DNA from: a bacterium
Lineage (GTDB): Bacteria > Verrucomicrobiota > Verrucomicrobiia > Limisphaerales > UBA11358
Assembly (NCBI GenBank): GCA_021817945.1
Contig: JAKAFL010000002.1
Location: 148,929-212,928, forward strand
Length of the DNA stretch: 64,000 nucleotides
Direction of reading: 5' to 3'
Shown here: piece after piece, positions 1 through 64,000 of the stretch
Numbering within the stretch: position 1 is the first letter of the stretch
Layout of the letters: each line of letters starts with the position of its first letter
Notes under the pieces: model-generated
The model's input: the letters and a program-made list of their open reading frames with translations, nothing else
What the model was told of the DNA's origin: nothing
Database searches by the model: none
Translations under genes and position numbers: made by a program

Positions 1-17
1 TACTGAGATTCGCCCTT

Positions 18-908
18 TCAGGGTTTGGGCTTAATGGAATGATGCTGTTGCAGCAATTCAATCATCTGCTGCAAGCCATCCGGGGTTTTGGAAACAGCCT
101 TGGCCTTTTCGAACCATTGGATGGCTGCCTGCCAATTGCCGACATCCGCTTGCTCGGCTCCCATTTGAGTGGCCAGTTTTTCGTAGATAAAATTGTTGGC
201 CGCCACCTCATCCTCGGTGCCCTTGACAGGACGCCAGTTGTGCAAGCCTGCCATCCAGACATTCACCGCCCGGTTGGTGTCATGATCGCTTTCCGCATAG
301 AGTCGGCCCAACTCGAAAAGGATGTCGCAACTGCCGGGGTTTTCATGAAGCCCCTCGAGCAATACCTCCTGTGCCGTTTTCGGTTGGTGCATGCGTTGCC
401 TCAACCAATAGGCTGTTACGATGTAATTCTGGACATTCTGGGGATCCAGGTCGGCGGATAATTTCAGCCAGGGCAGGATTTCCCGCACGCCCTCGCTGCC
501 GCTCAAGTCGCCACTGGCGCCCCCTTCATCCAAGTGAGTATGGCGGTCGGGCATGAAATGCCGGCCAAAGGCATCAATCCAATTTCGGGGCGGCCCCATG
601 AAACTCTCCTCCTCGCCGTGGTTCTGGCTGTTCACTGCGCCGGTGTCCTCAGCCATGTGTGCCGTTTTAAAAGCCCGGTTGTCGTCAAAAATGGTGGGAT
701 AAAAGCCGCTGTGGTAATAGGAATCCGCTTTGACAAAAAACTCATTAGCGAAAAGCTTGCGGCTTTCACCAAGTGTTATGGCAAAAACATCGCCATTTGC
801 CCTGCTGCCAGGCCAGGCTACAAAGCGGGATTGAAGCGGGCAGGCCAGCGCAAAGCACACGACCAACAATAGAATCAAAAACCAGATTTGAATTCGGGGG
901 CCAGACAT
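18..908 (-). CDS. membrane-anchored TPR-like protein
   Basis: About 296 residues. One hydrophobic segment sits near residues 6-25, so the protein is probably anchored in the inner membrane with the rest outside the cytoplasm. The second half (about 140-290) reads as helical TPR-like repeats, for example the block around 'AQEVLLEGLHENPGS' and 'ILFELGRLYAESDHD'. I chose the ATG at 908 because it lies 3 bp past the stop of the upstream ABC permease; the open frame extends further upstream but would then overlap that gene. As the last gene of a three-gene set with an ABC-2 exporter it may be an accessory factor. The specific function is unknown. Confidence 0.75.
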   Translation of the reverse strand: MSGPRIQIWFLILLLVVCFALACPLQSRFVAWPGSRANGDVFAITLGESRKLFANEFFVKADSYYHSGFYPTIFDDNRAFKTAHMAEDTGAVNSQNHGEEESFMGPPRNWIDAFGRHFMPDRHTHLDEGGASGDLSGSEGVREILPWLKLSADLDPQNVQNYIVTAYWLRQRMHQPKTAQEVLLEGLHENPGSCDILFELGRLYAESDHDTNRAVNVWMAGLHNWRPVKGTEDEVAANNFIYEKLATQMGAEQADVGNWQAAIQWFEKAKAVSKTPDGLQQMIELLQQHHSIKPKP

Positions 909-910
909 GT

Positions 911-1687
911 TTAGTTGACCGACTGTCGCCTGAAAACCAGGCTGGCTCCGGTGAGAAAAACCACCATGTAGCCAATCCCGTAAATCAAAGCCAGGCCGTA
1001 ATAGCCCCAATGGATCAGGGGCCAGTCGTGAATGATGAGATCGCGGACATCAAAAAATTCCAAGTGGGGGATGGAATAATAAATGATCAAAAAAACAGAT
1101 CGCACCGGTTCAGGAAGGGTGAGAGCCACGCTATCCAAATGCCGCCCCAAAAGAAGAATGCCACCCACCACCACAAAGCAAATGGTGGAGTTGGAGGAAG
1201 GAGCGGCAAAAACCAGGGAACCCAGCAAGACCATGGCAATGACGATTCCAAGCATGAACCAATGGAGGGATGCGGCCTGGAAATAATTCAACAGGGGCCA
1301 CTGATGCTCACGGCTGGCGGCAAGAGCCCCGAAAAAGAGGTAAAAGCAAACCAAGGCAATGCCGCAAGCCAGCCAGCAACCGAGGAATTTTCCCAACAGT
1401 AGCTGTGTTCTGGTCACCGGCTTGGCCAGAAGCGGAAGCAAGGTGCGGTTCTCGCGCTCCGCGGGAATTTGGCGCGCCGTGGTGGTGATGGCGATGACCA
1501 GTGAGGAAACCCACACCAACAACAGGCACAATTCCTTGAGATAGCGAATGATCTTGTCATCATTGAAAATCCTCACCGATGCCATGATCAGGCAGATCAA
1601 CATGGTCACGATGAAGAGAACGTAAAAATCCTTTCGGCGGTACAATTCTTTTATGACAACGCCAGCGACAGCAAGGATGGTTTTCAT
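911..1687 (-). CDS. ABC-2 type transporter permease
   Basis: 258 residues with about six hydrophobic segments. It carries the short amphipathic stretch 'ARQIPAERENRTLLPLL' followed by 'KPVTRTQLLLGKFLG', the pattern typical of ABC-2 family permeases between the first membrane helices. It forms the membrane half of an exporter whose ATPase is encoded immediately upstream, with a 4-bp ATGA overlap, and it is followed after 3 bp by a TPR membrane protein. The substrate cannot be read from the sequence; relatives handle drugs, lipids, polysaccharides or gliding and secretion functions. Confidence 0.88.
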   Translation of the reverse strand: MKTILAVAGVVIKELYRRKDFYVLFIVTMLICLIMASVRIFNDDKIIRYLKELCLLLVWVSSLVIAITTTARQIPAERENRTLLPLLAKPVTRTQLLLGKFLGCWLACGIALVCFYLFFGALAASREHQWPLLNYFQAASLHWFMLGIVIAMVLLGSLVFAAPSSNSTICFVVVGGILLLGRHLDSVALTLPEPVRSVFLIIYYSIPHLEFFDVRDLIIHDWPLIHWGYYGLALIYGIGYMVVFLTGASLVFRRQSVN

Positions 1688-2439
1688 GATGCGGATTGGG
1701 TCTCAAAGCCGATGATTTCCAGGAAGGCCTGCTCAAGGTTGGCGTGGCGGGGTTGGCGGATTTCAGAAATGGGGCCCACCACTTTCAGTTCACCCTGATG
1801 GATGATGCCGACCCGGTCACAGACCGTCTCCACTTCTCCGAGTTCGTGGGAGGAAAAAAAGACCGTCTTTCCCTCGCCTTTGAGGCGTTGAATGATTTGA
1901 CGCACTTTCATGCGACCCAACGGATCAAGCCCGCTGGTGGGTTCATCCAGAACCAGAAGGTCTGGATTGTTGATCAAAGCCTGGGCCAGGCCAGCGCGTT
2001 GTTGCATTCCCTTGGAATAGGTGCGAATTGGGCGTTTTCGAGCATGTTCCAATTCCACCAGTTTCAAAAGCTCGTCAATCCGGCGGTCTGCCTCAAGCCG
2101 ACTCAAACCAAAGAGAGTGGAATAAAAGCGCAGCAACTCCTCCGCGCTCAAAAATTTGTAATAGTAAGTGAGTTCAGGAAGGTAACCGATCCTCTGGCGG
2201 GCGATGGGTTGGCGGACATCAATGCCAAAAAGACTGGCAGCGCCGCTGGTGGGCTGAACGAACCCCAAAAGGACATTCATCGTGGTGGTTTTGCCCGCGC
2301 CATTTGGCCCCAAATAGCCAAACACCTCCCCGGCATTCACCTCGAGGTTTAAACCTCGCAAAGCAACCTTGGTGCCTTGGGCCGCTTCGCGGCTGCGGAA
2401 TTCCACCCGTAAATTTTCTGCTTTCAATATGGCAGCCAT
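1684..2439 (-). CDS. ABC transporter ATP-binding protein
   Basis: 251 residues with a complete nucleotide-binding domain: Walker A 'GPNGAGKTT' at residues 44-52, a signature region 'YSKGMQQRAGLAQAL', Walker B 'LLVLDEPTSGLD' and the switch histidine in 'FFSSHELGEVE'. This is the single-domain type that pairs with ABC-2 permeases, and the adjacent overlapping permease gene fits. It drives transport by ATP hydrolysis at the inner membrane. The first gene of the set starts about 80 bp from the end of the next minus-strand gene, so it could have its own promoter. Confidence 0.93.
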   Translation of the reverse strand: MAAILKAENLRVEFRSREAAQGTKVALRGLNLEVNAGEVFGYLGPNGAGKTTTMNVLLGFVQPTSGAASLFGIDVRQPIARQRIGYLPELTYYYKFLSAEELLRFYSTLFGLSRLEADRRIDELLKLVELEHARKRPIRTYSKGMQQRAGLAQALINNPDLLVLDEPTSGLDPLGRMKVRQIIQRLKGEGKTVFFSSHELGEVETVCDRVGIIHQGELKVVGPISEIRQPRHANLEQAFLEIIGFETQSAS

Positions 2440-2520
2440 GTGTCAATAGCGATTTCACAATCCAACTTCCCCATTATTCAGCCAGAAATATGCCAGAAAA
2501 TGAAATTAAATTTTAAAGGG

Positions 2521-4506
2521 CTATTGGTCAAACGACTCCCGCCAAGGCTTTTGGCCTTGAAATGATTTCATTTTTTCCTGCAACAAAACCAAATCGGCGC
2601 TGCCTTGTGTGTCCTGGCTTAGGGCAATGGCCAGGCGCTCGTTCTGGATGGATTCATGGAATTTGCCGGACTCGGCCTGTGCCATGGCCAGCGCATCCAA
2701 GGCAGCCGCAGATTTTCCACCGGTTTCCTGGACTGCCGCACCAGCCAGAATTTCCGCCTCTTTGCCATCCCTCAGTTTGGAATCCTCGCTGGATGCCAAC
2801 ACCGAAGCATAAAATATAAGGATCTCCACATTGGCAGGATCCATGGTCGCAGCCTTTGCGAGTTCGGACAATGCAGCGGGACCCTTTCCTTGTTTCAAAT
2901 AAAGGCGGCCCAGCAAAAAATGAGGCTCGGACCTTTCAGGACTGATCTTCATGGCTTGCTCAAAAGCCCCCCGGGCATCCCCCAAATGACCCAGTTTTAC
3001 CAAAATACGACCAAAATCCTCGAATATGAAAGGATTTGAATTGTCATGGATAGAAGCGCGTTTGAAATAGGCACCGGCCAAACCGTCTTTTCCTTGAAAA
3101 CCTAACAAAAGAGCCAAATTATAATTTCCAAGTGACGAATCGGGCTGCTCCCGCAAAGCCATCAAAAATTGGTTCATCGCTTCATTGCTGTTTCCATGGT
3201 CTTGAAGAGCCACGCCCACCTCAATATGAGCAACCGCGCTATCGTGAACCTCCAGGGCGTGACGAAACAAAGTTTGGGTGTTTTTCCAATACCCAAGCTG
3301 AACCTGAGTAAGCCAAACGCAAAAGGCCAGTAGAACCAGGGAGGAGGCCACCAGGCATTTTCCTAGAAAAACACTGCGGCCTGCCCATTCTTGAAGAACC
3401 AAACCAACCGCCAGAATAAGGCCTATGGATGGGAAATAGGTATAGCGGTCCGCCATGGACTGAGAACCCACCTGGATGAGGCCTATGACGGGCAGCAGAG
3501 ATACACCAAACCAAATCCAACCCACAATGAGCCAAGGACGGTCACGGCGCATCAGCCAGGCTAAAACAGTCACGCACCCCAAAAACAGCGCTGACTCCGC
3601 CCCGGCGAGAACGGGAATTTGAGGGATGTAGGGATAAAAAATGCTTAACCCGGCCGGCCAAATGGTTTTGCCCAAATAGGTGACACACGCAAGCGCTGCA
3701 TTGGGCAAACGGTATCCCAAAGGAACATTGGTCAAAGAGGACTCGGCATGATGCTGGGCCAAAACCGTGATAAAGCACAAGGCGCCTGAGAGAAGAAAAA
3801 AAGGAACTTTCTCGATCCACAGATTTAGATTAAAAAGCGGCGTGTCTCTCCACCCGAACCGTTTCAAAGGCCAGAAATCCATTAAAACCATGAGAACAGG
3901 CAAGGTGACCGCCATGGGTTTGGAGAGCAAAGCCAGGATAAAACAGAGAAGGCAGCCCAGATACAACCCAAAAACTCTTCGCGATCTCTCCCCTGTTTTC
4001 TTGGACTCCCCGTAACGCAAATAATTCAAGAGGGCCAGAAGAGATAAGAATGCGCTTAAGACATCCTTGCGTTCAGCCGCCCACGCAACGGATTCCACCC
4101 TCAGCGGATGCCAGGCAAAAAACGCGCCAGCCAGTATGGCCACCCACAAAACAGAATTTTCCGTGCCAAGGGCGGCCGCTGCCGCCAATCGCCTTACAAA
4201 AATGAAAACCAGGGCGGCATTGGCTGCGTGGAATAAATTGTTGACCAAATGAGGTCCAGCAGGATTCAGCCGAAACAAATCGCAGTCCAACATCAGGGAA
4301 ATCCAGGTGAGCGGATGCCAGTTGGAGGCATAAAATGAGGTAAAAGCCCACCTGATATCCCTCCAATTTAAACCTTGGTTCACATACGGATTGTTGACGA
4401 TATACTCCCCGTCGTCGTAATCAATGAAAGGGTGGTGGGTGGTCTGCAAAAAAACCAGCAAGGTTCCTAAAACCAGTAGCAGAATCACAACCAATGGGCG
4501 TTTCAT
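2521..4506 (-). CDS. GT-C-like membrane protein with C-terminal TPRs (TMTC-like)
   Basis: 661 residues. The first ~410 residues hold about ten or more membrane helices, and the last ~240 are TPR repeats, for example around 'SSLGNYNLALLLGFQGKDG' and 'PHFLLGRLYLKQGKGPAAL'. An acidic motif 'DYDDGEYI' (residues 29-36) in the first periplasmic loop, followed by a 'NWHPLTWISLMLD' stretch, matches bacterial TMTC-like proteins, related to GT-C glycosyltransferases that use polyprenyl-phosphate sugars. The likely role is transfer of a sugar to an exported substrate. That is inferred from fold only; no donor or acceptor is visible. Confidence 0.75.
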   Translation of the reverse strand: MKRPLVVILLLVLGTLLVFLQTTHHPFIDYDDGEYIVNNPYVNQGLNWRDIRWAFTSFYASNWHPLTWISLMLDCDLFRLNPAGPHLVNNLFHAANAALVFIFVRRLAAAAALGTENSVLWVAILAGAFFAWHPLRVESVAWAAERKDVLSAFLSLLALLNYLRYGESKKTGERSRRVFGLYLGCLLCFILALLSKPMAVTLPVLMVLMDFWPLKRFGWRDTPLFNLNLWIEKVPFFLLSGALCFITVLAQHHAESSLTNVPLGYRLPNAALACVTYLGKTIWPAGLSIFYPYIPQIPVLAGAESALFLGCVTVLAWLMRRDRPWLIVGWIWFGVSLLPVIGLIQVGSQSMADRYTYFPSIGLILAVGLVLQEWAGRSVFLGKCLVASSLVLLAFCVWLTQVQLGYWKNTQTLFRHALEVHDSAVAHIEVGVALQDHGNSNEAMNQFLMALREQPDSSLGNYNLALLLGFQGKDGLAGAYFKRASIHDNSNPFIFEDFGRILVKLGHLGDARGAFEQAMKISPERSEPHFLLGRLYLKQGKGPAALSELAKAATMDPANVEILIFYASVLASSEDSKLRDGKEAEILAGAAVQETGGKSAAALDALAMAQAESGKFHESIQNERLAIALSQDTQGSADLVLLQEKMKSFQGQKPWRESFDQ

Positions 4507-4561
4507 GCCGTATTAGGTAGCAGAATACCTTTGAATTTAAAGGCTAAACGTCAAAACGCGA

Positions 4562-4595
4562 AAGGAGTGCCCTCCCGGAAGGGTGAGCACTCCTT
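4562..4595 (-). terminator. hairpin terminator after the first pseudopilin gene
   Basis: Perfect 9-bp stem: 'aaggagtgc' at 4562-4570 pairs with 'gcactcctt' at 4587-4595. It lies just past the stop of the pseudopilin gene at 4616. On the minus strand the stem is followed by a weak T-containing tract, so termination may be partial. Confidence 0.65.
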
Positions 4596-4615
4596 GGAAT
4601 CTGTTTTCCCAACTT

Positions 4616-4993
4616 TTAGAAGGGAAGAAATGCTGCGTGTAGATTGGAACTGACTAGCGCAATGGAACAAGTGGGAGCAACATTCAGCGGATTAATGTTG
4701 TAAGAACCACCCATTGGCTCCGCTGGCATATCCGAACCTGCACGCCCCAAGTAAGGCACCAAGTCGCTGGATGCAGGAGTCGCAGTGGCGATTTGACCGT
4801 ACTCCAAACCCCACTGTTGTTTGCCCTGGTCAATGACCCTCAGGTTGTTGATGCAGGCGTTTGTCTGGGATGTTTGCCGGGCACGCACAAAATTGGGTAT
4901 TCCGATTGCAGCCAACAAACCAATGATGGCTACCACAATCATGATCTCCACAAGCGTGAACCCACTCCGCCTTTTTATTTTGAATGTTTTCAT
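4616..4993 (-). CDS. type II secretion-like pseudopilin (copy 1)
   Basis: About 125 residues from the MKT start chosen here (the frame extends 11 codons further upstream). It has a type III prepilin signal: basic leader, cleavage site 'RRSG|FTLVEIM', then a hydrophobic helix 'IVVAIIGLLAAIGIPN'. After the helix comes the 'RARQTSQTNACINNLR' block and a short globular tail with 'VPYLGRAGS' and 'MPAEPMGGSYNIN'. Family knowledge: prepilin peptidase cleaves and methylates such proteins, which assemble into a pseudopilus. No other secretion genes are next to it; such orphan pilins are abundant in Verrucomicrobiota. It is highly similar to the gene just upstream. Confidence 0.9.
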   Translation of the reverse strand: MKTFKIKRRSGFTLVEIMIVVAIIGLLAAIGIPNFVRARQTSQTNACINNLRVIDQGKQQWGLEYGQIATATPASSDLVPYLGRAGSDMPAEPMGGSYNINPLNVAPTCSIALVSSNLHAAFLPF

Positions 4994-5145
4994 GACTTTT
5001 ATGTTTCTACAGCGGCGGAACTTCACCAGCGGCGGATGTATGAATAAGTTCTGTTTTGTTCCGAGATAGCCGTTGGCAACCGCAACCTACCTAAGAGCAA
5101 CCAGCATGCCACAAAATTCATTGGGCGAAAGGGTATCAAATGAAA

Positions 5146-5167
5146 AAGCCCGGATTTCTCCGGGCTT
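5146..5167 (-). terminator. intrinsic terminator after the second pseudopilin gene
   Basis: Stem 'aagcccgg' (5146-5153) with 'ccgggctt' (5160-5167) and a 6-base loop. On the minus strand it is followed directly by a run of T residues (positions 5147-5143 read as T). It sits about 40 bp past the stop at 5204, so the two pseudopilin genes appear to be separate transcription units. Confidence 0.85.
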
Positions 5168-5203
5168 GGAATTACTATGTTTGATCTGCTACTTTGACAG
5201 GAA

Positions 5204-5593
5204 TTATTGAGTCAAGAAGGCTGGATGAGAAGGATTGTTGGTTGATCCTGGAGCACCTGCGATGTTACAATTGGGGACAACGGACAAGGCATTAATTACG
5301 TAGCTACCTCCCAACGGTTCTGCGGGCATGTAGGACCCAGCCCGTCCGAGGTACGGAACAATATTGGAGCTATCGGGCGTGACAGATGTTTGCTGGCCGT
5401 TTTCCAAGGCCCACTGCTGCTTGGCGGCGTCAATGATGCGCAGGTTGTTGATGCAGGCATTGGTTTGGGACGTCTGGCGGGCGCGCACAAAGTTGGGAAT
5501 CGCAATGGCAGCCAGCAATCCGATGATGGCCACAACAATCATGATTTCCACCAGCGTGAAGCCGGCCTTCCGATTTGTTTTCAGTGTTTTCAT
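5204..5593 (-). CDS. type II secretion-like pseudopilin (copy 2)
   Basis: About 129 residues from the MKT start, which matches copy 1 (a start 4 codons upstream at 5605 is also possible). The leader ends 'RKAG|FTLVEIM', followed by 'IVVAIIGLLAAIAIPN' and the same 'RARQTSQTNACINNLR' block. Only the extreme C-terminus differs clearly from copy 1, ending 'NNPSHPAFLTQ' here and 'NLHAAFLPF' there. The pair is an adjacent tandem paralogue set in the same orientation. The predicted role is structural, as a pilus or pseudopilus subunit processed at the inner membrane. No clear Shine-Dalgarno sequence is visible for either start. Confidence 0.9.
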   Translation of the reverse strand: MKTLKTNRKAGFTLVEIMIVVAIIGLLAAIAIPNFVRARQTSQTNACINNLRIIDAAKQQWALENGQQTSVTPDSSNIVPYLGRAGSYMPAEPLGGSYVINALSVVPNCNIAGAPGSTNNPSHPAFLTQ

Positions 5594-5605
5594 TTTATCT
5601 ATCAT

Positions 5606-6116
5606 TTGCGGCAGAACATCACAACAGGCGGGTTAGATATGATGATGACATATTCGTTCTATTAATTGCCTGTCGTAACCGCGTTGCACTCCCTCTAGCA
5701 GATGGAATGCCATGTATCCTCATACAAACATCGAAAGTCGGCAAAAGTTTCAATATTCCAATCCTCAGCATCGCGTATTCAGGAAACTAGTAAAACAGGA
5801 CCGTTAAAAAGCCGTGAAGTGGACTCCAACCAATTAATAATAAAGTTGTTGCACATTTTCAAACCATCCGATACTGGTTTAACGTGCCTGTTTTAGGCTT
5901 TTTTGCAGAGTCCAAAATTTGAAACCAATCGGTTCCGTCCTGGTTAAATCGCTAGTATTTGTATAAATTTTTTACAGATAACAGGTTAGCCATAATTTGG
6001 CCAAAGGAATACCAAAATTTTATCAAATAGAGCCATTGCGAAAAACCAAAGGCTGTCTCAAAACAAGACAGATTATGTCTTTGAATCCAAAAACAGTACA
6101 TAAACCAAGCCACGAT
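5606..6116. other. AT-rich intergenic stretch, no gene seen
   Basis: About 510 bp upstream of the pseudopilin pair and downstream of the small coiled-coil gene. It is visibly richer in A and T than its surroundings, has no convincing open frame, and shows no tRNA-like or strong hairpin element. It presumably holds the promoter of the pseudopilin gene. I could not assign a confident -35/-10 pair. Confidence 0.5.
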
Positions 6117-6368
6117 TTATTCTGATGAAGATCTGTTTTTTTGAATTTTATCAGGAAATTCTGCCTCGGGAGCCTCACCTGTCGGTAGTGGCAGTTCACC
6201 CCCGGCCAATTTGACTTTTAGTTCATCCATCATTTTGGAAGTTTCCTCAATTTCCTGGCTGATACGCTCCCGTTGTTCGAGCAGCTTGCGCAATTTGGCC
6301 TCGAGCAAGGGAAGGAAATCCCTGGCGGGCGAGCTGCCCAAACTCGATTTGCCTACATTGCGATCCAT
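6117..6368 (-). CDS. small coiled-coil protein
   Basis: 83 residues, very charged, with a predicted long helix between about residues 18 and 54 ('LLEAKLRKLLEQRERISQE' followed by 'KMMDELKVKLAG'). This reads as a coiled coil. The tail is acidic and then basic, with no hydrophobic segment, so the protein is probably cytoplasmic. The codon pattern looks coding and the gene has a clean ATG and TAA. It starts about 50 bp from the left end of the large palindromic repeat, which may have inserted in its upstream region. The family is not recognised. Confidence 0.55.
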   Translation of the reverse strand: MDRNVGKSSLGSSPARDFLPLLEAKLRKLLEQRERISQEIEETSKMMDELKVKLAGGELPLPTGEAPEAEFPDKIQKNRSSSE

Positions 6369-6420
6369 TATTCAAGAATTTAAACGAAATCAATTCATTG
6401 ATTCAAATACTAAATGCAAC

Positions 6421-7284
6421 GGGCGCGTCTCAACTTTTGGGCTGGTGAAATTTGGGTGGAAGGAGAGCGAAGGGGCGGTTTTGGGTTTGTGTTTGACCAT
6501 GTGGAGCATAGGCATGCCCAACGGGGGGTGGATATTCCCCGCAATTTTGCATGGATTGGATGCCTTGTATATGCCTTCCCAACGGGGCTCGGAATGATTT
6601 TTGGAGATTGGATTTCTACAAATATGTCGCCTCTCTGGGGCTGGGGGCAAATTGCCCGTTTCCGAAAGACCAGGACCACCCCTCCCGGCCCTCCCCATCA
6701 ATGGGATTGATGGAGAGGGAGAAAGAGGCGGTGGGTTCAATAGGGTTTTAAACCATTTCGAAGGTCAAAGGTAATCGCAATTTCAAGCGCACTCAACAAC
6801 CCTGCGCCTCTGGTTTCCTCGCCCCGCCAGCGGAGCGCGGGGAGAGGATTAAGGAGGGGAGATCGCAAACAGCCAGCGCGATCAACGAACCATCTCGCAT
6901 CCCGAAAACTCAGTCCCACCCCTCCCCGACCCTCCCCATCAATCAGGATTGATGGAGAGGGAGAAAGCGGCGGTGGGTTCAATAGGGTTTTAAACCATTT
7001 CGAAGGTCGAAGGTAATCGCCATTTCAAGCGCACACATCAGCCCTGCACCTCGGGTTTCCTCGCCCCGCCAGCGGAGCGCGGGGAGAGGATTATGGAGAG
7101 GGGAACTCGCAAACAGACATCGCGATCAATAAAGCATCTCACATCCCGAAAGCTCAGTGCCACCCCTCCCCAACCCTCCCCATCAACCAGGATTGATGGA
7201 GGGGGAGAAAAAACACAGGATTTGCGGAGGTTTTTGAAATTGGAAACACCGGGGGAGACTTGCTCAATAACCGAGATGCGCCCC
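6421..7284. repeat. MITE-like palindromic repeat element, copy A
   Basis: The left end begins GGGCGCGTCTCAA and the right end finishes in GAGATGCGCCC, an imperfect terminal inverted repeat. The inside holds about two and a half copies of a ~242-bp unit: the 'ccgaaa' landmark recurs at 6662, 6902 and 7146. Each unit contains two hairpin modules: 'ccctccccatcaat' facing 'attgatggagaggg', and 'cctcgccccgc' facing 'gcgcggggagagg'. The first ~240 bp match copy B at 10202 closely. It carries only spurious proline-rich open frames and no transposase. Confidence 0.8.
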
Positions 7285-7379
7285 AACCCATTTGGCTCGC
7301 GAAGTTGAGATAATTCGGGGGTTTGAAAGGGGTGGAATACAGGCTTTCGGACCCTGGATGAATCCCCCATGATGGAATC

Positions 7380-8471
7380 ATGACTCGCGTAAGGATGGGA
7401 ATCATCGGGCTGGGAAATATCGGCGTGGTTCATGCCCGTCATCTTGCCACGGGCTTTGTGCCCGGAGCGGATTTGGCGGCCATAGCCACCAGCAAAGGGG
7501 AGGCAGCCCGATCGCTCTTTCCGGCTGCGGCCATTTACCCGGATGGCGCCAGTCTTTTGTCATCCGGCAAAGTGGATGCGGTGATCATTGCCACGCCTCA
7601 TTGGCAGCATGTTCAGCTGGGCATGGCAGCCTTCGAGCGGGGGCTCCATGTGCTGATGGAGAAACCACTGGCTGCACACAAGGCAGATGCCGAGCGTCTG
7701 CTGGCCTGCCACGCCCTTCACCCCGAGATTACCTTTGCAACCATGCTGCAACTCCGCTGCGAACCCCGCTTTCAAGCCCTGCGCGACTTAATCCTTGCCC
7801 GTCTGGGTCCCCTGGTTCGGGTGAACTGGATCATCACCGATTGGTATCGGACTCATGCCTATTATCTAAGCAGCGGATGGCGTGCGACCTGGAAAGGCGA
7901 AGGCGGTGGAGTGCTGATCAATCAATGCCTGCACAATTTGGACATGCTCCAATGGCTTTGTGGGATGCCCTTGCGGGTCCGTGGCTTCTGCCAGATGGGC
8001 CGGTTTCATCCCATTGAGGTGGAAGATCAGGTCACGGCCTATTTTGAGTGGGCCAACCGGGCGACCGGGTCCATGGTCACCTCCACAGGTGAGGCACCCG
8101 GGACGAATCGTTTGGAAATAGTGGGCACGCAAGCCACGGCCATCCTGGAGGGCCACCGCCTGGTTTATAAACGCAACGAAATGGACATGCAGACATTCAG
8201 CCAAAAAGCGAAAACCGGCTTTGAAAAGCCCGAAGCCACCACCACGGAGACCCTCTTTCCGGAAATGGCCGATCTGCATGCACAAATCACCGCCAATTTC
8301 GTAAAGGCCATACAGGAATGCCAGCCACTGATAGCACCAGCCAGCCAGGGCATTCACTCGTTGGAGTTGGCCAATGCCATTACTTATTCCTCCCTCTTGG
8401 ACAGGACCCTGGAACTGCCGCTCGATGGCCAGGCATGGGAAAAACATCTCCTGGGATTATTCACCCATTAA
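7380..8471 (+). CDS. Gfo/Idh/MocA family oxidoreductase
   Basis: 363 residues. The N-terminal Rossmann motif 'GIIGLGNIGVVHARHL' binds NAD(P). The family 'EKPLA' motif follows near residue 97, with its catalytic lysine in the pocket. The C-terminal sheet domain starts near residue 125 and contains 'GGVLINQCLHNLDMLQWL', the usual catalytic histidine region of dehydrogenases acting on sugars or inositols. It is the first gene of a short plus-strand run with a nucleotide-sugar epimerase-like gene, so sugar-nucleotide or polysaccharide metabolism is plausible. The exact substrate is not predictable. Confidence 0.9.
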   Translation: MTRVRMGIIGLGNIGVVHARHLATGFVPGADLAAIATSKGEAARSLFPAAAIYPDGASLLSSGKVDAVIIATPHWQHVQLGMAAFERGLHVLMEKPLAAHKADAERLLACHALHPEITFATMLQLRCEPRFQALRDLILARLGPLVRVNWIITDWYRTHAYYLSSGWRATWKGEGGGVLINQCLHNLDMLQWLCGMPLRVRGFCQMGRFHPIEVEDQVTAYFEWANRATGSMVTSTGEAPGTNRLEIVGTQATAILEGHRLVYKRNEMDMQTFSQKAKTGFEKPEATTTETLFPEMADLHAQITANFVKAIQECQPLIAPASQGIHSLELANAITYSSLLDRTLELPLDGQAWEKHLLGLFTH

Positions 8472-8610
8472 ACTGAACCTGGCGACCTTCATTTTGAGCC
8501 ATTTCGACCATCGCAATGGTGACCGCCATTTCAAGCAACAGCAGGGGCATCAGCCCAATGAGGCAACAAATATTTTGGTGTTTCAAGGACAGTCCACTAG
8601 TCTGGGGGCT

Positions 8611-9564
8611 ATGAACTTCTTGGTTACCGGCGGAGCCGGGTTCATTGGTTCGCACGTTTGTGAAAGTTTACTGCAGCAGGGTCACAAGGTTTGGGCTTTG
8701 GACGACCTCAATGATTTTTATGATCCCCGGAGAAAACGGGACAACCTTCAGACAGTGTCTTTACTCGAACGCCCTTTCGAATTCATCCAGGGGGATGTCA
8801 CGCACGCCAACACCTTGAAGGAATTATTTGGGTCTGTCGCATTTGACCAAGTCATCCATCTGGCGGCCCGGGCCGGGGTGCGCCCCAGCCTCCAACAGCC
8901 GGCTCTCTATCAAAGGGTGAACGTGGAGGGAACGGCCACTGTCTTGGAGGCGGCCCGGCAGGCGGGCGTTAAAAAAATCACGATTGCATCGTCTTCTTCA
9001 GTTTATGGAATAAACGCCAAAAGTCCGTTTTCGGAGGATGATCCCATTTTTCACCCTGTTTCGCCTTACGCCGCAAGCAAACTGGCCTGCGAAGCCTTGG
9101 GACATGTGTATCACCATCTTTATGGCATGGATGTGGTGATGTTGAGGTTTTTCACCGTTTACGGACCCCGGCAGCGACCCGACCTGGCCATCCATAAATT
9201 CACGCGAATGATCGCTGCTGGCCAGCCTATTCCTGTCTATGGGGATGGCAGCACAGCACGCGACCACACCCATATCAATGACATCCTTGACGGAATCATG
9301 GCCTGCACGCGCCAGGAATTTGGCTTTGAAATCTTCAATTTGGGCGAGTCAGAAACCATTACGCTGGCCCGGCTGATTCAGCTTATTGAAACCGCCTTGG
9401 GCCGTGCTGCGCTGATTGACCGGCAGCCGCTGCAGCCTGGCGATGTGCCGCACACCCATGCGGACATTTCCAAGGCCCGGTCCCGGCTGGGATACCATCC
9501 CAAGGTCAAGGTCGCCCAAGGGATACCACTTTTTGTTGATTGGTTTCTAAAAAACAGGCACTAA
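8611..9564 (+). CDS. NAD-dependent epimerase, UDP-glucuronate 4-epimerase-like
   Basis: 317 residues from the ATG at 8611, which has a G-rich Shine-Dalgarno-like 'tggggg' just upstream. The longer open frame would overlap the preceding gene and lacks homology there. Rossmann motif 'TGGAGFIGSHV' is at the N-terminus; the catalytic Ser and Tyr-Lys are in 'IASSSSVYG' and 'SPYAASKLACE'. The stretch 'RFFTVYGPRQRPDLAIHKF' is characteristic of UDP-glucuronate 4-epimerases and their close relatives. The product would supply UDP-galacturonate or a related sugar for LPS or exopolysaccharide. Subfamily assignment is tentative. Confidence 0.88.
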   Translation: MNFLVTGGAGFIGSHVCESLLQQGHKVWALDDLNDFYDPRRKRDNLQTVSLLERPFEFIQGDVTHANTLKELFGSVAFDQVIHLAARAGVRPSLQQPALYQRVNVEGTATVLEAARQAGVKKITIASSSSVYGINAKSPFSEDDPIFHPVSPYAASKLACEALGHVYHHLYGMDVVMLRFFTVYGPRQRPDLAIHKFTRMIAAGQPIPVYGDGSTARDHTHINDILDGIMACTRQEFGFEIFNLGESETITLARLIQLIETALGRAALIDRQPLQPGDVPHTHADISKARSRLGYHPKVKVAQGIPLFVDWFLKNRH

Positions 9565-9583
9565 TAGTGCCTTGACAATCTGC

Positions 9584-10165
9584 ATGAACACAACTGGATT
9601 CAGTCGTCCGTCCCTGAAAACGGCCTTGGAGACGTGGCAGGAAGTGCTTCGGAAGCATGATTTGCCCGTGGAACCGGTCTGGATTTTTGCGGAAAACCTG
9701 ATTATTGAACCTTCGCCCGCCCATCCGGGGAGCTTTAGTTTTGGATTTCAAACCAGGTTTTCACCCCCGGATGAGGACGCCTTGGCGCTGGCCTACGATC
9801 ATTTCAGTGAAACCGCCGCCCGGATGGTGTTTTATCGCCTGGGATCGGCTGGAACGAAGTCGGTGTGCATTCTCCTCTGTGATTCATGGTTTGAAGAAAA
9901 AGGTCCCATGGACGGCTACGAACGGCGCGACGACTGGAGAATTTCCTTCCGGCCCGGCCATGCAGGCGAAATACCGGAGGTTAAAGACTTGAAACGTTGG
10001 ATTCGCCGGGTGAAACGTGACCGGGCTTTTCACGATTTTGATTTCAGCATGACCTTGGAAGCCATAGATGAAATCAAAATGCATGGGCGTCCCTTGCAGC
10101 CCTACGAACGTATGAGCCAGCGCATGTTGAACCGCCTTCGGACCATTCTACATGTCCCGACCTGA
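9584..10165 (+). CDS. conserved-looking protein of unknown function
   Basis: 193 residues from the ATG at 9584 (a TTG four codons upstream is possible). It is soluble, with no signal peptide or membrane segment, and mixed alpha/beta in character. The protein has a Trp-rich N-terminal part ('LETWQEVLRKHDL', 'VWIFAENL') and a basic C-terminus ending in a helix 'MSQRMLNRLRTIL'. It follows the epimerase gene by 19 bp in the same direction and is probably co-transcribed. I do not recognise the family, so the function is left open. Confidence 0.7.
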   Translation: MNTTGFSRPSLKTALETWQEVLRKHDLPVEPVWIFAENLIIEPSPAHPGSFSFGFQTRFSPPDEDALALAYDHFSETAARMVFYRLGSAGTKSVCILLCDSWFEEKGPMDGYERRDDWRISFRPGHAGEIPEVKDLKRWIRRVKRDRAFHDFDFSMTLEAIDEIKMHGRPLQPYERMSQRMLNRLRTILHVPT

Positions 10166-10201
10166 CCGGGCAGTTGTAAATTTAATGGCAGGTGTGCCCT
10201 T

Positions 10202-10778
10202 GGCGCATCTCAATTTTTAGGTTGGTGAAATTTGGGTGGAAGGAGAGCGAAGGGGCGGTTTTGGGTTTGTGTTTGACCAGGTGGAGCATAGGCATGCCCA
10301 ACGAGGGGTGGATATTCCCTGCAATTTTGCTTGGGTTGGATTCCTTATATTTGCCGCCCCCCACGGGGCTGGGGGGCAAATTGCCCGTTTCCGAAAGATC
10401 AGTGCCACCCCTCCCCGGCCCTCCCCATCAATGGGATTGATGGAGAGGGAGAAAGAGGTGGTGGATTCAATAGGGTTTTAAACCATTTCGAAGGTCGAAG
10501 GTAATCGCCATTTCAAGCGCACTCAACAACCCTGCGCCTCTGGTTTCCTCGCCCCGCCAGCGGAGCGCGGGGAGAGGTTTAAGGAGAGGGGGGATCGCAA
10601 ACAGCCAGCGCGATAAATGAGCCATCTCATTTTCCGAAAGCTCGGCGCCACCCCTCCCCGGTCCCCGCCACCCATGGAGATTGATGAGAAGGGAGAGCGG
10701 AGCAGTTGGTTGGTGGAGGTTTATAAAAATTCAAACGCGGAGGCTGAGGGTGACTCTCTCAAAAACTGAGACGCGCCC
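10202..10778. repeat. MITE-like palindromic repeat element, copy B
   Basis: The left end GGCGCATCTCAATTTTT is matched by an inverted right end AAAAACTGAGACGCGCC. The first ~240 bp and the following ~240-bp unit match copy A at 6421 nearly base for base, including both hairpin modules and the 'ccgaaa' landmark at 10391 and 10633 (period 242). Copy B has about one and a half internal units against two and a half in copy A, which explains its shorter length. Confidence 0.8.
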
Positions 10779-11067
10779 GTGTACCCTGATATTTTGCAGT
10801 TGTGACTTCCCCCTGCCTTTTTGGGATCTGAGAAAATAATACTTGGGCATGATCTGGCTCAATGAGGATATTGTTTCCCGACATTTGGAGGCGCTGCGCG
10901 TTCCACTCGATAAACGAAATTCAAAAAGCCAATCTGCCCCAATCTACCGGGCGCAAATTCCTTGGAAAAATCTCACCAGACCGCTTCGGTATGGTTTCGA
11001 TTTTTCCAAAGAGTTTCCGCTCTGGCATCTTGCCGGACATTGGACCTTTTCATTTTCCTTTTTGGGT
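10779..11067. other. intergenic stretch, no gene seen
   Basis: Between repeat copy B and the 3' end of the HpnK-like gene. Short open frames exist here but none has a plausible start, composition or domain. I see no hairpin strong enough to call a terminator. Confidence 0.4.
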
Positions 11068-11913
11068 TCAATTTAAATCCTGGTAGCGGATCAACTCCAA
11101 ACCCAGACGCTGCACCTCTCCCTTCACTTTCGGACTGGTTAAAGCTTCCAATTCATGCCGGAACCGGTCGAGCGAAGGATGTGAATACAACTCGGACACC
11201 CCTTTGGGGAGGAGGGGAAGGAGCTGGAGAACGTGGTTTTCATCCATACGCGAATCCTGAAAAAGTCCAAAGGTTTTGCCGGTGTGGCGGATGGAAAGGG
11301 GGCGGAATGCGGACTGGGCCCGCCTGGAGAGAATCCCAAAAATAACGGCATGAGAGAGGCGGTAAAACCATCGCCCACTGGATAGGCGGAGGCTCAGGCG
11401 GAGGCTATCGCGCGTCAGACGCACATGCCTGATACCGGCCAGGGAAACCTCTTGGAGCAACAGGGGAAGAATGACTGGATGAAGATGCATATGCAAATGG
11501 CCATTGACATGGTCGGGCACCAGCCCCGTTTCCCGAAATTTTTGGAGTTGGGCCCGGATTTCCCCCTGGAGCTGCGCACGCAATGATTTTTTGAAAAAAT
11601 ATTTCATCCCCGCCCCTGCCGGAGAATGAGTGAAGGCGCCATCCGGCCCCACGAGTCCCGGTATTTGTTCATAGGAAAGTGAGGCATGCCCCTGGAGCAG
11701 GGTGAGATGCAAACCCACGCCCAGTCGCGGATTCTGTCGCGCCAATGCCACCGCCTCATCAAACCCGGACTCATTGACCATGAGGCTGGCCGTGGTCAGG
11801 ATTCCATTGCGATGAGCCTGAATGACCGCTGCATTAACAGACGCGGACAATCCGAAATCATCCGCGTTGACAATCAGCCGACGGGCTGGGGATGAGGGTG
11901 CGGAGCGGGTCAC
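11068..11913 (-). CDS. hpnK: HpnK/ChbG-like carbohydrate deacetylase
   Basis: 281 residues from the GTG at 11911-11913, which overlaps the upstream stop as GTGA. An in-frame ATG at 11973 would overlap that gene by 64 bp. Motifs of the YdjC/ChbG/HpnK family are present: 'RLIVNADDFG' near the N-terminus supplies the metal-binding Asp, 'GVGLHLTLLQGH' the first His, and 'HVNGHLHMHLHP' the second His cluster. Family members remove N-acetyl groups from sugars; HpnK is often found in hopanoid gene sets. Here it directly follows a presqualene-diphosphate-synthase-like gene, supporting the HpnK label. The substrate is unproven. Confidence 0.82.
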   Translation of the reverse strand: MTRSAPSSPARRLIVNADDFGLSASVNAAVIQAHRNGILTTASLMVNESGFDEAVALARQNPRLGVGLHLTLLQGHASLSYEQIPGLVGPDGAFTHSPAGAGMKYFFKKSLRAQLQGEIRAQLQKFRETGLVPDHVNGHLHMHLHPVILPLLLQEVSLAGIRHVRLTRDSLRLSLRLSSGRWFYRLSHAVIFGILSRRAQSAFRPLSIRHTGKTFGLFQDSRMDENHVLQLLPLLPKGVSELYSHPSLDRFRHELEALTSPKVKGEVQRLGLELIRYQDLN

Positions 11914-12791
11914 ACGGAGTTTGAAGCAGCGCCGTAATAGGATTCCCTTGCCCCGACCATGTGTCGAAGCCACGCCTGGAGGATCAATGCCAGCTTGCCG
12001 ACCTTGCCTATCTTCAAGGGATGGGGGCCGAAGACGTTGAAACTGGCATTTTCAAGCTTGAGCAGGAGTTGCCAATATACTGAACCCATCAACTCCGCCG
12101 CAACCATGTTGCGGCGGTCTTCGGCGGGAAGAACCTGGCGGGCCAGATTGTAAAAATGGCGGGCGCGCACGCCAACACACTGCGCCAACGCCTGATACCT
12201 TGCAGAGTAGCAGCCATCCAGGATTTCCTGATCCGTCACTCCAAACCTTTTCAGTTCAGATTGCGGCAGGTAAATGCGTCCGCGCTGGGCATCGTTTTTG
12301 ACATCCCGCAGGATATTGGTCAGTTGGAGGGCTTTGCCCAGGTGGATGGCGTAATCGCGCGTGGCTGGCTGATTGTGGCCAAAAATCCGTATGCTGAGCA
12401 GGCCCACAGCCGAAGCCACGCGGTAACAATAAAGGTCCAGATGTTCAAAGTCGATGTATCGAAGCGTTTCAAGATCCATCTCGCAACCCTTGATGATCTC
12501 GTCCAGAAGTGTCCCATCCAAACCAAAAGTTTGAATGACTGGTTGGAGTTCACGCAAAATGGGGGATTGCGGTATTTGTCCTTGAACTGCCAGAATCAGG
12601 TCTTTGCGCCAGGCGGCCAGGCGGTCACGACGGACCTCCACAGGCACGGAATCTTCATCCGCCACGTCATCCACCTCGCGGCAAAAGGCGTAAAGCACGC
12701 ACATGGCGTCCCGCTTGGGCTTGGGAAGGAGCACAAAGGCGAGCGCGAGGTTCGAGGCGCTTTTGCGAGTGATGGCAAGGCTGGTTTCCAT
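11910..12791 (-). CDS. hpnD: squalene/phytoene synthase family enzyme, presqualene diphosphate synthase-like
   Basis: 293 residues. Both Asp-rich substrate-binding motifs are intact: 'CREVDDVADE' near residue 40 and 'QLTNILRDVKND' near residue 160, followed by 'RGRIYLP'. Family knowledge: such enzymes condense two isoprenyl diphosphates head to head, giving presqualene diphosphate (HpnD), squalene or phytoene. The adjacent HpnK-like gene favours HpnD, but HpnC and HpnE are not in the window, so a carotenoid role cannot be excluded. The start overlaps the stop of the preceding small gene (ATGA). Confidence 0.85.
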   Translation of the reverse strand: METSLAITRKSASNLALAFVLLPKPKRDAMCVLYAFCREVDDVADEDSVPVEVRRDRLAAWRKDLILAVQGQIPQSPILRELQPVIQTFGLDGTLLDEIIKGCEMDLETLRYIDFEHLDLYCYRVASAVGLLSIRIFGHNQPATRDYAIHLGKALQLTNILRDVKNDAQRGRIYLPQSELKRFGVTDQEILDGCYSARYQALAQCVGVRARHFYNLARQVLPAEDRRNMVAAELMGSVYWQLLLKLENASFNVFGPHPLKIGKVGKLALILQAWLRHMVGARESYYGAASNSV

Positions 12792-13030
12792 CAGGAATCA
12801 TCCGGGTGGCTGGACCTGGCTGTCACGGGCGTGGCGGAATCGCGTTGCCCGGCGGGTGTTTTTCGCGAATGGGAATGGCGATGCTTGCGCCGTTTTTTGC
12901 GCGCAGGCTTGCGGTGAAAAACCCACACCGTCACCAGGCCCACGACCAGGGTGATGAGCAAAAAAAGCACTGGAACGATCAGGTAATCGAGCGACTCAGC
13001 GTTGGCTGTAAGAAAGAATTTTCTCATCAT
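12791..13030 (-). CDS. small membrane protein with very basic tail
   Basis: 79 residues. One strong membrane helix lies at about residues 15-38 ('LIVPVLFLLITLVVGLVTVW'), followed by a tail rich in Arg, Lys and His ('RKPARKKRRKHRHSHSRK') and a Ser/Thr/Pro end. It overlaps the stop of the NtrC-type regulator by 4 bp and its own stop overlaps the start of the HpnD-like gene by 1 bp. This tight packing argues that it is real and co-translated. The basic tail would lie on the cytoplasmic side by the positive-inside rule. No family is recognised. Confidence 0.7.
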   Translation of the reverse strand: MMRKFFLTANAESLDYLIVPVLFLLITLVVGLVTVWVFHRKPARKKRRKHRHSHSRKTPAGQRDSATPVTARSSHPDDS

Positions 13031-14445
13031 TCACCCTCGTCAGCAGAGTGGGCGCCATTGTCATCCCCGGCCAGTTTCATGTTCAATTTCTGCATTCGAT
13101 AGCGCAGGGCATGTCTCGTCATTCTAAGCTGGGCGGCCGTGCGTGTCAGGCTGAAATGATTTTGCTCGAGTACGCCGCCAATGATGTCGCGTTCCATGCG
13201 TTGCAGGATGTCATCCAGTGATTCACCTGGCGCAGGGACGATTGCGGAAGGATTGGGGCGGAGGATTTGGCTGTTAAAATCCGGCAGGCTGGCGGGGCGG
13301 ATGGCGGCGCTGGTTTCCAAAATGACGGCGCGCTCAATGACATTTTTCAATTCCCTGATGTTGCCGGGCCAGGGAAGGGATTTCAGGATGGCCTGGGCCT
13401 CCGGGGTAATGCCCTCCACGCTGCGGTTCATGCGGACCCGGAAAAATCTCACGAAATGGTCAGCCAGCAGTATCATGTCATCCCCGCGGTCGCGCAATGC
13501 GGGCAGGTTGATTTGCACCACATTCAAACGGTGGTAAAGGTCCTCGCGGAAATCACCATCGGCCATGGCTTTGGCGAGGTCCCGGTTGGTGGCTGCCACC
13601 AGGCGCACATTGACGCGCAATTCCTCCGACCCACCCACGCGAGTAAAGGTTCCATCTTCCAAAAACCGCAACAGTTTGGCCTGCAGGGGCTTGCCCATGT
13701 CGGCAATTTCATCCAGAAAAAGTGTTCCCTGGTCGGCCTCCTCCACGCGCCCCCGTTTTAGCTTCAGGGCGCCTGTAAACGCTCCCTTTTCGTGGCCGAA
13801 AAGTTCGCTTTCGAGGAGATTTTCCGGGATGGCGGCGCAATTGATGCGGATGCACGGGCGGGCGCGGCGCGGGCTCAAGGAGTGCAGGGCGCCTGCCACC
13901 AGTTCCTTGCCCGTACCGCTCTCGCCCAGAACCAGCACCCTGGCATCCGTGGGGGCAATGGTCCGGATGAGTTGACGAATTTCACGCATTCGTTGACAGT
14001 CCCCCACCATTTGGTCCAAGCCTGGCATCTCGCCAGCCTGCGCCCGGAGCTCGGCATTTTCCTGCATCAACTGGAAGCGTTCCGCGCAGCGGGCCACGGC
14101 ATGAAAAAGCTCCTCTGGTTCAAACGGCTTGGACAGGTAATCCATTGCGCCCGCCTTGATGGCTTCCACAGCAAGCTTGGGCGTGGCATAGGCTGTGATC
14201 ATGAGCGAGGGCAGCTCGGGCCATTGGCTGCGAAGCCGGGCCAGAAAATCATAGCCGCTCATACCCCCCAACCTTGCGTCAGTAATGACCATGAAGAAGA
14301 TTTCCTTGTGAAGCCGGGCGAGGGCCTCCTCTGCGGATTCCACCGGGCACACCTTATAACCCTCGTCCTGCAACATGGCTTGCAATGACCGGCGCATGTT
14401 GCGCTCGTCATCCACCACCAGCAGGGGAGGGAGGTTTGAATTCAT
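13027..14445 (-). CDS. NtrC-family sigma-54-dependent response regulator
   Basis: 472 residues in three parts. The receiver domain (about 1-120) has the phospho-acceptor Asp in 'FMVITDARLGGMSG'. The AAA+ domain (about 145-375) has Walker A 'GESGTGKE', the sigma-54 contact loop 'GAFTGA', and 'LFLDEIADMG' as Walker B. The C-terminal Fis-type helix-turn-helix is 'LTRTAAQLRMTRHALRYRMQ'. It activates RNA polymerase with sigma-54 in response to the kinase encoded just upstream (4-bp overlap). No sigma-54 promoter was recognised with confidence in the window, so its targets are unknown. Confidence 0.95.
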   Translation of the reverse strand: MNSNLPPLLVVDDERNMRRSLQAMLQDEGYKVCPVESAEEALARLHKEIFFMVITDARLGGMSGYDFLARLRSQWPELPSLMITAYATPKLAVEAIKAGAMDYLSKPFEPEELFHAVARCAERFQLMQENAELRAQAGEMPGLDQMVGDCQRMREIRQLIRTIAPTDARVLVLGESGTGKELVAGALHSLSPRRARPCIRINCAAIPENLLESELFGHEKGAFTGALKLKRGRVEEADQGTLFLDEIADMGKPLQAKLLRFLEDGTFTRVGGSEELRVNVRLVAATNRDLAKAMADGDFREDLYHRLNVVQINLPALRDRGDDMILLADHFVRFFRVRMNRSVEGITPEAQAILKSLPWPGNIRELKNVIERAVILETSAAIRPASLPDFNSQILRPNPSAIVPAPGESLDDILQRMERDIIGGVLEQNHFSLTRTAAQLRMTRHALRYRMQKLNMKLAGDDNGAHSADEGE

Positions 14446-15833
14446 GGTTTGGCCAGCTTGGGCAGCGTTTTAGCGGGAAAGGTTATCGTGAAGCGCACGC
14501 CTTTTCCAAGCTCGGAATCCACCTCCAGGACACCGTTATAAAGTTCCACGTTGTGTTTGACGATGGTCAAGCCCAGGCCGCTACCCTGGCTTTTGGTGGT
14601 GTAATAAGCTTCAAAGATGCGGTTGAGATGCTCTGGGGCAATGCCCGGGCCATCATCTTCAATGGTGATGACGACGGCCAGCTCGCGGTTGCAGCGAGTG
14701 GTGACCTTGATGGTGCCATCGGCGCGGGTGGCTTCCCTGGCGTTGGTCAGGAGATTGAGGAGGATTTCGGAAAGGTGATTTTGCTGCATCAACAGGGGCG
14801 GGAAAGGCGGACGATCCAGGCGCACCAAACGTTTGGAGGAAGGCAAGGCCGGCGGAAAAACGGCGGCAATGGCCCGATCCAATTCCTCGCGCACATCCAA
14901 TTTCTGAACCCGGCCCTCGGTCAACTGGGCATAGCCCATGATTTGCGTCACCACCCGGTCTGCCCGCGACACTTCTTCCTGAATGATGGAGACGTGGTCC
15001 CTGGACACCGGTTTGTCCTGTTCCATGGCGCGTTGGATTGAATGGGTGGAATTGCGGATGATGGCAAGGGGATTTTTGATTTGATGCGCAAATTCAGCGG
15101 CCAGCCTGCCGGCGGAATGCAATTGTCCCTCGCGTGCGGCAAATTCCGCGGCCTCCTCCCTGGCCATGCGTTGCCTTTCCATGAGTATCTGCGCCCCATA
15201 ACAGCACAGGGTGGTGAGGCCCAAAACCATGATGCGCAAGGCGAAAGGCTGGCCCAAATCTCCCTGGGACTCAAAATCAATGGTTTTAAGCGTGGTGGAA
15301 TCCACGCTATGCATCACCGCCAGTTGCAAAACGCCAACAAGCCCAAAGCACAGGCTGGTGGTGGTATTCAGGATCAGTTGCGAAATACCGGGCGGGATGC
15401 TGGCTGAATTCCTTATGATCAATGCCACGAAGAGCCAGAAAACAATGCTGTCCATCCCACCTGAAATGAGCGCCAGACCGGCAAGCAAAAGGCCATCCAT
15501 GATGCCATCTGCAAGCACTGTCCACTGCAACACCGAAAGCGGCACCCATTGCCCGAGCGCCAGCAGGAGGACCACCGGCACGCTGAGAGCAAGGTAAGCC
15601 CAGAAACAAAACTGGACGGTCTCCACCACCACCTCCATGACGCTGGCCTCGGTGACAAACCAAGGATGAAAATCAAAAGAGTAGATGATCATACCCACCA
15701 TGACGACCTTGACGGGCAGGACAAAATTGCGTTCCACCAGGAGGAGCCGGTGGCGCTGCATTTGAGGATCCGGCACGGAGATTTCCATGGCCTGGAGCAA
15801 ACCTTTCAGCCATGCCAGATAATGAGCCTTCAT
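14442..15833 (-). CDS. membrane-bound sensor histidine kinase
   Basis: 463 residues from the ATG at 15833; the open frame extends upstream but would overlap coaC. The N-terminal half has about six membrane helices and no obvious separate sensor domain. The dimerisation and phospho-acceptor region contains 'LAAEFAHQIKNPLAIIRNS' with His in AHQIKN. The ATPase domain has the N box 'NLLTNAREAT', G1 'DDGPGIAP' and G2 'SQGSGLGLTI'. It is the cognate partner of the overlapping NtrC-type regulator. The signal is probably sensed within or at the membrane. Six helices without a loop domain are compatible with lipid or membrane-state sensing, but this is speculation. Confidence 0.92.
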   Translation of the reverse strand: MKAHYLAWLKGLLQAMEISVPDPQMQRHRLLLVERNFVLPVKVVMVGMIIYSFDFHPWFVTEASVMEVVVETVQFCFWAYLALSVPVVLLLALGQWVPLSVLQWTVLADGIMDGLLLAGLALISGGMDSIVFWLFVALIIRNSASIPPGISQLILNTTTSLCFGLVGVLQLAVMHSVDSTTLKTIDFESQGDLGQPFALRIMVLGLTTLCCYGAQILMERQRMAREEAAEFAAREGQLHSAGRLAAEFAHQIKNPLAIIRNSTHSIQRAMEQDKPVSRDHVSIIQEEVSRADRVVTQIMGYAQLTEGRVQKLDVREELDRAIAAVFPPALPSSKRLVRLDRPPFPPLLMQQNHLSEILLNLLTNAREATRADGTIKVTTRCNRELAVVITIEDDGPGIAPEHLNRIFEAYYTTKSQGSGLGLTIVKHNVELYNGVLEVDSELGKGVRFTITFPAKTLPKLAKP

Positions 15834-15888
15834 GATTGGAACCGTGCCGTTGGCCGGACAGTCGGGAGGAGAGCCGGCCCCGGCGAAA

Positions 15889-16431
15889 TTATTGAATGCA
15901 ACCCAGGGTCCATTCGGCGATTTTATCCACCGGCGCCAGCCGACCCACGCCCTCGTAGCCGCAGGACAGCATACCATCGTCAGGCCCCAGAAATTGCGCT
16001 CCGCGCCGGGTTAATGAAGCGACATTGTGACAGGTGGCGGGATGCAGCCACATTTTGCCGTTCATGGCAGGCGCCAGCAAAAGCCGGGCCTTGGGGTTCA
16101 GCGCCAGAGCAATGCAGGAAAGGGCGTCATCAGCCAGGCCCAATGCCAGTTTGGCGATGATATTAGCCGTGGCCGGGGAAATGACCAGCGCATCCGCCTC
16201 GTCGGCCAGGCGGATATGGGAGGGCTTCCAATCCTCCTCCTCGTCGTAAAGATCGGTAACCACAGGATGGCGTGTGAGGGTTTTAAAAACCAGTGGCGTA
16301 ATAAACCGCATGGCATCCGCCGTCATCACCACCCGCACATCACAACCCGCTTTGACCAGCAAGGAAGCCAGATCGGCCGCCTTGTAAGCGGCAATGGACC
16401 CCGTGACACCCAGGACAATTTTTTTATTCAT
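15889..16431 (-). CDS. coaC: phosphopantothenoylcysteine decarboxylase, stand-alone
   Basis: 180 residues with the flavoprotein fold: 'VLGVTGSIAAYKAADL' at the N-terminus, the 'SPATAN' motif and the hallmark 'APAMNGKMW' loop. The substrate-recognition flap follows at 'GMLSCGYEGVGRL'. It decarboxylates 4'-phosphopantothenoylcysteine in coenzyme A synthesis using FMN. In many bacteria it is fused to CoaB as a ~400-residue Dfp protein; here it stops after the decarboxylase domain and no CoaB gene follows. It sits 55 bp upstream of the histidine kinase and 84 bp downstream of gmk, possibly in one long transcript. Confidence 0.9.
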   Translation of the reverse strand: MNKKIVLGVTGSIAAYKAADLASLLVKAGCDVRVVMTADAMRFITPLVFKTLTRHPVVTDLYDEEEDWKPSHIRLADEADALVISPATANIIAKLALGLADDALSCIALALNPKARLLLAPAMNGKMWLHPATCHNVASLTRRGAQFLGPDDGMLSCGYEGVGRLAPVDKIAEWTLGCIQ

Positions 16432-16515
16432 GCGGATGCGGCTTGGGACATTTTAAACCTTTGGCTGCCCGATGCGACCCAAAAAATGGACTGGAAAGCG
16501 GGCATTGGCAACGAG

Positions 16516-17175
16516 TTAAAAACCGGGGGCGACCGACCTTGATGTGCGCATTTTCTCGGCTGCGATGATTTCCAGCATCCGGTGAAGGTCCTCGGTCTTG
16601 GTGCCACTGAGGAGGAGGTAATCAAAATGGCGCCACTGGCTGACTTCCTGCCGGGCAAGCGAAAGTCTTTTTTGGATGACGCTTCGCGCATCGGCAGCCC
16701 TGCGCCGCAACCTTTGTTCGAGCACCTTTGCGGAATCCGGGGTGAGAAAAACGGTGACCAGGGCGTGTTTCAACTCGGGCTCGGATTCCGCCCGCTCACG
16801 AATGGTCGCCGCCCCCTGCACGTCAATGTTCAGAAGCACGTCCCTGCCCTGGCGGAGTTTCATGAGCAATTCCGATTTCAGGATGCCATAACTGTTTCCA
16901 TAAACGGTGGCATGCTCCAAAAAATTGCCAGCTTGAAGCCGTTTGAGAAATTCTGCCGCGCTGAAAAAATGGTAGTCCACACCATCTTTTTCCCCAGGCC
17001 GCGGGGGACGGGTGGTGCAGGTGATAGCCCGGCTCATTTCCGGCCTGGCTTTGAGCAACCCCTCGCAAAGGGTCGTCTTTCCCGCCCCGGAGGGGGCGGA
17101 AATGAGGATCAATAATGGCGCGTGTTTACGGGGTTCCATAACCTGGGCGGCAAAGACCCGGCTGGCTGCGTTCAT
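16516..17175 (-). CDS. gmk: guanylate kinase
   Basis: 219 residues. P-loop 'SAPSGAGKTTLCEGLL', followed by 'ITCTTRPPRPGEKDGVDYHF' and 'FLEHATVYGNSYG', all typical of guanylate kinase. It phosphorylates GMP to GDP in the cytoplasm. The ATG at 17175 overlaps the stop of the yicC gene by ATGA; an in-frame ATG 12 codons later (MEPRK) would fit the usual ~205-residue length, so the exact start is uncertain. The yicC-gmk pairing is common across bacteria. Confidence 0.95.
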   Translation of the reverse strand: MNAASRVFAAQVMEPRKHAPLLILISAPSGAGKTTLCEGLLKARPEMSRAITCTTRPPRPGEKDGVDYHFFSAAEFLKRLQAGNFLEHATVYGNSYGILKSELLMKLRQGRDVLLNIDVQGAATIRERAESEPELKHALVTVFLTPDSAKVLEQRLRRRAADARSVIQKRLSLARQEVSQWRHFDYLLLSGTKTEDLHRMLEIIAAEKMRTSRSVAPGF

Positions 17176-18053
17176 TCCACATTCTGGGCCTGTTCACGAA
17201 ATTTTTCCAGTTCAGCCTTCAGGTTGACAGCCTCGCGTGAGATCAAGGCATCGTTGGCTTTGGAACTGATGGTGTTGATTTCCCGGTTGATTTCCTGGGA
17301 TAAAAAATCCAGCGTGCGGCCCACGGATCCGGCGGCTTGGCGGCAGTCTTCAAACTGCTGGAAGTGGCTTTCCAGCCTGGTCAATTCCTCGGATATATCC
17401 GAGCGATCGGCAAAGAGGACGATTTCCTTGAGGATGCGCTCATCGTCATCAACCACGGATGCCAAGCCGGAGGCGCGTATGCGACCCAGGAGGAGCTTAT
17501 GGTGGTTTTCCGCCACCTTGGGGGCCTGCTGGCGTATGCGCTCCACGGACTGGCGCATGATTTGAACACGGGATGAAAGGTCTTCAGCCAGGTGCAGTCC
17601 TTCCCGGCTTCGCATGGCCAGGAGCGCGGTAATGGCCTGGTCCAGCGCTTTTTGGAGAACAGGCTGGATTTGCTCATGATCCTTCAATTCATTGGAAGCC
17701 TCGAAAAGCCCGGGCACACGAAGAATGTGGTCCAGGCTCAAGCTTCCGGCCAGGTCCAATTCTCTGGCCATCGAGCGCAATTCGCTGGCATAGCTTCGGG
17801 CCAAGTCCAAGTTCAACCGGGGCCGCGCCCCCAGCAGGCTGGAGCCCACTTCAATGAAAACACGAACGGTGACCCTTCCCCGCGCGATGGATTCCTGGAT
17901 CCGTTCACGAATGATTCCCTCAAGACCCTCCCATTCCCTGGGCAGGCTGACAACCAATTCCGCCTGTCGCCGGTTCACCGCCGCCAGTTCCACGGAAACC
18001 TTGAAACCATCCTCCGCGCATTCACCGTGACCGCATCCTGTCATGGATTTCAT
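17172..18053 (-). CDS. yicC: YicC family endoribonuclease-like protein
   Basis: 293 residues from the ATG at 18053, giving the family N-terminus 'MKSMTGCGHGE'; another ATG lies 5 codons upstream. The usual C-terminal signature 'GRTLDFLSQEINREINTISSK' is present. YicC proteins act as hexameric endoribonucleases in Escherichia coli and related species (established for the family). The gene directly precedes gmk with a 4-bp overlap, the common arrangement. The window shows no further regulation. Confidence 0.92.
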   Translation of the reverse strand: MKSMTGCGHGECAEDGFKVSVELAAVNRRQAELVVSLPREWEGLEGIIRERIQESIARGRVTVRVFIEVGSSLLGARPRLNLDLARSYASELRSMARELDLAGSLSLDHILRVPGLFEASNELKDHEQIQPVLQKALDQAITALLAMRSREGLHLAEDLSSRVQIMRQSVERIRQQAPKVAENHHKLLLGRIRASGLASVVDDDERILKEIVLFADRSDISEELTRLESHFQQFEDCRQAAGSVGRTLDFLSQEINREINTISSKANDALISREAVNLKAELEKFREQAQNVE

Positions 18054-18349
18054 GGGGTCAATATGCAAAACACCGGTGATTCTAGCGATGAAATTCGGAT
18101 TGGAATAAACTGCAAATGGCGGTGGATTGACTGGCCGGAATAATCGCTCATCCCGGTTTGGAGACAGGCGGACGCGGGATTCAATAAAACCACCGGCTTC
18201 CCATGTCTTTTTGGGGGGATGAGAAATGAGATGTCTGATTTTGAGGGCGGTTTACGCAGTTGAGTTTTTGGGGCAAATATGAAATTATTTGCGCTCTGCC
18301 AGGTTGCCGGAGAGTGCGGTTGCATCGCCGGGCTGCCGGGATCATCAAA

Positions 18350-19681
18350 TTGCGAACCCTATATAACATTGCTTTTCAGGTTTTTTTTGTGCTGGCATCG
18401 CCCTATTATTTTTGGCGGCTGATTCGCCGGGGCAATTGGGTGGATGGTTTTGGCCAGCGATTTGCGCGCTACGACCGCGGGGTGAATCAGGCGCTGACAA
18501 ACCGGCATGTGATCTGGATACATGCGGTAAGCGTGGGAGAAGTGGGTCTTTGCACCCAGTTGATCCGCGCCATGGAGCCGCGGGCGCCAAATGTTAAGTT
18601 TGTGGTTTCATGCACCACCACGACGGGCATGCAGGAATACCGCAGGCGACTGCCGGCGCATATCCTGAAGATCTATTATCCCGTGGACCGAAGCCGTTAT
18701 GTTCGGCGGGCCATTGCGGTGATCAACCCGCAAGCCATCATTTTGTTGGAAGCGGAAATCTGGCCCAACTTCATCTGGCGTGCCCGGGACCTTAGACTCC
18801 CACTATTCCTGGCCAATGCACGGTTGTCAGACCGCTCATTTCCCCGGTACCGTCGTCATGGATGGTTGTTTCGGGATTTGTTTGGATCTTTTTCCGGGGT
18901 GGGATGCCAGAGTGAAAAAGATGCAGCCCGACTGGTGGAGGTGGGATGCCGTCCTGACGCGGTGAAAGTGGTGGGGAACCTCAAATTTGATGCCGCCAAA
19001 GCATCGAACCCCCGCAAACTGGATGTACGGGAAATGCTCAGGAGTATTGGAGTTTCTGAAAACGCCCCTGTTTTGGTGGCGGGCAGCACGCACGATGGTG
19101 AGGAAGCAATGCTTGTGGATATCGCAGCCCATTTGCGCAAAAAATTTCCCTCGCTGTTTTTGATCCTGGTACCCCGTCATTTTGAACGGACCAAAGCGCT
19201 GGTCCAGCAATTGCGGGGCAAAGGCGCACGCCTCGCGGTGCGCAGCGAAGTGGAACCATCCTCACGATCTGCCCAGGGATCGGTGGACGTCCTGCTGGTG
19301 AATACCACGGGTGAACTGGTCTGTTTTTATGAGGCGGCCAGCGTGGTTTTTGTGGGTAAAAGCCTTACGGCGAAAGGCGGCCAAAACCCGCTGGAACCGG
19401 CGTCATTGGGAAAACCGGTGGTTTTCGGCCCCAACATGCAAAATTTCAAGGATATCGTCCGCATCCTGATGGACCATCAGGCGGCGGTGTCAGTGCGGGA
19501 TTCCAGGCATTTGGAGGAAACACTGGCAGACCTGCTTGGGAACCCGCAGCGGTGCGCAGATCTGGGTGCGCGGGCGCTTGCGGCGGTTCATTCAAACCAA
19601 GGCGCGGTGAATCGCACAGTGGAAATGATCTTGCCGCACCTTCAAGCAAGAGGCATTTATGTGACGCCATCCCCCGGTTGA
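18350..19681 (+). CDS. waaA: 3-deoxy-D-manno-octulosonic acid (Kdo) transferase
   Basis: 443 residues starting at a TTG (18350) that gives '(M)RTLYNIAFQVFFVLASPYY', the typical family N-terminus with its membrane anchor; TTG at 18260 is a longer alternative. The motifs 'IWIHAVSVGEVG', 'LLEAEIWPNF', 'VAGSTHDGEE' and 'GGQNPLEPASLGKPVVFGP' mark a GT-B Kdo transferase. It adds Kdo to lipid IVA at the inner membrane during LPS core assembly. Together with lptD in this window it shows that the organism builds LPS. Confidence 0.93.
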   Translation: MRTLYNIAFQVFFVLASPYYFWRLIRRGNWVDGFGQRFARYDRGVNQALTNRHVIWIHAVSVGEVGLCTQLIRAMEPRAPNVKFVVSCTTTTGMQEYRRRLPAHILKIYYPVDRSRYVRRAIAVINPQAIILLEAEIWPNFIWRARDLRLPLFLANARLSDRSFPRYRRHGWLFRDLFGSFSGVGCQSEKDAARLVEVGCRPDAVKVVGNLKFDAAKASNPRKLDVREMLRSIGVSENAPVLVAGSTHDGEEAMLVDIAAHLRKKFPSLFLILVPRHFERTKALVQQLRGKGARLAVRSEVEPSSRSAQGSVDVLLVNTTGELVCFYEAASVVFVGKSLTAKGGQNPLEPASLGKPVVFGPNMQNFKDIVRILMDHQAAVSVRDSRHLEETLADLLGNPQRCADLGARALAAVHSNQGAVNRTVEMILPHLQARGIYVTPSPG

Positions 19682-19713
19682 ATTAATAATTAAATCAACG
19701 GTTAAAACATCAC

Positions 19714-19742
19714 TTGACGAAGCAGGCAGCCCTTTTCATATT
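19714..19742 (+). promoter_or_regulatory. predicted sigma-70 promoter of rpoD
   Basis: TTGACG at 19714-19719 and CATATT at 19737-19742 are separated by 17 bp, and lie about 36 bp upstream of the rpoD ATG. The -35 matches consensus in five of six positions; the -10 is moderate. An AAGGA-like ribosome site lies just before the ATG. Confidence 0.5.
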
Positions 19743-19778
19743 GGCCATCAGATTTAAACAGACCACAAGGACGGCCTT

Positions 19779-21485
19779 ATGACGCACCCCACCAAACCAA
19801 CAAAGGTCCAGGAAGAATCCCAGGTCGGCCCGCCAAAGAGCGGTACGCCCTCTTTGGCAATGATTTTTGCCGAGAAAATCAAGGCTTTGGTTCGATTGGG
19901 CAGGGAGCAGGGCCAGATCACCTTTGAAGATGTCAATGAGGTTTTGACCGATGAATTTTCCACTCCGGCCTATCTGGACCAGGTATTGGCCAAACTGCGG
20001 GAACTGGAGATCGAGGTGGTGGATGCAGCGGACATGGACATGGTGAAACCAGTTGAGGCAGAGGAAGAAGAGGATGGGCCTAAGACGGAATCACTGGAGG
20101 ATCCGGTGCGCATGTACCTCAAGCAGATGGGTGCGGTAAATTTGTTGACCCGGGAGCAAGAAGTGGCCATCTCCAAGCGCATCGAAGCAGCCGAAGGCGA
20201 CCTGCGACGAATTTTTTGCCGGTTTGGGTTTGCGGCCAAGGAACATATTACCATGGCGGAACATCTGCTGGCGGATCCACCCCGGGAACGATTTGACCGC
20301 GTGGTTCTGGAGTCTTTGGTCGAGAAAAGGGAGGTTCATATACGGCGTCTGAAACGGCTGGTAAAACATGCGCGGGATCTGGATCACCAGGTGGACTGCA
20401 AATTCGTTCAATGGAGAGACGCCCATTCAGGGGCAAAGCGGGCGCAGATCTGGGCTGAATACGAGAAACTGGAGCGCCGGCTCAAGGGGCTTTTCCCAAA
20501 ATTCGGCTTCAAGCACAAGGTGGTTGAGGAAATGATGCCGGTGGCCCACAACATGCATGACAAATTTCAGTATTCCATTCATGCACTGGAGGAAACCCGC
20601 GACCAGAGAGAATCCATTGCACAGAAGCACCTGGCCGAAGCGGAGCAGCAGACGATCCGGGCACTGGAGGAATTGGTGCGGATGACCCACACCGACTTTC
20701 TAGCGGCGTATGACCGCTTGCGGGACGCCTCCACCAGGGCCATCCAAGCCAAAACAGAGATGGTGGAGGCCAACCTCAGGCTGGTTATTTCCATCGCCAA
20801 GAAATACACCAACCGGGGGCTCTCCTTCCTGGACCTGATTCAAGAGGGAAACATCGGGTTGATGAAGGCGGTGGAAAAATTCGAATACAAACGCGGATAC
20901 AAGTTCTCCACCTATTCCACCTGGTGGATCCGCCAGGCCATCACCCGCAGTATTGCCGACCAGGCCCGCACCATTCGCATCCCGGTGCACATGATTGAGG
21001 TCATCAACAAACTGATGCGCGCCCAGAAAAAACTTTTGCAGGAGCTGGGACGCGAGGCGCAGCCGGAGGAACTTGCCGATGAATTGCAAATGCCCGTGGA
21101 CCGAATTCGCGGCATCATTAAAATGGCACAGCAGCCCGTCTCACTTCAATCCCCCGTGGGTGACGGGGAGGATGCCAGTTTTGGCGATTTCATCGAGGAT
21201 AAAGGCGCTGAGAATCCACTGGACATCACCAGCTTCAGTCTTTTGAAAGACAGGATTGGCGACGTCCTCGGCAGCCTCAACGAGCGGGAGCGCCAGGTGT
21301 TGGAATTGCGGTTTGGAATTGGGGATGGCAACCCCCGAACGCTTGAGGAGGTGGGCGTTCAATTTAATGTCACCCGGGAAAGAATCCGGCAAATCGAGGC
21401 CAAAGCTCTTCGCAAAATGCGCCATCCCACCCGCATCAAACTGCTGAATGGATTTTTGGAGGTGAACAAAACCGCGCTGGACTGA
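19779..21485 (+). CDS. rpoD: primary RNA polymerase sigma factor RpoD
   Basis: 568 residues. Region 1.1-like N-terminus ('[19 protein letters not shown]'), region 1.2 ('[12 protein letters not shown]'), a non-conserved region of ~200 residues, region 2 ('[17 protein letters not shown]', '[13 protein letters not shown]'), region 3 and region 4 with the final helix-turn-helix '[20 protein letters not shown]'. It directs core RNA polymerase to housekeeping promoters. The presence of both 1.1 and the complete 2.4 and 4.2 regions argues for the primary sigma rather than an alternative one. Confidence 0.96.
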
Positions 21486-21627
21486 GTCGCCCCCTGAATG
21501 GCCTCCCGAAATTCTGGAGTCCAAAAAACGTCTCCTGCGATCCAAACTGCCTGGCAGGCGGCTTTCGGGAAAATTGGAAAAACCACGTCCCTCCGGTTTT
21601 GAAAAACCACCCCGGGGGAACAATGGT

Positions 21628-22800
21628 CTAACCTGCCTTGTCCACCTTCTCCACGGCCTGGCGAATGGTTTTTAAGAAAACATCCACGCCTTGGTCAAAG
21701 GCGGCGGATAATTCCATAACCTTGGTTTTTTTGACCTTCTGCTTGAATTTCTTCAGGTTGGCTTCCGCCGCCGGTTCATCCATTTTATTGGCCACGACCA
21801 GGCGCGGTTTTTCCAGCATTGCTGGATCGTAAAGTTCCAGTTCCCGCAGCAATTGGTGGAAATCATCCCAAGGCTGGCGGTTATCCGTTCCGGCCATGTC
21901 CAGGAGCATGACCAGCACGCTGCATCGTTTGATGTGGCGCAGAAATTCGTGACCCAACCCCACGTTCAAATGGGCGCCCTCGATCAGGCCCGGAACGTCA
22001 CATACGGTCAGGCGCTTCCAATCGGGGTATTCCACAATCCCGATTTGGGGATGAAGTGTTGTGAAAGGATAGGGAGCCACCTTGGGGCGTGCCCGGGATA
22101 TGGCGGTCAGCAGCGTGGACTTTCCCGCATTGGGATAACCCACCAATCCCACCTCCGCCATGATCCTCAATTCAAACAAGAATTCGCCCTCGTCCCCAGG
22201 TTCCCCTGGTTGGGCAAAACGCGGAGTCTGCCGTGCGGCCGTGGCAAAATTACGATTTCCCAAACCGCCGCGGCCTCCCTTGCATAAAATAAATTTCTGG
22301 CCATGAACAGTAAGGTCCGCCACCAATTCCCCGGGAGAATTTACGGACGCTTCATTGTGGCTCGAACCCGGGGATTCCCGGCTCAGGTCAATCTCCTGAG
22401 CCATGCTTCCCTGGGAACTGCGGAAAATGGGACGCAGGCTGACAGTGGAGGAAAAGTCTTTGGGGGATTCATCCTTGGATTCATCGGATGCGGCCTGGTT
22501 GCCCGGCAACTTCCAGACAAGGGTCCCGCACGGAACCTTGATGACCAGATCGCTTCCGGCATGACCATCCATGCCCTTGCCCATTCCCGCCTCACCATCC
22601 CGGGCTATCAATCGCGGAACGTAATATTGCTGGATAAGATTGTTTAAATCGTGGTCCGCCTGCAAAATGACACTGCCACCACGTCCGCCATTGCCTCCGC
22701 TGGGCCCGCCCTTGGTGACATAGGCTTCACGGTGAAAGGCCACACACCCTTTGCCCCCGTGGCCGGCACGGGCGTAAATTTTAATTTCATCAATAAACAT
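21628..22800 (-). CDS. obg: Obg family GTPase with an insertion in the Obg fold
   Basis: 390 residues from the ATG giving 'MFIDEIKIYARAGHGGKG'. The glycine-rich Obg fold (1-~215) is followed by the G domain: G1 'GYPNAGKST' (221-229), G3 'DVPGLIEGAH', G4 'NKMD'. It binds the large ribosomal subunit and acts in its assembly and the stress response (family knowledge). About 58 residues (roughly 100-157), rich in Ser, Glu and Asp, are inserted inside the Obg fold between 'CGTLVWKLP' and 'LVADLTVHGQ'. The C-terminal OCT domain is missing, as in many species. It is downstream of rpmA, the usual order. Confidence 0.94.
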   Translation of the reverse strand: MFIDEIKIYARAGHGGKGCVAFHREAYVTKGGPSGGNGGRGGSVILQADHDLNNLIQQYYVPRLIARDGEAGMGKGMDGHAGSDLVIKVPCGTLVWKLPGNQAASDESKDESPKDFSSTVSLRPIFRSSQGSMAQEIDLSRESPGSSHNEASVNSPGELVADLTVHGQKFILCKGGRGGLGNRNFATAARQTPRFAQPGEPGDEGEFLFELRIMAEVGLVGYPNAGKSTLLTAISRARPKVAPYPFTTLHPQIGIVEYPDWKRLTVCDVPGLIEGAHLNVGLGHEFLRHIKRCSVLVMLLDMAGTDNRQPWDDFHQLLRELELYDPAMLEKPRLVVANKMDEPAAEANLKKFKQKVKKTKVMELSAAFDQGVDVFLKTIRQAVEKVDKAG

Positions 22801-22865
22801 GCAAAGCTGCCGGAGCAATCACCCCGGCTTTTGTAAACGAAAGATTGATTCGAACCAAACAAAAA

Positions 22866-22888
22866 AGGCGAGGCCCAAGACCTCGCCT
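22866..22888 (-). terminator. intrinsic terminator between rpmA and obg
   Basis: Perfect 8-bp stem 'aggcgagg' (22866-22873) with 'cctcgcct' (22881-22888), loop of 7, followed on the minus strand by six T residues. It lies just past rpmA, so obg either depends on readthrough or has its own promoter in the ~60 bp before its start. Confidence 0.9.
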
Positions 22889-22921
22889 CACTATTGAAAG
22901 CGAATTTTAAAAAAACAGGGT

Positions 22922-23185
22922 CTAGTTTTTTACCGTGGCGGGAGTGGTGATGACGTTCACGCGACGGCTGCCTTTATCAAACTGAACCTTACCCTCAGCG
23001 AGAGCAAACAGGGTCCAATCACGGCCTGTTCCCACGTTTTTACCGGCGATAAACCGGCTGCCCCGCTGGCGGATGAGAATGCTGCCGGCGGTGACCTGGG
23101 TGCCACCAAACTCTTTCACACCCAGACGCTTGCTGACGCTATCGCGCCCGTTTTTAACGCTGCCTTGTCCCTTTTTGTGTGCCAT
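22922..23185 (-). CDS. rpmA: 50S ribosomal protein L27
   Basis: 87 residues: '[20 protein letters not shown]', then '[21 protein letters not shown]' and '[18 protein letters not shown]', the standard L27 sequence. L27 reaches the peptidyl transferase centre with its N-terminal tail. No cleavable N-terminal extension of the Firmicutes type is present. It follows rplU after 12 bp in a two-gene ribosomal unit. Confidence 0.97.
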
Positions 23186-23197
23186 AAAATCTAAATA

Positions 23198-23509
23198 TTA
23201 AGCGTGGATGGCGGTTATTTTCACAACGGTCAATTCCTGCCGATGCCCGATTGTTTTGTGATAACCTTTGCGGCGTTTCATCTTGAACGTGATTTTTTTG
23301 TCGCCTCGGATGTGGCTGACCACATCGGCGGCCACAGTGGCCCCGGCAAGAGTTGGCGCGCCCACGCTCACCTTGCCGTCTTTATTTACCAACAAGACAC
23401 GATCAAAGGTGTGCGCGCTGCCGGCCTCAACCTCAAGGCGTTCAATTTCGATGGTGTCGCCCGCAGCGACACGGTACTGCTTGCTTCCGGTTTCTAATAC
23501 AGCGTACAT
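23198..23509 (-). CDS. rplU: 50S ribosomal protein L21
   Basis: 103 residues from the ATG at 23509 ('[18 protein letters not shown]'); the open frame continues upstream but the extra residues are not part of L21. The conserved '[20 protein letters not shown]' near the C-terminus binds 23S rRNA. It is the first gene of the rplU-rpmA unit, with a strong promoter immediately before it. Confidence 0.96.
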
Positions 23510-23534
23510 AAAGTAATCCCGCAAAGGGTTAGAC

Positions 23535-23563
23535 ATTAAACAGGAGGCCAGAAAACTTGTCAA
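23535..23563 (-). promoter_or_regulatory. predicted strong sigma-70 promoter of rplU-rpmA
   Basis: On the minus strand TTGACA (23563-23558), a 17-bp spacer, and TTTAAT (23540-23535). The -10 ends about 25 bp before the rplU ATG, which implies a short leader. The near-consensus sequence fits a highly expressed ribosomal gene. Confidence 0.75.
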
Positions 23564-24030
23564 CGATTGATTTTTAATTTTTCAAAGCCCTCAAAAAGTC
23601 CACGGAAGTTCGCGCGATTGCCCATTTGACGGCACGGCAGAACCAACAAGGCGCCAATTGGCCTCATCGCGGTTTGCGCGCAAGTAATGGCAGCCCCAAT
23701 TTATTGTCGCTCGCTTGATCCTAAAGCCTTACAGCGCCATGATCCATCCCATTTCAGGTCCAAGGAACTCATCGCCCTGCTGTTTTAGCATGCAACTATA
23801 TGATTCAAAGATGTTTATGAAAAAATGGGACAGACCTGGCCCGAAGCCAAGCTGCGACCGCCTCTGGGAACTTCGCGAAATTTGTTTTACAGGGTGGCTG
23901 ATACCTTGGGAGGAAACTCAAACTGAGTTTTGCAAACAAGAGTTCACACGGCTTGAAGGGGTTAAATTAGGTAGATGCCTTTCGGATTCAACAGACGACC
24001 CAGCAGTTCAAACTGTTCCATCGCCGCGCT
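23564..24030. other. intergenic stretch, no gene seen
   Basis: About 470 bp between the rplU promoter and the TMEM175-like gene. A 119-codon plus-strand frame (23715-24074) exists but its product looks random and runs into the antisense of a real gene. No tRNA, RNase P or tmRNA signature was recognised. Confidence 0.45.
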
Positions 24031-24678
24031 CTATCGTCCGGGCCGGGCCATGTGCTTTCGATGCAAAGGGGTGATAAAGAAAAGTGGCGTGGCAAAATAA
24101 ATTCCAAACGCCAGAGCCGGGTGAACCCAGGCAAGTCCCGCTCCAGTGAGATAGGAAACCGGCCCCACCCAGGATTTGCGCAGAACCAGAGGATCCTCAA
24201 GCGCCAGCATTTCCGGACGGGCTGTTCTCTTTAAAATATACGCATATAACCCAATAAAAAGGATCGTGTTGACAGCCATTGTCACCCCAAACAAACCCAC
24301 CGCCAGGGGATTATTCGGATATTGTCCCATCAGCGCGGTTGGAAAGGGCACCAGGGATTGAAACATCAGGAAAATGGAATTGATCCAAACCATCCCATAA
24401 TCGGCATGCCCTGCCAGATGGAGCAAGTGGTGGTGATTCAACCAGAATTTGGCCACGATGACGAAACTGATCATCCAACTTAGAAACTGGGGCAAGGCGG
24501 CAACCAAAGCCCGACCCAACTCCAATGGAGTAGGGTGTGCTGGCAATGAAATGTCCTTCAAATCCATGACCAGCAAGGTTGCTGCCACGGCAAATATGCC
24601 ATCACTGAATGCCTCGATCCGGCCCAATGGAAGATTGCCTTCTTTGAGGCGAAAGAAAAGGTTTTGAAAAGGGTTCAT
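24031..24678 (-). CDS. TMEM175-like (DUF1211) membrane protein
   Basis: 215 residues with about six membrane helices. The first helix carries the family signature 'RIEAFSDGIFAVAATLLVMDL', matching the RxxxFSD motif of TMEM175 proteins, which are tetrameric potassium-leak channels (established for some bacterial and human members). Histidines in 'FWLNHHHLLHLAGHADYG' follow, also typical. It is monocistronic as far as can be seen. The upstream side holds a short solo end of the dispersed repeat family, within ~75 bp of the start codon. Confidence 0.88.
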   Translation of the reverse strand: MNPFQNLFFRLKEGNLPLGRIEAFSDGIFAVAATLLVMDLKDISLPAHPTPLELGRALVAALPQFLSWMISFVIVAKFWLNHHHLLHLAGHADYGMVWINSIFLMFQSLVPFPTALMGQYPNNPLAVGLFGVTMAVNTILFIGLYAYILKRTARPEMLALEDPLVLRKSWVGPVSYLTGAGLAWVHPALAFGIYFATPLFFITPLHRKHMARPGR

Positions 24679-24752
24679 GGCTCAACGATGCCCGCAAGCA
24701 TCGCCAGCCTGCAAACACCTGGCAAGCCTCCTTTGCAAAGCGTGGAGGCGAA

Positions 24753-24813
24753 GGGTGCATCCTGGCTTTTGAGCGGTTCATCCCCGGTATTTGAAATTTC
24801 AAAAACCTCCACA
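24753..24813 (-). repeat. solo end fragment of the MITE-like repeat family, piece D
   Basis: Read on the minus strand this stretch runs 'GGAGGTTTTTGAAATTTCAA' and ends 'CTCAAAAGCCAGGATGCACCC'. It matches the right end of piece C at 34900-34960 ('GGAGGTTTTTGATATTTCAA' to 'GAGATGCACCC') over about 60 bp with a few changes. No hairpin modules remain. It lies between the TMEM175-like gene and the GH28 gene. Confidence 0.6.
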
Positions 24814-24854
24814 TGCCCCGCTAAAGCGCGAGAAGAGCGAGCCGGGTGGCAGCC

Positions 24855-26117
24855 TCATTTGGAGGCCACCAGTCCGCTGCCCTGCACATTTGTCAGGCTC
24901 AGCAAAGGACCGGTGCAGCCGTTCACTCGGATGCCGCTGAGTCTCACGCCGGACATGTTTGCAAGTGAAATGCCCTGTTTGCAATGGCCCGAGATATTGA
25001 CCAGGGACAATCCCTCCAGCGGGCGCCGGGGAGAAATTTCCCTGGCGTCCACCAGCTTGGAGCAGTTGGCTGCACGAATTTCTGAAAAACTGAAATTCCG
25101 CCCCAGGGGAAAACCCGGAAGGCCCTCCACCGGATCATCCTCAGTGTTTAAGTTGCCGGCACTGGTCAGGTTGATTTTCAAGAACCCCCCCGCAAGAATG
25201 TCCAGGTCCTTGCCCGCAATGTTTTCAATGACCCCGGCGCGCCCGATGCGGGTCTTCACATAAATGCCAAAAGTCCGGCTGGCCAGCTTGCAATGCTCAA
25301 TGCGAATATTGCGGATGCCCCCGGAGGTCTCGCTGCCAATGCCAATACACGCAAAACGTCGCCCATGCAAAACGCACCGGGTGATGACCACATCCTCCGT
25401 GGGCTTGCCCAAACGAGCCCCGTCCAATCCGCGCCCGGATTTAAGGCTGATGGAATCATCGCCAGTGTCTATATCGCAATGTTCAATGCGCACCCTTTTG
25501 CAGGAATCCACATCAATGCCGTCACGACCACCAACAATGTGAACGTTTTCAATGAGAACATCAGTGCAAAAAGTCGGGTGCGTGGCCCAATTGCCGCCTT
25601 GCGTGACCGTAAAACCCTCCCAGCGAACCCGTTTGCAGTTCATCGGTTCAAGCACGACAACCCCCCGCGGATTTTGCGGCGCGGCAACCGCCGCATTTCC
25701 CTGAATGCGCCCCGGCCCAATGATGCCGGTGTCGTCCACGTTTGCCGAATAAATCAGCGCCCGCCGGCCCGGCTGCCAGCGGCCTTCCCAGCGGACATCC
25801 ATCATCGGATAGTCATTAAGGTCGGGACTACCCATGATGATGGAATCCTTCTCCAGCCGCAGAATGGTGCGATTGCCAATCTGCACACTGCCGATCAAAT
25901 ATTTTCCCGCCGGAACCACCACAAACCCGCCGCCAGAAATGGCACACGCGTCCAGCGCTTTTTGGAAGGCAACCGTATCCTCGTTGGTCCCGTCGCCAGT
26001 GGCCCCAAAATCACGGACGTTACACGTTGCCGCCGTTGCAGTCATTTTATGAGGCGGACACGCGCACCCTGCTGCTGCAATCACAAGAATAATGGCTGTG
26101 GAAAAAATCAAGTTCAT
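24855..26117 (-). CDS. glycoside hydrolase family 28 lipoprotein (polygalacturonase-like)
   Basis: 420 residues. The signal peptide ends in a lipobox-like 'IAAAGC', suggesting a lipid-anchored exported protein. The mature part begins with 'NVRDFGATGDGTNEDTVAFQ' and continues as a right-handed beta-helix. Active-site regions: 'GIDVDSCKRV' and 'DTGDDSISLKSG' (the Asp residues), 'IGIGSETSGGIRN' (in place of the classic GHG loop, as in exo-acting or rhamnogalacturonan-type members) and 'YVKTRIGRAG' (RIK-like motif). It probably degrades pectin-like polysaccharide. It has no neighbours of the same pathway. Confidence 0.85.
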   Translation of the reverse strand: MNLIFSTAIILVIAAAGCACPPHKMTATAATCNVRDFGATGDGTNEDTVAFQKALDACAISGGGFVVVPAGKYLIGSVQIGNRTILRLEKDSIIMGSPDLNDYPMMDVRWEGRWQPGRRALIYSANVDDTGIIGPGRIQGNAAVAAPQNPRGVVVLEPMNCKRVRWEGFTVTQGGNWATHPTFCTDVLIENVHIVGGRDGIDVDSCKRVRIEHCDIDTGDDSISLKSGRGLDGARLGKPTEDVVITRCVLHGRRFACIGIGSETSGGIRNIRIEHCKLASRTFGIYVKTRIGRAGVIENIAGKDLDILAGGFLKINLTSAGNLNTEDDPVEGLPGFPLGRNFSFSEIRAANCSKLVDAREISPRRPLEGLSLVNISGHCKQGISLANMSGVRLSGIRVNGCTGPLLSLTNVQGSGLVASK

Positions 26118-26306
26118 GAAAGAATGCCGTCGTCCGTTGGTCTCGTTTCCGCCGGAAATGGATCAAAACGCCTTTTGCCGTTAATCCCGCGAAGCCCCTG
26201 ATCTGCGGATTCCAGCGCAGCTTTTCAGTCTTCCGCAATCAGGCTTTGCCGCGTCGCCCAGTCTGGACGGCGAAACTTCTGATTTGCAAAACCGGCGCTG
26301 ATGACG

Positions 26307-27311
26307 TCATTTCTCTGACGCTGCGCTTAGGATTCCCTCATCCGATACCAGAGTCCATGAGTTGTCTGGATTGTATTCCACCAGGGTCGGGGCGATCCGT
26401 GCCGTCTGCCCGCCAAAATCACGCTGATACACCTTGCCATCCTGATTGACGATAAAGGTCATGATGCCTGACTGGCCCCAATCCGCAGGATAAGCCAGCA
26501 GTGCGAATCCACCGATGAGGCTGCCGTGGCTCAGGTAATTCTTTTTTCCTCCGGGCGCAGCCTCACCTTGCCGCGTCAGGATTTTGAAATAATATCCATG
26601 AAAGGCATGGGGAATGGCGTGTCTGTGCAATCCATAACCCTCGGCATGTGCTTCCGCCACCAAGGGTCCAAAAGGACTGGGCGCTTCATTTCCCTGAACC
26701 GGCCAATAGAGGCCATCCTTTTTGCCAGGTGAACTTTTGAATTTCTGCGCATAGTGCGCCACTCCGCCTGCCGCCAGATTGAGTTGGGCATATTGCTTTT
26801 GCGCCGTCACATAAGCCCGGCAAACGCCGATGGCGCTGTACTCATCCTTGCCAATGTGCCGGTTGAGGATTTCCTCCTTTCCTGCCGCCGTGTCGAAATA
26901 CCACTGCCCGCCTGCTCTCACCAAGGGAATGGGAAAAGGCCAGTTATTTGTGCCAACCAGGAGGATGATTGTGTCACTCCCTTCATTTGTCAGCGAACAA
27001 GCCTGAGCCATCCTGGTGGCAAAGCGCTGCGCATTAATGGCATCCTGCACCGGGTCTCCGGTGGATAACTCCAAAAACGGCGGACCGAAGATTTCATGGA
27101 GTGCCGCTTGATTCGTGGATTTTGTAGCTGTTTGCAAAGCCTTTATGGCCGCATCCGGTGAAGCAAACAATTCCTCCGAGATGAGGGGGTTTGCAGCCTC
27201 CGTTCCCGACTCCGCCGCATGAAGTCTTGAGGATGGCATGCCCGCGCCCGCCCCAAAAAGCGCCAAGGCTAAAAGCCCGCCAAAACGAGGCAATGAATCG
27301 AAAATTTTCAT
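26307..27311 (-). CDS. exported DUF2950 protein
   Basis: 334 residues from the ATG at 27311 ('MKIFDSLPRFGGLLALALFG', an N-terminal signal). The body matches DUF2950: 'SPDAAIKALQTATKS', 'INAQRFATRMAQACSL', 'WYFDTAAGKEEILNRHIG', 'YSAIGVCRAYVTAQKQYA' and 'GFALLAYPADWGQSGIMTF'. Function is unknown for the family. Elsewhere DUF2950 genes are often found next to glycine-rich DUF3300 genes. Here the gene is preceded, 55 bp away, by a glycine-rich lipoprotein gene, which recalls that pairing. Confidence 0.82.
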   Translation of the reverse strand: MKIFDSLPRFGGLLALALFGAGAGMPSSRLHAAESGTEAANPLISEELFASPDAAIKALQTATKSTNQAALHEIFGPPFLELSTGDPVQDAINAQRFATRMAQACSLTNEGSDTIILLVGTNNWPFPIPLVRAGGQWYFDTAAGKEEILNRHIGKDEYSAIGVCRAYVTAQKQYAQLNLAAGGVAHYAQKFKSSPGKKDGLYWPVQGNEAPSPFGPLVAEAHAEGYGLHRHAIPHAFHGYYFKILTRQGEAAPGGKKNYLSHGSLIGGFALLAYPADWGQSGIMTFIVNQDGKVYQRDFGGQTARIAPTLVEYNPDNSWTLVSDEGILSAASEK

Positions 27312-27366
27312 GGTGTGGACTTCAAAAGTTTTTTGTTCCAAGCCAAATCATAATATTGTTCACCGT

Positions 27367-27774
27367 TCACCTCCTGCCACCGCCGCCATGGAAACCACCA
27401 CCCCCATGAAATCCGCCGCCACCACGGAAGCCGCCACCTCCACTGAAACCACCCCGACTCGCCGCCCCGCGGGCGCTAAAAGCCTGCATATTGTAGCCTC
27501 GATTGAATCCACGCCCTCCTCCACCCCAACCCGCACGATCACCTCCGTGCCACTGCCCCCGATCCCCTCCCCAATAACCTCCGTCATCGCCTCCCCACCA
27601 GCCACCGACGTCGTTCCCCCACCACCCCCCGCCGTAGCCATAGTAGCCGCCATCGCCAAAATACCCGCCGTTATCGTAATACCCTCCATCACCCACCCAG
27701 CCCATACATCCACCCAAGGTCAACAACATCGAGATTCCAAAAACGAACGTCACAGCGCCTCTAATCCTGCCCAC
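27367..27774 (-). CDS. glycine-rich lipoprotein
   Basis: About 135 residues from a GTG at 27774, chosen because it places the lipobox 'LTLGGC' 23 residues from the N-terminus; an ATG at 27870 is the longer alternative. After the lipid site the protein is almost only Gly, Trp, Tyr, Asp and Asn ('YYDNGGYFGDGGYYGYGG', 'GWWGGDDGGYWGGDRGQW'). It then ends in repeated 'FRGGGGFHGGGGFHGGGG'. Such proteins are exported and probably disordered. It lies directly upstream of the DUF2950 gene, on the same strand. Confidence 0.65.
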   Translation of the reverse strand: MGRIRGAVTFVFGISMLLTLGGCMGWVGDGGYYDNGGYFGDGGYYGYGGGWWGNDVGGWWGGDDGGYWGGDRGQWHGGDRAGWGGGGRGFNRGYNMQAFSARGAASRGGFSGGGGFRGGGGFHGGGGFHGGGGRR

Positions 27775-27870
27775 CCCACTGCATGACCATTTCAAACGGG
27801 CTTTTGCTTGGCAGAGGCGGCTTAAAGTGGAACCACCGGACGGCAGATTCGTTCGGTTTTTAATATTCAT

Positions 27871-28334
27871 GGGTTGTAGATTTTATTTGCCGTCATCCGC
27901 CATTTGAAACGCATTTGGAGCAGGTTTGAAACATCAGCATAATTTCCACATTTTAAGCCTCATGTCCAATATTATTGCCATCATTCACCTGGGTAGCCAG
28001 GGCTATTTGCCCGGCTGGTGCGGCACCTCGCCGCCCAGGGGTTTGATGTATGCCAATTGGGCGGTTTATAGCAAGGCGGATTCGCTTTACCGCCTCTCAA
28101 TGGAACAATCGCTTTCCGGGCCAACATTACCGAACGATCTGAAATTTTTTGGAACGACTCCATCGGCTTGATGTCCCGAAGCCAGTTCTTTCACATCTTA
28201 CGCAATGCGAAAAGACCAATGGTCAAGTTGCCAAGCTGATATAACCCATCCCCCCGGCCAGCACCTCCCAGAACGACACAACCCTCAGCCAAGGCGAACC
28301 TCCCAAGGCTCGGACTGGCATTGCCAACCACAGA
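27871..28334. other. intergenic stretch, no gene seen
   Basis: About 460 bp between the two glycine-rich genes. Short frames on both strands overlap each other and look non-coding. It may hold the promoter of the glycine-rich lipoprotein/DUF2950 pair. No clear hairpin was found. Confidence 0.4.
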
Positions 28335-29144
28335 TCAATGATGGAATCCGCCGCCACCACCTCCGTGAAAACCCCCGCCGCCGCCACCCCCGTGAAATCC
28401 TCCTCCACCGAATCCACCACCACCATGAAACCCGCCATAGCCCCCACCGTGCCAGCCACCGTATCCGCCATGCCAGTCGCCGTCGCCATGCCAGTCGCCG
28501 TCGCCATGCCAGCCACCGTATCCGCCGCGCCAGCCGCCTCCGTACCAACCACCATATCCTCCATAGTAGCCAAACCCCAAGGTAACGCCCGGATACCAGC
28601 CATAGTCGTAAACGTAGGGGTACCCGACGTTATAGTAGGTGGCCGGATAAGCATAAGTTGGGGTAGTTTCCACGTAAGTGACGGAGGGAGCCGTGGTGGC
28701 CGGGGCGGCAGTGGAACCGTCGTAAATAGTGGTAGCGGATGCCCCCGGGCTGGCTGCCACCGTAGCAGCGGAATTGGCCGTGGGAGGGGGCAGAGAGGAG
28801 GGCGGCATCACACCCGCCTTGGGTTGATCCAACATCGCGGTGATAACCGATTCAGAAACGCCTTGCTGACGCATGTAAATGATTTGATTGGCATCCAGTG
28901 AGTAGCTATTCCCCGCATTATGAATGTAAGCCAACACCGTGGATTGCCCAACCTGTGCCTTGGTAAGCTGGATGATTTGCGCGGCTCCGTAAGGCAACTG
29001 AGGCGCTGGAGCCGGGTTGGACACCGTTACAGGTTGGGAGGTATTGGCGGGTGCCGTATCCTGGGCCTGAAGCGCCGGGATGAACGCCAACATGGCAACC
29101 GATGATGCCGCCGCCAGGATTTGTGGTAAAATTTGTGTTTTCAT
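28335..29144 (-). CDS. exported Gly/His/Trp-rich repeat protein
   Basis: 269 residues. Signal peptide ending 'ALQAQ' (residue ~28). A short helical module 'AAQIIQLTKAQVGQSTVLAY' with 'SYSLDANQIIYMRQQGVSES' (about 55-105) resembles a small motif seen in many exported verrucomicrobial proteins. A Pro/Ala/Thr linker follows, then 'YDYGWYPGVTLGFGYYGG' and a C-terminal half of Gly-Trp-His repeats, including two exact 'HGDGDW' units from an 18-bp tandem repeat at about 28469-28504. It is likely on the cell surface. Function is unknown. Confidence 0.7.
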   Translation of the reverse strand: MKTQILPQILAAASSVAMLAFIPALQAQDTAPANTSQPVTVSNPAPAPQLPYGAAQIIQLTKAQVGQSTVLAYIHNAGNSYSLDANQIIYMRQQGVSESVITAMLDQPKAGVMPPSSLPPPTANSAATVAASPGASATTIYDGSTAAPATTAPSVTYVETTPTYAYPATYYNVGYPYVYDYGWYPGVTLGFGYYGGYGGWYGGGWRGGYGGWHGDGDWHGDGDWHGGYGGWHGGGYGGFHGGGGFGGGGFHGGGGGGGFHGGGGGGFHH

Positions 29145-29271
29145 ATGCTTAAACAGATGGCGGCAAGAGGCCTTGGTTGACTATCGTTCCCATTTGCCTG
29201 GTTGTCAACAGGGCTTGGTATGTACCCGTGTGACCATCCATATCATTGGACCAAGTTTACCCCCAAAAGGT

Positions 29272-29934
29272 TCAATTCTTCATCTGGCGGGACTCCAAGC
29301 TACGAAAAAGTCGTTCCTGCCGCCTGACTTCTGCAACAAGCAATTCCTCGGCTGACCAGCCATGGTCGAGAGCCACGCTGGCGAGGCGAAATAATTCCCC
29401 GGCCAGGGCGGCTTTGGACACGCGGCGGCCCTTTGAAGCGGGCACCAAACCCGCCTTTCGGGCTTTTTTGGTCACTTTTTCCGCCCGCAGCAAGGCTGGC
29501 AAATGGCGTGGGATGCCGTCCAGGACGGACTTGCGCTCCTGCCACGTGCCCTTTTTTTCATCTTTTTTGATGCGCTCCCAATTCGCCCACACCTCATCCA
29601 CGTTCCTGACTTTTGTGGAACCAAAGACATGAGGGTGCCTGCGAATCAATTTTTGCACCAAGGTCCGGCAGACCCGGTCGAAATCAAAGGCTTTTCTTTC
29701 CCTTGCCAATTGGCAGTGAAACACCACTTGCAACAGGATATCTCCCAGTTCCTCGACCATCTCATCGTCATCGCCCCCTTCAATGGCATCCACCAACTCA
29801 TAAACTTCCTCGATGGCATGGCGCCGCAGGCTGGCGTGGGTTTGCTCACGGTCCCAAGGGCACCCTTTGGGGGAACGCAAACGGGCCATGACCTTTTGTA
29901 ATTCCTGGATGGATGAATTGTTTTTATTCTTCAC
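29272..29934 (-). CDS. mazG: MazG nucleoside triphosphate pyrophosphohydrolase
   Basis: 220 residues starting at a GTG that overlaps the proB stop (GTGA). The MazG motifs are clear: 'LRSPKGCPWDREQTHASLRR', 'EEVYELVDAI' (ExxE metal ligands), 'EELGDILLQVVFHCQLA' (ExxD) and 'RRHPHVFG'. It hydrolyses (d)NTPs to monophosphates, cleaning up abnormal nucleotides. The second half of the E. coli protein is shorter here. It is translationally coupled to the proline-synthesis gene upstream, with no evident functional link. Confidence 0.93.
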   Translation of the reverse strand: MKNKNNSSIQELQKVMARLRSPKGCPWDREQTHASLRRHAIEEVYELVDAIEGGDDDEMVEELGDILLQVVFHCQLARERKAFDFDRVCRTLVQKLIRRHPHVFGSTKVRNVDEVWANWERIKKDEKKGTWQERKSVLDGIPRHLPALLRAEKVTKKARKAGLVPASKGRRVSKAALAGELFRLASVALDHGWSAEELLVAEVRRQERLFRSLESRQMKN

Positions 29935-31007
29935 AAAATCACCAGGTCATCCCGGTGAACCACAATAGCCCGGGAAATTTTTTCTGAACGAATTTCGCGC
30001 GCAGCGAGGCGCGCAATGCCCCGGGCAAACTCGGTTCCATTTTCGTCGCACAAGCGCACCACTTCATCGGGGTCAAAGGAACCTTCGCACCGGATGATCC
30101 CGGGCAGCAGCAGGCTGCGCCCTTGCTCGCGCAGTGCTTTTTTGGCTCCATCATCCACCTTGATGGAACCTTTGGGATGATGGAAAAAGGCGATCCAGCG
30201 TTTTCTTCCCTGCATTTTTCTGGTTGCTGGAACAAATAGCGTCCCTTCGTTTTCTCCCGCAGCAGCACGCAGCAGGGAATTCTGCCGCAGTCCTGAGGCG
30301 ATGATCAGGGGAATTCCCGACCGGATGGCAATCTTGGCAGCGTCCATCTTGGATTTCATGCCGCCAACGGCGGTCTCGCTGGTGGTGCCACCGGCCATTT
30401 CCTCCACTTCGGGGGTCAATTGCTCGATGACCGGAACCAGACGCGCCTGGCGGGTTCCAAAACCTTCCATCACACCATCCACCGTGGTGAGGATCACCAG
30501 AAGATCAGCCGGCAGAAGGCAAGCCACCAGCGCGGAAAGCCGGTCGTTATCCCCGAACTTGATTTCGGTAAAAGAGATGGCGTCATTTTCATTTATGATG
30601 GGTATGACGCCTTTCTTGAGCAGGGTGACGAGTGTGTTCCGGGCATTCAAATGACGTTCGTGATGTTGCAGGTCATCGTGCGTCAAAAGCACCTGGGCGG
30701 CCACCAAGCCATGCTCTGCGAAGAGTTGATCGTAAGAAGCCATGAGGCGGGATTGGCCGACTGCGGCGCAGGCCTGTTTCTCGGCCAACTCCCGGGGGCG
30801 GGAGGAGTAGCCCAAGGCGCCCATGCCGGCACCCACCGCGCCGGAGGTGACAAGGATGGTCTCACGTCCAGATTTGCGCAGAGCGGCGACCTGGTCCACA
30901 AGCTGTTTCAGTTGGCTGGGATCAATGCGCTTGCGGGAATCCGTAAGAACCCCGGTGCCGAGTTTAACCACCACACGGGTGGCGGAATTAAGCGTGGAAC
31001 GAATCAC
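29931..31007 (-). CDS. proB: glutamate 5-kinase
   Basis: 358 residues from the GTG at 31007, giving 'RSTLNSATRVVVKLGTGVL'; a TTG at 31067 is an upstream alternative. The amino-acid kinase domain contains 'ILVTSGAVGAGMGALGY', 'IINENDAIS' and 'KFGDNDRLSALVA'. It is followed by 'GGMKSKMDAAKIAIRSGIP' and a C-terminal PUA domain from about residue 275. The enzyme phosphorylates glutamate as the first step of proline synthesis and is usually feedback-inhibited by proline. The ProA partner is not in the window. Confidence 0.93.
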   Translation of the reverse strand: MIRSTLNSATRVVVKLGTGVLTDSRKRIDPSQLKQLVDQVAALRKSGRETILVTSGAVGAGMGALGYSSRPRELAEKQACAAVGQSRLMASYDQLFAEHGLVAAQVLLTHDDLQHHERHLNARNTLVTLLKKGVIPIINENDAISFTEIKFGDNDRLSALVACLLPADLLVILTTVDGVMEGFGTRQARLVPVIEQLTPEVEEMAGGTTSETAVGGMKSKMDAAKIAIRSGIPLIIASGLRQNSLLRAAAGENEGTLFVPATRKMQGRKRWIAFFHHPKGSIKVDDGAKKALREQGRSLLLPGIIRCEGSFDPDEVVRLCDENGTEFARGIARLAAREIRSEKISRAIVVHRDDLVIL

Positions 31008-31150
31008 AATGGAGGTTAAAAAAAAGGCCGCCGTCGGACCAAGCCCAAAGTTCGACACACATTCCAATGGTTTTCAGGATGGCTGGGTCGGGTTTCAATA
31101 TGGCTGGGTTCCTAATTGATTTGGCTGGAAGGCATGCTTTGGCAGGGTGT

Positions 31151-31846
31151 TCACCAATGGGGAAAAAAGCCCCCTCCCTGCCCGGTGCCAGGCTCAAAAA
31201 TTTGGGTGAAAAAATCACCACTGCGCAGCGCCACCAGCACCTCCAAACCCATCAAATCCTCCGGGCGGCGCACATTCATCAAAACCTGGTTGTCCAAACC
31301 CACCACCTGGGTCCTGTCCTTGGCGCGGTTTTGGAGGTCAATGAATTTGAAGGTGCCCACGGACACGTTGAGCGAGTCCACCCCTGTAAAGCTGAGTCCC
31401 GTCTGTTGCCTCAGTGTGTCCATGGCCTTGTCGCCATTCCCCAGGCTGGCGGATTTCGGGTTCAACCCCATTGAAAACAGATTGGTCTGTCCCCGCTGGT
31501 TTTTGACAATGCAAACCTCGCCCAGGTTGAATCGGACAAGGGTGAAATGCAACTGCCGCCGCGCCAAAGCCTGCCGGTCATACTCCACGTGGATTTCAGG
31601 TATTCGCATGAACAACGTCCCGCCGAAACTGGGTGGATTGTAAATCTTCAAGTCCTGCACCGTGATGGTGGGCTCTGTGATGCCAAGCTGGAATCTTCCA
31701 ATTTCCGCATCCATGCCGGTTTGGGCCCGGATATTGTGCTCCACGAGAATGCGCAGAAGCGTGTTGAGCGAGAGCAGGAAAGCCGCCACCAAAACGACGG
31801 CCAGCACGATGAGTCGAAACACCCACTTAATCACCCAACGAATCAT
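31151..31846 (-). CDS. AsmA-like membrane-anchored protein
   Basis: 231 residues. An N-terminal membrane helix ('RLIVLAVVLVAAFLLSLNTL') is followed by a beta-rich domain with 'IRAQTGMDAEIGRFQLGITE' and 'EIHVEYDRQALARRQLHFTL'. This matches the start of AsmA/DUF748-type proteins, linked to lipid transport or envelope assembly in Gram-negative bacteria. It is much shorter than classic AsmA (over 600 residues), representing only the N-terminal module. It lies between proB and the zinc-ribbon-like gene on the same strand. Confidence 0.65.
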   Translation of the reverse strand: MIRWVIKWVFRLIVLAVVLVAAFLLSLNTLLRILVEHNIRAQTGMDAEIGRFQLGITEPTITVQDLKIYNPPSFGGTLFMRIPEIHVEYDRQALARRQLHFTLVRFNLGEVCIVKNQRGQTNLFSMGLNPKSASLGNGDKAMDTLRQQTGLSFTGVDSLNVSVGTFKFIDLQNRAKDRTQVVGLDNQVLMNVRRPEDLMGLEVLVALRSGDFFTQIFEPGTGQGGGFFPHW

Positions 31847-31899
31847 GAGATTTTGGTTTGCCTGGCTTCAAAGGTCTGAGCGGTGGAATGGCTCACAGC

Positions 31900-32511
31900 T
31901 CAAAGTGGGGCCACATCCTCCGGGCGCACTTCCAAACATTCATCTTGGTCCACCCAGACAACCGCAGCGTAATGGTCCAGAAACTTTGGCGCCAATTCCC
32001 CCCCGAGTCTTCTCAGGTGTGATTCAGCCTGGTTGGCCGCGTCTTCATAGGCCTCGTCAAAATTGCCGCATGTCTTTCGCTGCCGGTCATCCCAATGCGC
32101 CACGGCATGCACTGGCTCATAGCTCCTAGCCCAAGCCTCCAGCATGCGCCGGAATTCCTCGGGGATTTCATCGAATGGCACCAGTGTTTCGCTGCAATGC
32201 TGGCAAAGCAAACCATCCTGCCGCACATCCCGGGTGATCAACGGCAGAAAGGGCGCTCTGCAACAATTTGAATCACCGTAGTTTGCAGGAGCAGAGGCCA
32301 GCCGCTTCAACCAAATCTGGCGGTCGTGCGCCACCTTGGCTGCCAACATGTAGGACCCCACCAACGGGTGGGAAGATCGCCATGCCCGCCCGGAAAATTG
32401 ACCCAGGGTCTGCACCAGCCACCGCCCCAGCGTCAAGTCATCCCAATCCAGAAACACCCGGGCATACTCGTGCCAAAGAGAGTCAAAGGGCGATCCAGAT
32501 TCCATTGCCAT
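31900..32511 (-). CDS. unknown protein with possible zinc ribbon
   Basis: 203 residues from the ATG at 32511. The frame runs upstream to 32673 but that part contains the terminator of the hsp20 gene and is not protein-like. A soluble protein. A Cys-Cys pair ('DSNCCRAPFL') and a Cys-x2-Cys pair ('DGLLCQHCSETLV') about 20 residues later could form a zinc ribbon. It is rich in Trp, Asp and Glu elsewhere ('HEYARVFLDWDDLTLGRWLV'). No family recognised; the cytoplasmic location is inferred from the lack of a signal. Confidence 0.7.
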   Translation of the reverse strand: MAMESGSPFDSLWHEYARVFLDWDDLTLGRWLVQTLGQFSGRAWRSSHPLVGSYMLAAKVAHDRQIWLKRLASAPANYGDSNCCRAPFLPLITRDVRQDGLLCQHCSETLVPFDEIPEEFRRMLEAWARSYEPVHAVAHWDDRQRKTCGNFDEAYEDAANQAESHLRRLGGELAPKFLDHYAAVVWVDQDECLEVRPEDVAPL

Positions 32512-32629
32512 TGCTTCAGTCTGGCTCGCCACGGCACATTTGTCGAGCCGTGATCCAACTGGCCTCCGGGGACCAATCGGATGACAGTGATTATTGGCGT
32601 GGCGGGGAGACTCGGGAAGTTTACGAAAA

Positions 32630-32663
32630 ATCCGGGGATTCTCCACAAGGAAAATCCCCGGAT
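32630..32663 (-). terminator. intrinsic terminator after hsp20
   Basis: An 11-bp perfect stem: 'atccggggatt' (32630-32640) with 'aatccccggat' (32653-32663), followed on the minus strand by TTTTTC. It is 45 bp past the hsp20 stop. Confidence 0.88.
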
Positions 32664-32707
32664 CACTGACCACTGACCGCTCAACCGGCTCAGTACCCTG
32701 CCCAACC

Positions 32708-33133
32708 TTAATTGACCGTGATGGTTTTGGGCTTGGCCTCTTCCGCCTTGGGTAGGCTCACCGTCAAAATACCATCCTTGTAGGTCGCATTGATCTTTTC
32801 CGCAACCACCGCAGACGGCAGCGTTAATGCCCGGGCAAATTTACCCACGCACCGCTCCTGGCGATGAACCTCCACCCCCTCTTCAAGGGCCTCAAGTTTG
32901 CGCTCGCCACTGATGACCAAAGAACCGTCGTCCAAGGTCACTTCAATGTCTTCTCGCTTAAAACCTGGAAGCTCCACTTTCACATGGAAATGGTTTTTGT
33001 CCTCAACCACATCCAAGGCAGGCGCCCAGGCACGCGGCACATCAAACAACCGGTCAATCTCACTCTGAAGATTCGCCAGCCGGTCCAGTCCAAATCCCGC
33101 CACAGCGGGCCGTTCATATTGTATCAGTCTCAT
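32708..33133 (-). CDS. small heat shock protein, Hsp20 family
   Basis: 141 residues from the ATG at 33133, with an AAAGGA ribosome site about 8 bp before it. The alpha-crystallin domain contains 'ALDVVEDKNHFHVKVELPGF' and 'DIEVTLDDGSLVISGER', and ends with 'INATYKDGILTVSLPKAEE'. The C-terminal tail is 'AKPKTITVN', an IXI-like end (ITV). It is an ATP-independent holdase that binds unfolding proteins. A single-gene unit with its own terminator. The upstream region contains an inverted repeat and direct repeats that may be regulatory. Confidence 0.95.
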   Translation of the reverse strand: MRLIQYERPAVAGFGLDRLANLQSEIDRLFDVPRAWAPALDVVEDKNHFHVKVELPGFKREDIEVTLDDGSLVISGERKLEALEEGVEVHRQERCVGKFARALTLPSAVVAEKINATYKDGILTVSLPKAEEAKPKTITVN

Positions 33134-33244
33134 ATTTTTTCCTTTCTCAAATGATGTTGTTGTTAATTGTTCAACCGACACAATGATTTGAGCTTGAGCC
33201 ATGCCAGCCAACTCATCATTTTGTATAATGCTTAACAACAATGT

Positions 33245-33343
33245 GTTGCATATTTTTAAAATCAAGATGCAACTCAAAATAGAGCCATTTTGACTCTTTT
33301 AATAAAACCTGCGTTTTTAAAATGAGCCATTACGTCTCTTTTT
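33245..33343 (-). promoter_or_regulatory. repeat-rich region upstream of hsp20, possible operators
   Basis: GTTGCAT (33245-33251) and ATGCAAC (33267-33273) form a 7-bp inverted repeat. Further out, 'gagccatt' followed by a CTCTTTT block occurs twice, at 33282-33300 and 33324-33343. No CIRCE element was found. Whether any of this binds a regulator is unknown. Confidence 0.3.
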
Positions 33344-33356
33344 GTCACATAAAAAA

Positions 33357-33380
33357 CCCCGGGCGAAGGCTCGCCCGGGG
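33357..33380 (-). terminator. intrinsic terminator after the aldolase gene
   Basis: 10-bp stem 'ccccgggcga' (33357-33366) with 'tcgcccgggg' (33371-33380), 4-base loop, followed on the minus strand by six T residues (33356-33351). It lies 23 bp past the aldolase stop. Confidence 0.93.
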
Positions 33381-33402
33381 GTAAGAATGGTGAATAAAGA
33401 GA

Positions 33403-34365
33403 TCAGTCAAAAGCGTGGCCTGCGCTGCAAAGAACATTTTTGACCTTGTGCCGCACGAGGTCTTTGACCATCTGCCTGGCAGGTCCGAGGAATTTGCGCG
33501 GATCAAATTCGCCGGGTTTTTCGGCGAAAACCTTGCGGATGCCGGCAGTCATGGCCATGCGCAAGTCGGTGTCAATATTCACCTTTGTGCAACCCACCCG
33601 ACGTGCGACTTCGATGTCCGCTTCAGGGACGCCTTGTGCGTCGGGCATTTTTCCACCATACCGGTTGATTTCGTCCACCAAGTATTTGGGCACGCTTGAT
33701 GCGCCGTGCAGCACCAGGGGATAATCTCCAAGGTTGGCATCGAGCAGGGCCTGCTTGATGAGTTTTAACCGTTCCAAGTCCAAGTGCTGTTCCCCCTTGA
33801 ATTTATAGGCTCCATGAGAGTTGCCAATGGCAATGGCAAGGGAATCACAACCGGAGTCGCGTACAAATTTCACGGCCTCCTCGGGCACGGTGTAATGGCC
33901 GCTCATGGAATGAGCCCCGCCTTCTTCACCCTCGTCAAACTGGGCGCCCACGAGATGACCCAGTTCGGATTCCACTGAGCAATTGTATTTGTGGGCGTAT
34001 TCCACCACCTTGCGCGTGATTTCCACGTTTTTATCAAAGGCTTCATGCGAGGCATCAATCATGACGCTGGTAAAACCCTCATCAATGCACTGTTTACAAA
34101 GCTCAAAAGTGTCTCCGTGGTCCAGGTGTACGGCAATGGGGATATTGGAGACGCTGACGGCGGCTTCAATCAGTTTTTTAAGATAAACTGGATTGGCGTA
34201 CTGCCTGGCCCCCTTTGATATTTGAAGGATCAGCGGGGCTTTTTCCTCTTCGCAGGCCTCAATGATGGCCTGGATGAGTTCCATGTTATTCACGTTGAAA
34301 GCACCCAGGGCGTATTTGCCTTTGAGAGCCTTTGCGAACAGGTCTTTAGTATGAGTTAATGGCAT
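33403..34365 (-). CDS. fba: class II fructose-bisphosphate aldolase
   Basis: 320 residues from the ATG at 34365 (an ATG 4 codons upstream is possible). Zinc-binding and active-site regions: 'IPIAVHLDHGDTFELCKQCI', 'SVMIDASHEAFDKN', 'ESELGHLVGAQ', 'IAIGNSHGAYK' and 'LVLHGASSVP'. It also ends in the family manner with 'KVNIDTDLRMAMTAGIRK'. It cleaves fructose 1,6-bisphosphate in glycolysis and runs in reverse in gluconeogenesis. A monocistronic unit with a strong terminator. Confidence 0.95.
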   Translation of the reverse strand: MPLTHTKDLFAKALKGKYALGAFNVNNMELIQAIIEACEEEKAPLILQISKGARQYANPVYLKKLIEAAVSVSNIPIAVHLDHGDTFELCKQCIDEGFTSVMIDASHEAFDKNVEITRKVVEYAHKYNCSVESELGHLVGAQFDEGEEGGAHSMSGHYTVPEEAVKFVRDSGCDSLAIAIGNSHGAYKFKGEQHLDLERLKLIKQALLDANLGDYPLVLHGASSVPKYLVDEINRYGGKMPDAQGVPEADIEVARRVGCTKVNIDTDLRMAMTAGIRKVFAEKPGEFDPRKFLGPARQMVKDLVRHKVKNVLCSAGHAFD

Positions 34366-34410
34366 AAATTTGATCATGACGAGCCGGGATTTTCCCCGCC
34401 CCTCTTGCAT

Positions 34411-34767
34411 TAAAGCGGCATCATAGGCGGTTTTAGCGCAAAGAAAATCAAAATTTATTCACAAGAGAGCCTCCCACCATTTCACTGCATCCAGATTCCA
34501 TGGAATTGGCGGCGGCTGAACAAGGGGTTACCCTGCCCAAAAAGCTGTTTCCGTGAACAATTTGCCAGCCCGGAAATACTTGCTATTAAAAACCAACCCA
34601 GCAAAAGGATCTGCCCCAAACGGCCATGGAACCCCCTCATCGTTCTGTATTTTACTGAAATTCAATCGGTTGAATGTTTTTAAAACAATCGCAACTTTTG
34701 GATCGCCGCCTCATTGATATGACCATAGCCACCCATTGTCTCCTTCGCTGATTTGAGAAAGCTTCCG
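34411..34767. other. intergenic stretch upstream of the aldolase gene, no gene seen
   Basis: About 360 bp containing the upstream region of the aldolase gene and unassigned sequence with no convincing reading frame. Possible TATGAT -10 at about 60 bp before the aldolase ATG, but the spacing to any -35 is poor. Confidence 0.4.
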
Positions 34768-34960
34768 GGAAGAGGAGGGAATTCGCAAACACCCAGTGCG
34801 ATAAACGGACAAATTCCAATTCCTAAAACTCAGCGCCACCCCTTCCTTGTCCTCTCAATCAATAGGGATTGATGGAGATGGAGAAAAAGACGCCGGGTTT
34901 GCGGAGGTTTTTGATATTTCAAACGCTGGTGAAGACTCGCTCAAAAATAGAGATGCACCC
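34768..34960. repeat. right-end fragment of the MITE-like repeat family, piece C
   Basis: From 'gaggagggaattcgcaaaca' it follows the final unit of copy A: 'ctcagcgccacccc', the hairpin module 'caatagggattgatggag', and 'tttgcggaggtttttga'. It ends in TAGAGATGCACCC at 34960. The left terminal repeat and the first hairpin-rich units are missing. Similarity is weaker than between A and B, so this copy looks older. Confidence 0.65.
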
Positions 34961-35024
34961 ATATTTACTGAAGGCCCGGTTTACCGCGTGCAAATTTTCC
35001 TGAAATATCCTACGTTTTAGAAAC

Positions 35025-35453
35025 ATGATTCGACTGCTTCTCATACTGCTTGCCGGGCTGGCTTGCGAGTCGGCGGGCGTCATTCTTTTGAAGAAAGGAA
35101 TGATGCACATCAGCCCGCTTCAGGGGTACAGCCTGGGGGAAATTCTAAGGCTGGCCCGGTCCGGGGTGTCGAACCCTCAAATCCTGCTGGGGGTATTTTT
35201 TGAAGCTTTGTTTTTTGGCTGTCTTCTTCTGCTGATGTCCCGCAGTGACATCAGTTTTCTTTGGCCATTAACCGCACTGAGTTTTGTCTTTGCCACCCTT
35301 GCGGCAATGCTTTTCCTGGGTGAGACCGTTTCGTGGGTGCGCTGGCTGGGCGTGGGGTTTATCATGATTGGAGCGGCTTGCATCACCTATAGCGAGCATC
35401 TCAAGGAGAAGCCCGCCCCTCCCCCGGCGCGGGCGCAGGATGCCCCGCAATGA
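35025..35453 (+). CDS. half-size EamA/DMT-type membrane protein
   Basis: 142 residues with about four membrane helices: 'LLLILLAGLACESAGVILLK', 'LGVFFEALFFGCLLLLMS', the 'PLTALSFVFATLAAMLFLGE' helix and 'RWLGVGFIMIGAACITY'. The last two match the end of an EamA domain ('ALSFVFATLAAMLFLGETVS'). A full EamA transporter has two such domains, so this one would act as a dimer like small multidrug-resistance proteins. The C-terminus is Pro/Ala-rich. Its 3' end overlaps the convergent phosphorylase gene by 53 bp. Confidence 0.82.
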   Translation: MIRLLLILLAGLACESAGVILLKKGMMHISPLQGYSLGEILRLARSGVSNPQILLGVFFEALFFGCLLLLMSRSDISFLWPLTALSFVFATLAAMLFLGETVSWVRWLGVGFIMIGAACITYSEHLKEKPAPPPARAQDAPQ

Positions 35454-36123
35454 CCGACTCCAGCACCAGGGCCAATTGGCCCGCTGCGTGGTTGGTTTTC
35501 TTTCGAAGCGCCAGCAGTCCCGGTATTTTCCATGGCGCCTTTCCCACTGCCAACAACAACCGGCCATAGTCCAGATTCTTGTCCGGCTTGGATAACGCAT
35601 TAAAATCCAAGGGCAAATCCTCCCCAGCCGTGTCCGAAACCACCCGCACTGTGGCGCAAGGAATGCCTGCATCACGGCTCATGGCCTGAATGGCGGCTGA
35701 TTCCATTTCCACCGCGTCGGCCTGTGTTTTCAAATACGCTTCCCGCTTCTCGCTGGCTGAGACCAGAACGCGGTCGGAGCATAGAAAGGTGCCGGGGCGC
35801 GCCCCTGATGCCTTCAAGGACTGCGCCAAAACCGGGTCGGCTGTTTCAAAAAGCACCTCGCCCAGTTTCAACTCCGGATGGAGTCCGCCAGCGAAACCGC
35901 AGGTTAAAATCCGGGCTGGATGGACTTCCGCACGCGGACGGGCCTCCAGCCATTGTTTGAAAAGTCGCCGGGAATTTTCCTTGCCGATGCCGGTGACAAG
36001 ACAATGAATGCGGCTCGTTTCTTGAACGAGCCTGCGAAAAGGGGCAGCCTCCTCAGGCAAGGCAAAGCAGACCAGGGTTATCCCGTCCCCCATCCGTGAC
36101 GATTCCATGGCAGGTTCTCTCAT
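35401..36123 (-). CDS. nucleoside phosphorylase-like protein, HpnG-type candidate
   Basis: 240 residues with the purine-nucleoside phosphorylase fold: 'LVCFALPEEAAPFRRLV' at the N-terminus and 'VTGIGKENSRR'. The substrate-binding 'DAVEMESAAIQAMSRDAG' corresponds to the MEGAA-type motif, and the catalytic Asp lies in 'VVSDTAGEDLPLDF'. Members with this architecture include MTA/SAH nucleosidase and HpnG, which removes adenine from adenosylhopane. HpnK- and HpnD-like genes elsewhere in the window make HpnG attractive, but the sequence alone does not decide. The start overlaps the exonuclease stop (ATGA). Confidence 0.75.
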   Translation of the reverse strand: MREPAMESSRMGDGITLVCFALPEEAAPFRRLVQETSRIHCLVTGIGKENSRRLFKQWLEARPRAEVHPARILTCGFAGGLHPELKLGEVLFETADPVLAQSLKASGARPGTFLCSDRVLVSASEKREAYLKTQADAVEMESAAIQAMSRDAGIPCATVRVVSDTAGEDLPLDFNALSKPDKNLDYGRLLLAVGKAPWKIPGLLALRKKTNHAAGQLALVLESVIAGHPAPAPGEGRASP

Positions 36124-36839
36124 TTGATTCCCGAGAGTCTCTCCTTCCAGATTTGGTACAATTGCAGGGTTGCGCGCACGTCGCGCAGGCAGTATTCCGC
36201 AATGTCCCGAAACCGCCCCTCTTCCATCAGGGTTGCCACATCCATCCCGGTCACCCCATGACTTTTAGGTGATTCTATTCCAAAAGTTTTACAATAGAAA
36301 TCCAGGTTGAATTTCCGGGCTGCGCCATCCCGTCCGCTGACGTTGTAAAAGGTGAGTTGTTCGGCGAGATCGCAATGAGGCTCGGTGGCGTAGCGGTAAC
36401 CCAGCCAGTTTTTCCGGCTGATGGACACGTTCAATATGGCCGACCGCAGGTAAATGAATGGCACATCAAAGCCCCGCCCGTTGAAGGTGACAATGTGGTC
36501 GTAATGCCGGGCCACTTCCCAAAAGGCAGCCAATAATTCCCCCTCGTCTGCAAAAGGCACGAATTGGACCGGACCCGCGCCCTCGTCTCCCTCTTCAAAA
36601 TCCTCGGCCAGGAACAGGGTCTGGCCGCGCTGGGTTTCGGCGTTCAGCATGGCAATGCAAACCACCTGGGAAGTGGGCGGCCACAGGCTCATACCGCGCG
36701 CCAGTTCCGCCCGCCGCGCCTCCCGCGCCACGGGATCCTCCAGCTTCTCAGCTTCCCGGAATAAATATTCCTGTTGCGCCTCGTCAAAGGCATCCAGCTT
36801 CAGGGCCGTGGTCTCAATATCAAATACCAGTGTTGCCAT
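36120..36839 (-). CDS. DEDD-type 3'-5' exonuclease-like (RNase H-like) protein
   Basis: 239 residues. Exonuclease motif I 'LVFDIETTAL' (Asp and Glu), motif II 'HIVTFNGRGFDVPF' and motif III 'DIAEYCLRDVRATLQLY' (Tyr-x3-Asp) give a complete DEDDy active site. The N-terminal region before motif II is long and charged. Related uncharacterised proteins are annotated as predicted 3'-5' exonucleases or ribonuclease H-like proteins. It is followed by the phosphorylase gene with a 4-bp overlap. Confidence 0.82.
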   Translation of the reverse strand: MATLVFDIETTALKLDAFDEAQQEYLFREAEKLEDPVAREARRAELARGMSLWPPTSQVVCIAMLNAETQRGQTLFLAEDFEEGDEGAGPVQFVPFADEGELLAAFWEVARHYDHIVTFNGRGFDVPFIYLRSAILNVSISRKNWLGYRYATEPHCDLAEQLTFYNVSGRDGAARKFNLDFYCKTFGIESPKSHGVTGMDVATLMEEGRFRDIAEYCLRDVRATLQLYQIWKERLSGIK

Positions 36840-36901
36840 TTAAGTGAAATTCAAAAGTGCATCGTCCCGGGCTGATCTCGGGTGAATGGTGAAAAGCCCC
36901 G

Positions 36902-38605
36902 TTACACAGGTTCGGCAATCAAATCATAGTCCGTGTGATCCACGATCCGGACGGCGGCAAATTCACCAGTGGTTAGCCGTCCCCGCACATAAACTCTTCC
37001 ATCAATATCCGGGGCATCCGCCTCACCGCGGCCCACGGAAAGGGATTGCCCGCCTGGGACCAATGGATGCTTCTCGCCGCCCCTCACCAATCCATGTTCC
37101 CATGAATCAACCCGTGCAGTTTGAAAATCCTTGCCGCTGGCTTCGCCCTCGACCAGCACCCGAAGTGTTCTTCCCACCTGCCTTGAGGACAATTCACAGG
37201 CAATGGCATGCTGAACTGCCATGGCCTTTTCGCGCCGCCGCTGTTTGACCTTGTCCGGGACCTGGCCTTCCATGCTCCCGGCTCGGGTGCCTTCCTCCTT
37301 GGAATAGGCAAAAACTCCCAGACGCTCAAACCGGGTTGTCCGGATGAATTCGCAGAGTGATTCAAACCTTTCCTCGGTTTCCCCTGGGAATCCCACAATG
37401 AACGTGGTCCGCAGGGCGATACCGGGAATGCCGGCCCGGATTTTGCCAATCAAATCCTCAATGTACTGCCTGGAGGTTTCCCGCCGCATCCGCTCCAGCA
37501 TGTGCTCATGGATGTGCTGCAACGGCATGTCCACGTATTTCGCCACCTTTGGGCATTCGCCCATGGTTTGAATGAGTTCATCCGTCCAGTGCGCCGGGTG
37601 CGTGTAGAGGAGTCGCACCCAAAAATCGCCGGGGATGGCATTCAATTCCCGCAACAGCGTGCAGATGCTGGCATCGTTCCCGGAGAGTGTCCGGCTGGCT
37701 GCCGCAAATTTTTCCGGTGAAGAAATGGCCCTGCTGGCCTTGGGGCGCAAATCCAGACCGTAATAGGTGGAATCCTGGGAGATGAGGTTGATTTCCCGCA
37801 CGCCATCCGAGACCAAGGCCCGCGCCTCGGCCACGATATCCGATTGCGCCCTGCTGCGGTGGGAACCGCGCATGCGCGGGATGATGCAGAAACTGCATGG
37901 ATGATTGCAGCCCTCGGCAATTTTAAGGTAGGCAAAATGCCGGGGTGTCAGCCGCAGCCGCGGCGTCGCGAAATCAGGGATATACGAAGGCCGGTGAGTA
38001 ACATCCACCATGGGAACTGGCGCATGGGATGCCGGCGCCACCACTTTGCGGGTTTTTCCTGGCCGCCCGGTTTCGGAGGGATATTCATGGGCTCCATGGC
38101 GTTCATGGTTCTTTTCCGGGACCTGCTTTTCCAGCTCTGCGAGTTGGGCTGAAAGGTTTTTTCCGGCTTTGCCCCCTTTGCTCGGGGTTGGGCCTGTGGC
38201 ACCGTGCCGGGCGCGGTTGGCCACGGCCTTTGCCACGATGCCGCCCACCTGGCCCACTTGATCCACCCCCATGAATGCATCCACTTCAGGCAAAAGCTTG
38301 GGCAATTCCTCCCGAAATCGCTGGGAAAGGCACCCGGACACCACCACCGCCTGCCCGCGCCTGTTTGCATCCCGCAACTCCACCGACTCCAAGATGGTGT
38401 CCACGCTCTCTTCCTGGGCCGAATCAATAAATGAACAGGTGTTCACAATCACCGCATCCGCCTCGGCTGGATCATTGGTGATTTCCAGGCCTTCCTTGAT
38501 CAAGGTGCCCAACATGATCTCCGCATCCACCAGATTCTTGGCGCATCCCAGCGATATCAGGCCCACGCGCAACGGCTTTTTTTCTTTGATGCTGACTTTG
38601 CTCAC
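36902..38605 (-). CDS. rimO: ribosomal protein S12 methylthiotransferase RimO, with insertions
   Basis: 567 residues from the GTG at 38605, chosen because AGGA lies 9 bp upstream and 'VGLISLGCAKNLVDAE' follows. Motifs: the N-terminal MTTase domain Cys residues ('GCAKN', 'NTCSF', 'SGCLSQ'), the radical SAM cluster 'GCNHPCSFCIIP' and a C-terminal TRAM domain. It methylthiolates an Asp of ribosomal protein S12. Typical length is about 440 residues. The extra ~120 are a ~60-residue charged insert before 'LTPRHFAYLKIAEG', a smaller one after 'SQDSTYYGLDL', and one within the TRAM domain around 'WEHGLVRGGEKHPLV'. Confidence 0.93.
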   Translation of the reverse strand: MSKVSIKEKKPLRVGLISLGCAKNLVDAEIMLGTLIKEGLEITNDPAEADAVIVNTCSFIDSAQEESVDTILESVELRDANRRGQAVVVSGCLSQRFREELPKLLPEVDAFMGVDQVGQVGGIVAKAVANRARHGATGPTPSKGGKAGKNLSAQLAELEKQVPEKNHERHGAHEYPSETGRPGKTRKVVAPASHAPVPMVDVTHRPSYIPDFATPRLRLTPRHFAYLKIAEGCNHPCSFCIIPRMRGSHRSRAQSDIVAEARALVSDGVREINLISQDSTYYGLDLRPKASRAISSPEKFAAASRTLSGNDASICTLLRELNAIPGDFWVRLLYTHPAHWTDELIQTMGECPKVAKYVDMPLQHIHEHMLERMRRETSRQYIEDLIGKIRAGIPGIALRTTFIVGFPGETEERFESLCEFIRTTRFERLGVFAYSKEEGTRAGSMEGQVPDKVKQRRREKAMAVQHAIACELSSRQVGRTLRVLVEGEASGKDFQTARVDSWEHGLVRGGEKHPLVPGGQSLSVGRGEADAPDIDGRVYVRGRLTTGEFAAVRIVDHTDYDLIAEPV

Positions 38606-39062
38606 AATCACCCATCCTACTGCAAACCGGACGGCATGGCAATGCACCGGAAATCCCATTTCAGCACAAATTCCGGTGGTTCTGGGAATAAATCCTTGAG
38701 GTTAACGCCATCAAAACCATTTACGGCTTCATTTTGGCCACTGGCGGTGTCATGAGCAAAGTCTGGCGAATAAGGGCAAATTTGAGGGATTTAATAGGAA
38801 TCCGCCATTTTTGATCCCCAGTCCATGGTTTTAAACACAACCGAATTGAAGGGATCATCCCATCATACCGACGTGGGGGCGGGTCTGGCAGGTTGGTGAA
38901 AGGCAATTTTGGGATGGCTCCCGTAATCCTGCCCATTTGAAATGTGGTGAGAGTGTGTTAGGATTTTGCGTGCCATGTTTTAGCAGGAGGGAGTGAATGG
39001 GTCTTGCGGCCCGTCACCAACCCGGCCCTTGAGTGTTAGGGTTTCGATGGAACAATAATTGC
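38606..39062. other. divergent intergenic stretch between rimO and the secreted-protein gene
   Basis: About 457 bp that should hold the promoters of both diverging genes. No -35/-10 pair stands out. A 71-codon minus-strand frame (38721-38936) lacks domain or composition support. Confidence 0.4.
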
Positions 39063-39653
39063 ATGAAAACCAAAATGTTGTCTGTTTATTGGGGCTTGAG
39101 TTTGGGAATGGCGGCGCATTCGCAGGGGATCATTTATTTTGATGGGACCAGTAACACATCACTATCACCCACGGCCGGGTCCAAGGGCAGGGTGTTTTTG
39201 GATGCCGGATCAGGCGCGGCGTTGGATACCAATAGGGATTTAAACGTGGAACTGGCCTATGGCAAGACACCCCAGACGGTTTCTCCATCCAATGCAGTCA
39301 CCATTCTTTTGCTGGACAGCTCCAAAACATTGGGAGATGGGAGCCTGGGCGAGATTCTTTCTGCCAGGGGCGACATTGGCGCCATGGGAAACGGACAATT
39401 ATTTGATCCCTCCGGGACAGCCTACCGATTTCCAGGAATGCCCATGGGGACAAAGGTCTGGTTTAAAATTTATGCGTGGACGGGAAATTTCCCCAGCTAC
39501 TCTGCCGCAAGCGCCTCCACCAACGCCTTGGTGGGAGCCACCGGTGTTTTTTCCGAATATCTGGTTTCCCCAACCTGGTACGCCAACAACATTCAGGACA
39601 TGCCCGCGCTGATCCTTTCTCCTTCCACCCATCAGGCCCCAGTGCAACCCTGA
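39063..39653 (+). CDS. exported verrucomicrobial-type protein of unknown function
   Basis: 196 residues from the ATG at 39063. The N-terminal signal peptide 'MKTKMLSVYWGLSLGMAAHS' is followed by 'QGIIYFDGTSN'. The rest is beta-rich, with Ser/Thr/Gly-rich loops, 'GTKVWFKIYAWTGNFPSYSA' and 'MPALILSPSTH' at the end. Its outline recalls a large set of exported proteins in Verrucomicrobiota, many of which end with a PEP-CTERM sorting tail. Here no such tail is present and the protein ends soon after the last strand. It is probably periplasmic or secreted. Confidence 0.7.
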   Translation: MKTKMLSVYWGLSLGMAAHSQGIIYFDGTSNTSLSPTAGSKGRVFLDAGSGAALDTNRDLNVELAYGKTPQTVSPSNAVTILLLDSSKTLGDGSLGEILSARGDIGAMGNGQLFDPSGTAYRFPGMPMGTKVWFKIYAWTGNFPSYSAASASTNALVGATGVFSEYLVSPTWYANNIQDMPALILSPSTHQAPVQP

Positions 39654-40313
39654 TTGAAAAAAGGACCACCCGCATGGCACTTCAGGATAATGGGTGTTGG
39701 GGTGGGGAAAAGAGACCCATCGTTATTCGCAGTCAGGCTTTTTAGGATTCCTTCAAAAAAGCGAGGGTTGGACAGTGCATGTCCCACCTCAGGATGCATG
39801 ATTGGGGGCATGACAACGAAAAATCGGATCAATTGGATGCCTTTCAAACAGGTGAGAAAAAATGGGCATATCATCCAGCGGTTTGGAATGGCTGAACTTT
39901 TTAAAAGCGAAGCTGGAAGCCACGAATTAGTGGGAGGAACGAGGGAGGACAGGGCTGCAGCGCAGGACTGGGCTTCCTTGGTGGCCCACGAAGTGGTCTT
40001 CAGCCATCCGGGGCTGCGGGCTGATCAGCTTCGTGGCGCAGGCAAACCGACTGGAGGAAAAATCACCCTGCGTTTTCACACGTCGAAATCGGGCTGATGA
40101 AGAGAGACGCCACATTCCTTGGCTGATTTGCAATAAAAACAGTGACTCGACCGAGGGGATGGTGTTTTCTGGTGCCATGCAGGCAGCAGGACTGAGCAAC
40201 TTTTGGCCGAGGACGAGGCAGGGTTTCACAACGGGATACCATGCCGGGGCGGCCATTCTGCGAAGAGTCGAAGCCTTTAAGTTCCAGACAGGAGCCGTTT
40301 AACAGCGCCAGAA
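39654..40313. other. intergenic stretch, no gene seen; one paired motif
   Basis: About 660 bp. Frames on both strands reach ~100-150 codons but their products look random. 'ccacgaag' (39986-39993) and 'cttcgtgg' (40029-40036) form an 8-bp inverted repeat around a GC-rich loop, which might be a structured RNA or chance. Confidence 0.35.
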
Positions 40314-40748
40314 ATGAAAGGCAACATGCAATGGTTTCCATGGGCAATGGGATCGGCCGCCTTCGCGGCACTGACGACTCTTCTGGCAAAGAAAGGTTTG
40401 GAAGGAGTGGACCCGGACCTGGCCACCTTATGGCGGACGGTCATCATTCTTGTGATGATGGCCGGATGGGTCATGGCAGCGGGGAAATGGACCAATCCCA
40501 TGGCACTGCCTGCGCGCCCGATGGTTTACCTGATTTTATCCGGTTTGGCCACCGGCGCGTCATGGTTGTGTTATTACCGGGGATTGCATTTGGGCCCTGC
40601 CGCAAAGGTGGCGACGGTGGACAAGTTCAGCCTTGTGCTGGTGGCGCTTTTGGGACAGTGGCTATTGTTGGAGCGGTTGAATTTACGCGAATGGACTGGG
40701 GTGGCACTCATGGCGGGCGGGGTGCTGGTCCTGGCCATGAAACGCTGA
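40314..40748 (+). CDS. half-size EamA-type membrane protein
   Basis: 144 residues with five membrane helices: 'WAMGSAAFAALTTLLAKKGL', 'TVIILVMMAGWVMAAG', 'YLILSGLATGASWLCYYRGL', 'KVATVDKFSLVLVALLGQWL' and 'GVALMAGGVLVLAMKR'. The last pair is the standard EamA ending. As a single EamA domain it would need to form a dimer. An ATG 4 codons downstream is a possible alternative start. It leads a plus-strand run with the DUF192 lipoprotein and the FolP-like protein, and is unrelated in sequence detail to the other half-size EamA protein at 35025. Confidence 0.85.
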   Translation: MKGNMQWFPWAMGSAAFAALTTLLAKKGLEGVDPDLATLWRTVIILVMMAGWVMAAGKWTNPMALPARPMVYLILSGLATGASWLCYYRGLHLGPAAKVATVDKFSLVLVALLGQWLLLERLNLREWTGVALMAGGVLVLAMKR

Positions 40749-40820
40749 ACGCCAGCAGGTGATTTGGAAGAACCGGGCTGGATGGTTGAAATGGAGCGGA
40801 GTTTGCGGCAAAATAGCCCC

Positions 40821-41357
40821 ATGAAGACGAAACAAAGTCTGGCATGCGCCTGCCTGGCGGCTGCGACCATCATCGTGGCCGGGTGCAACCCAGGCGCGAA
40901 TGGTTCATCCAGTCCGGACACGACCATGAAACACTGGGAACCAACCCAGGCACAACCCAAGCTGCAGACCATGAAAATTTATGTGGGACCGGAAACCTTG
41001 GATTCAGAACTGGCGCTGACCCCGCGTGAAATCCAGACTGGAATGATGTTTCGCACCAACATCCAGGATTCCGACTCCATGCTGTTCCTTTTGCCCTACC
41101 CCATGCGGGCGGATTTCTGGATGAAAAACTGTCCCGAATCCATTTCCGCCGCCTACATTAACACAGACGGAGTCATTGAAGAAATCCACCACCTGGAACA
41201 TGATGACACCAACGGGGTTTTTTCAGCGAGCGATGACATCCGTTTTGTGCTGGAAACCAGTGATGGATGGTTTTCACGACATCACATCAACCCGGGCAAT
41301 GTGATTCAGACAGAACATGGATCATTGGCAGACACATTTTTGAAGGCCGCGCATTAA
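40821..41357 (+). CDS. DUF192 lipoprotein
   Basis: 178 residues from the ATG at 40821. The lipobox 'TIIVAGC' places the Cys near residue 22, so the protein is exported and lipid-anchored. The DUF192 domain follows: 'LALTPREIQTGMMFRTNI' with the Met-rich signature 'GMMFR', 'SMLFLLPYPMRADFWMKN' and 'PESISAAYINTDGVIEEIHH'. The family's function is not established. It lies 72 bp after the EamA gene and 8 bp before the FolP-like gene, so co-transcription is likely. Confidence 0.88.
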   Translation: MKTKQSLACACLAAATIIVAGCNPGANGSSSPDTTMKHWEPTQAQPKLQTMKIYVGPETLDSELALTPREIQTGMMFRTNIQDSDSMLFLLPYPMRADFWMKNCPESISAAYINTDGVIEEIHHLEHDDTNGVFSASDDIRFVLETSDGWFSRHHINPGNVIQTEHGSLADTFLKAAH

Positions 41358-41365
41358 AGGGAAAA

Positions 41366-42247
41366 ATGGTTCCCCTGGAGAAAATGCGGGCAATTCTTGG
41401 ACGCGGCCCATCATTGGGCAAAGTTACGGAATTTTCAGTGGGCGCTAAAAAGCTGCGGTTTCGCGAGCGACCGTCCTTGATGGGGGTGATTAATCTTTCA
41501 AAGGATTCATGGTACCGGGAAAGCGTCTGCATGAGCGCGGATGCGGCCATCAAAAGGGGAATAATGCTGTCCGCCCAGGGGGCGGACATCGTGGATGTGG
41601 GGGCGGAATCCACCCTGGCCCAGGCAGAACGCGTGGGAAGTTCGGCCCAGAAAAGCCTGCTGCTGCCGGTCATCCGGCACTTGAGCCGTTTAAAAATCCC
41701 TGTGTCAGTGGAGACTTATTCCAAGGCCGTCACACGCGCCAGCCTGCAAGCGGGGGCCCGGGTTTTGAATCTGACAGGCACGGAAGGATCGAGAGAAATT
41801 TTCCGAATGGTGGCGGATCATGATGCGGCAGTGATCATCTGCCATGTGGCGGGGAAAAATGTTCGCCGGGTTCGGGACCTGGATTTGAGCGGGGACCCCA
41901 TTCCCATGCTTCATGAATTTTTCGGGCGACAAATCGAGCTGGCTTCGCGGTGCGGGGTGCGGAAAATATTTCTGGATCCCGGGCTGGGTTTTTATTACCG
42001 GAACCTTCAGGACAGCGCGGTGCGGGTGCGGCACCAGATGGAGGTGTTTTTAAATTCGCACCGGCTTCGGGTGTTGGGCCATCCCATTTGCAATGCGCTG
42101 CCCCACGCCTTTGAATATTTTGAAGAAGAAGTGCGCTGCGCGGAGCCGTTTTTTGCCGTGCTGGCCGCCTTGGGCGGCACGGATTTGTTCAGGACCCACG
42201 AAGTGAGACGCGTACAGGCTGTCCTGAAGACCTTGCAGGCATTTTAA
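41366..42247 (+). CDS. degenerate dihydropteroate synthase-like protein
   Basis: 293 residues from the ATG at 41366, after an AAAGGG site. A TIM-barrel of the pterin-binding family: 'MGVINLSKDSWYRE' (39-52) corresponds to the MGxxNxTPDSFS region, 'GADIVDVGAEST' (72-83) to GADIIDIGGEST, and 'IFLDPGLGFYYRN' (201-213) to the DPGxGFxK loop. Several catalytic signatures have changed: the sIDT Asp is Glu (116), the IND(V) pair reads 'LNLTG' (134-138), and the SRK motif is replaced by 'LGHPICN' (237-243). It may have a different substrate or be a paralogue of true FolP. The gene follows DUF192. Confidence 0.75.
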   Translation: MVPLEKMRAILGRGPSLGKVTEFSVGAKKLRFRERPSLMGVINLSKDSWYRESVCMSADAAIKRGIMLSAQGADIVDVGAESTLAQAERVGSSAQKSLLLPVIRHLSRLKIPVSVETYSKAVTRASLQAGARVLNLTGTEGSREIFRMVADHDAAVIICHVAGKNVRRVRDLDLSGDPIPMLHEFFGRQIELASRCGVRKIFLDPGLGFYYRNLQDSAVRVRHQMEVFLNSHRLRVLGHPICNALPHAFEYFEEEVRCAEPFFAVLAALGGTDLFRTHEVRRVQAVLKTLQAF

Positions 42248-42320
42248 AGGCCATAAAAGGCTTGGCTGGAGCGGGCCACCCGGACCTGCAAAACCCCTTC
42301 ATCACGGGGTGATCCCTTCC

Positions 42321-42764
42321 TCAAGACTGTGGAAAAATGCGGTACAGGAGGAAATATACCAGGACCCCCGTGATGGAGACATACATCCAGAGCGGCCATG
42401 TCCACCGCGCCAGCTTCCGGTGCGTTTCGAATCGTCCCTTTGCCGCCATCCAAAGCGTGGACAGAATGAGCGGGACAATCACCATGGCCAAAACGGTATG
42501 GGTGGAAAGAATGAAAATATAAATCGGACGAAACCAATGCGGATGCAGGAAACGGGTGGGTCCGCGGTGATAGGTCCAATAAAGGGAAAAATGATAGAAC
42601 AGATAGCAAGCCAGAAAAACAACGGACGTGCCGAAGGCGGAAACCATGCAAGCGCGATGGGCGGATTTATTTCCCTGCTTGATGAAAACAAACCCCGCCG
42701 CCAATAAAACCGCGCTGGCCGCGTTCAGAGAGGCGTTGATGGCGGGCATTATAAAAATATTCAT
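42321..42764 (-). CDS. DUF420 membrane protein of the oxidase operon
   Basis: 147 residues with about four to five membrane helices and conserved histidines ('NKSAHRACM', 'CYLFYHF', 'STHTVLAMVI', 'ETHRKLARWTWPLWMYV'). It matches DUF420, a family often found beside cytochrome oxidase genes; a role in oxidase assembly has been shown for the related CtaM of Firmicutes. It is the last gene of the oxidase operon, 27 bp after sco, and is convergent with the FolP-like gene. Confidence 0.85.
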   Translation of the reverse strand: MNIFIMPAINASLNAASAVLLAAGFVFIKQGNKSAHRACMVSAFGTSVVFLACYLFYHFSLYWTYHRGPTRFLHPHWFRPIYIFILSTHTVLAMVIVPLILSTLWMAAKGRFETHRKLARWTWPLWMYVSITGVLVYFLLYRIFPQS

Positions 42765-42791
42765 GTGTCCAACGTTTCACGATCAGCGCCA

Positions 42792-43448
42792 TCAAGGATC
42801 CGCCTCAAGCCTTTTGAGTGTTTGCAGAATGCGATCCTGAACCTGGCTCCAAATAATGCCATCACCCGAGGTCTCGAAAACCGCCCGGAGACGCGCCTTT
42901 TTATCCACCACCACAAAAATGGTGCTGTGAATGAAGAGATCCACCGGAGACTTTCGGTCTGACGGCTGCACCGGGGTGGATCCCAGACGAAGTGCTCCAC
43001 CAGCGAGCGCGCCAATGGATTGGGGAGTCCCTGTCAAAAACATCCAACGGTTTGAATCGGCCCCGTAATGCTCCGCGTAGCGGTGTAAAACCGGCGGGGT
43101 GTCAAAATCCGGATCGGTGGTCAGAGTCACCAAGCGAGCCGCGCTGGAAGGAGGCAAGGCATCCTGGATCTGGCGCATTTGGCGGGTCATTCCCGGGCAC
43201 GATCCGGCACAACGAGTAAAAATGATATCTGCCACCCAAGGGTGGTTGGTCAAGTTGGCGAGAGTGACGGCCTGGTTGTACTGGTTGGTAAGGTCGAATG
43301 AAGGGATGACGCCGAGCACTGGAAGGGAGGTTTGATGGGCGCGTGAAAACTCGGCCAGTGAGAGGAGATAAGCAAAAGCAAGAAGAACGAGCACCAAAAG
43401 GACCCCTATCCACAGACTCCTTGGCAGTGGCTGTACGGGATCAGACAT
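42792..43448 (-). CDS. sco: SCO1/SenC copper chaperone
   Basis: 218 residues. An N-terminal membrane anchor ('LWIGVLLVLVLLAFAYLLSL') is followed by a thioredoxin-like domain with the copper-binding 'FTRCAGSCPGMTRQM' (Cys-x3-Cys) and the distal His in 'VDLFIHSTIFVV'. Family knowledge: Sco proteins deliver or reduce copper for the CuA centre of oxidase subunit II. Here the gene directly follows coxB (24 bp), consistent with that role. Confidence 0.93.
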   Translation of the reverse strand: MSDPVQPLPRSLWIGVLLVLVLLAFAYLLSLAEFSRAHQTSLPVLGVIPSFDLTNQYNQAVTLANLTNHPWVADIIFTRCAGSCPGMTRQMRQIQDALPPSSAARLVTLTTDPDFDTPPVLHRYAEHYGADSNRWMFLTGTPQSIGALAGGALRLGSTPVQPSDRKSPVDLFIHSTIFVVVDKKARLRAVFETSGDGIIWSQVQDRILQTLKRLEADP

Positions 43449-43472
43449 GTTTCAACCGGGCGGCCCCGAAGG

Positions 43473-44240
43473 CTATTCGTAACTGGCGGTGGCACCGCTT
43501 TTGGATTTGATCCACTTGTCAAAATCGGCCTGAGATTCCACGGTCACGTAACCACCGGTCATGGCGGCATGGCCTGGACCGCAGAGTTGGGCGCAATTGA
43601 TCTGGTACCTGCCGATCTGGGTTGGTTTGAACCAGACAGGGATGCGCAAACCGGGGATGGCATCCTGGCACACCCGCATGGCGATAATTTTCAGGGAGTG
43701 AATCACGTCCTTGGAACTCAAATAAATGATGACGGGCTTGTTGACCACCACGTGTATATCGTTGAGGGTTTGGATGTCGTCCTTGCCATTGACATCCGAA
43801 GGATCCACACCAAAAACGTTGTCCGAGGCCACAAACTTCATGTCTTGCCGGCCAAAGATGCCGTCCGGGCCCGCATACCGCGCATTCCAAGCGTATTGCT
43901 GGGCAACCACTTGAACCACGGTGGATTCGCTGGCCATGGGGAAATGATCCACAGCCTTGGACCAAAGAGGGACGGCCACAAAAACCAGCAAGAGAGCCTC
44001 GACCAAGGCCACGGCCAGTTCGATGTAGCTGGACGCATGGTTTTGAACCCCCGTGTAATCTGCACGTTGATTGCGTGAAGCCCTGAAGCGATACAGTGCG
44101 TATATAAAATAGGCCATCCAGCCGATGAACAAGGCCAGCATGAGCCAGTGGACGTAGATGATGAGATTATCCACGTCCTGACCATTTTCTGAGGCGAGCG
44201 GGGGCAGCCCGAGCACGTATTTACCGAACCATTCTTTCAT
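43473..44240 (-). CDS. coxB: cytochrome c oxidase subunit II
   Basis: 255 residues. Two membrane helices in the first ~110 residues, then the cupredoxin domain. CuA ligands are visible: His in 'SSKDVIHSLKIIAM', and the 'CAQLCGPGHAAM' cluster (Cys, Cys, His, Met). The aromatic patch 'YAWNARYAGPDG' precedes. There is no fused cytochrome c domain at the C-terminus, so this is the aa3-like rather than the caa3 form. It takes electrons from a soluble donor at the outer face of the inner membrane. Upstream overlap with the 89-residue gene is ATGA. Confidence 0.95.
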   Translation of the reverse strand: MKEWFGKYVLGLPPLASENGQDVDNLIIYVHWLMLALFIGWMAYFIYALYRFRASRNQRADYTGVQNHASSYIELAVALVEALLLVFVAVPLWSKAVDHFPMASESTVVQVVAQQYAWNARYAGPDGIFGRQDMKFVASDNVFGVDPSDVNGKDDIQTLNDIHVVVNKPVIIYLSSKDVIHSLKIIAMRVCQDAIPGLRIPVWFKPTQIGRYQINCAQLCGPGHAAMTGGYVTVESQADFDKWIKSKSGATASYE

Positions 44241-44506
44241 ATTTGAGCTTCTGACAAATCAGGGGAATTTGTTTCGTTGGCCGCACGGGAAGTTTCCCGG
44301 CGAATGATGTAAATGAAAAAGCCACCAATGCTGACCAACACCGTCACGATGCAAGCCATTAAAGTAAGGATACCCCAGTTCATGCCGCTGGCGAGCGGGG
44401 AATCGGAACGTCCATAGCAGGCGGCACAAGCCATGGCGGGAGAAGCCTGGCAAAAGGCCAGAAGAATTGAAAGAAAAAGGAAGTATCCCGCGCGATTAAA
44501 AATCAT
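44237..44506 (-). CDS. small membrane protein with CAACYG motif, oxidase operon
   Basis: 89 residues. An N-terminal hydrophobic stretch ('GYFLFLSILLAFCQASPA') that looks like a signal peptide is followed by 'MACAACYGRSDSPLASGMN', a short Cys-rich block, then a second membrane helix ('LTLMACIVTVLVSIGGFFIYI') and a charged tail. The block resembles sequences seen next to oxidase genes in other Verrucomicrobiota; this is from memory of the general pattern, not a search. A role in copper delivery or assembly is possible because of the two Cys residues. It overlaps both neighbours by 4 bp. Confidence 0.8.
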   Translation of the reverse strand: MIFNRAGYFLFLSILLAFCQASPAMACAACYGRSDSPLASGMNWGILTLMACIVTVLVSIGGFFIYIIRRETSRAANETNSPDLSEAQI

Positions 44507-44688
44507 AAGTAGCTGATTTTTTTTAATTTTTTAAGGAAATAAAAACCGTAAAAAACCACCAGTCCCGCCACCCCCAGGCTGGCCAGCCCCAGCCAAGGGA
44601 GCTGGTTTACAAAACCCCAAATGCCAAACCCCAGAGCAAGGGCCGTCATCATGGAGACAAATATGAGATGGAAAGCCTTGAGAGACAT
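44503..44688 (-). CDS. two-helix small membrane protein, oxidase operon
   Basis: 61 residues with two membrane helices ('AFHLIFVSMMTALALGFGIW' and 'LGLASLGVAGLVVFYGFYFL') and a basic C-terminus 'KKLKKISYL'. Start and stop overlap or abut the neighbouring genes (4-bp overlap with the next, 1-bp gap to the subunit-IV gene), which supports translation. No enzyme motif is present. It could be a small oxidase subunit or assembly factor. Confidence 0.78.
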   Translation of the reverse strand: MSLKAFHLIFVSMMTALALGFGIWGFVNQLPWLGLASLGVAGLVVFYGFYFLKKLKKISYL

Positions 44689-44689
44689 G

Positions 44690-45010
44690 TTAGTGCATCA
44701 TGGTGCCCATGGGAAAATCCTGCATGGCATAGAGAGTAAGCCCCATGAGGCCCACAAAGAAAAAGACCGTGAAAACCAACAGGGTGTAAATCAGCTTTTT
44801 TTCCGAAAGCAGGTGCATTAAAAAACCTGCCACGAGGAATGCATTGATGGATGCCACGCAGAGGATGAGCGCCACCTTGAAAGCCCATGAATAGTGGGGT
44901 GGCAGGTAGGAAATGTAAATCATCAAGCCTATCGCGCAAAGCACGCCCACAAAAATAAAGATGCACCGCTGCAAATAAGACTTGAAATCCACTGGATGGG
45001 AATCGCTCAT
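44690..45010 (-). CDS. cytochrome c oxidase subunit IV-like protein
   Basis: 106 residues with three membrane helices ('CIFIFVGVLCAIGLMIYISY', 'KVALILCVASINAFLVAGFL', 'LIYTLLVFTVFFFVGLMGLT'). The middle helix with 'SINAFLVAGFLMHL' is the pattern of bacterial subunit IV (CyoD/CtaF-like) proteins. It lies 22 bp downstream of subunit III, the usual position. It stabilises the oxidase core and is not catalytic. Confidence 0.85.
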   Translation of the reverse strand: MSDSHPVDFKSYLQRCIFIFVGVLCAIGLMIYISYLPPHYSWAFKVALILCVASINAFLVAGFLMHLLSEKKLIYTLLVFTVFFFVGLMGLTLYAMQDFPMGTMMH

Positions 45011-45032
45011 AATTGATGGTTTAATGGTCCAA

Positions 45033-45806
45033 TCAGGTTAAATATAGTACTGGAAACAGAAAAATCCAAACCAAGTCCACAAAATGCCAGAAAAGGCCTG
45101 AAACCTCAATACGATTGGTGAATCGTTCGGGGTCCTTTTTCCACATTCGACTACCTGGCCCCCAAAGATAACCAATCACCAGCGTGCCGCCCAAAATGTG
45201 CAGGGCATGCAACCCGGTGAGCGTGAAATACAAGGCCAGGAAGGTATTATGCCACGGACCGTAGTTTTCCATGGAGAGAATGTCAGACCGTGAAATTTTA
45301 ATTTCATCACGCGGAATGGGACCCTGGGATCGCAAATCGTAAAGAGCCTTTTCATCCGTTACATAGCGTCCTTCAATGGTGACGGAAGTGTCATCACTGG
45401 CGATCATGTGCCCATCGGCAAACCGGCCATCCTTGAGTTTGATCTCATAATGGATCCATTTGTCATGGTATTCATACATTTTGACGCCTAGGAAGGTGAG
45501 CGCGAGGACTATTGTGCAGGCGTGAAAAAACTTGAACCGCCCGAACTGCCCCACTTTACAGGCCACCCAAGCAAGAAGGGTGGTGATGGCAGAGAGTGCC
45601 AACAGGACGGTATTCAAAGTGCCAAGGCGCACGTCCAGCCAGCCGTGCGGCCAGTATCCCTCATCCGCTCCCACTCGCAGCAGAACGTATGCGGAAAAAA
45701 GCCCGCCAAACAACATGACTTCAGATGCCAAGAACAACCAGATGCCGACCTTGGCGTTGTAAATGCCGGTATCCGGACGAGGTTTGACCGTGTATGGGAT
45801 TTCCAT
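45033..45806 (-). CDS. coxC: cytochrome c oxidase subunit III with an internal loop insertion
   Basis: 257 residues. Family motifs are 'KVGIWLFLASEVMLFGGLFS' at the start and 'LTGLHALHILGGTLVIG' and 'EVSGLFWHFVDLVWIFLFPV' at the end. Between helices three and four is an extra hydrophilic loop of about 70 residues ('YHDKWIHYEIKLKDG' through 'ISRSDILSMENYGPWHNT'). Similar loops are known from oxidases of several non-proteobacterial phyla. The subunit helps oxygen access and assembly. It follows subunit I after 8 bp. Confidence 0.94.
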   Translation of the reverse strand: MEIPYTVKPRPDTGIYNAKVGIWLFLASEVMLFGGLFSAYVLLRVGADEGYWPHGWLDVRLGTLNTVLLALSAITTLLAWVACKVGQFGRFKFFHACTIVLALTFLGVKMYEYHDKWIHYEIKLKDGRFADGHMIASDDTSVTIEGRYVTDEKALYDLRSQGPIPRDEIKISRSDILSMENYGPWHNTFLALYFTLTGLHALHILGGTLVIGYLWGPGSRMWKKDPERFTNRIEVSGLFWHFVDLVWIFLFPVLYLT

Positions 45807-45814
45807 GAAAAAAT

Positions 45815-47719
45815 TTAGTGAGCTGTGGCAAGGGACACTTTGGAACCCACCGGGCGCTCCGGTTCGTTTTGGGGGGTGAAATCGGTGTCGTGACCCGGAA
45901 CGCTGTATTCATAGGGCCCACGATAGACGTGGGGAACATGCTCGAAATTGCCGTGAGGAGGGGGTGTTGGAGCCTGCCATTCCAGAGTGGTGGCCTGCCA
46001 GGGATTATCTCCCACCTTTTCTCCATGCTTGATGCTCCAGAACAAATTAATGATGAAAGGGATTTGAGCGATACCCAGGGCAATGGCCGCCCACAGTATC
46101 CAAACATGGAGGGACATCATGTTGTCACTCAAACCACCCACCACATCGGCTCCGGCGCGACTATTCATCGCGGCTGAATAATTGGCTCCTCCATCCGACA
46201 TGCGGCGAAGCATTCCCGCCATGCCTTGGGCAAACATGGGCATGAAAACAATATTCATGAAAATCAGGGAACAGACAAAATGGACACGGCCCCAGAACTC
46301 GTTCATTTTACGGCCCGTTATTTTTGGAAACCAATAATAAAGTCCTGCGAAAAGACCGAAAATGGTGCCTGGAGCCACCACGTAGTGGAAATGGGCAATA
46401 ACGTAGTAAGTGTCATGAAGGTGAACGTCGCTGAGGTTGAATCCAAGCGGGAGACCGGTCAACCCGCCGATGCCGAACATGGGAAGGAAGGCGAGGGCAA
46501 ACAGCATGGGTGTATTAAACCGGATGGAACCGCCCCACAAAGAAATAAAGAGGCAGGTTAAAATGATGACTGATGGAATGGATATAATCATCGTGGTGGC
46601 CTGGAAGAAAGTGGAGATTTTGGTTCCCATGCCGGTCATGTACATGTGGTGGGCCCAGACGATGAAGGAGAGAAAACCGATGGTGAGAACGGAATAGACC
46701 AGGGATTTGTAACCCCAGATTGGCTTGCGGGTGTTGTTGGCGATGATTTCGCAAACAGCACCCATAGCTGGGAGGATGAGGACATACACCTCGGGATGGC
46801 CCAGGAACCAAAAAAGGTGCTGCCAGAGGAGAGGGCTTCCGCCGCCGCTGATATGGGCCAGATTTCCGCCCACGGCGAGGCCCGTGGGCAGGAAAAAGCT
46901 TGTATGGGCCACGTTATCCATCAATTGCATGAGTGAAGCGGCCTCGAGGGGCGGAAACGCCAGAAGAAGAAGGAACGCCGTGACAAACTGAGCCCAAACG
47001 AAGAAAGGAAGTCGCATCCAAGTCATTCCGGGTGCGCGGAGTTGGATAATGGTGGCAATAAAATTCACAGCCCCGAGAAGGGAAGAGGTGATCAGGAGCA
47101 CCATGCCGATAATCCAAAAAAGCTGGCCATGGGTGGGAATGGATGTGGCAAGAGGAGAGTAGGAAGTCCAACCCGCCTGTGCCGCGCCACCAGGAATAAA
47201 AAAGCTGACAAACATCACGAGGCTGCCGAGGAAATAGGCTTGATAGCTGGCCATGTTCACACGTGGAAAAGCCATATCGGGCGCGCCAATCATGAGAGGG
47301 ACCACGTAATTGCCAAAGGCGGCAAAAGCCAGTGGCACAATTCCAAGGAAAATCATCATGGTTCCGTGCATGGCTCCAAAAGAGTTGTAAAGGTCGGGTG
47401 AAATCACCCCGCCAGCCGCTGGCTGCCCCAGGATGCTGGCCAGCACGGGTCCGAAAATGGGAACAGGTTTTCCCGGATGGGCTATCTGCCACCGCATCAG
47501 AAGCATCAGCATCAAAGCCAGCCACATGAACGCCAAAGACGTGATGCCATACTGGAGGCCGATGATTTTGTGATCGCTGGAAAAAATATACTTTTGCCAG
47601 AAATTGGGTTCGTGGTGGGCGTTTTCCTGGTGGTGGGCGTCCTCCGAGTGACCGTGCTCCTGCTCGTGGCTGACAGTTGAATGCCGGGAAGGAGGAAATT
47701 GCTGGATTTCAGAGTTCAT
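45815..47719 (-). CDS. coxA: cytochrome c oxidase subunit I
   Basis: 634 residues, about twelve membrane helices, with a charged His-rich N-terminal extension of ~45 residues. Catalytic motifs: 'WQHLFWFLGHPEVYVLILP' (CuB His and the His-Tyr pair), 'WAHHMYMTGMG' (CuB His-His) and 'DTYYVIAHFHYVVAPG' (heme a and a3 ligands). It reduces oxygen to water and pumps protons in the inner membrane. The C-terminal tail is extended and cytoplasmic or periplasmic in character. The gene is 4 bp downstream of ctaB. Confidence 0.97.
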   Translation of the reverse strand: MNSEIQQFPPSRHSTVSHEQEHGHSEDAHHQENAHHEPNFWQKYIFSSDHKIIGLQYGITSLAFMWLALMLMLLMRWQIAHPGKPVPIFGPVLASILGQPAAGGVISPDLYNSFGAMHGTMMIFLGIVPLAFAAFGNYVVPLMIGAPDMAFPRVNMASYQAYFLGSLVMFVSFFIPGGAAQAGWTSYSPLATSIPTHGQLFWIIGMVLLITSSLLGAVNFIATIIQLRAPGMTWMRLPFFVWAQFVTAFLLLLAFPPLEAASLMQLMDNVAHTSFFLPTGLAVGGNLAHISGGGSPLLWQHLFWFLGHPEVYVLILPAMGAVCEIIANNTRKPIWGYKSLVYSVLTIGFLSFIVWAHHMYMTGMGTKISTFFQATTMIISIPSVIILTCLFISLWGGSIRFNTPMLFALAFLPMFGIGGLTGLPLGFNLSDVHLHDTYYVIAHFHYVVAPGTIFGLFAGLYYWFPKITGRKMNEFWGRVHFVCSLIFMNIVFMPMFAQGMAGMLRRMSDGGANYSAAMNSRAGADVVGGLSDNMMSLHVWILWAAIALGIAQIPFIINLFWSIKHGEKVGDNPWQATTLEWQAPTPPPHGNFEHVPHVYRGPYEYSVPGHDTDFTPQNEPERPVGSKVSLATAH

Positions 47720-47723
47720 AAAT

Positions 47724-48632
47724 TCATTTCGTTTTATCCAACACCAATGCCGTAAGTAATAAAGGCAAATAAAGGATGGAGGCCAGAAAAAACTGTCTGG
47801 CGCTGGAGCGTGTCAACCGCCTGGAAAACCTGACGGCCAACATGAGGAAAGCCAAACCCAGGGCCAGAGCGACCACCAGATAACCCCTGCCACTGATTTG
47901 CCAGAGGTATGGAAAAAGGCTGACCAGCAAGAGGGCAAGCGTATTGCTGATGGATTGCTGGGCCGTGCGGGAGCCATCAGGGTCCACGTGCGGCAGCATG
48001 ACAAAGCCCGCCTTGGCATATTCATCCCTGTAAAGCCAGGCGATGGCAAAAAAGTGAGGCAACTGCCAGAAGGCCAGAATGGCAAAGAGCGCCCATCCTT
48101 CCCCACTTAACTGATTCCGCGCGGCAGTCCATCCCATGAGCGGAGGCAAGGCCCCCGGGATGGCACCCACGAGGGTGTTAATCCACGTCACTCTCTTCAG
48201 AGGTGTGTAAACAAACAAGTAGCTCACCAAGGTCACGGCCCCCAAAACCGAAGTCAGGAGATTGACCGCAAAAGCCAGGTAAACCAGGCCGCAGACGGAT
48301 GCAACCCCTCCAAAAAGCATGGCCGAAACGGGCTGCATGCGACCGGAAGGCAGCGGTCTATCCTGGGTGCGGGGCATTTTGGCATCATAATCCATTTCAA
48401 TCCACTGGTTTAGGGCGGAGGCTCCTGCTGCCACCAAGGCGGTTGCCAGCAGGGTGTGGAACAGGAGCAGATAATTCATGGGGCCGCGCCATCCCAGGTA
48501 AAAACCAACCAGTGTCGTAAGAAGGACCAAGGTGGTCAAACGAGCCTTGACCAAGTCGGCGAACACTGCCAGCCAGCTTTTTGTGGCTTTGTCAGCATTC
48601 AATAATACTACGCTTGCTGGTTCTAATTGCAT
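47724..48632 (-). CDS. ctaB: heme O synthase (protoheme IX farnesyltransferase)
   Basis: 302 residues, about nine membrane helices. The two Asp-rich prenyltransferase motifs are 'NQWIEMDYDAKMPRTQDRP' and 'FAIAWLYRDEYAKAGFVML', both intact. It attaches a farnesyl group to protoheme, the first step to heme A. It is between ctaA and coxA, consistent with supply of heme A to this oxidase. Confidence 0.96.
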   Translation of the reverse strand: MQLEPASVVLLNADKATKSWLAVFADLVKARLTTLVLLTTLVGFYLGWRGPMNYLLLFHTLLATALVAAGASALNQWIEMDYDAKMPRTQDRPLPSGRMQPVSAMLFGGVASVCGLVYLAFAVNLLTSVLGAVTLVSYLFVYTPLKRVTWINTLVGAIPGALPPLMGWTAARNQLSGEGWALFAILAFWQLPHFFAIAWLYRDEYAKAGFVMLPHVDPDGSRTAQQSISNTLALLLVSLFPYLWQISGRGYLVVALALGLAFLMLAVRFSRRLTRSSARQFFLASILYLPLLLTALVLDKTK

Positions 48633-48652
48633 GGGTTAGCGGCGATTTTTCT

Positions 48653-49717
48653 TTATTCGGCCCCAATCACGGACGGGCTGGGATTGATCAATGTCCCAGA
48701 CTCACATTCAACGGCCTCTTCCCGGCGAACCGATGCCACCATGAACCAAACCGCGCCAACCGCCAAGACAAGCGCTCCCACCAAAACATGCGCAGTGGCC
48801 ACATCCGCCGCCTTATTTGAAAGCACGGTCATGATTCCCAAACCCGCCTGCACTAATATCAAACCTAACCACACAAAAGCAAGCCGAGTCAAATAATCCC
48901 CCTTGCCAAGGCGTTTTAGCGAAAGCATGGCGGCGGCGGCCACCCCGAGCACGATCAACAAGGCCATGATGCGATGGATCATTTGAAGGATCACTTGGAA
49001 GGCCGTGATGGGGTTGAGCTGATCGGGGTCCACCCGGTCAGCATTGTAACGGGCGATGGCTGCGGGACTGGTGTCCGGCCAGAGTTGACCGTGGGCAAGA
49101 GGAAAATCTGAGATGGAAAGGCCTGCGTGTTGATGCCGCATGGTGGCACCCAGGATGAGCTGAAGAAAAATGAGTCCGGCGACATAAGCCACATGCCTGC
49201 GTAAACCTCCTGCGACGAGTTTACCCTGCTTCTCAGGATGCTGTGATAATCTGAACCAAAACGGACTTGTAAAAAGGGCCAAGGCACAGGTCAAAACAAA
49301 AAAGGATTGAGCAACAATCCCATGAAAAATGCCCAAGTCATCCATCCTCAAGGTCACTCTCAAGCCACCCAAAACTCCCTGTATCACCACGCCCAAAAAT
49401 GCCGCCACACCTAACTTTTTCACCCAGGCCCGCTCGTCCGAACGCCACAACCAGACCATTAGAACGGTGGTCATGAACCCCACCAAGGTTGCCCATAGGC
49501 GGTGGGTATGCTCATAGAAAATACCCCCGATCCACTTGGAAGGTGGAAACAAGAACATGTTGTAACCGTAGCTATTGGGCCAGTCTGGCACAGACATTCC
49601 CGCCTCGTGGCTGGTCACCAGCCCTCCCGCGCCGAGCAGGAGAAAGGTGAAGAGCGCCGTGAGCGCCGCGAAGCGGAACAACCAAAGATTGGGTGTAGTG
49701 AATGGCTTCGGTATCAT
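48653..49717 (-). CDS. ctaA: heme A synthase (COX15/CtaA family)
   Basis: 354 residues from the ATG at 49717 (an ATG 6 codons upstream is an alternative). About eight membrane helices. Histidine motifs: 'VTSHEAGMSVPDWPNS', 'FYEHTHRLWATLVGFM', 'GIFHGIVAQSFFVLTC' and 'QMIHRIMALLIVLGVA'. It oxidises the C-8 methyl of heme O to the formyl of heme A. Its product is used by subunit I encoded downstream. The gene follows the cupredoxin-like gene by 52 bp. Confidence 0.93.
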   Translation of the reverse strand: MIPKPFTTPNLWLFRFAALTALFTFLLLGAGGLVTSHEAGMSVPDWPNSYGYNMFLFPPSKWIGGIFYEHTHRLWATLVGFMTTVLMVWLWRSDERAWVKKLGVAAFLGVVIQGVLGGLRVTLRMDDLGIFHGIVAQSFFVLTCALALFTSPFWFRLSQHPEKQGKLVAGGLRRHVAYVAGLIFLQLILGATMRHQHAGLSISDFPLAHGQLWPDTSPAAIARYNADRVDPDQLNPITAFQVILQMIHRIMALLIVLGVAAAAMLSLKRLGKGDYLTRLAFVWLGLILVQAGLGIMTVLSNKAADVATAHVLVGALVLAVGAVWFMVASVRREEAVECESGTLINPSPSVIGAE

Positions 49718-49769
49718 TAAGAAAGGCCCAACCACCCCGGTTTCCCGGGAAGATTCAGCTCCAGGATTA

Positions 49770-50468
49770 TTATTTGATTGCGAAAGCCGGAAAATTCACT
49801 TTCACGTCGGAATCCGTTACCGTCACCTGCAAAGTCTGGGTGCCTAGCTTGCGATGGCTGGCGGTGATGGTATAGGTGCCAGGAGGCACATCTTTAATGG
49901 TAAAGTCGCCATTGGTATCGGTGACACAATAATAGGGGCTGTCCTCGATGGTGACCCAGGCAAACATCCAAGGATGCACATCACATTGAAATTTCATGAA
50001 ATCCTCAGGCTTGTCAAAGGTGTAGGTCAGATCAGGGCCTCCGGCCATCTGGGCATCATTATGCTCGGGATTGCCGTTTTTGGAAGTGGTGTGGACATTA
50101 TGAATGCAAGGATCCGAATTTTTCACCACAAGTTTCTGGCCGGTCTGGATGGCCATGATGCCCGGGAGATAGATGCAACCACGCTGGTCCAGCACGGCCG
50201 GGGGAGCGCTGGCTCCCGTGGATTTTCCGGTGACCTGCAATGCCACGACCACATCGCCAAGACCGCCGTTGGGGCCAACTTCATAGAAATGAGTAAATGG
50301 CTTGTCCTTGTGCAAGGCACCACATACCGGATCGTTTTCCAGGGGAATAATTTCCACATTCGGCGGAGGGGTTCCTTGAAACGTGATTTCACCCGTGATA
50401 TTTCCAGCCTTGGCGGCGATACCTAAAGCCAAACCGCCCATCAATGAAAGAACGAGAGCTTTTTTCAT
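49770..50468 (-). CDS. exported cupredoxin-like protein, first gene of the oxidase operon
   Basis: 232 residues from the ATG at 50468. Signal peptide 'MKKALVLSLMGGLALGIAAK'. A first domain contains 'GQKLVVKNSDPCIHNVH', and a type-1-copper-like loop 'MKFQCDVHPWMFAWV' gives Cys, His (+3) and Met (+6). The paired His is in 'CIHNVH', so a blue-copper-like site is plausible. A carboxypeptidase-regulatory-type beta-sandwich follows ('GDFTIKDVPPGTYTITASHR'). It may be an electron carrier or a copper donor for the oxidase. The experimental function is unknown. Confidence 0.75.
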   Translation of the reverse strand: MKKALVLSLMGGLALGIAAKAGNITGEITFQGTPPPNVEIIPLENDPVCGALHKDKPFTHFYEVGPNGGLGDVVVALQVTGKSTGASAPPAVLDQRGCIYLPGIMAIQTGQKLVVKNSDPCIHNVHTTSKNGNPEHNDAQMAGGPDLTYTFDKPEDFMKFQCDVHPWMFAWVTIEDSPYYCVTDTNGDFTIKDVPPGTYTITASHRKLGTQTLQVTVTDSDVKVNFPAFAIK

Positions 50469-50513
50469 ATAGACCATCACCAATAGCACCAAGAGAAAGG
50501 ATGGACAAGCAAA

Positions 50514-50531
50514 TTGTGAAAAATTTCACAA
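50514..50531. promoter_or_regulatory. CRP/FNR-family binding site upstream of the oxidase operon
   Basis: A perfect palindrome TTGTGAAAAATTTCACAA. It matches the CRP consensus TGTGA-N6-TCACA exactly and sits about 46 bp upstream of the first gene of the oxidase operon. A weak promoter (TTGTCC, 17 bp, TATTGG at 50480-50485) may follow it. The regulator itself is not in the window. Confidence 0.65.
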
Positions 50532-50682
50532 GCTGCCCAAATCCGCCCGACTGGACTTTCGTTTAAATTACAACACATTCGGCTTGTTGATATTGTGACT
50601 ACACAACCGGCTTTTATTCCTTATGATGAATCCGGCCAACACCCCCTGCGTTTCCGCAGACCCCTTCATTTTTGGCCTGGTT

Positions 50683-51165
50683 TCAACGCAAATTCTGCAT
50701 AGTCCGGGCCATGGCCAAGGCGGTTTGCGCTGCTTCGCGTCCGCGGTTATGGTCGGCGTCCATACACCTTTGGCGGGCTTGCTGATGGTTTTCCAGGAGA
50801 AGCACCTCATGAACGACCGGGACTTGGTGCATGATTTGAATTTGAACCAGAGCATTGGTCACAGCCTCGCCGATATGTTGTGCGTGAGTGGTGGCGCCCC
50901 TGAGGATGACGCCTAGACAAATGAGGGCATCCAGCCGGTCCTCAGGGTCAGAATCGTGTGCGCGGCGGGCCAGACAACTGGCCACCACTGGAATTTCAAA
51001 GGCCCCCGGCACTCGCACAACCCAAGCGGATCCCCCTGCCTTTTGGATTTCAACCCTGGCAGCCCGGAGCATGGCATTCACGTAACGGGCGTTGTAAAGC
51101 GATGCAATGATCGCAAAGCGCCCGCCACGATTGGAGCGGTTGGTTCTGGCAACTTTCTTAAGCAT
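50683..51165 (-). CDS. ribH: 6,7-dimethyl-8-ribityllumazine synthase
   Basis: 160 residues from the ATG at 51165. Motifs: 'FAIIASLYNARYVNAML' (substrate-binding aromatic-Asn), 'VRVPGAFEIPVVASCLA', 'CLGVILRGATTHAQHIGEAV' with the active-site region, and 'NRGREAAQTALAMA'. It condenses the pyrimidine with 3,4-dihydroxy-2-butanone 4-phosphate in riboflavin synthesis and normally forms an icosahedral or pentameric shell. It lies 114 bp downstream of ribBA, so it is likely in the same transcript. Confidence 0.94.
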   Translation of the reverse strand: MLKKVARTNRSNRGGRFAIIASLYNARYVNAMLRAARVEIQKAGGSAWVVRVPGAFEIPVVASCLARRAHDSDPEDRLDALICLGVILRGATTHAQHIGEAVTNALVQIQIMHQVPVVHEVLLLENHQQARQRCMDADHNRGREAAQTALAMARTMQNLR

Positions 51166-51279
51166 AAGGATGAAGCACGCTGATGATGGTGCAAATCCCT
51201 GGAATTGCCAAGGGGTTGGCACTGCAAAAGACGCCCGGCCACGGTTGAAGCCCGGTTCAACCGAGAGCCGGGAAATGCT

Positions 51280-52479
51280 TCAAAGGTGGTGACCCAATTT
51301 CTCGCGCTTGGTCTTGAGATAACGGGCGTTGTGGGGATTGGGTTTGATTCGGATGGGAACCTGTTCGGAGATATGGAGTCCATATCCCTCAAGCCCAACG
51401 ACTTTTTTGGGGTTATTGGTGAGGAGACGAATGTTTTTCAACCCCAGATCCACCAGCATTTGGGCTCCAAGCCCGTATTCCCGAAGGTCCATGCCATAAC
51501 CAAGGCGTGCATTGGCCTCGACGGTATCAAGGCCCATTTCCTGGAGTTTGTAAGCTTTGATCTTGGGAGCGAGGCCTATGCCACGTCCTTCCTGCCGCAT
51601 GTATAATATCACACCGCAACCGGCCTCGGCCACCTGGCGCATGGCTTGCTGAAGCTGCGGCCCACAATCACATCTTTTGGAGCCAAACACATCGCCGGTG
51701 AGACATTCGCTATGGACGCGCACTAGGACGTTTTGTTTGCCAACCACGTCACCGCGAACCAATGCCAGGTGATGCTGACCATCCACACATGACCGGTATA
51801 GGTGCAGGGTAAAATCACCATGCTCGGTCGGCAGGTTGACCGCCTCCACCCGTTCCACCAATTTCTCGCGCGACCGCCGGTATTCAATCAAGTCCGCCAC
51901 GGTGCAGATGGGGAGATCATGTTTTTTGGCAAAGCGGATCAATTGGGGCAGCCGGGCCATGGAACCGTCATCATTGACAATTTCCGCCAGCACACCGGCC
52001 GGGCGAAGGCCAGCGAGTCGGGTGAGATCTATTGCCGCCTCGGTATGTCCGGCCCGGCGTAGCACGCCCCCATCGCGGTAACGCAGGGGAAAGACATGGC
52101 CAGGCCTCACAAAGGCATCACGGTTTGCGGCGGGGTCGGCGAGGAGCCGGATGGTGTGCGCCCTGTCGGCGGCGGAAATGCCGGTGGAAACGCCCTGCGC
52201 GGCATCCACCGAGATGGTGTAAGCCGTGCGCATGCGTTCCATGTTTTGCTGCGTCATAAGGGGCAGGTCCAGCCGGTCCAGATCATCCCCCAACATGGGC
52301 ACACAAATGACGCCGGAGGTGTAACGCACCATGAAACTGACGTTCTGACGCGTGGCTTTCTCCGCCGCAAAAATCAAATCCCCCTCGTTTTCACGGGAGG
52401 CATCGTCCACAACCACCACCATTTTGCCACGCCGAATGGCATTGATGACATCATCAATTGAATGAAAAGGATTCTTCAT
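51280..52479 (-). CDS. ribBA: bifunctional RibBA: DHBP synthase / GTP cyclohydrolase II
   Basis: 399 residues from the ATG at 52479. The N-terminal RibB domain (1-~205) has '[20 protein letters not shown]' and '[16 protein letters not shown]'. The C-terminal RibA domain (from ~210) has '[20 protein letters not shown]', with its three zinc-binding Cys, and '[18 protein letters not shown]'. Both activities look intact. They provide the two precursors of the lumazine made by RibH. No FMN riboswitch was found upstream. Confidence 0.96.
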
Positions 52480-52646
52480 TTGAGGAACCGAATTAGATCG
52501 TCGCACCCAAAATGACACAAAATTCACGTAAAGTAATGAAAAGTTTTATGGTTTTTTGCTTTGAAAGGTGGACAGGTGGATTTACTTTGACTTCTCAAGC
52601 TCTTTGGCGGTCTTGGCCTGGACCCTTCAGGGTATTGAATGGAATC

Positions 52647-53417
52647 ATGTCAAACACAGGATCAGAACGATCGGTTCACGAGCAGCCGGAATTCATGGCG
52701 GCAATTTCTGGCAAGCCTGTTTCGAGCGGTGACCTGCAGGAAAACCTGCGGAGGCTGGATCGCTTGGCCAATCTGGGCCTTGTGTCCGCAGGATTGGCCC
52801 ATGAAATAAAAAACGGCCTTGTTTCCATCAATGTTTTCGTGGATTTGCTTCTGCAAAAGGGAGAGGAGAAGGAAATGGCTTTGATGGCGCAGCGTGAGTT
52901 GAGGCGGATAGACATGCTGGCGACCCAGATGCTAAGGTACGCATCGCCCAAAACGCGGGATTTTTCTGAAATTCACGTGCATGAAATCCTGGACCAATCC
53001 CTTCGCCTGCTGGACCATCAAACGCGGGGAAACCTGATCATGGTGGAGCGGGAATACGAGGCTGGGAACGATCTTTTAAATGGAAACGAGTCCCAATTGC
53101 AACAGGCCTTCATGAACCTGCTTCTGAACGCGGTGGAAGCCATGAGCAGCAATGGGTGCCTGAAGGTGCACACTGAAAATAAAGCCAACCCCGGGGGCCT
53201 GGGCCAGCTTCGCATCACCATCCGGGATTCCGGTTCGGGAATTTTGCCGGAAAATCTTGAACGGCTGTTTGAGCCCTTTTTCACGACAAAAAAGAACGGG
53301 ACGGGTCTGGGCCTGTCCATCACCCGCCGGATAGTGGAGGAACACAGCGGTGCAATTGAGGTCCAGAGTGAAGCGGGCCGGGGATCCTCATTTATCCTGA
53401 CTTTGCCGACCCGTTGA
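52647..53417 (+). CDS. soluble sensor histidine kinase
   Basis: 256 residues from the ATG at 52647; the open frame continues upstream but the extra part is not conserved-looking and overlaps the region diverging from ribBA. The His-phosphorylation motif is 'LVSAGLAHEIKNGLVSI', N box 'NLLLNAVEAM', G1 'RDSGSGILPENLERLF' and G2 'GTGLGLSITRRIVEEH'. No membrane helices or PAS domain. Its N-terminal 40 residues are unassigned. NtrB-like soluble kinases act with NtrC-type regulators; no regulator gene is adjacent, so it is an orphan kinase. Its stop is directly followed by the convergent lptD. Confidence 0.9.
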   Translation: MSNTGSERSVHEQPEFMAAISGKPVSSGDLQENLRRLDRLANLGLVSAGLAHEIKNGLVSINVFVDLLLQKGEEKEMALMAQRELRRIDMLATQMLRYASPKTRDFSEIHVHEILDQSLRLLDHQTRGNLIMVEREYEAGNDLLNGNESQLQQAFMNLLLNAVEAMSSNGCLKVHTENKANPGGLGQLRITIRDSGSGILPENLERLFEPFFTTKKNGTGLGLSITRRIVEEHSGAIEVQSEAGRGSSFILTLPTR

Positions 53418-53418
53418 A

Positions 53419-55686
53419 TCACTCGCCCAATAGGGGATAGGCACTGACCGAATCGGACCCCACGGCGCTGGACGGGCTGGCTTTGAGTGAAAGCTGGTAG
53501 GACAATCCGTAGTCCACAGGAGTGCCCAGGTTATTTTCAACGTACACCGTGAGGGATGCGGTCCAACTGCGCATGTCCCTGTAAAGGGAGTAAAACTGGG
53601 ATTGCAAGCGACCGGAGGTGGCATCGAAATTATGCTGGATGCGAACTCCCCAGTTGTCATTGACGCGATAAAACAGCGTGCTGGAAAGGTAATCGCTCTG
53701 CTGCCAGACTCCATTCCCCCAGGCCCCGGCACGCAGGTACCAGTGGGCGAGGCCCCAGCTCCAGCGGTTATTGGGCGTGAAGGTGAGCTGATGAAAAGCC
53801 AAGTTTAAATTACCCCCCAAAACGTCGTAACGCACCTGGGATTCGAACGTGAGCCAGGTGCGAGGGCGGAAGGAAAATTCCGAGTAGAGATCATTGAGCG
53901 CGCTCTGCCCGGGACCGGGTTGCAGCCGCCAATCCATGAGCAAGTTCCAGTTCACCAAATCCTGCAACTGACCCGCACGCTGGGTTTGGAGGATGTTCCG
54001 CAAGCCAAACCGGATCACGTTCATGGAATCAATTGAGTCAATACTGTTATAGTCGGGGAAATTCACCGGCAGGAGCATCAAGCTGGGCAATTCACTGTCA
54101 AACTGGGGCAATTCCATCGGCGGCACACTAGGGTTTGGCACGAACACATAATTGGCGGAAGGCTCGATGATATGGCGCAGTCCATCCACCTGCAGCAAGC
54201 CATTCGTGGCGCCGGCCCAGAGTTGTGAGGCTTTAAAAGAAACACCCACGCCTGTGTCCAGCACCTCCCGGTTTATATCATGCTGGGGAGCCGCCAAGCC
54301 GTCCGCACCCGCCGAATAATAAGTCAGCCGTCCTCCCACGTTGGGCGTCACATTCAGCCAGTTGAAAAATGTCCAAGGCAGGACCAGTTGATGAAAAGTG
54401 TCAAATCGCGCGCTGGAATTGGTGTAAAAACCAATTGCCGGGTCAAACACGTTATTGGTGGTGTTGGCGGTGTAGGACCTGAAAATCCCGACCGAGCTTT
54501 GGCTGTCATAGTAAACCGGCGTATCCAGGACCTGCTGTCGGAACCCGGTCAACTGCACGTCCGGGAGCCTTTCAATCTGGGAAAAAAAACTGTTAACCCT
54601 CGGGGTGGTCAGGGCATCCACGCTCCAGTTATCCCAATAACGATTGGCCTCCACAAAAGTATCAGGCTGGGGATTGGCCGTGTAATCGCCCGGGTAAAAA
54701 TCATGAATGATAAGCGGGTCAGACTGGTAATTTACGAGGGCTTTGAGGTTGAGGTTGGTATAGGGCGTGGCCTGCCAGCCCAGGTAAAACATCTGCCGGT
54801 TGTTGGGAATATTGCCAAATGGCGGCAGGCCGTTGGTGTCTATGTCCGGCTTGGAATCATGCAGATAATAATACCGCACGCTGGCCTCACCCCATTGGCC
54901 AAGGTGGAGATTGACATCCGGGCCGAAACCGGGCCCCCGGAACGAACGGTAGTCCGCATGGATTTTCCCATCTGCATAATCACCCAAAAACCACCGGTAG
55001 GTGGCCAGCATTTCCGCTCCAAAAAAGCTCCGGTACCCGGGCTGGATGGTCAGATGGTCCATCGGCGTGTTCAATGCCCGTTGATAGTAGGGGAAATAAA
55101 ACACAGGCACTTTGCCCAGGTAAAAAGTCGCATCCCACATTTGCACGGATTTGCCCGGTATAACCACAATCCTACTGGCTTGAACCCTGTAGAACGGGCT
55201 GGCCACGTCATCGGTGGTCAAAAACGCATTGGTGGCAGTAAGCCGCCCGTCACCCTGCCCATTTTGAATCTGCCCCACCAAATGTTCGCCCCCGGCAAAG
55301 GCAGGAGGAAACCCCGAGCGGAACTGTTCGCTCATCATCCGGTGCGTCTTAAAATTATATTGAATGTGATCCCCCACCCATAATTGGCCCTCGGACTCGA
55401 TCCGCACATGGCCATCTGCGATCACCTCACCGGTGGTTTCATTGAGCGAGGCGTTGTCAGCCGTGAGCACCACGTTGCCCTTGGGATCGGGATGGCGCAA
55501 ATAGACCCCGTTGGTCCACGTCATGGTTCCGGTGGCGGCATCGTAAAACATCTGGCCCTGGGACAGCCCGGGAATGACCTTGCTGAGAGCTTCGATAATT
55601 TCGCTTGAATCATCCGCTGCCAAAACTGGAATGGCCAACAACGCTGCCAAAAGCAGCAGCGCTGTCATTGCGGGAATTTTTGTCAT
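53419..55686 (-). CDS. lptD: LPS-assembly protein LptD
   Basis: 755 residues from the ATG at 55686. Signal peptide 'MTKIPAMTALLLLAALLAIP'. The N-terminal OstA-like beta-jellyroll (~40-210) has 'NVVLTADNASLNETTGEVIA' and 'LWVGDHIQYNFKTHRM'. It is followed by a large beta-barrel of alternating aromatic strands ('NVRYYY'-type), including 'VSFKASQLWAG' and 'LNLAFHQLTFTPNNRWSWG'. It inserts LPS into the outer membrane with LptE (not in the window). Its presence supports a Gram-negative LPS envelope. Confidence 0.9.
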   Translation of the reverse strand: MTKIPAMTALLLLAALLAIPVLAADDSSEIIEALSKVIPGLSQGQMFYDAATGTMTWTNGVYLRHPDPKGNVVLTADNASLNETTGEVIADGHVRIESEGQLWVGDHIQYNFKTHRMMSEQFRSGFPPAFAGGEHLVGQIQNGQGDGRLTATNAFLTTDDVASPFYRVQASRIVVIPGKSVQMWDATFYLGKVPVFYFPYYQRALNTPMDHLTIQPGYRSFFGAEMLATYRWFLGDYADGKIHADYRSFRGPGFGPDVNLHLGQWGEASVRYYYLHDSKPDIDTNGLPPFGNIPNNRQMFYLGWQATPYTNLNLKALVNYQSDPLIIHDFYPGDYTANPQPDTFVEANRYWDNWSVDALTTPRVNSFFSQIERLPDVQLTGFRQQVLDTPVYYDSQSSVGIFRSYTANTTNNVFDPAIGFYTNSSARFDTFHQLVLPWTFFNWLNVTPNVGGRLTYYSAGADGLAAPQHDINREVLDTGVGVSFKASQLWAGATNGLLQVDGLRHIIEPSANYVFVPNPSVPPMELPQFDSELPSLMLLPVNFPDYNSIDSIDSMNVIRFGLRNILQTQRAGQLQDLVNWNLLMDWRLQPGPGQSALNDLYSEFSFRPRTWLTFESQVRYDVLGGNLNLAFHQLTFTPNNRWSWGLAHWYLRAGAWGNGVWQQSDYLSSTLFYRVNDNWGVRIQHNFDATSGRLQSQFYSLYRDMRSWTASLTVYVENNLGTPVDYGLSYQLSLKASPSSAVGSDSVSAYPLLGE

Positions 55687-55793
55687 CGGGCGTCGGCAAT
55701 AAATCAAAAGAACACCGGCCTGCCAAGCAGCATTTGTGCGGTTCACCCGGGGCCACGCGTGCCGGGGCACTCATCCCGCGACATCGGCACGGC

Positions 55794-56150
55794 TTAGAAG
55801 GCAGGCCAAAAGGCAAACGCCACGGCTGCCACCATGCACAAAAAAGCGGCCAGATGGTTCCAAGCCGGCACTGTCTTGAAATAAAAGAAGGCAAAAACCA
55901 CGAAAACCGTGAGGGTGATCACTTCCTGCATGATTTTCAACTGGTATGGCGAATATTTTGAACTGCCCCAGCGGTTGGCGGGCACTTGGAAACAGTACTC
56001 CAGCAAAGCGATGCCCCAACTGACCAGAATCACCGACACCAACGGCTTGTCCTTGAACTTGAGATGACCATACCAGGCAAAGGTCATGAAAATGTTTGAA
56101 CAGGTCAACAAAGCAACCGGCAACCAACGGGATTGGTAAATGGAATCCAT
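55794..56150 (-). CDS. DUF486 small membrane protein
   Basis: 118 residues from the ATG at 56150, four membrane helices. Family pattern: 'LTCSNIFMTFAWYGHLKF', 'SWGIALLEYCFQVPANRWGS' and 'LKIMQEVITLTVFVVFAFFY'. DUF486 proteins belong to the drug/metabolite transporter clan and resemble small multidrug-resistance proteins; substrate unknown. It is monocistronic between lptD and the methyltransferase gene, on the same strand. Confidence 0.9.
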   Translation of the reverse strand: MDSIYQSRWLPVALLTCSNIFMTFAWYGHLKFKDKPLVSVILVSWGIALLEYCFQVPANRWGSSKYSPYQLKIMQEVITLTVFVVFAFFYFKTVPAWNHLAAFLCMVAAVAFAFWPAF

Positions 56151-56251
56151 AAAATTAAAAAGCACCAATCGGAAGGTTTCAGCACCCCTGCAATCTTTCA
56201 AGAAAATTTGGCGGGTTTAAACGCAATCCGTCCAGGGTTGGATGCCGGGGT

Positions 56252-57094
56252 TCAGGGAGGAAACCCGAATGAGATTTTCACTGCTGAATACTCCGGGTGC
56301 ACGGATCCATCGAGACGCCGGATCACGAGAGGAGGCTCTTCCCAGGTCAGTTCCCTAAACCAACTTGGAAGGTCTTTTTGGCTCATGAAGCCCAACAAAT
56401 CCAGGAGGGGTTCGCTCCCCTCCCGAAAAACCACCGGGCGGCGCCGGACCAGCGACAATCCAGCCTGGCTGGCAGCCGCCCGGGCACGCGCAAAGGAGGC
56501 TGCAAGATGAGGAAAAACGCACGCAAAAAATCCGCCAGGAGCCATGTGACGGGCTGCAATGGAGGCATAATCCGCAATTGAACCGCGCATTTCAAACCTA
56601 CAGGCAATTTTTTGCGGGTCCTCGGACATGACCCCCTCCCCCGGTGGAAAATAGGGCGGGCTTCCCGTGATGAGATCAAAAAGTTCATGATCCCCCAGCA
56701 TGGCAGTCTCACGAAAATCACCCTGTCGGATGTCGAGCCGTTTTTCCAACCCGTTATAAGTTGCTGATTTGCGAGCCAAAGAAACGCTTTCACCCTGGGC
56801 CTCCACTGTCACCCAAGTTGAACCGGGCAGCCTCCATGCTGCAATCATTGCGACTGATCCGATCCCGCTTCCTAAATCCAGTGCGCGGCTGGCGGAGGGA
56901 CACCAGGTTGTTCCATACCATGCGGTCAACACGTCGTCGGTTGAAAACCGGTGGCCGTTAGATCGTTGGAAAAGCCTGTAATGGCCGCTAATGGCATCCA
57001 AGGTCTCTCCTTCTGCTGGGCTGGTGTGGGAAAAAGAACCTGGCGGAACAGGTCCAGGCTTGGTCCAACCTTTGAATTGCTCCTCCACCCTCAT
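56252..57094 (-). CDS. TrmN6-like tRNA/N6-adenine methyltransferase
   Basis: 280 residues. SAM-binding motif I 'ALDLGSGIGSVAMIAAW' and the catalytic motif IV 'ITGSPPYFPPGEG', a variant of the NPPY tetrad with Ser in place of Asn (seen in TrmN6-type enzymes). The N-terminus contains 'GHYRLFQRSNGHRFSTDDVL', the family 'Q...GYRFSxDSxLL' pattern. It is expected to methylate tRNA or rRNA adenine, most simply tRNA1(Val) A37 by analogy with E. coli YfiC, but the target is not determined. The start overlaps the CDF gene stop (ATGA). Confidence 0.8.
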   Translation of the reverse strand: MRVEEQFKGWTKPGPVPPGSFSHTSPAEGETLDAISGHYRLFQRSNGHRFSTDDVLTAWYGTTWCPSASRALDLGSGIGSVAMIAAWRLPGSTWVTVEAQGESVSLARKSATYNGLEKRLDIRQGDFRETAMLGDHELFDLITGSPPYFPPGEGVMSEDPQKIACRFEMRGSIADYASIAARHMAPGGFFACVFPHLAASFARARAAASQAGLSLVRRRPVVFREGSEPLLDLLGFMSQKDLPSWFRELTWEEPPLVIRRLDGSVHPEYSAVKISFGFPP

Positions 57095-58014
57095 GGCTTG
57101 GGCAAATCCACCCTTTGACGAAGGGGCTCGACATGAACCAACACATCATAAACCCGCGGCAGGGCCGCTTGGACTTCTTTTTTGACATTATGGGCGATTT
57201 CATGGGACTGGATCACGGTCATTTGGGGATCCACTTCAACGTGCATTTCCGCATAGAAATGGTAGCCCATTTTGCGGACGAAACACTTTTCAACCCGCCC
57301 AACCCCTGCCACCCCCTGGGCAATGCGCCGGACATCGCTCAAAAAATTGGGGTCCGGCGCCTTATCCATCAATTCACCCAAGGCCGGGCGCAACAGGAGG
57401 ATACCGTTGAAGCCAATCACCACGGCTGCAAAAATGGCGGCCACATCATCTGCCGCCACCATTTTTGGCCCTCCGACCAAGGCCACCGTAATTCCGATGG
57501 CAGCGGCCGCGGAGGTGATGGCGTCGCTGCGATGATGCCAAGCATCTGTTGTCACCGCTGAATTATCCAGCGCGGCACCCTCGCTCAAAACGAAGCGAAA
57601 AAGAGTCTCTTTCACCACCACCACCAACCCCAGGACGAAAAGGGTGCACCCATTTGGAGCCGGCCGGTGTATCAAGGGATTGGCGCTAAACAGGGCGCTG
57701 ATATCGTTGGCAGCCTTGAGTGCAATCCATAAGGCGCCCAGGAGAAGCATTCCGGCCCCGAAAGCTGCCGCAATGGGTTCCGCCTTGCCATGGCCATACG
57801 GATGATCCACATCGGCGGGGGCTTCCGCCACCACAATTCCACGCCAAACGATCAATGAATTTAAAATATCCGCGAAAGACTCGGTGGCATCCGCAATCAA
57901 GGCGTGGGAATGGCCCAACACGCCCGCGATAAACTTGGCGGCTCCGAGAACAAGATTGACCGCGATCCCCAAAAAGGTTGCTCGCAAACTTCGTTCGAGG
58001 CGGGTTGCTGTCAC
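57091..58014 (-). CDS. cation diffusion facilitator transporter
   Basis: 307 residues from the GTG at 58014, giving 'TATRLERSLRATFLGIAVNL'; the open frame runs to 58347 but the extra part overlaps the DUF1015 gene and is not protein-like. Six membrane helices, with metal-site residues in 'ALIADATESFADILNSLIVW' and 'VTTDAWHHRSDAITSAAAA', then a C-terminal cytoplasmic domain ending 'RVYDVLVHVEPLRQRVD'. It exports a divalent metal such as Zn, Fe or Mn; the metal cannot be chosen. Confidence 0.9.
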   Translation of the reverse strand: MTATRLERSLRATFLGIAVNLVLGAAKFIAGVLGHSHALIADATESFADILNSLIVWRGIVVAEAPADVDHPYGHGKAEPIAAAFGAGMLLLGALWIALKAANDISALFSANPLIHRPAPNGCTLFVLGLVVVVKETLFRFVLSEGAALDNSAVTTDAWHHRSDAITSAAAAIGITVALVGGPKMVAADDVAAIFAAVVIGFNGILLLRPALGELMDKAPDPNFLSDVRRIAQGVAGVGRVEKCFVRKMGYHFYAEMHVEVDPQMTVIQSHEIAHNVKKEVQAALPRVYDVLVHVEPLRQRVDLPKP

Positions 58015-58087
58015 GATTCGATTATGAAACTGCCCCAGTAAAAATCCAAGCCATTCAAACCGTTTCCAGTGCTTTTCCGACCTGCGG

Positions 58088-59314
58088 TCAGGGTTGGCTG
58101 ATTCGGTGACAGAACATGGCATCCCGCAACTTGGGTTCAAACCATGTGCTTTTGGGAGGCATGATCCCTCCTTCATCGGCAATGGACATGAGATCTTCGA
58201 TACTGGTTGGGAACATGGAGAAGGCACAAGCCTGCCCGTCATGGTCCACCAACCGCTCCAATTCCTTTGAACCACGGATTCCCCCCACGAACTGGATTCG
58301 CTTGCTGGTGCGCGGATCGTCCACTCCAAAAACCGGGGCCAAAACATGCTTTTGGAGGAGGCTTACATCCAGACCCTCGACGGGATTGGAAACCTGTGTA
58401 AGTTCCTGGCGAAAAACCATGGAGCGCCATGCGCCTTGGAAGTAAAACCCCACCTCATGTTTGCGGGCGGGAACCGGACGACCCGGTTTGGAACTCATGT
58501 CAAAAACTTTGGCCAGGCGTTCGAGAACCTGGCTGGGAGACAACCCATTCAAATCCTTCAGAACCCGGTTGTAGGGAAGAATCTGCATCTGGTTGTGGGG
58601 AAAAACCACCGCAAGGAAACGGCTGCTTTGACCGGCCCCATGGCGACTCTGGAATACGCGGGCGGCTGCGGCGCTGCGGTGATGGCCATCTGCGATGTAC
58701 AGGGTGGGAATCCTGGAAAAGGTGGATTCCACCATTTGAATGGCCTCAGGGCTGGCGAGCCTCCATGAAGTGTGGCGAACACCGTCCTGGGCGGTGAAAT
58801 CCACATCGGGCGCCTTGGAAATCATTTCTCTTACCCAGCCATCAAAAGCTTCGCTGGCCCGGTAAGTCAGGAAGACAGGCCCGGTTTGGGCATTGAGTGC
58901 TTCGATGTGCCGGACACGGTCATCTTCCTTGTCTGGCCGGGTGAATTCATGCTTTTTGATGGTTCCCTGGATGTATTCTTCACAACTGGCCGCCGCCACC
59001 AAACCCACCTGCGCGTGCGCCCCCATGATTTGGCGGTACAAATAAAAAGCGGGCCTGGAATCCTGCACCAGTGATCCGCCAGCCATCATCCGTTCAAAAT
59101 TCTCCCGTCCCCGCGCATAAACTTCTTGCCCATAAAGGTCAATCCCGGGGGGCAAATCAATTTCCGGCTTGCTGACATGCAAGAAACTCAAGGGCCGGTT
59201 CCGCGCCATTTCCCGGGCCTCCTCGGAGGACATCACATCATAGGGCAATTCACATATTTGAGCAGCCAGTTCCGGTTTTGGAAGCAAGGCGGCAAATGGT
59301 TTCAAGCTGGCCAT
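58088..59314 (-). CDS. DUF1015 family protein
   Basis: 408 residues. The full family pattern is visible: 'SLKPFAALLPKPELAAQICE', 'LPYDVMSSEEAREMARNRPL', 'SFLHVSKPEID', 'IKKHEFTRPDKEDDRVRHIE' and 'LYIADGHHRSAAAARVFQSR'. Cytoplasmic, no signal. The biochemical role is not established; genome neighbourhoods elsewhere often link it to serine metabolism. The upstream gene here is unrelated and there is ~160 bp to the Bat operon, so it starts its own run with the CDF and methyltransferase genes. Confidence 0.93.
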   Translation of the reverse strand: MASLKPFAALLPKPELAAQICELPYDVMSSEEAREMARNRPLSFLHVSKPEIDLPPGIDLYGQEVYARGRENFERMMAGGSLVQDSRPAFYLYRQIMGAHAQVGLVAAASCEEYIQGTIKKHEFTRPDKEDDRVRHIEALNAQTGPVFLTYRASEAFDGWVREMISKAPDVDFTAQDGVRHTSWRLASPEAIQMVESTFSRIPTLYIADGHHRSAAAARVFQSRHGAGQSSRFLAVVFPHNQMQILPYNRVLKDLNGLSPSQVLERLAKVFDMSSKPGRPVPARKHEVGFYFQGAWRSMVFRQELTQVSNPVEGLDVSLLQKHVLAPVFGVDDPRTSKRIQFVGGIRGSKELERLVDHDGQACAFSMFPTSIEDLMSIADEGGIMPPKSTWFEPKLRDAMFCHRISQP

Positions 59315-59479
59315 AAATAAAACAAATTTTCAGGTTTAACGACCCCCGCAGAATACCCTTTTGGCTGTTCTTTCGCACGCATTTAAATAGACGTGAAATT
59401 CCTCCAAAAAAAATATGAATGCCCACTCCGTTTATCTGTGCCGGAAGGGATGCTTAAAACCTCTCAACCCGCCCGCTCC

Positions 59480-60262
59480 TCAATGCTCCGAGGAAACGGA
59501 ACCCGGGCAAACAAGCGCGTACTGGTCGGGGGCGAGCCAACCGGTGAGGTTTGCGCACTGGACCAGGTCAAAATGGCCGAGGGAACGCAGGCGACGCAAA
59601 GATTCCCCGGAGGAGAGATTTGCAATGACTTCACCCTGGGTGGTGGGCGTGAGGCGAAGCGGGACGGACTCGCCCAGTACCACGCCCAGATTCATTCGGC
59701 CAACCACGCCAGCATTACCGATGAGGCTAAGGAAGAACACGGCCAGCGCGATGGCTGCGACAAGCCGGTGCCAATCACGCCGGGCCCCAAACAAAACCAC
59801 TGGCAACACAAGGCTGGATGCGGCCAGCCATAGCATGGCGGCGGAAAGCCAAATCCAAGCGTAGGGAGAAAGCCATGTGGAGGCTTCTTCATACCAGAGC
59901 AAGTCTGCATCTTCCAAATCCAACATTTGACGGGCAACGGCCTCATTCTCGCGCGCCTGAGAATTTGCCGGGGCAATCCACAAAGCCCTTTTCCAGGCCA
60001 GAATCGCCTTTCCAGCGTGGCCCTGGTGCCATTCTGCCAGCCCCAAGTCCACATAGGCTCCGGCTGTGGGCCGAAGGTCCGCGGAATTTTCAAAAGCCTG
60101 CGATGCCTCAGGGAAAAGGCCTTGGCGAGACAACGCCAATCCCCGGTCAAACCATTCCCTGCCAGTCATGGAACCAGCGCCCGCGCTGGTATCCGTGGCA
60201 AGGAGCCAGGCCAGGATCCAAAAGGTGCAAAATGGCCTAATGCCATGGCCCAGAGCCTGCAT
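59480..60262 (-). CDS. BatE-like TPR and SH3-domain protein
   Basis: 260 residues from the ATG at 60262 (chosen because it places a signal peptide at the N-terminus; an ATG at 60418 is longer). Signal peptide to about residue 28, two TPR-like repeats ('GLALSRQGLFPEASQAFENS', 'AYVDLGLAEWHQGHAGKAIL'), two membrane helices, then an SH3-type beta-barrel ('LGESVPLRLTPTTQGEVIAN'). This is the architecture of BatE, the last gene of many Bat (aerotolerance) operons. Position fits: it follows BatD. Confidence 0.8.
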   Translation of the reverse strand: MQALGHGIRPFCTFWILAWLLATDTSAGAGSMTGREWFDRGLALSRQGLFPEASQAFENSADLRPTAGAYVDLGLAEWHQGHAGKAILAWKRALWIAPANSQARENEAVARQMLDLEDADLLWYEEASTWLSPYAWIWLSAAMLWLAASSLVLPVVLFGARRDWHRLVAAIALAVFFLSLIGNAGVVGRMNLGVVLGESVPLRLTPTTQGEVIANLSSGESLRRLRSLGHFDLVQCANLTGWLAPDQYALVCPGSVSSEH

Positions 60263-60498
60263 AAAAGTAAAAAGAGAGCCTGCATCAAGTGATTTGGGTC
60301 GTGACAAATGGCCCGATACCGGAAGATTCCCGCCACGAACTGCGCAACCCAACCCAATGCAAGCCACAGGCGGACGACTCTTCGTCCGGATTTGTTTTTC
60401 TTCAGTCAGCGTTTTCAAAGGACTTTTTCTCTTAATCGCACCCTGCCATTAGGGCCTTTGCTCCAAATCGAAACTCCACGGTCTATCAAGACGGAAGC

Positions 60499-62307
60499 TC
60501 ATAAGCGCCCCTCCAAGTCATCGAGAACAGGTCCAGCCTGATGAACCAGGCGGATTAGGGCAGACCGATGCTGTTCCAATCCCGGGCTATTTTTCAGATC
60601 TGGATCGGCTGAAAAACGCCGGTCGGCGATGGCAAAAATCTGACGCACGGTTGCTGCGGAGGCGCGGTCATGGCCTGCGGCCATCCATTGAACCAAGACG
60701 TCGCTGCAAGTCAGCGCGTCTGGTTGGGCAGGGAAATGAGGCGCTGCCGCCACCTTAAGGGCTGTTGCGGTCAGGGTCAGACAGCCAACCATGTCCCCGT
60801 CCGCCTCAGCTCGATTCAATGCCCTGCGTATTTTCTTCAATGCCTTCCTGGCATTCTTGCGACGGACCCAATCCGGATGCGCGGCCCTCCAGCGCCTTCG
60901 CCGGTCCCAAAGCCAAAGCAGCATGAAACCGAACAATGGCATCAACGCGCCGAACCAATCACTCGGCCTGCACTGCGGTGGAACCAGGGTGCCGCGTGAT
61001 CTGCCCGGCTTATCTACCATGGCCGTCAAGCTCCCTCTGTCTGCCCCAACATCCGTTTCCCGGAAATTCTGCGGGAGGCTGGGGCCGGATACTTCCACAG
61101 GTATAGGTGGAATGGTGAGATCGCAATAGCGACCGGTCTCCGGATCGAAGGAACAAAAAGGAATGGCCGGGGTGGATTTCACGGTGTCCGTAAGGGGAAC
61201 CAGGGTGAATCCCACCGAGGGCGGTTCATCGGCCACGATCTGCCAATCGGAGGATGCAGGCGGTTGGGGCGGAACGAGCCGCGCAAATTCATTGTAGCCA
61301 TGAAAGCCCAACTGCAAATGGACAGGCTGCCCTGTGTGGATGCGATTTGTTCCCAGCGTGGGTGGATCCGCGTAAAACCTGCCCATGGCGCCCGTAAATC
61401 CAGGCAGTTGCCCCTCTTGCGGGACTGGCTGCACAGCGATCTTTACCGGCTCGGAAACAAGCAGCCGATAATCCGGCTCCCCCCCGGACAGCGTAACACG
61501 TCCGCGGATGGTGATCGGCCCGCCAAACTCCCGTCCGGCCGTGTAAGCCTGCGCAAAGAGCGTCAAAGGACCGCTTTGAATGGGAATGAGGCTGAGATCG
61601 GCCACAAAAGAGGGACGAAGCGTTCCGTGATCATTGACCACCTGGATGGATTCGCGCTGGGAATCCTGCCCTGACATGAGGCCTTTGCCAATGACATGAA
61701 TTTCCCGGAGGGCCTGTATCTGGTTTTGCGGACCTGCCGGCAGGAGAACCCGTACACGAAAGGGCTGGCCCAGATAAAGAGCGCGGGAGGAAACCTCCAC
61801 GCCCAATTCCAACGGGGGAGCTTTGGGTGAGTCTCCCGTCACAGTCAAAGACGTGGCAGGCACTTGCAACGGCGCGCCGGCACATGAAATGGAAAAAGCA
61901 GGCAGCGTGTATTGGCCTGGGGCGGTTTTTGGAATTTTTAACTCATACAAATAAGTGGTCAGTGGGTCGTACTGATTGCCATGGTATCGCGTCAATTGTC
62001 CTCGCGTATCCATCAAAGGAATCCAATCGGGTGGCCAAGCCAGCCTGCTGGGCCATGATATAGAGGATTCAGTGCCGCTCACTTCCACCCGCAGAAAAAC
62101 CAAGTCGCCGGGACTGGCCATGGCCGGATCAAAATAAGATTTTGCCGATGCCCTTGTGGATAGGGCCACCGTTTCCTGCCGAGTGTTCAGAATCCAATTT
62201 GCAGGGGACGGATTTGCCGTCTGGCCATGCGCCAGCCGGATGATTCCCAGCATCCCAAGGAAAAAGCCGGTTGCCAGGGCTTTATTGAATGGGCCAGGTT
62301 TCACCAA
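60499..62307 (-). CDS. BatD-like protein
   Basis: 602 residues. Signal peptide 'ALATGFFLGMLGIIRLAHGQ', a series of beta-sandwich domains ('PGDLVFLRVEVSGTESSISW', 'YLGQPFRVRVLLPAGPQNQI'), then one membrane helix near residue 465 ('WFGALMPLFGFMLLWLWDRR') and a cytoplasmic helical tail. This is the BatD (oxygen tolerance) layout: large periplasmic part, single helix, short tail. It is encoded 7 bp overlapping the BatC-like gene. Function in the Bat complex is not biochemically settled. Confidence 0.85.
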   Translation of the reverse strand: MVKPGPFNKALATGFFLGMLGIIRLAHGQTANPSPANWILNTRQETVALSTRASAKSYFDPAMASPGDLVFLRVEVSGTESSISWPSRLAWPPDWIPLMDTRGQLTRYHGNQYDPLTTYLYELKIPKTAPGQYTLPAFSISCAGAPLQVPATSLTVTGDSPKAPPLELGVEVSSRALYLGQPFRVRVLLPAGPQNQIQALREIHVIGKGLMSGQDSQRESIQVVNDHGTLRPSFVADLSLIPIQSGPLTLFAQAYTAGREFGGPITIRGRVTLSGGEPDYRLLVSEPVKIAVQPVPQEGQLPGFTGAMGRFYADPPTLGTNRIHTGQPVHLQLGFHGYNEFARLVPPQPPASSDWQIVADEPPSVGFTLVPLTDTVKSTPAIPFCSFDPETGRYCDLTIPPIPVEVSGPSLPQNFRETDVGADRGSLTAMVDKPGRSRGTLVPPQCRPSDWFGALMPLFGFMLLWLWDRRRRWRAAHPDWVRRKNARKALKKIRRALNRAEADGDMVGCLTLTATALKVAAAPHFPAQPDALTCSDVLVQWMAAGHDRASAATVRQIFAIADRRFSADPDLKNSPGLEQHRSALIRLVHQAGPVLDDLEGRL

Positions 62308-63317
62308 TTTCGACCCTTTCTATCCGTGGGCTTGGTTCCTTGCTGGTCACTCATGGATAACCGTCGTCCTCCATCCAGCATCAGTCCATCCAGGATGCGG
62401 GCGGCTTCTTCCGGGGAAATGTGAAGCTGTAGCTCCTGACCTTCCCGGGTATCTCCTTCCTTCAGGCCGGCTAGATCTGCGGGTTGCGGGCCATTTACGC
62501 CATCCCCATCATCATCCGAGTCGCCGCCCGGGCCGCCCGGCGAAGGTCCGGGTTTGGGCATTCTGCCCCGCAACTGTTTCAATGCATCTTGCAACTTTTT
62601 TCCTTGGGCGCCCATGGCCGAAGCGGTTTTTTGCATTTGACGCAGCGAATCCACCAGTTTGGCGATGGCCACATCCACCGATTGTTCATTTGAGGCTGCC
62701 TGGGATTCCCCAGGGTTCAAATCCCGCACCCCGTGAAAATCATCGGCGCCCTGCTGCCATGCGCGCAGGGTTTTCCCGTGTGCATCCAAGGCTGCCTGAA
62801 GGGCTTTTCCAACGGCGTGCAGTTCCTTGAGGGCGCCTCGTCCCTGCCAATAGGCTGCTTCCAGGTCACTCAAATCGTTTCCATTCAAGGCGGTTGAAAT
62901 GTGACTGAGCGCGGCATCTCCCGTCGAGAGTGCCTCCGCACCTGCCTGTTCTGTTCTGGAGGCGTTTGGGCCTGCTTTCAAATAGGCTGTGCCTTGAGCC
63001 ACGCAGGTTTCGCCAAGGTTATAAAGCGCCCAGGGACGCACCCCATCATCCTGTGCCGCCAAGGCGGCGTGGAACAGGATTTGTGCGGTAGTGAAGTCTT
63101 TTGCTCCAAGGCATCTTGTCCCGGCATTGTAGAGAGAAATGGCATTTCCTGCCCCAGATGAAGCCATTTGCAATAAGGAATCAAGGGACGGCTGGGTTCC
63201 AAAGGTTGAAGCGGTCGCATCTGACATGTCCCGGGCGGCAGAAAGCGGGGTCGGCGAAGCTTGGACCAGACCAAGGCAGGCCACGCACAGACCCAAAATG
63301 ATGATTTGCAGGTTCAC
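62301..63317 (-). CDS. BatC-like exported protein
   Basis: 338 residues from a GTG at 63317, one base after the vWA gene stop. Signal peptide 'MNLQIIILGLCVACLGLVQA'. Helical repeats ('AISLYNAGTRCLGAKDFTTA', 'RPWALYNLGETCVAQGTAYL') cover the first ~150 residues, followed by Gly/Pro/Asp-rich linker ('PSPGGPGGDSDDDGDG') and 'HISPEEAARILDGL' near the C-terminus. The last motif is the typical ending of BatC-type proteins. It is probably periplasmic and binds the vWA partners. Confidence 0.78.
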   Translation of the reverse strand: MNLQIIILGLCVACLGLVQASPTPLSAARDMSDATASTFGTQPSLDSLLQMASSGAGNAISLYNAGTRCLGAKDFTTAQILFHAALAAQDDGVRPWALYNLGETCVAQGTAYLKAGPNASRTEQAGAEALSTGDAALSHISTALNGNDLSDLEAAYWQGRGALKELHAVGKALQAALDAHGKTLRAWQQGADDFHGVRDLNPGESQAASNEQSVDVAIAKLVDSLRQMQKTASAMGAQGKKLQDALKQLRGRMPKPGPSPGGPGGDSDDDGDGVNGPQPADLAGLKEGDTREGQELQLHISPEEAARILDGLMLDGGRRLSMSDQQGTKPTDRKGRNW

Positions 63318-63318
63318 T

Positions 63319-64000
63319 TCATGGAGCCCCGGGGGCGGGTGATTGTTCTTTTTTGGAAGCGCGACGTGTTCCCATCAAGGGTTCCCAAGCCAGAAGCGCC
63401 AAGGCCAAACCCAGGGGCCAGTACTGCCTGTCCACTCCATACCAGTCAACTCCACGACCGCCTCGGTTGCTGCGGGGGGTTTCAAGCCGGTTCAGGTCCG
63501 GGCCAACCTGCATCAGCCCCTCACCCAGCAATCCCAAAGGATGGTACCGGCCACCGGTGATTTCCGCAATCTGACGCAGTGTGCTTTCATCCAAGCGGCT
63601 GCACACCACCCTGCCTTGATCATCCCTGAGCCAATCCGAAGCGCCGCCTGGTGATTGGATGCGAATACTGCCGCCGCCTTGGGTTCCCACGCCCACTGTA
63701 AAAACCACCACTTGATTTGTGGCCAGTTGCCGCGCCTCGTTCACGCCCGTTTGCTCCAGATCTTCGCCATCCGTCAGCAGAATGACTCTTTTTTGGTGGG
63801 ATTGAGGGTCCATCGCCTTTGCCGCTTCCAATAGGGCACCGCCAATGTCCGTTCCTGGCACGGGTAGCGCTTTTTCGTTCAAATCCATCAAAGTCTCCTC
63901 AAAGGCCTCGCGGTCATAGGTCAATGGGCATTCCAGGAAGGAGCTACCCGCGAAAGCCACCAGGCCCAAACGCCCCAACCCCTGGGTGCGGACGAATTGG
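63319..64000 (-). CDS. vWA-domain Bat protein, 5' part outside the window
   Basis: At least 226 residues visible; the frame is open to the window edge, so the start is missing. The visible part begins in the vWA domain: 'LGRLGLVAFAGSSFLECPLT', then the MIDAS-type 'GTDIGGALLEAAKAM' and 'RVILLTDGEDLEQTG'. One membrane helix near the C-terminus ('YWPLGLALALLAWEPLMG') and a short basic tail follow. This is a BatA/BatB-like protein. The gene would be first or second in the Bat operon, upstream of the BatC-like gene by 1 bp. Confidence 0.85.
   Translation of the reverse strand, partial: QFVRTQGLGRLGLVAFAGSSFLECPLTYDREAFEETLMDLNEKALPVPGTDIGGALLEAAKAMDPQSHQKRVILLTDGEDLEQTGVNEARQLATNQVVVFTVGVGTQGGGSIRIQSPGGASDWLRDDQGRVVCSRLDESTLRQIAEITGGRYHPLGLLGEGLMQVGPDLNRLETPRSNRGGRGVDWYGVDRQYWPLGLALALLAWEPLMGTRRASKKEQSPAPGAP

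Follow-up and report, generated by a model that had tools for sequence, protein, structure and literature searches.

A candidate Rex operator before the cytochrome oxidase and heme A operon of a Limisphaerales bacterium

The core of CRP sites, TGTGA-N6-TCACA, is common to CRP and Rex sites, and the FNR box reads TTGAT-N4-ATCAA. For the redox-sensing repressor Rex, the published consensus is TTGTGAANNNNTTCACAA (Ravcheev 2012, as quoted in the available parts of PMC6391272 and PMC5317091). In Streptomyces avermitilis, the nuo, atp, cyd and hem operons are under direct repression by Rex, whose binding NADH weakens, the oxidase being cytochrome bd (cydA1B1CD) and the heme genes hemAC1DB (PMC5355995, available part). 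In the corresponding part of PMC6391272, the Rex regulon of Caldicellulosiruptor bescii comprises a class V aminotransferase, rex itself, hydrogenases and fermentation genes, none of those described being aerobic respiratory; in Thermotogales, a serine-pyruvate aminotransferase is a Rex target. A literature search found no account of a Rex regulon for Verrucomicrobiota, the taxon list of the 2012 Rex survey lying outside that search. The locus described here, from a member of that phylum, shares its operator consensus with both regulons. As in S. avermitilis, the associated genes include nuo, atp, an oxidase and heme genes, but here the oxidase is cta/cox and the heme genes are those of heme A synthesis; as in C. 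bescii, a class V aminotransferase and rex itself are among the putative targets.

The window analysed is a 64-kb stretch of a Limisphaerales assembly (3.76 Mb in 99 contigs, 94.7% complete). Read from it, the palindrome TTGTGAAAAATTTCACAA was confirmed at 50514-50531. Its arms, TTGTGAAA and TTTCACAA, are perfect, the asymmetry being confined to the two central bases, and it fits the Rex consensus TTGTGAA-N4-TTCACAA at 14 of 14 fixed positions. A 214-nt gap separates ribH from the first ATG of the operon, whose A is position 50468 on the minus strand; the palindrome lies in this gap, 45 nt from the ATG. The earlier note had called it the only such site in the window, standing before an oxidase operon of about 8 kb, and a scan of the 64 kb agrees: it is the sole match to TTGTGA-N6-TCACAA at zero or one mismatch. 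Allowing up to two mismatches yields 2 matches where 2.8 are expected, which leaves the perfect match as the only informative one.

50514..50531, minus strand: putative Rex operator, reading TTGTGAAATTTTTCACAA on the operon strand, based on the consensus match and a conserved place in 23 of 30 loci
50683..51222, minus strand: ribH (PF00885), the upstream neighbour on the same strand, ending 151 nt before the operator
49770..50468, minus strand: first gene of the operon, with a signal-peptide-like start, a CarboxypepD_reg domain and a CDVHPWM motif
48653..49735, minus strand: ctaA, heme A synthase (PF02628, 8e-42; the NCBIfam heme A synthase model only far below cut-off)
47724..48632, minus strand: ctaB, heme O synthase (TIGR01473 above cut-off)
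45815..47719, minus strand: coxA/ctaD, oxidase subunit I (PF00115, 6e-127; TIGR02891, 1.7e-171, below the equivalog cut-off)
45033..45806, minus strand: coxC, subunit III (PF00510)
44690..45010, minus strand: probable subunit IV (TIGR02229, 5e-4, below cut-off)
44237..44688, minus strand: two small ORFs of no family, 44503-44688 and 44237-44506
43473..44240, minus strand: coxB, subunit II (PF00116; TIGR02866, 1e-35, below cut-off)
42792..43448, minus strand: SCO1/SenC copper chaperone (PF02630)
42321..42764, minus strand: DUF420 protein, last ORF of the run (PF04238)

The operon thus spans 11 ORFs on the minus strand (42321-50468, 8148 nt), in which CtaA, CtaB, CoxA, CoxB, CoxC, SCO1 and DUF420 were recognised; the complete oxidase and heme A pathway that the earlier note had seen is indeed there. 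The palindrome does stand directly before the first gene; that gene, however, encodes a small, exported-type protein and not an oxidase subunit. Its product belongs to no NCBIfam family and has matches at E≤0.001 in 38 of the 40 genomes of the genus. The protein, whose CDVHPWM motif we take to be copper-protein-like, is widespread in the genus and could perhaps serve as an electron carrier or as a copper donor to the oxidase. The upstream ribH gene is not thought to be part of the regulon. No terminator-like site was found in the gap between ribH and the operon, so read-through is possible.

Searching the whole genome with the relaxed pattern TTGTGA-N6-TCACAA at up to two mismatches returned 137 matches, and the control 57, a result that is largely noise; we therefore used the 14-base Rex pattern with at most one mismatch. 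The base composition of the window predicts 0.00013 perfect TTGTGAA-N4-TTCACAA sites in 64 kb and 0.008 per genome, and 0.35 sites with up to one mismatch in a genome of this size. Two perfect sites and four with at most one mismatch were found, against none for the reversed-pattern control. By Pfam and NCBIfam identities, the four precede cta/cox, nuoB, atpB and a class V aminotransferase gene, three of them thus standing before respiratory-chain or ATP synthase genes. The earlier note had tied the case for regulation to an enrichment upstream of genes, and all four lie 8-63 nt before a start codon, that of atpB being taken as the first of its ORF. Since nuo, atp and aminotransferase genes are Rex targets elsewhere, this target set fits Rex closely.

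The same picture extends to the genus: 186 sites were counted in 40 genomes, the reversed-pattern control giving 20, and the count is 222 in the 49 genomes covered by the family search. A site with at most one mismatch was present within 300 nt upstream in 23 of the 30 cta loci returned, and none appeared in any of 200 rounds of dinucleotide shuffling. The first proteins at these loci are 54-65% identical to that of the window, save the window's own and that of its nearest relative, G016 (97%). The seven cta loci without a site belong to G036, G006, G023, G007, G022, G025 and G038, five of which carry rex; two siteless loci (L074, L078) keep a remnant with three mismatches. Leaving out G016, the information content of 22 sites is 1.66 bits per position, a value inflated since the sites were chosen by pattern; the flanks hold 0.27 upstream and 0.56 towards the gene. 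A chance palindrome, for which its intergenic setting and AT-rich centre might speak, is barely conceivable in view of the 0.008 perfect sites expected per genome and the same promoter position kept across the 23 loci.

A strict tblastn rule assigned 46 of 78 site rows in the genus and 17 of 39 in the class to a downstream gene from one of five families (aminotransferase, atpB, nuoB, the first cta gene and rex), leaving 32 and 22 rows, respectively, with no reference gene. Related targets occur among these unassigned rows: members of the atpB cluster (L058, L131, L142) and, by eye, a CydA-like protein (L171) and multiheme proteins resembling those of alternative complex III (ACIII; L152, L189, L205). 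Others are matches with a single mismatch that fall within genes and are probably noise. In two genomes (L047, L048) the aminotransferase operator also faces, by eye, a divergent isocitrate-dehydrogenase-like gene.

Which regulator reads these sites? The bases adjoining the shared core should decide, and by sequence the inner bases here are those of Rex; the palindrome does not fit the FNR box. The earlier note had taken the site to be of CRP/FNR type; on that reading, such a regulator would couple the oxidase to carbon or oxygen status. The TGTGA-N6-TCACA core is indeed also that of CRP sites, and strong matches to the CRP-type helix-turn-helix domain (HTH_Crp_2, PF13545) occur in 22 of the 40 genomes of the genus. 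In the window's own assembly (94.7% complete), however, no HTH_Crp_2 match lies above cut-off, only five fragments falling below it, and G016 likewise has none above cut-off. The cNMP-domain (PF00027) proteins above cut-off in the own assembly are a histidine kinase, two short single-domain proteins and a ferredoxin-type protein, and a CRP-type HTH is absent from them. Moreover, the number of sites in the genus is unrelated to CRP, with 4.77 per genome where a strong match is present (n=22) and 4.50 where it is not (n=18). The core-adjoining A7 and T12 are also kept among the sites, a figure inflated by pattern-based selection. With site number following Rex across the class as well (below), we rejected a CRP/FNR-family regulator, which is very improbable. 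The search for a regulator gene that the earlier note had proposed thus turned up neither a CRP/FNR protein whose HTH passes the cut-off nor rex in this assembly.

We compared site number with the presence of Rex and CRP in 94 genomes of the class, each at least 90% complete, scoring Rex by its N-terminal domain above cut-off and CRP by a CRP-type HTH at E≤1e-9. Genomes with Rex (n=23) had 3.96 sites on average and those without (n=71) 0.45 (Mann-Whitney p 4e-13, kinship ignored). Outside the genus the figures were 3.75 in 20 genomes with Rex and 0.40 in 70 without. At least three sites were found in 17 of the 23 genomes with Rex and in 2 of the 71 without, namely the window's own genome and G078. 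When both proteins were considered, genomes with Rex alone had 4.5 sites (12 genomes), with both 3.36 (11), with CRP alone 0.6 (25) and with neither 0.37 (46); the overall effect of CRP was not significant (p 0.24). The sites follow Rex, not CRP. There are exceptions, G009 having four sites and G078 three with no Rex match in either. Within the genus, sites averaged 3.0 in genomes without rex (n=7) and 4.79 in those with it (n=42; p 0.009), a modest effect partly confounded by completeness, and it is the class that provides the clear test. In six genomes (L046 in G002, contig C21, and also G008, G022, G027, G032 and G037) a second Rex lies beside a divergent, diverged Rex-like gene; in G002 this pair is near a Rex site and a gene resembling the electron-input subunit of a hydrogenase or NADH oxidoreductase.

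The rex gene itself was not found in the window's own assembly (94.7% complete). G016 encodes a full-length Rex (L095:158-823) with a winged-helix N-terminus and a nucleotide-binding C-terminus (PF06971 and PF02629; NF003995 and NF003992 above the NCBIfam cut-off). Eight sequence homologues of this protein are in the PDB, with E-values down to 3.5e-41, seven named Rex and one an AT-rich DNA-binding protein. Its gene sits at one end of a contig of 3.7 kb that also bears, by eye, transposase-like and glutamine-synthetase-like genes. Searching the own genome with this contig returned only dispersed repeats and a transposase-like stretch, neither rex nor glnA. Both the start of the contig and the part that follows rex correspond to dispersed repeats; repeat pieces of this contig recur at dozens of places in the own genome, some of them in the window, and may break the assembly. 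Dispersed repeats of about 70-260 nt lie in the window at 4794-5593, 6422-7208 and 10202-10696. Since the nearest relative has rex on a small contig with no counterpart here, an assembly gap is likely; a gap at repeats is the simplest account, and we infer that the organism has a rex gene. Alternatively, the lineage may recently have lost rex and kept sites that have not yet decayed, as the lack of rex in the assembly would suggest. Such a relic is unlikely: all four sites are intact, two relatives without rex (G023, G036) have one site each and none at cta, and the missing contig is small and contains dispersed repeats, with a glnA gene that is also without a match in the own genome.

We then examined how the operators are placed relative to promoters. 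Two elements are predicted before the oxidase operon.

50503..50508, minus strand: predicted -35, TTGTCC, 5 nt downstream of the operator, consensus-based
50480..50485, minus strand: predicted -10, TATTGG, after a 17-nt spacer; weak, with TA present and the final T of the relatives' TANNNT absent

A sigma-70 scan of the operon strand gave no promoter and did not pick up the predicted -10; the pattern, TTGNNN-17-TANNNT in the relatives, is visible only by comparing them. CTTG occurs at nearly the same spacing as the predicted -35 in 25 of 26 cta loci. Taking the operators of cta, nuoB, rex and ACIII-like genes together (46 in all), CTTG follows closely in 45, with its TTG 4-8 nt past the site, and 43 combine it with TANNNT at 16-18 nt; shuffles gave this layout 0.14 times on average and 3 times at most. 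At rex loci (L051, L139, L021 and the reverse strands of L027 and L030) the operator lies 4 nt before the rex -35, and the likely GTG start of rex follows the -10 TAATTT by about 6-8 nt, so that its mRNA is probably leaderless. At atpB, a C before the operator makes its TTGTGA a -35-like CTTG in 16 of 17 promoters. At the aminotransferase gene, CTTG starts 18 nt before the operator in 16 of 17, and a -10 at 17 nt would fall inside the operator. The atpB and aminotransferase operators thus appear to overlap the -35 or the -10.

In the window, the transcript would start near 50473, placing the operator centre near -50. The operator abuts the predicted -35 from upstream, whereas in the available part of PMC5355995 the nuoA1 and atpI operators of S. 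avermitilis lie over or downstream of the -35. Because the operator here is not over the -35, repression by steric hindrance does not follow automatically. The Rex footprint at promoters of Streptomyces covers 27-29 nt (PMC5355995, available part), enough for the -35 to be reached, which makes occlusion plausible. The main alternative to repression is that Rex binds but activates from this activator-like place, with the oxidase going up when NADH is low and oxygen plentiful. The -35 TTG does follow the operator by 5-6 nt in the 25 cta loci, and the atpB and aminotransferase operators, by contrast, overlap promoter elements. However, an identical layout stands before rex itself, which is usually autorepressed. 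Rex also represses rex-hemAC1DB in S. avermitilis (PMC5355995, available part), the gap before nuoB varies from 5 to 8 nt, unlike strict face-of-helix contact, and the footprint known from Streptomyces is long enough for the -35. Activation at the oxidase operon therefore seems doubtful. In a broader proposal, which we regard as similarly doubtful, one NADH sensor in Verrucomicrobiia would govern nearly the whole oxidative phosphorylation chain (complex I, the ACIII-like complex, cytochrome oxidase with the heme A pathway, and ATP synthase); with the operator locked 4-8 nt before the -35 at cta, nuoB and rex, Rex could activate there and repress where it overlaps the promoter.

Our preferred reading, to which we assign a probability of roughly 0.88, is that the palindrome is an operator for the repressor Rex within an oxidative-phosphorylation Rex regulon. 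Rex dimers would bind it at low NADH/NAD+, and a build-up of NADH, through too little oxygen or too much reductant, would take Rex off the DNA. The cta/cox operon would then be transcribed, together with the genes that share the operator: nuoB (complex I), atpB (ATP synthase) and the aminotransferase gene. If Rex acts as it does on nuo, atp, cyd and hem in S. avermitilis, high NADH should switch the respiratory chain on; binding, NADH response and sign of regulation are here inferred from other bacteria. As for what controls respiration, the earlier note had offered carbon or redox status, of which the analysis supports redox and not carbon.

This would be a known kind of control, Rex over respiratory genes, in a little-studied group, and it may be new for Verrucomicrobiota. 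The regulator is corrected from CRP/FNR to Rex, and the signal would hence be NADH/NAD+ and not carbon. The promoter pattern TTGNNN-17-TANNNT is usable for this largely uncultured group of Verrucomicrobiota, for which the sites offer a testable Rex regulon that includes the oxidase and heme A operon. The cytochrome oxidase genes would thereby be tied to the same switch as the other respiratory genes of the lineage.
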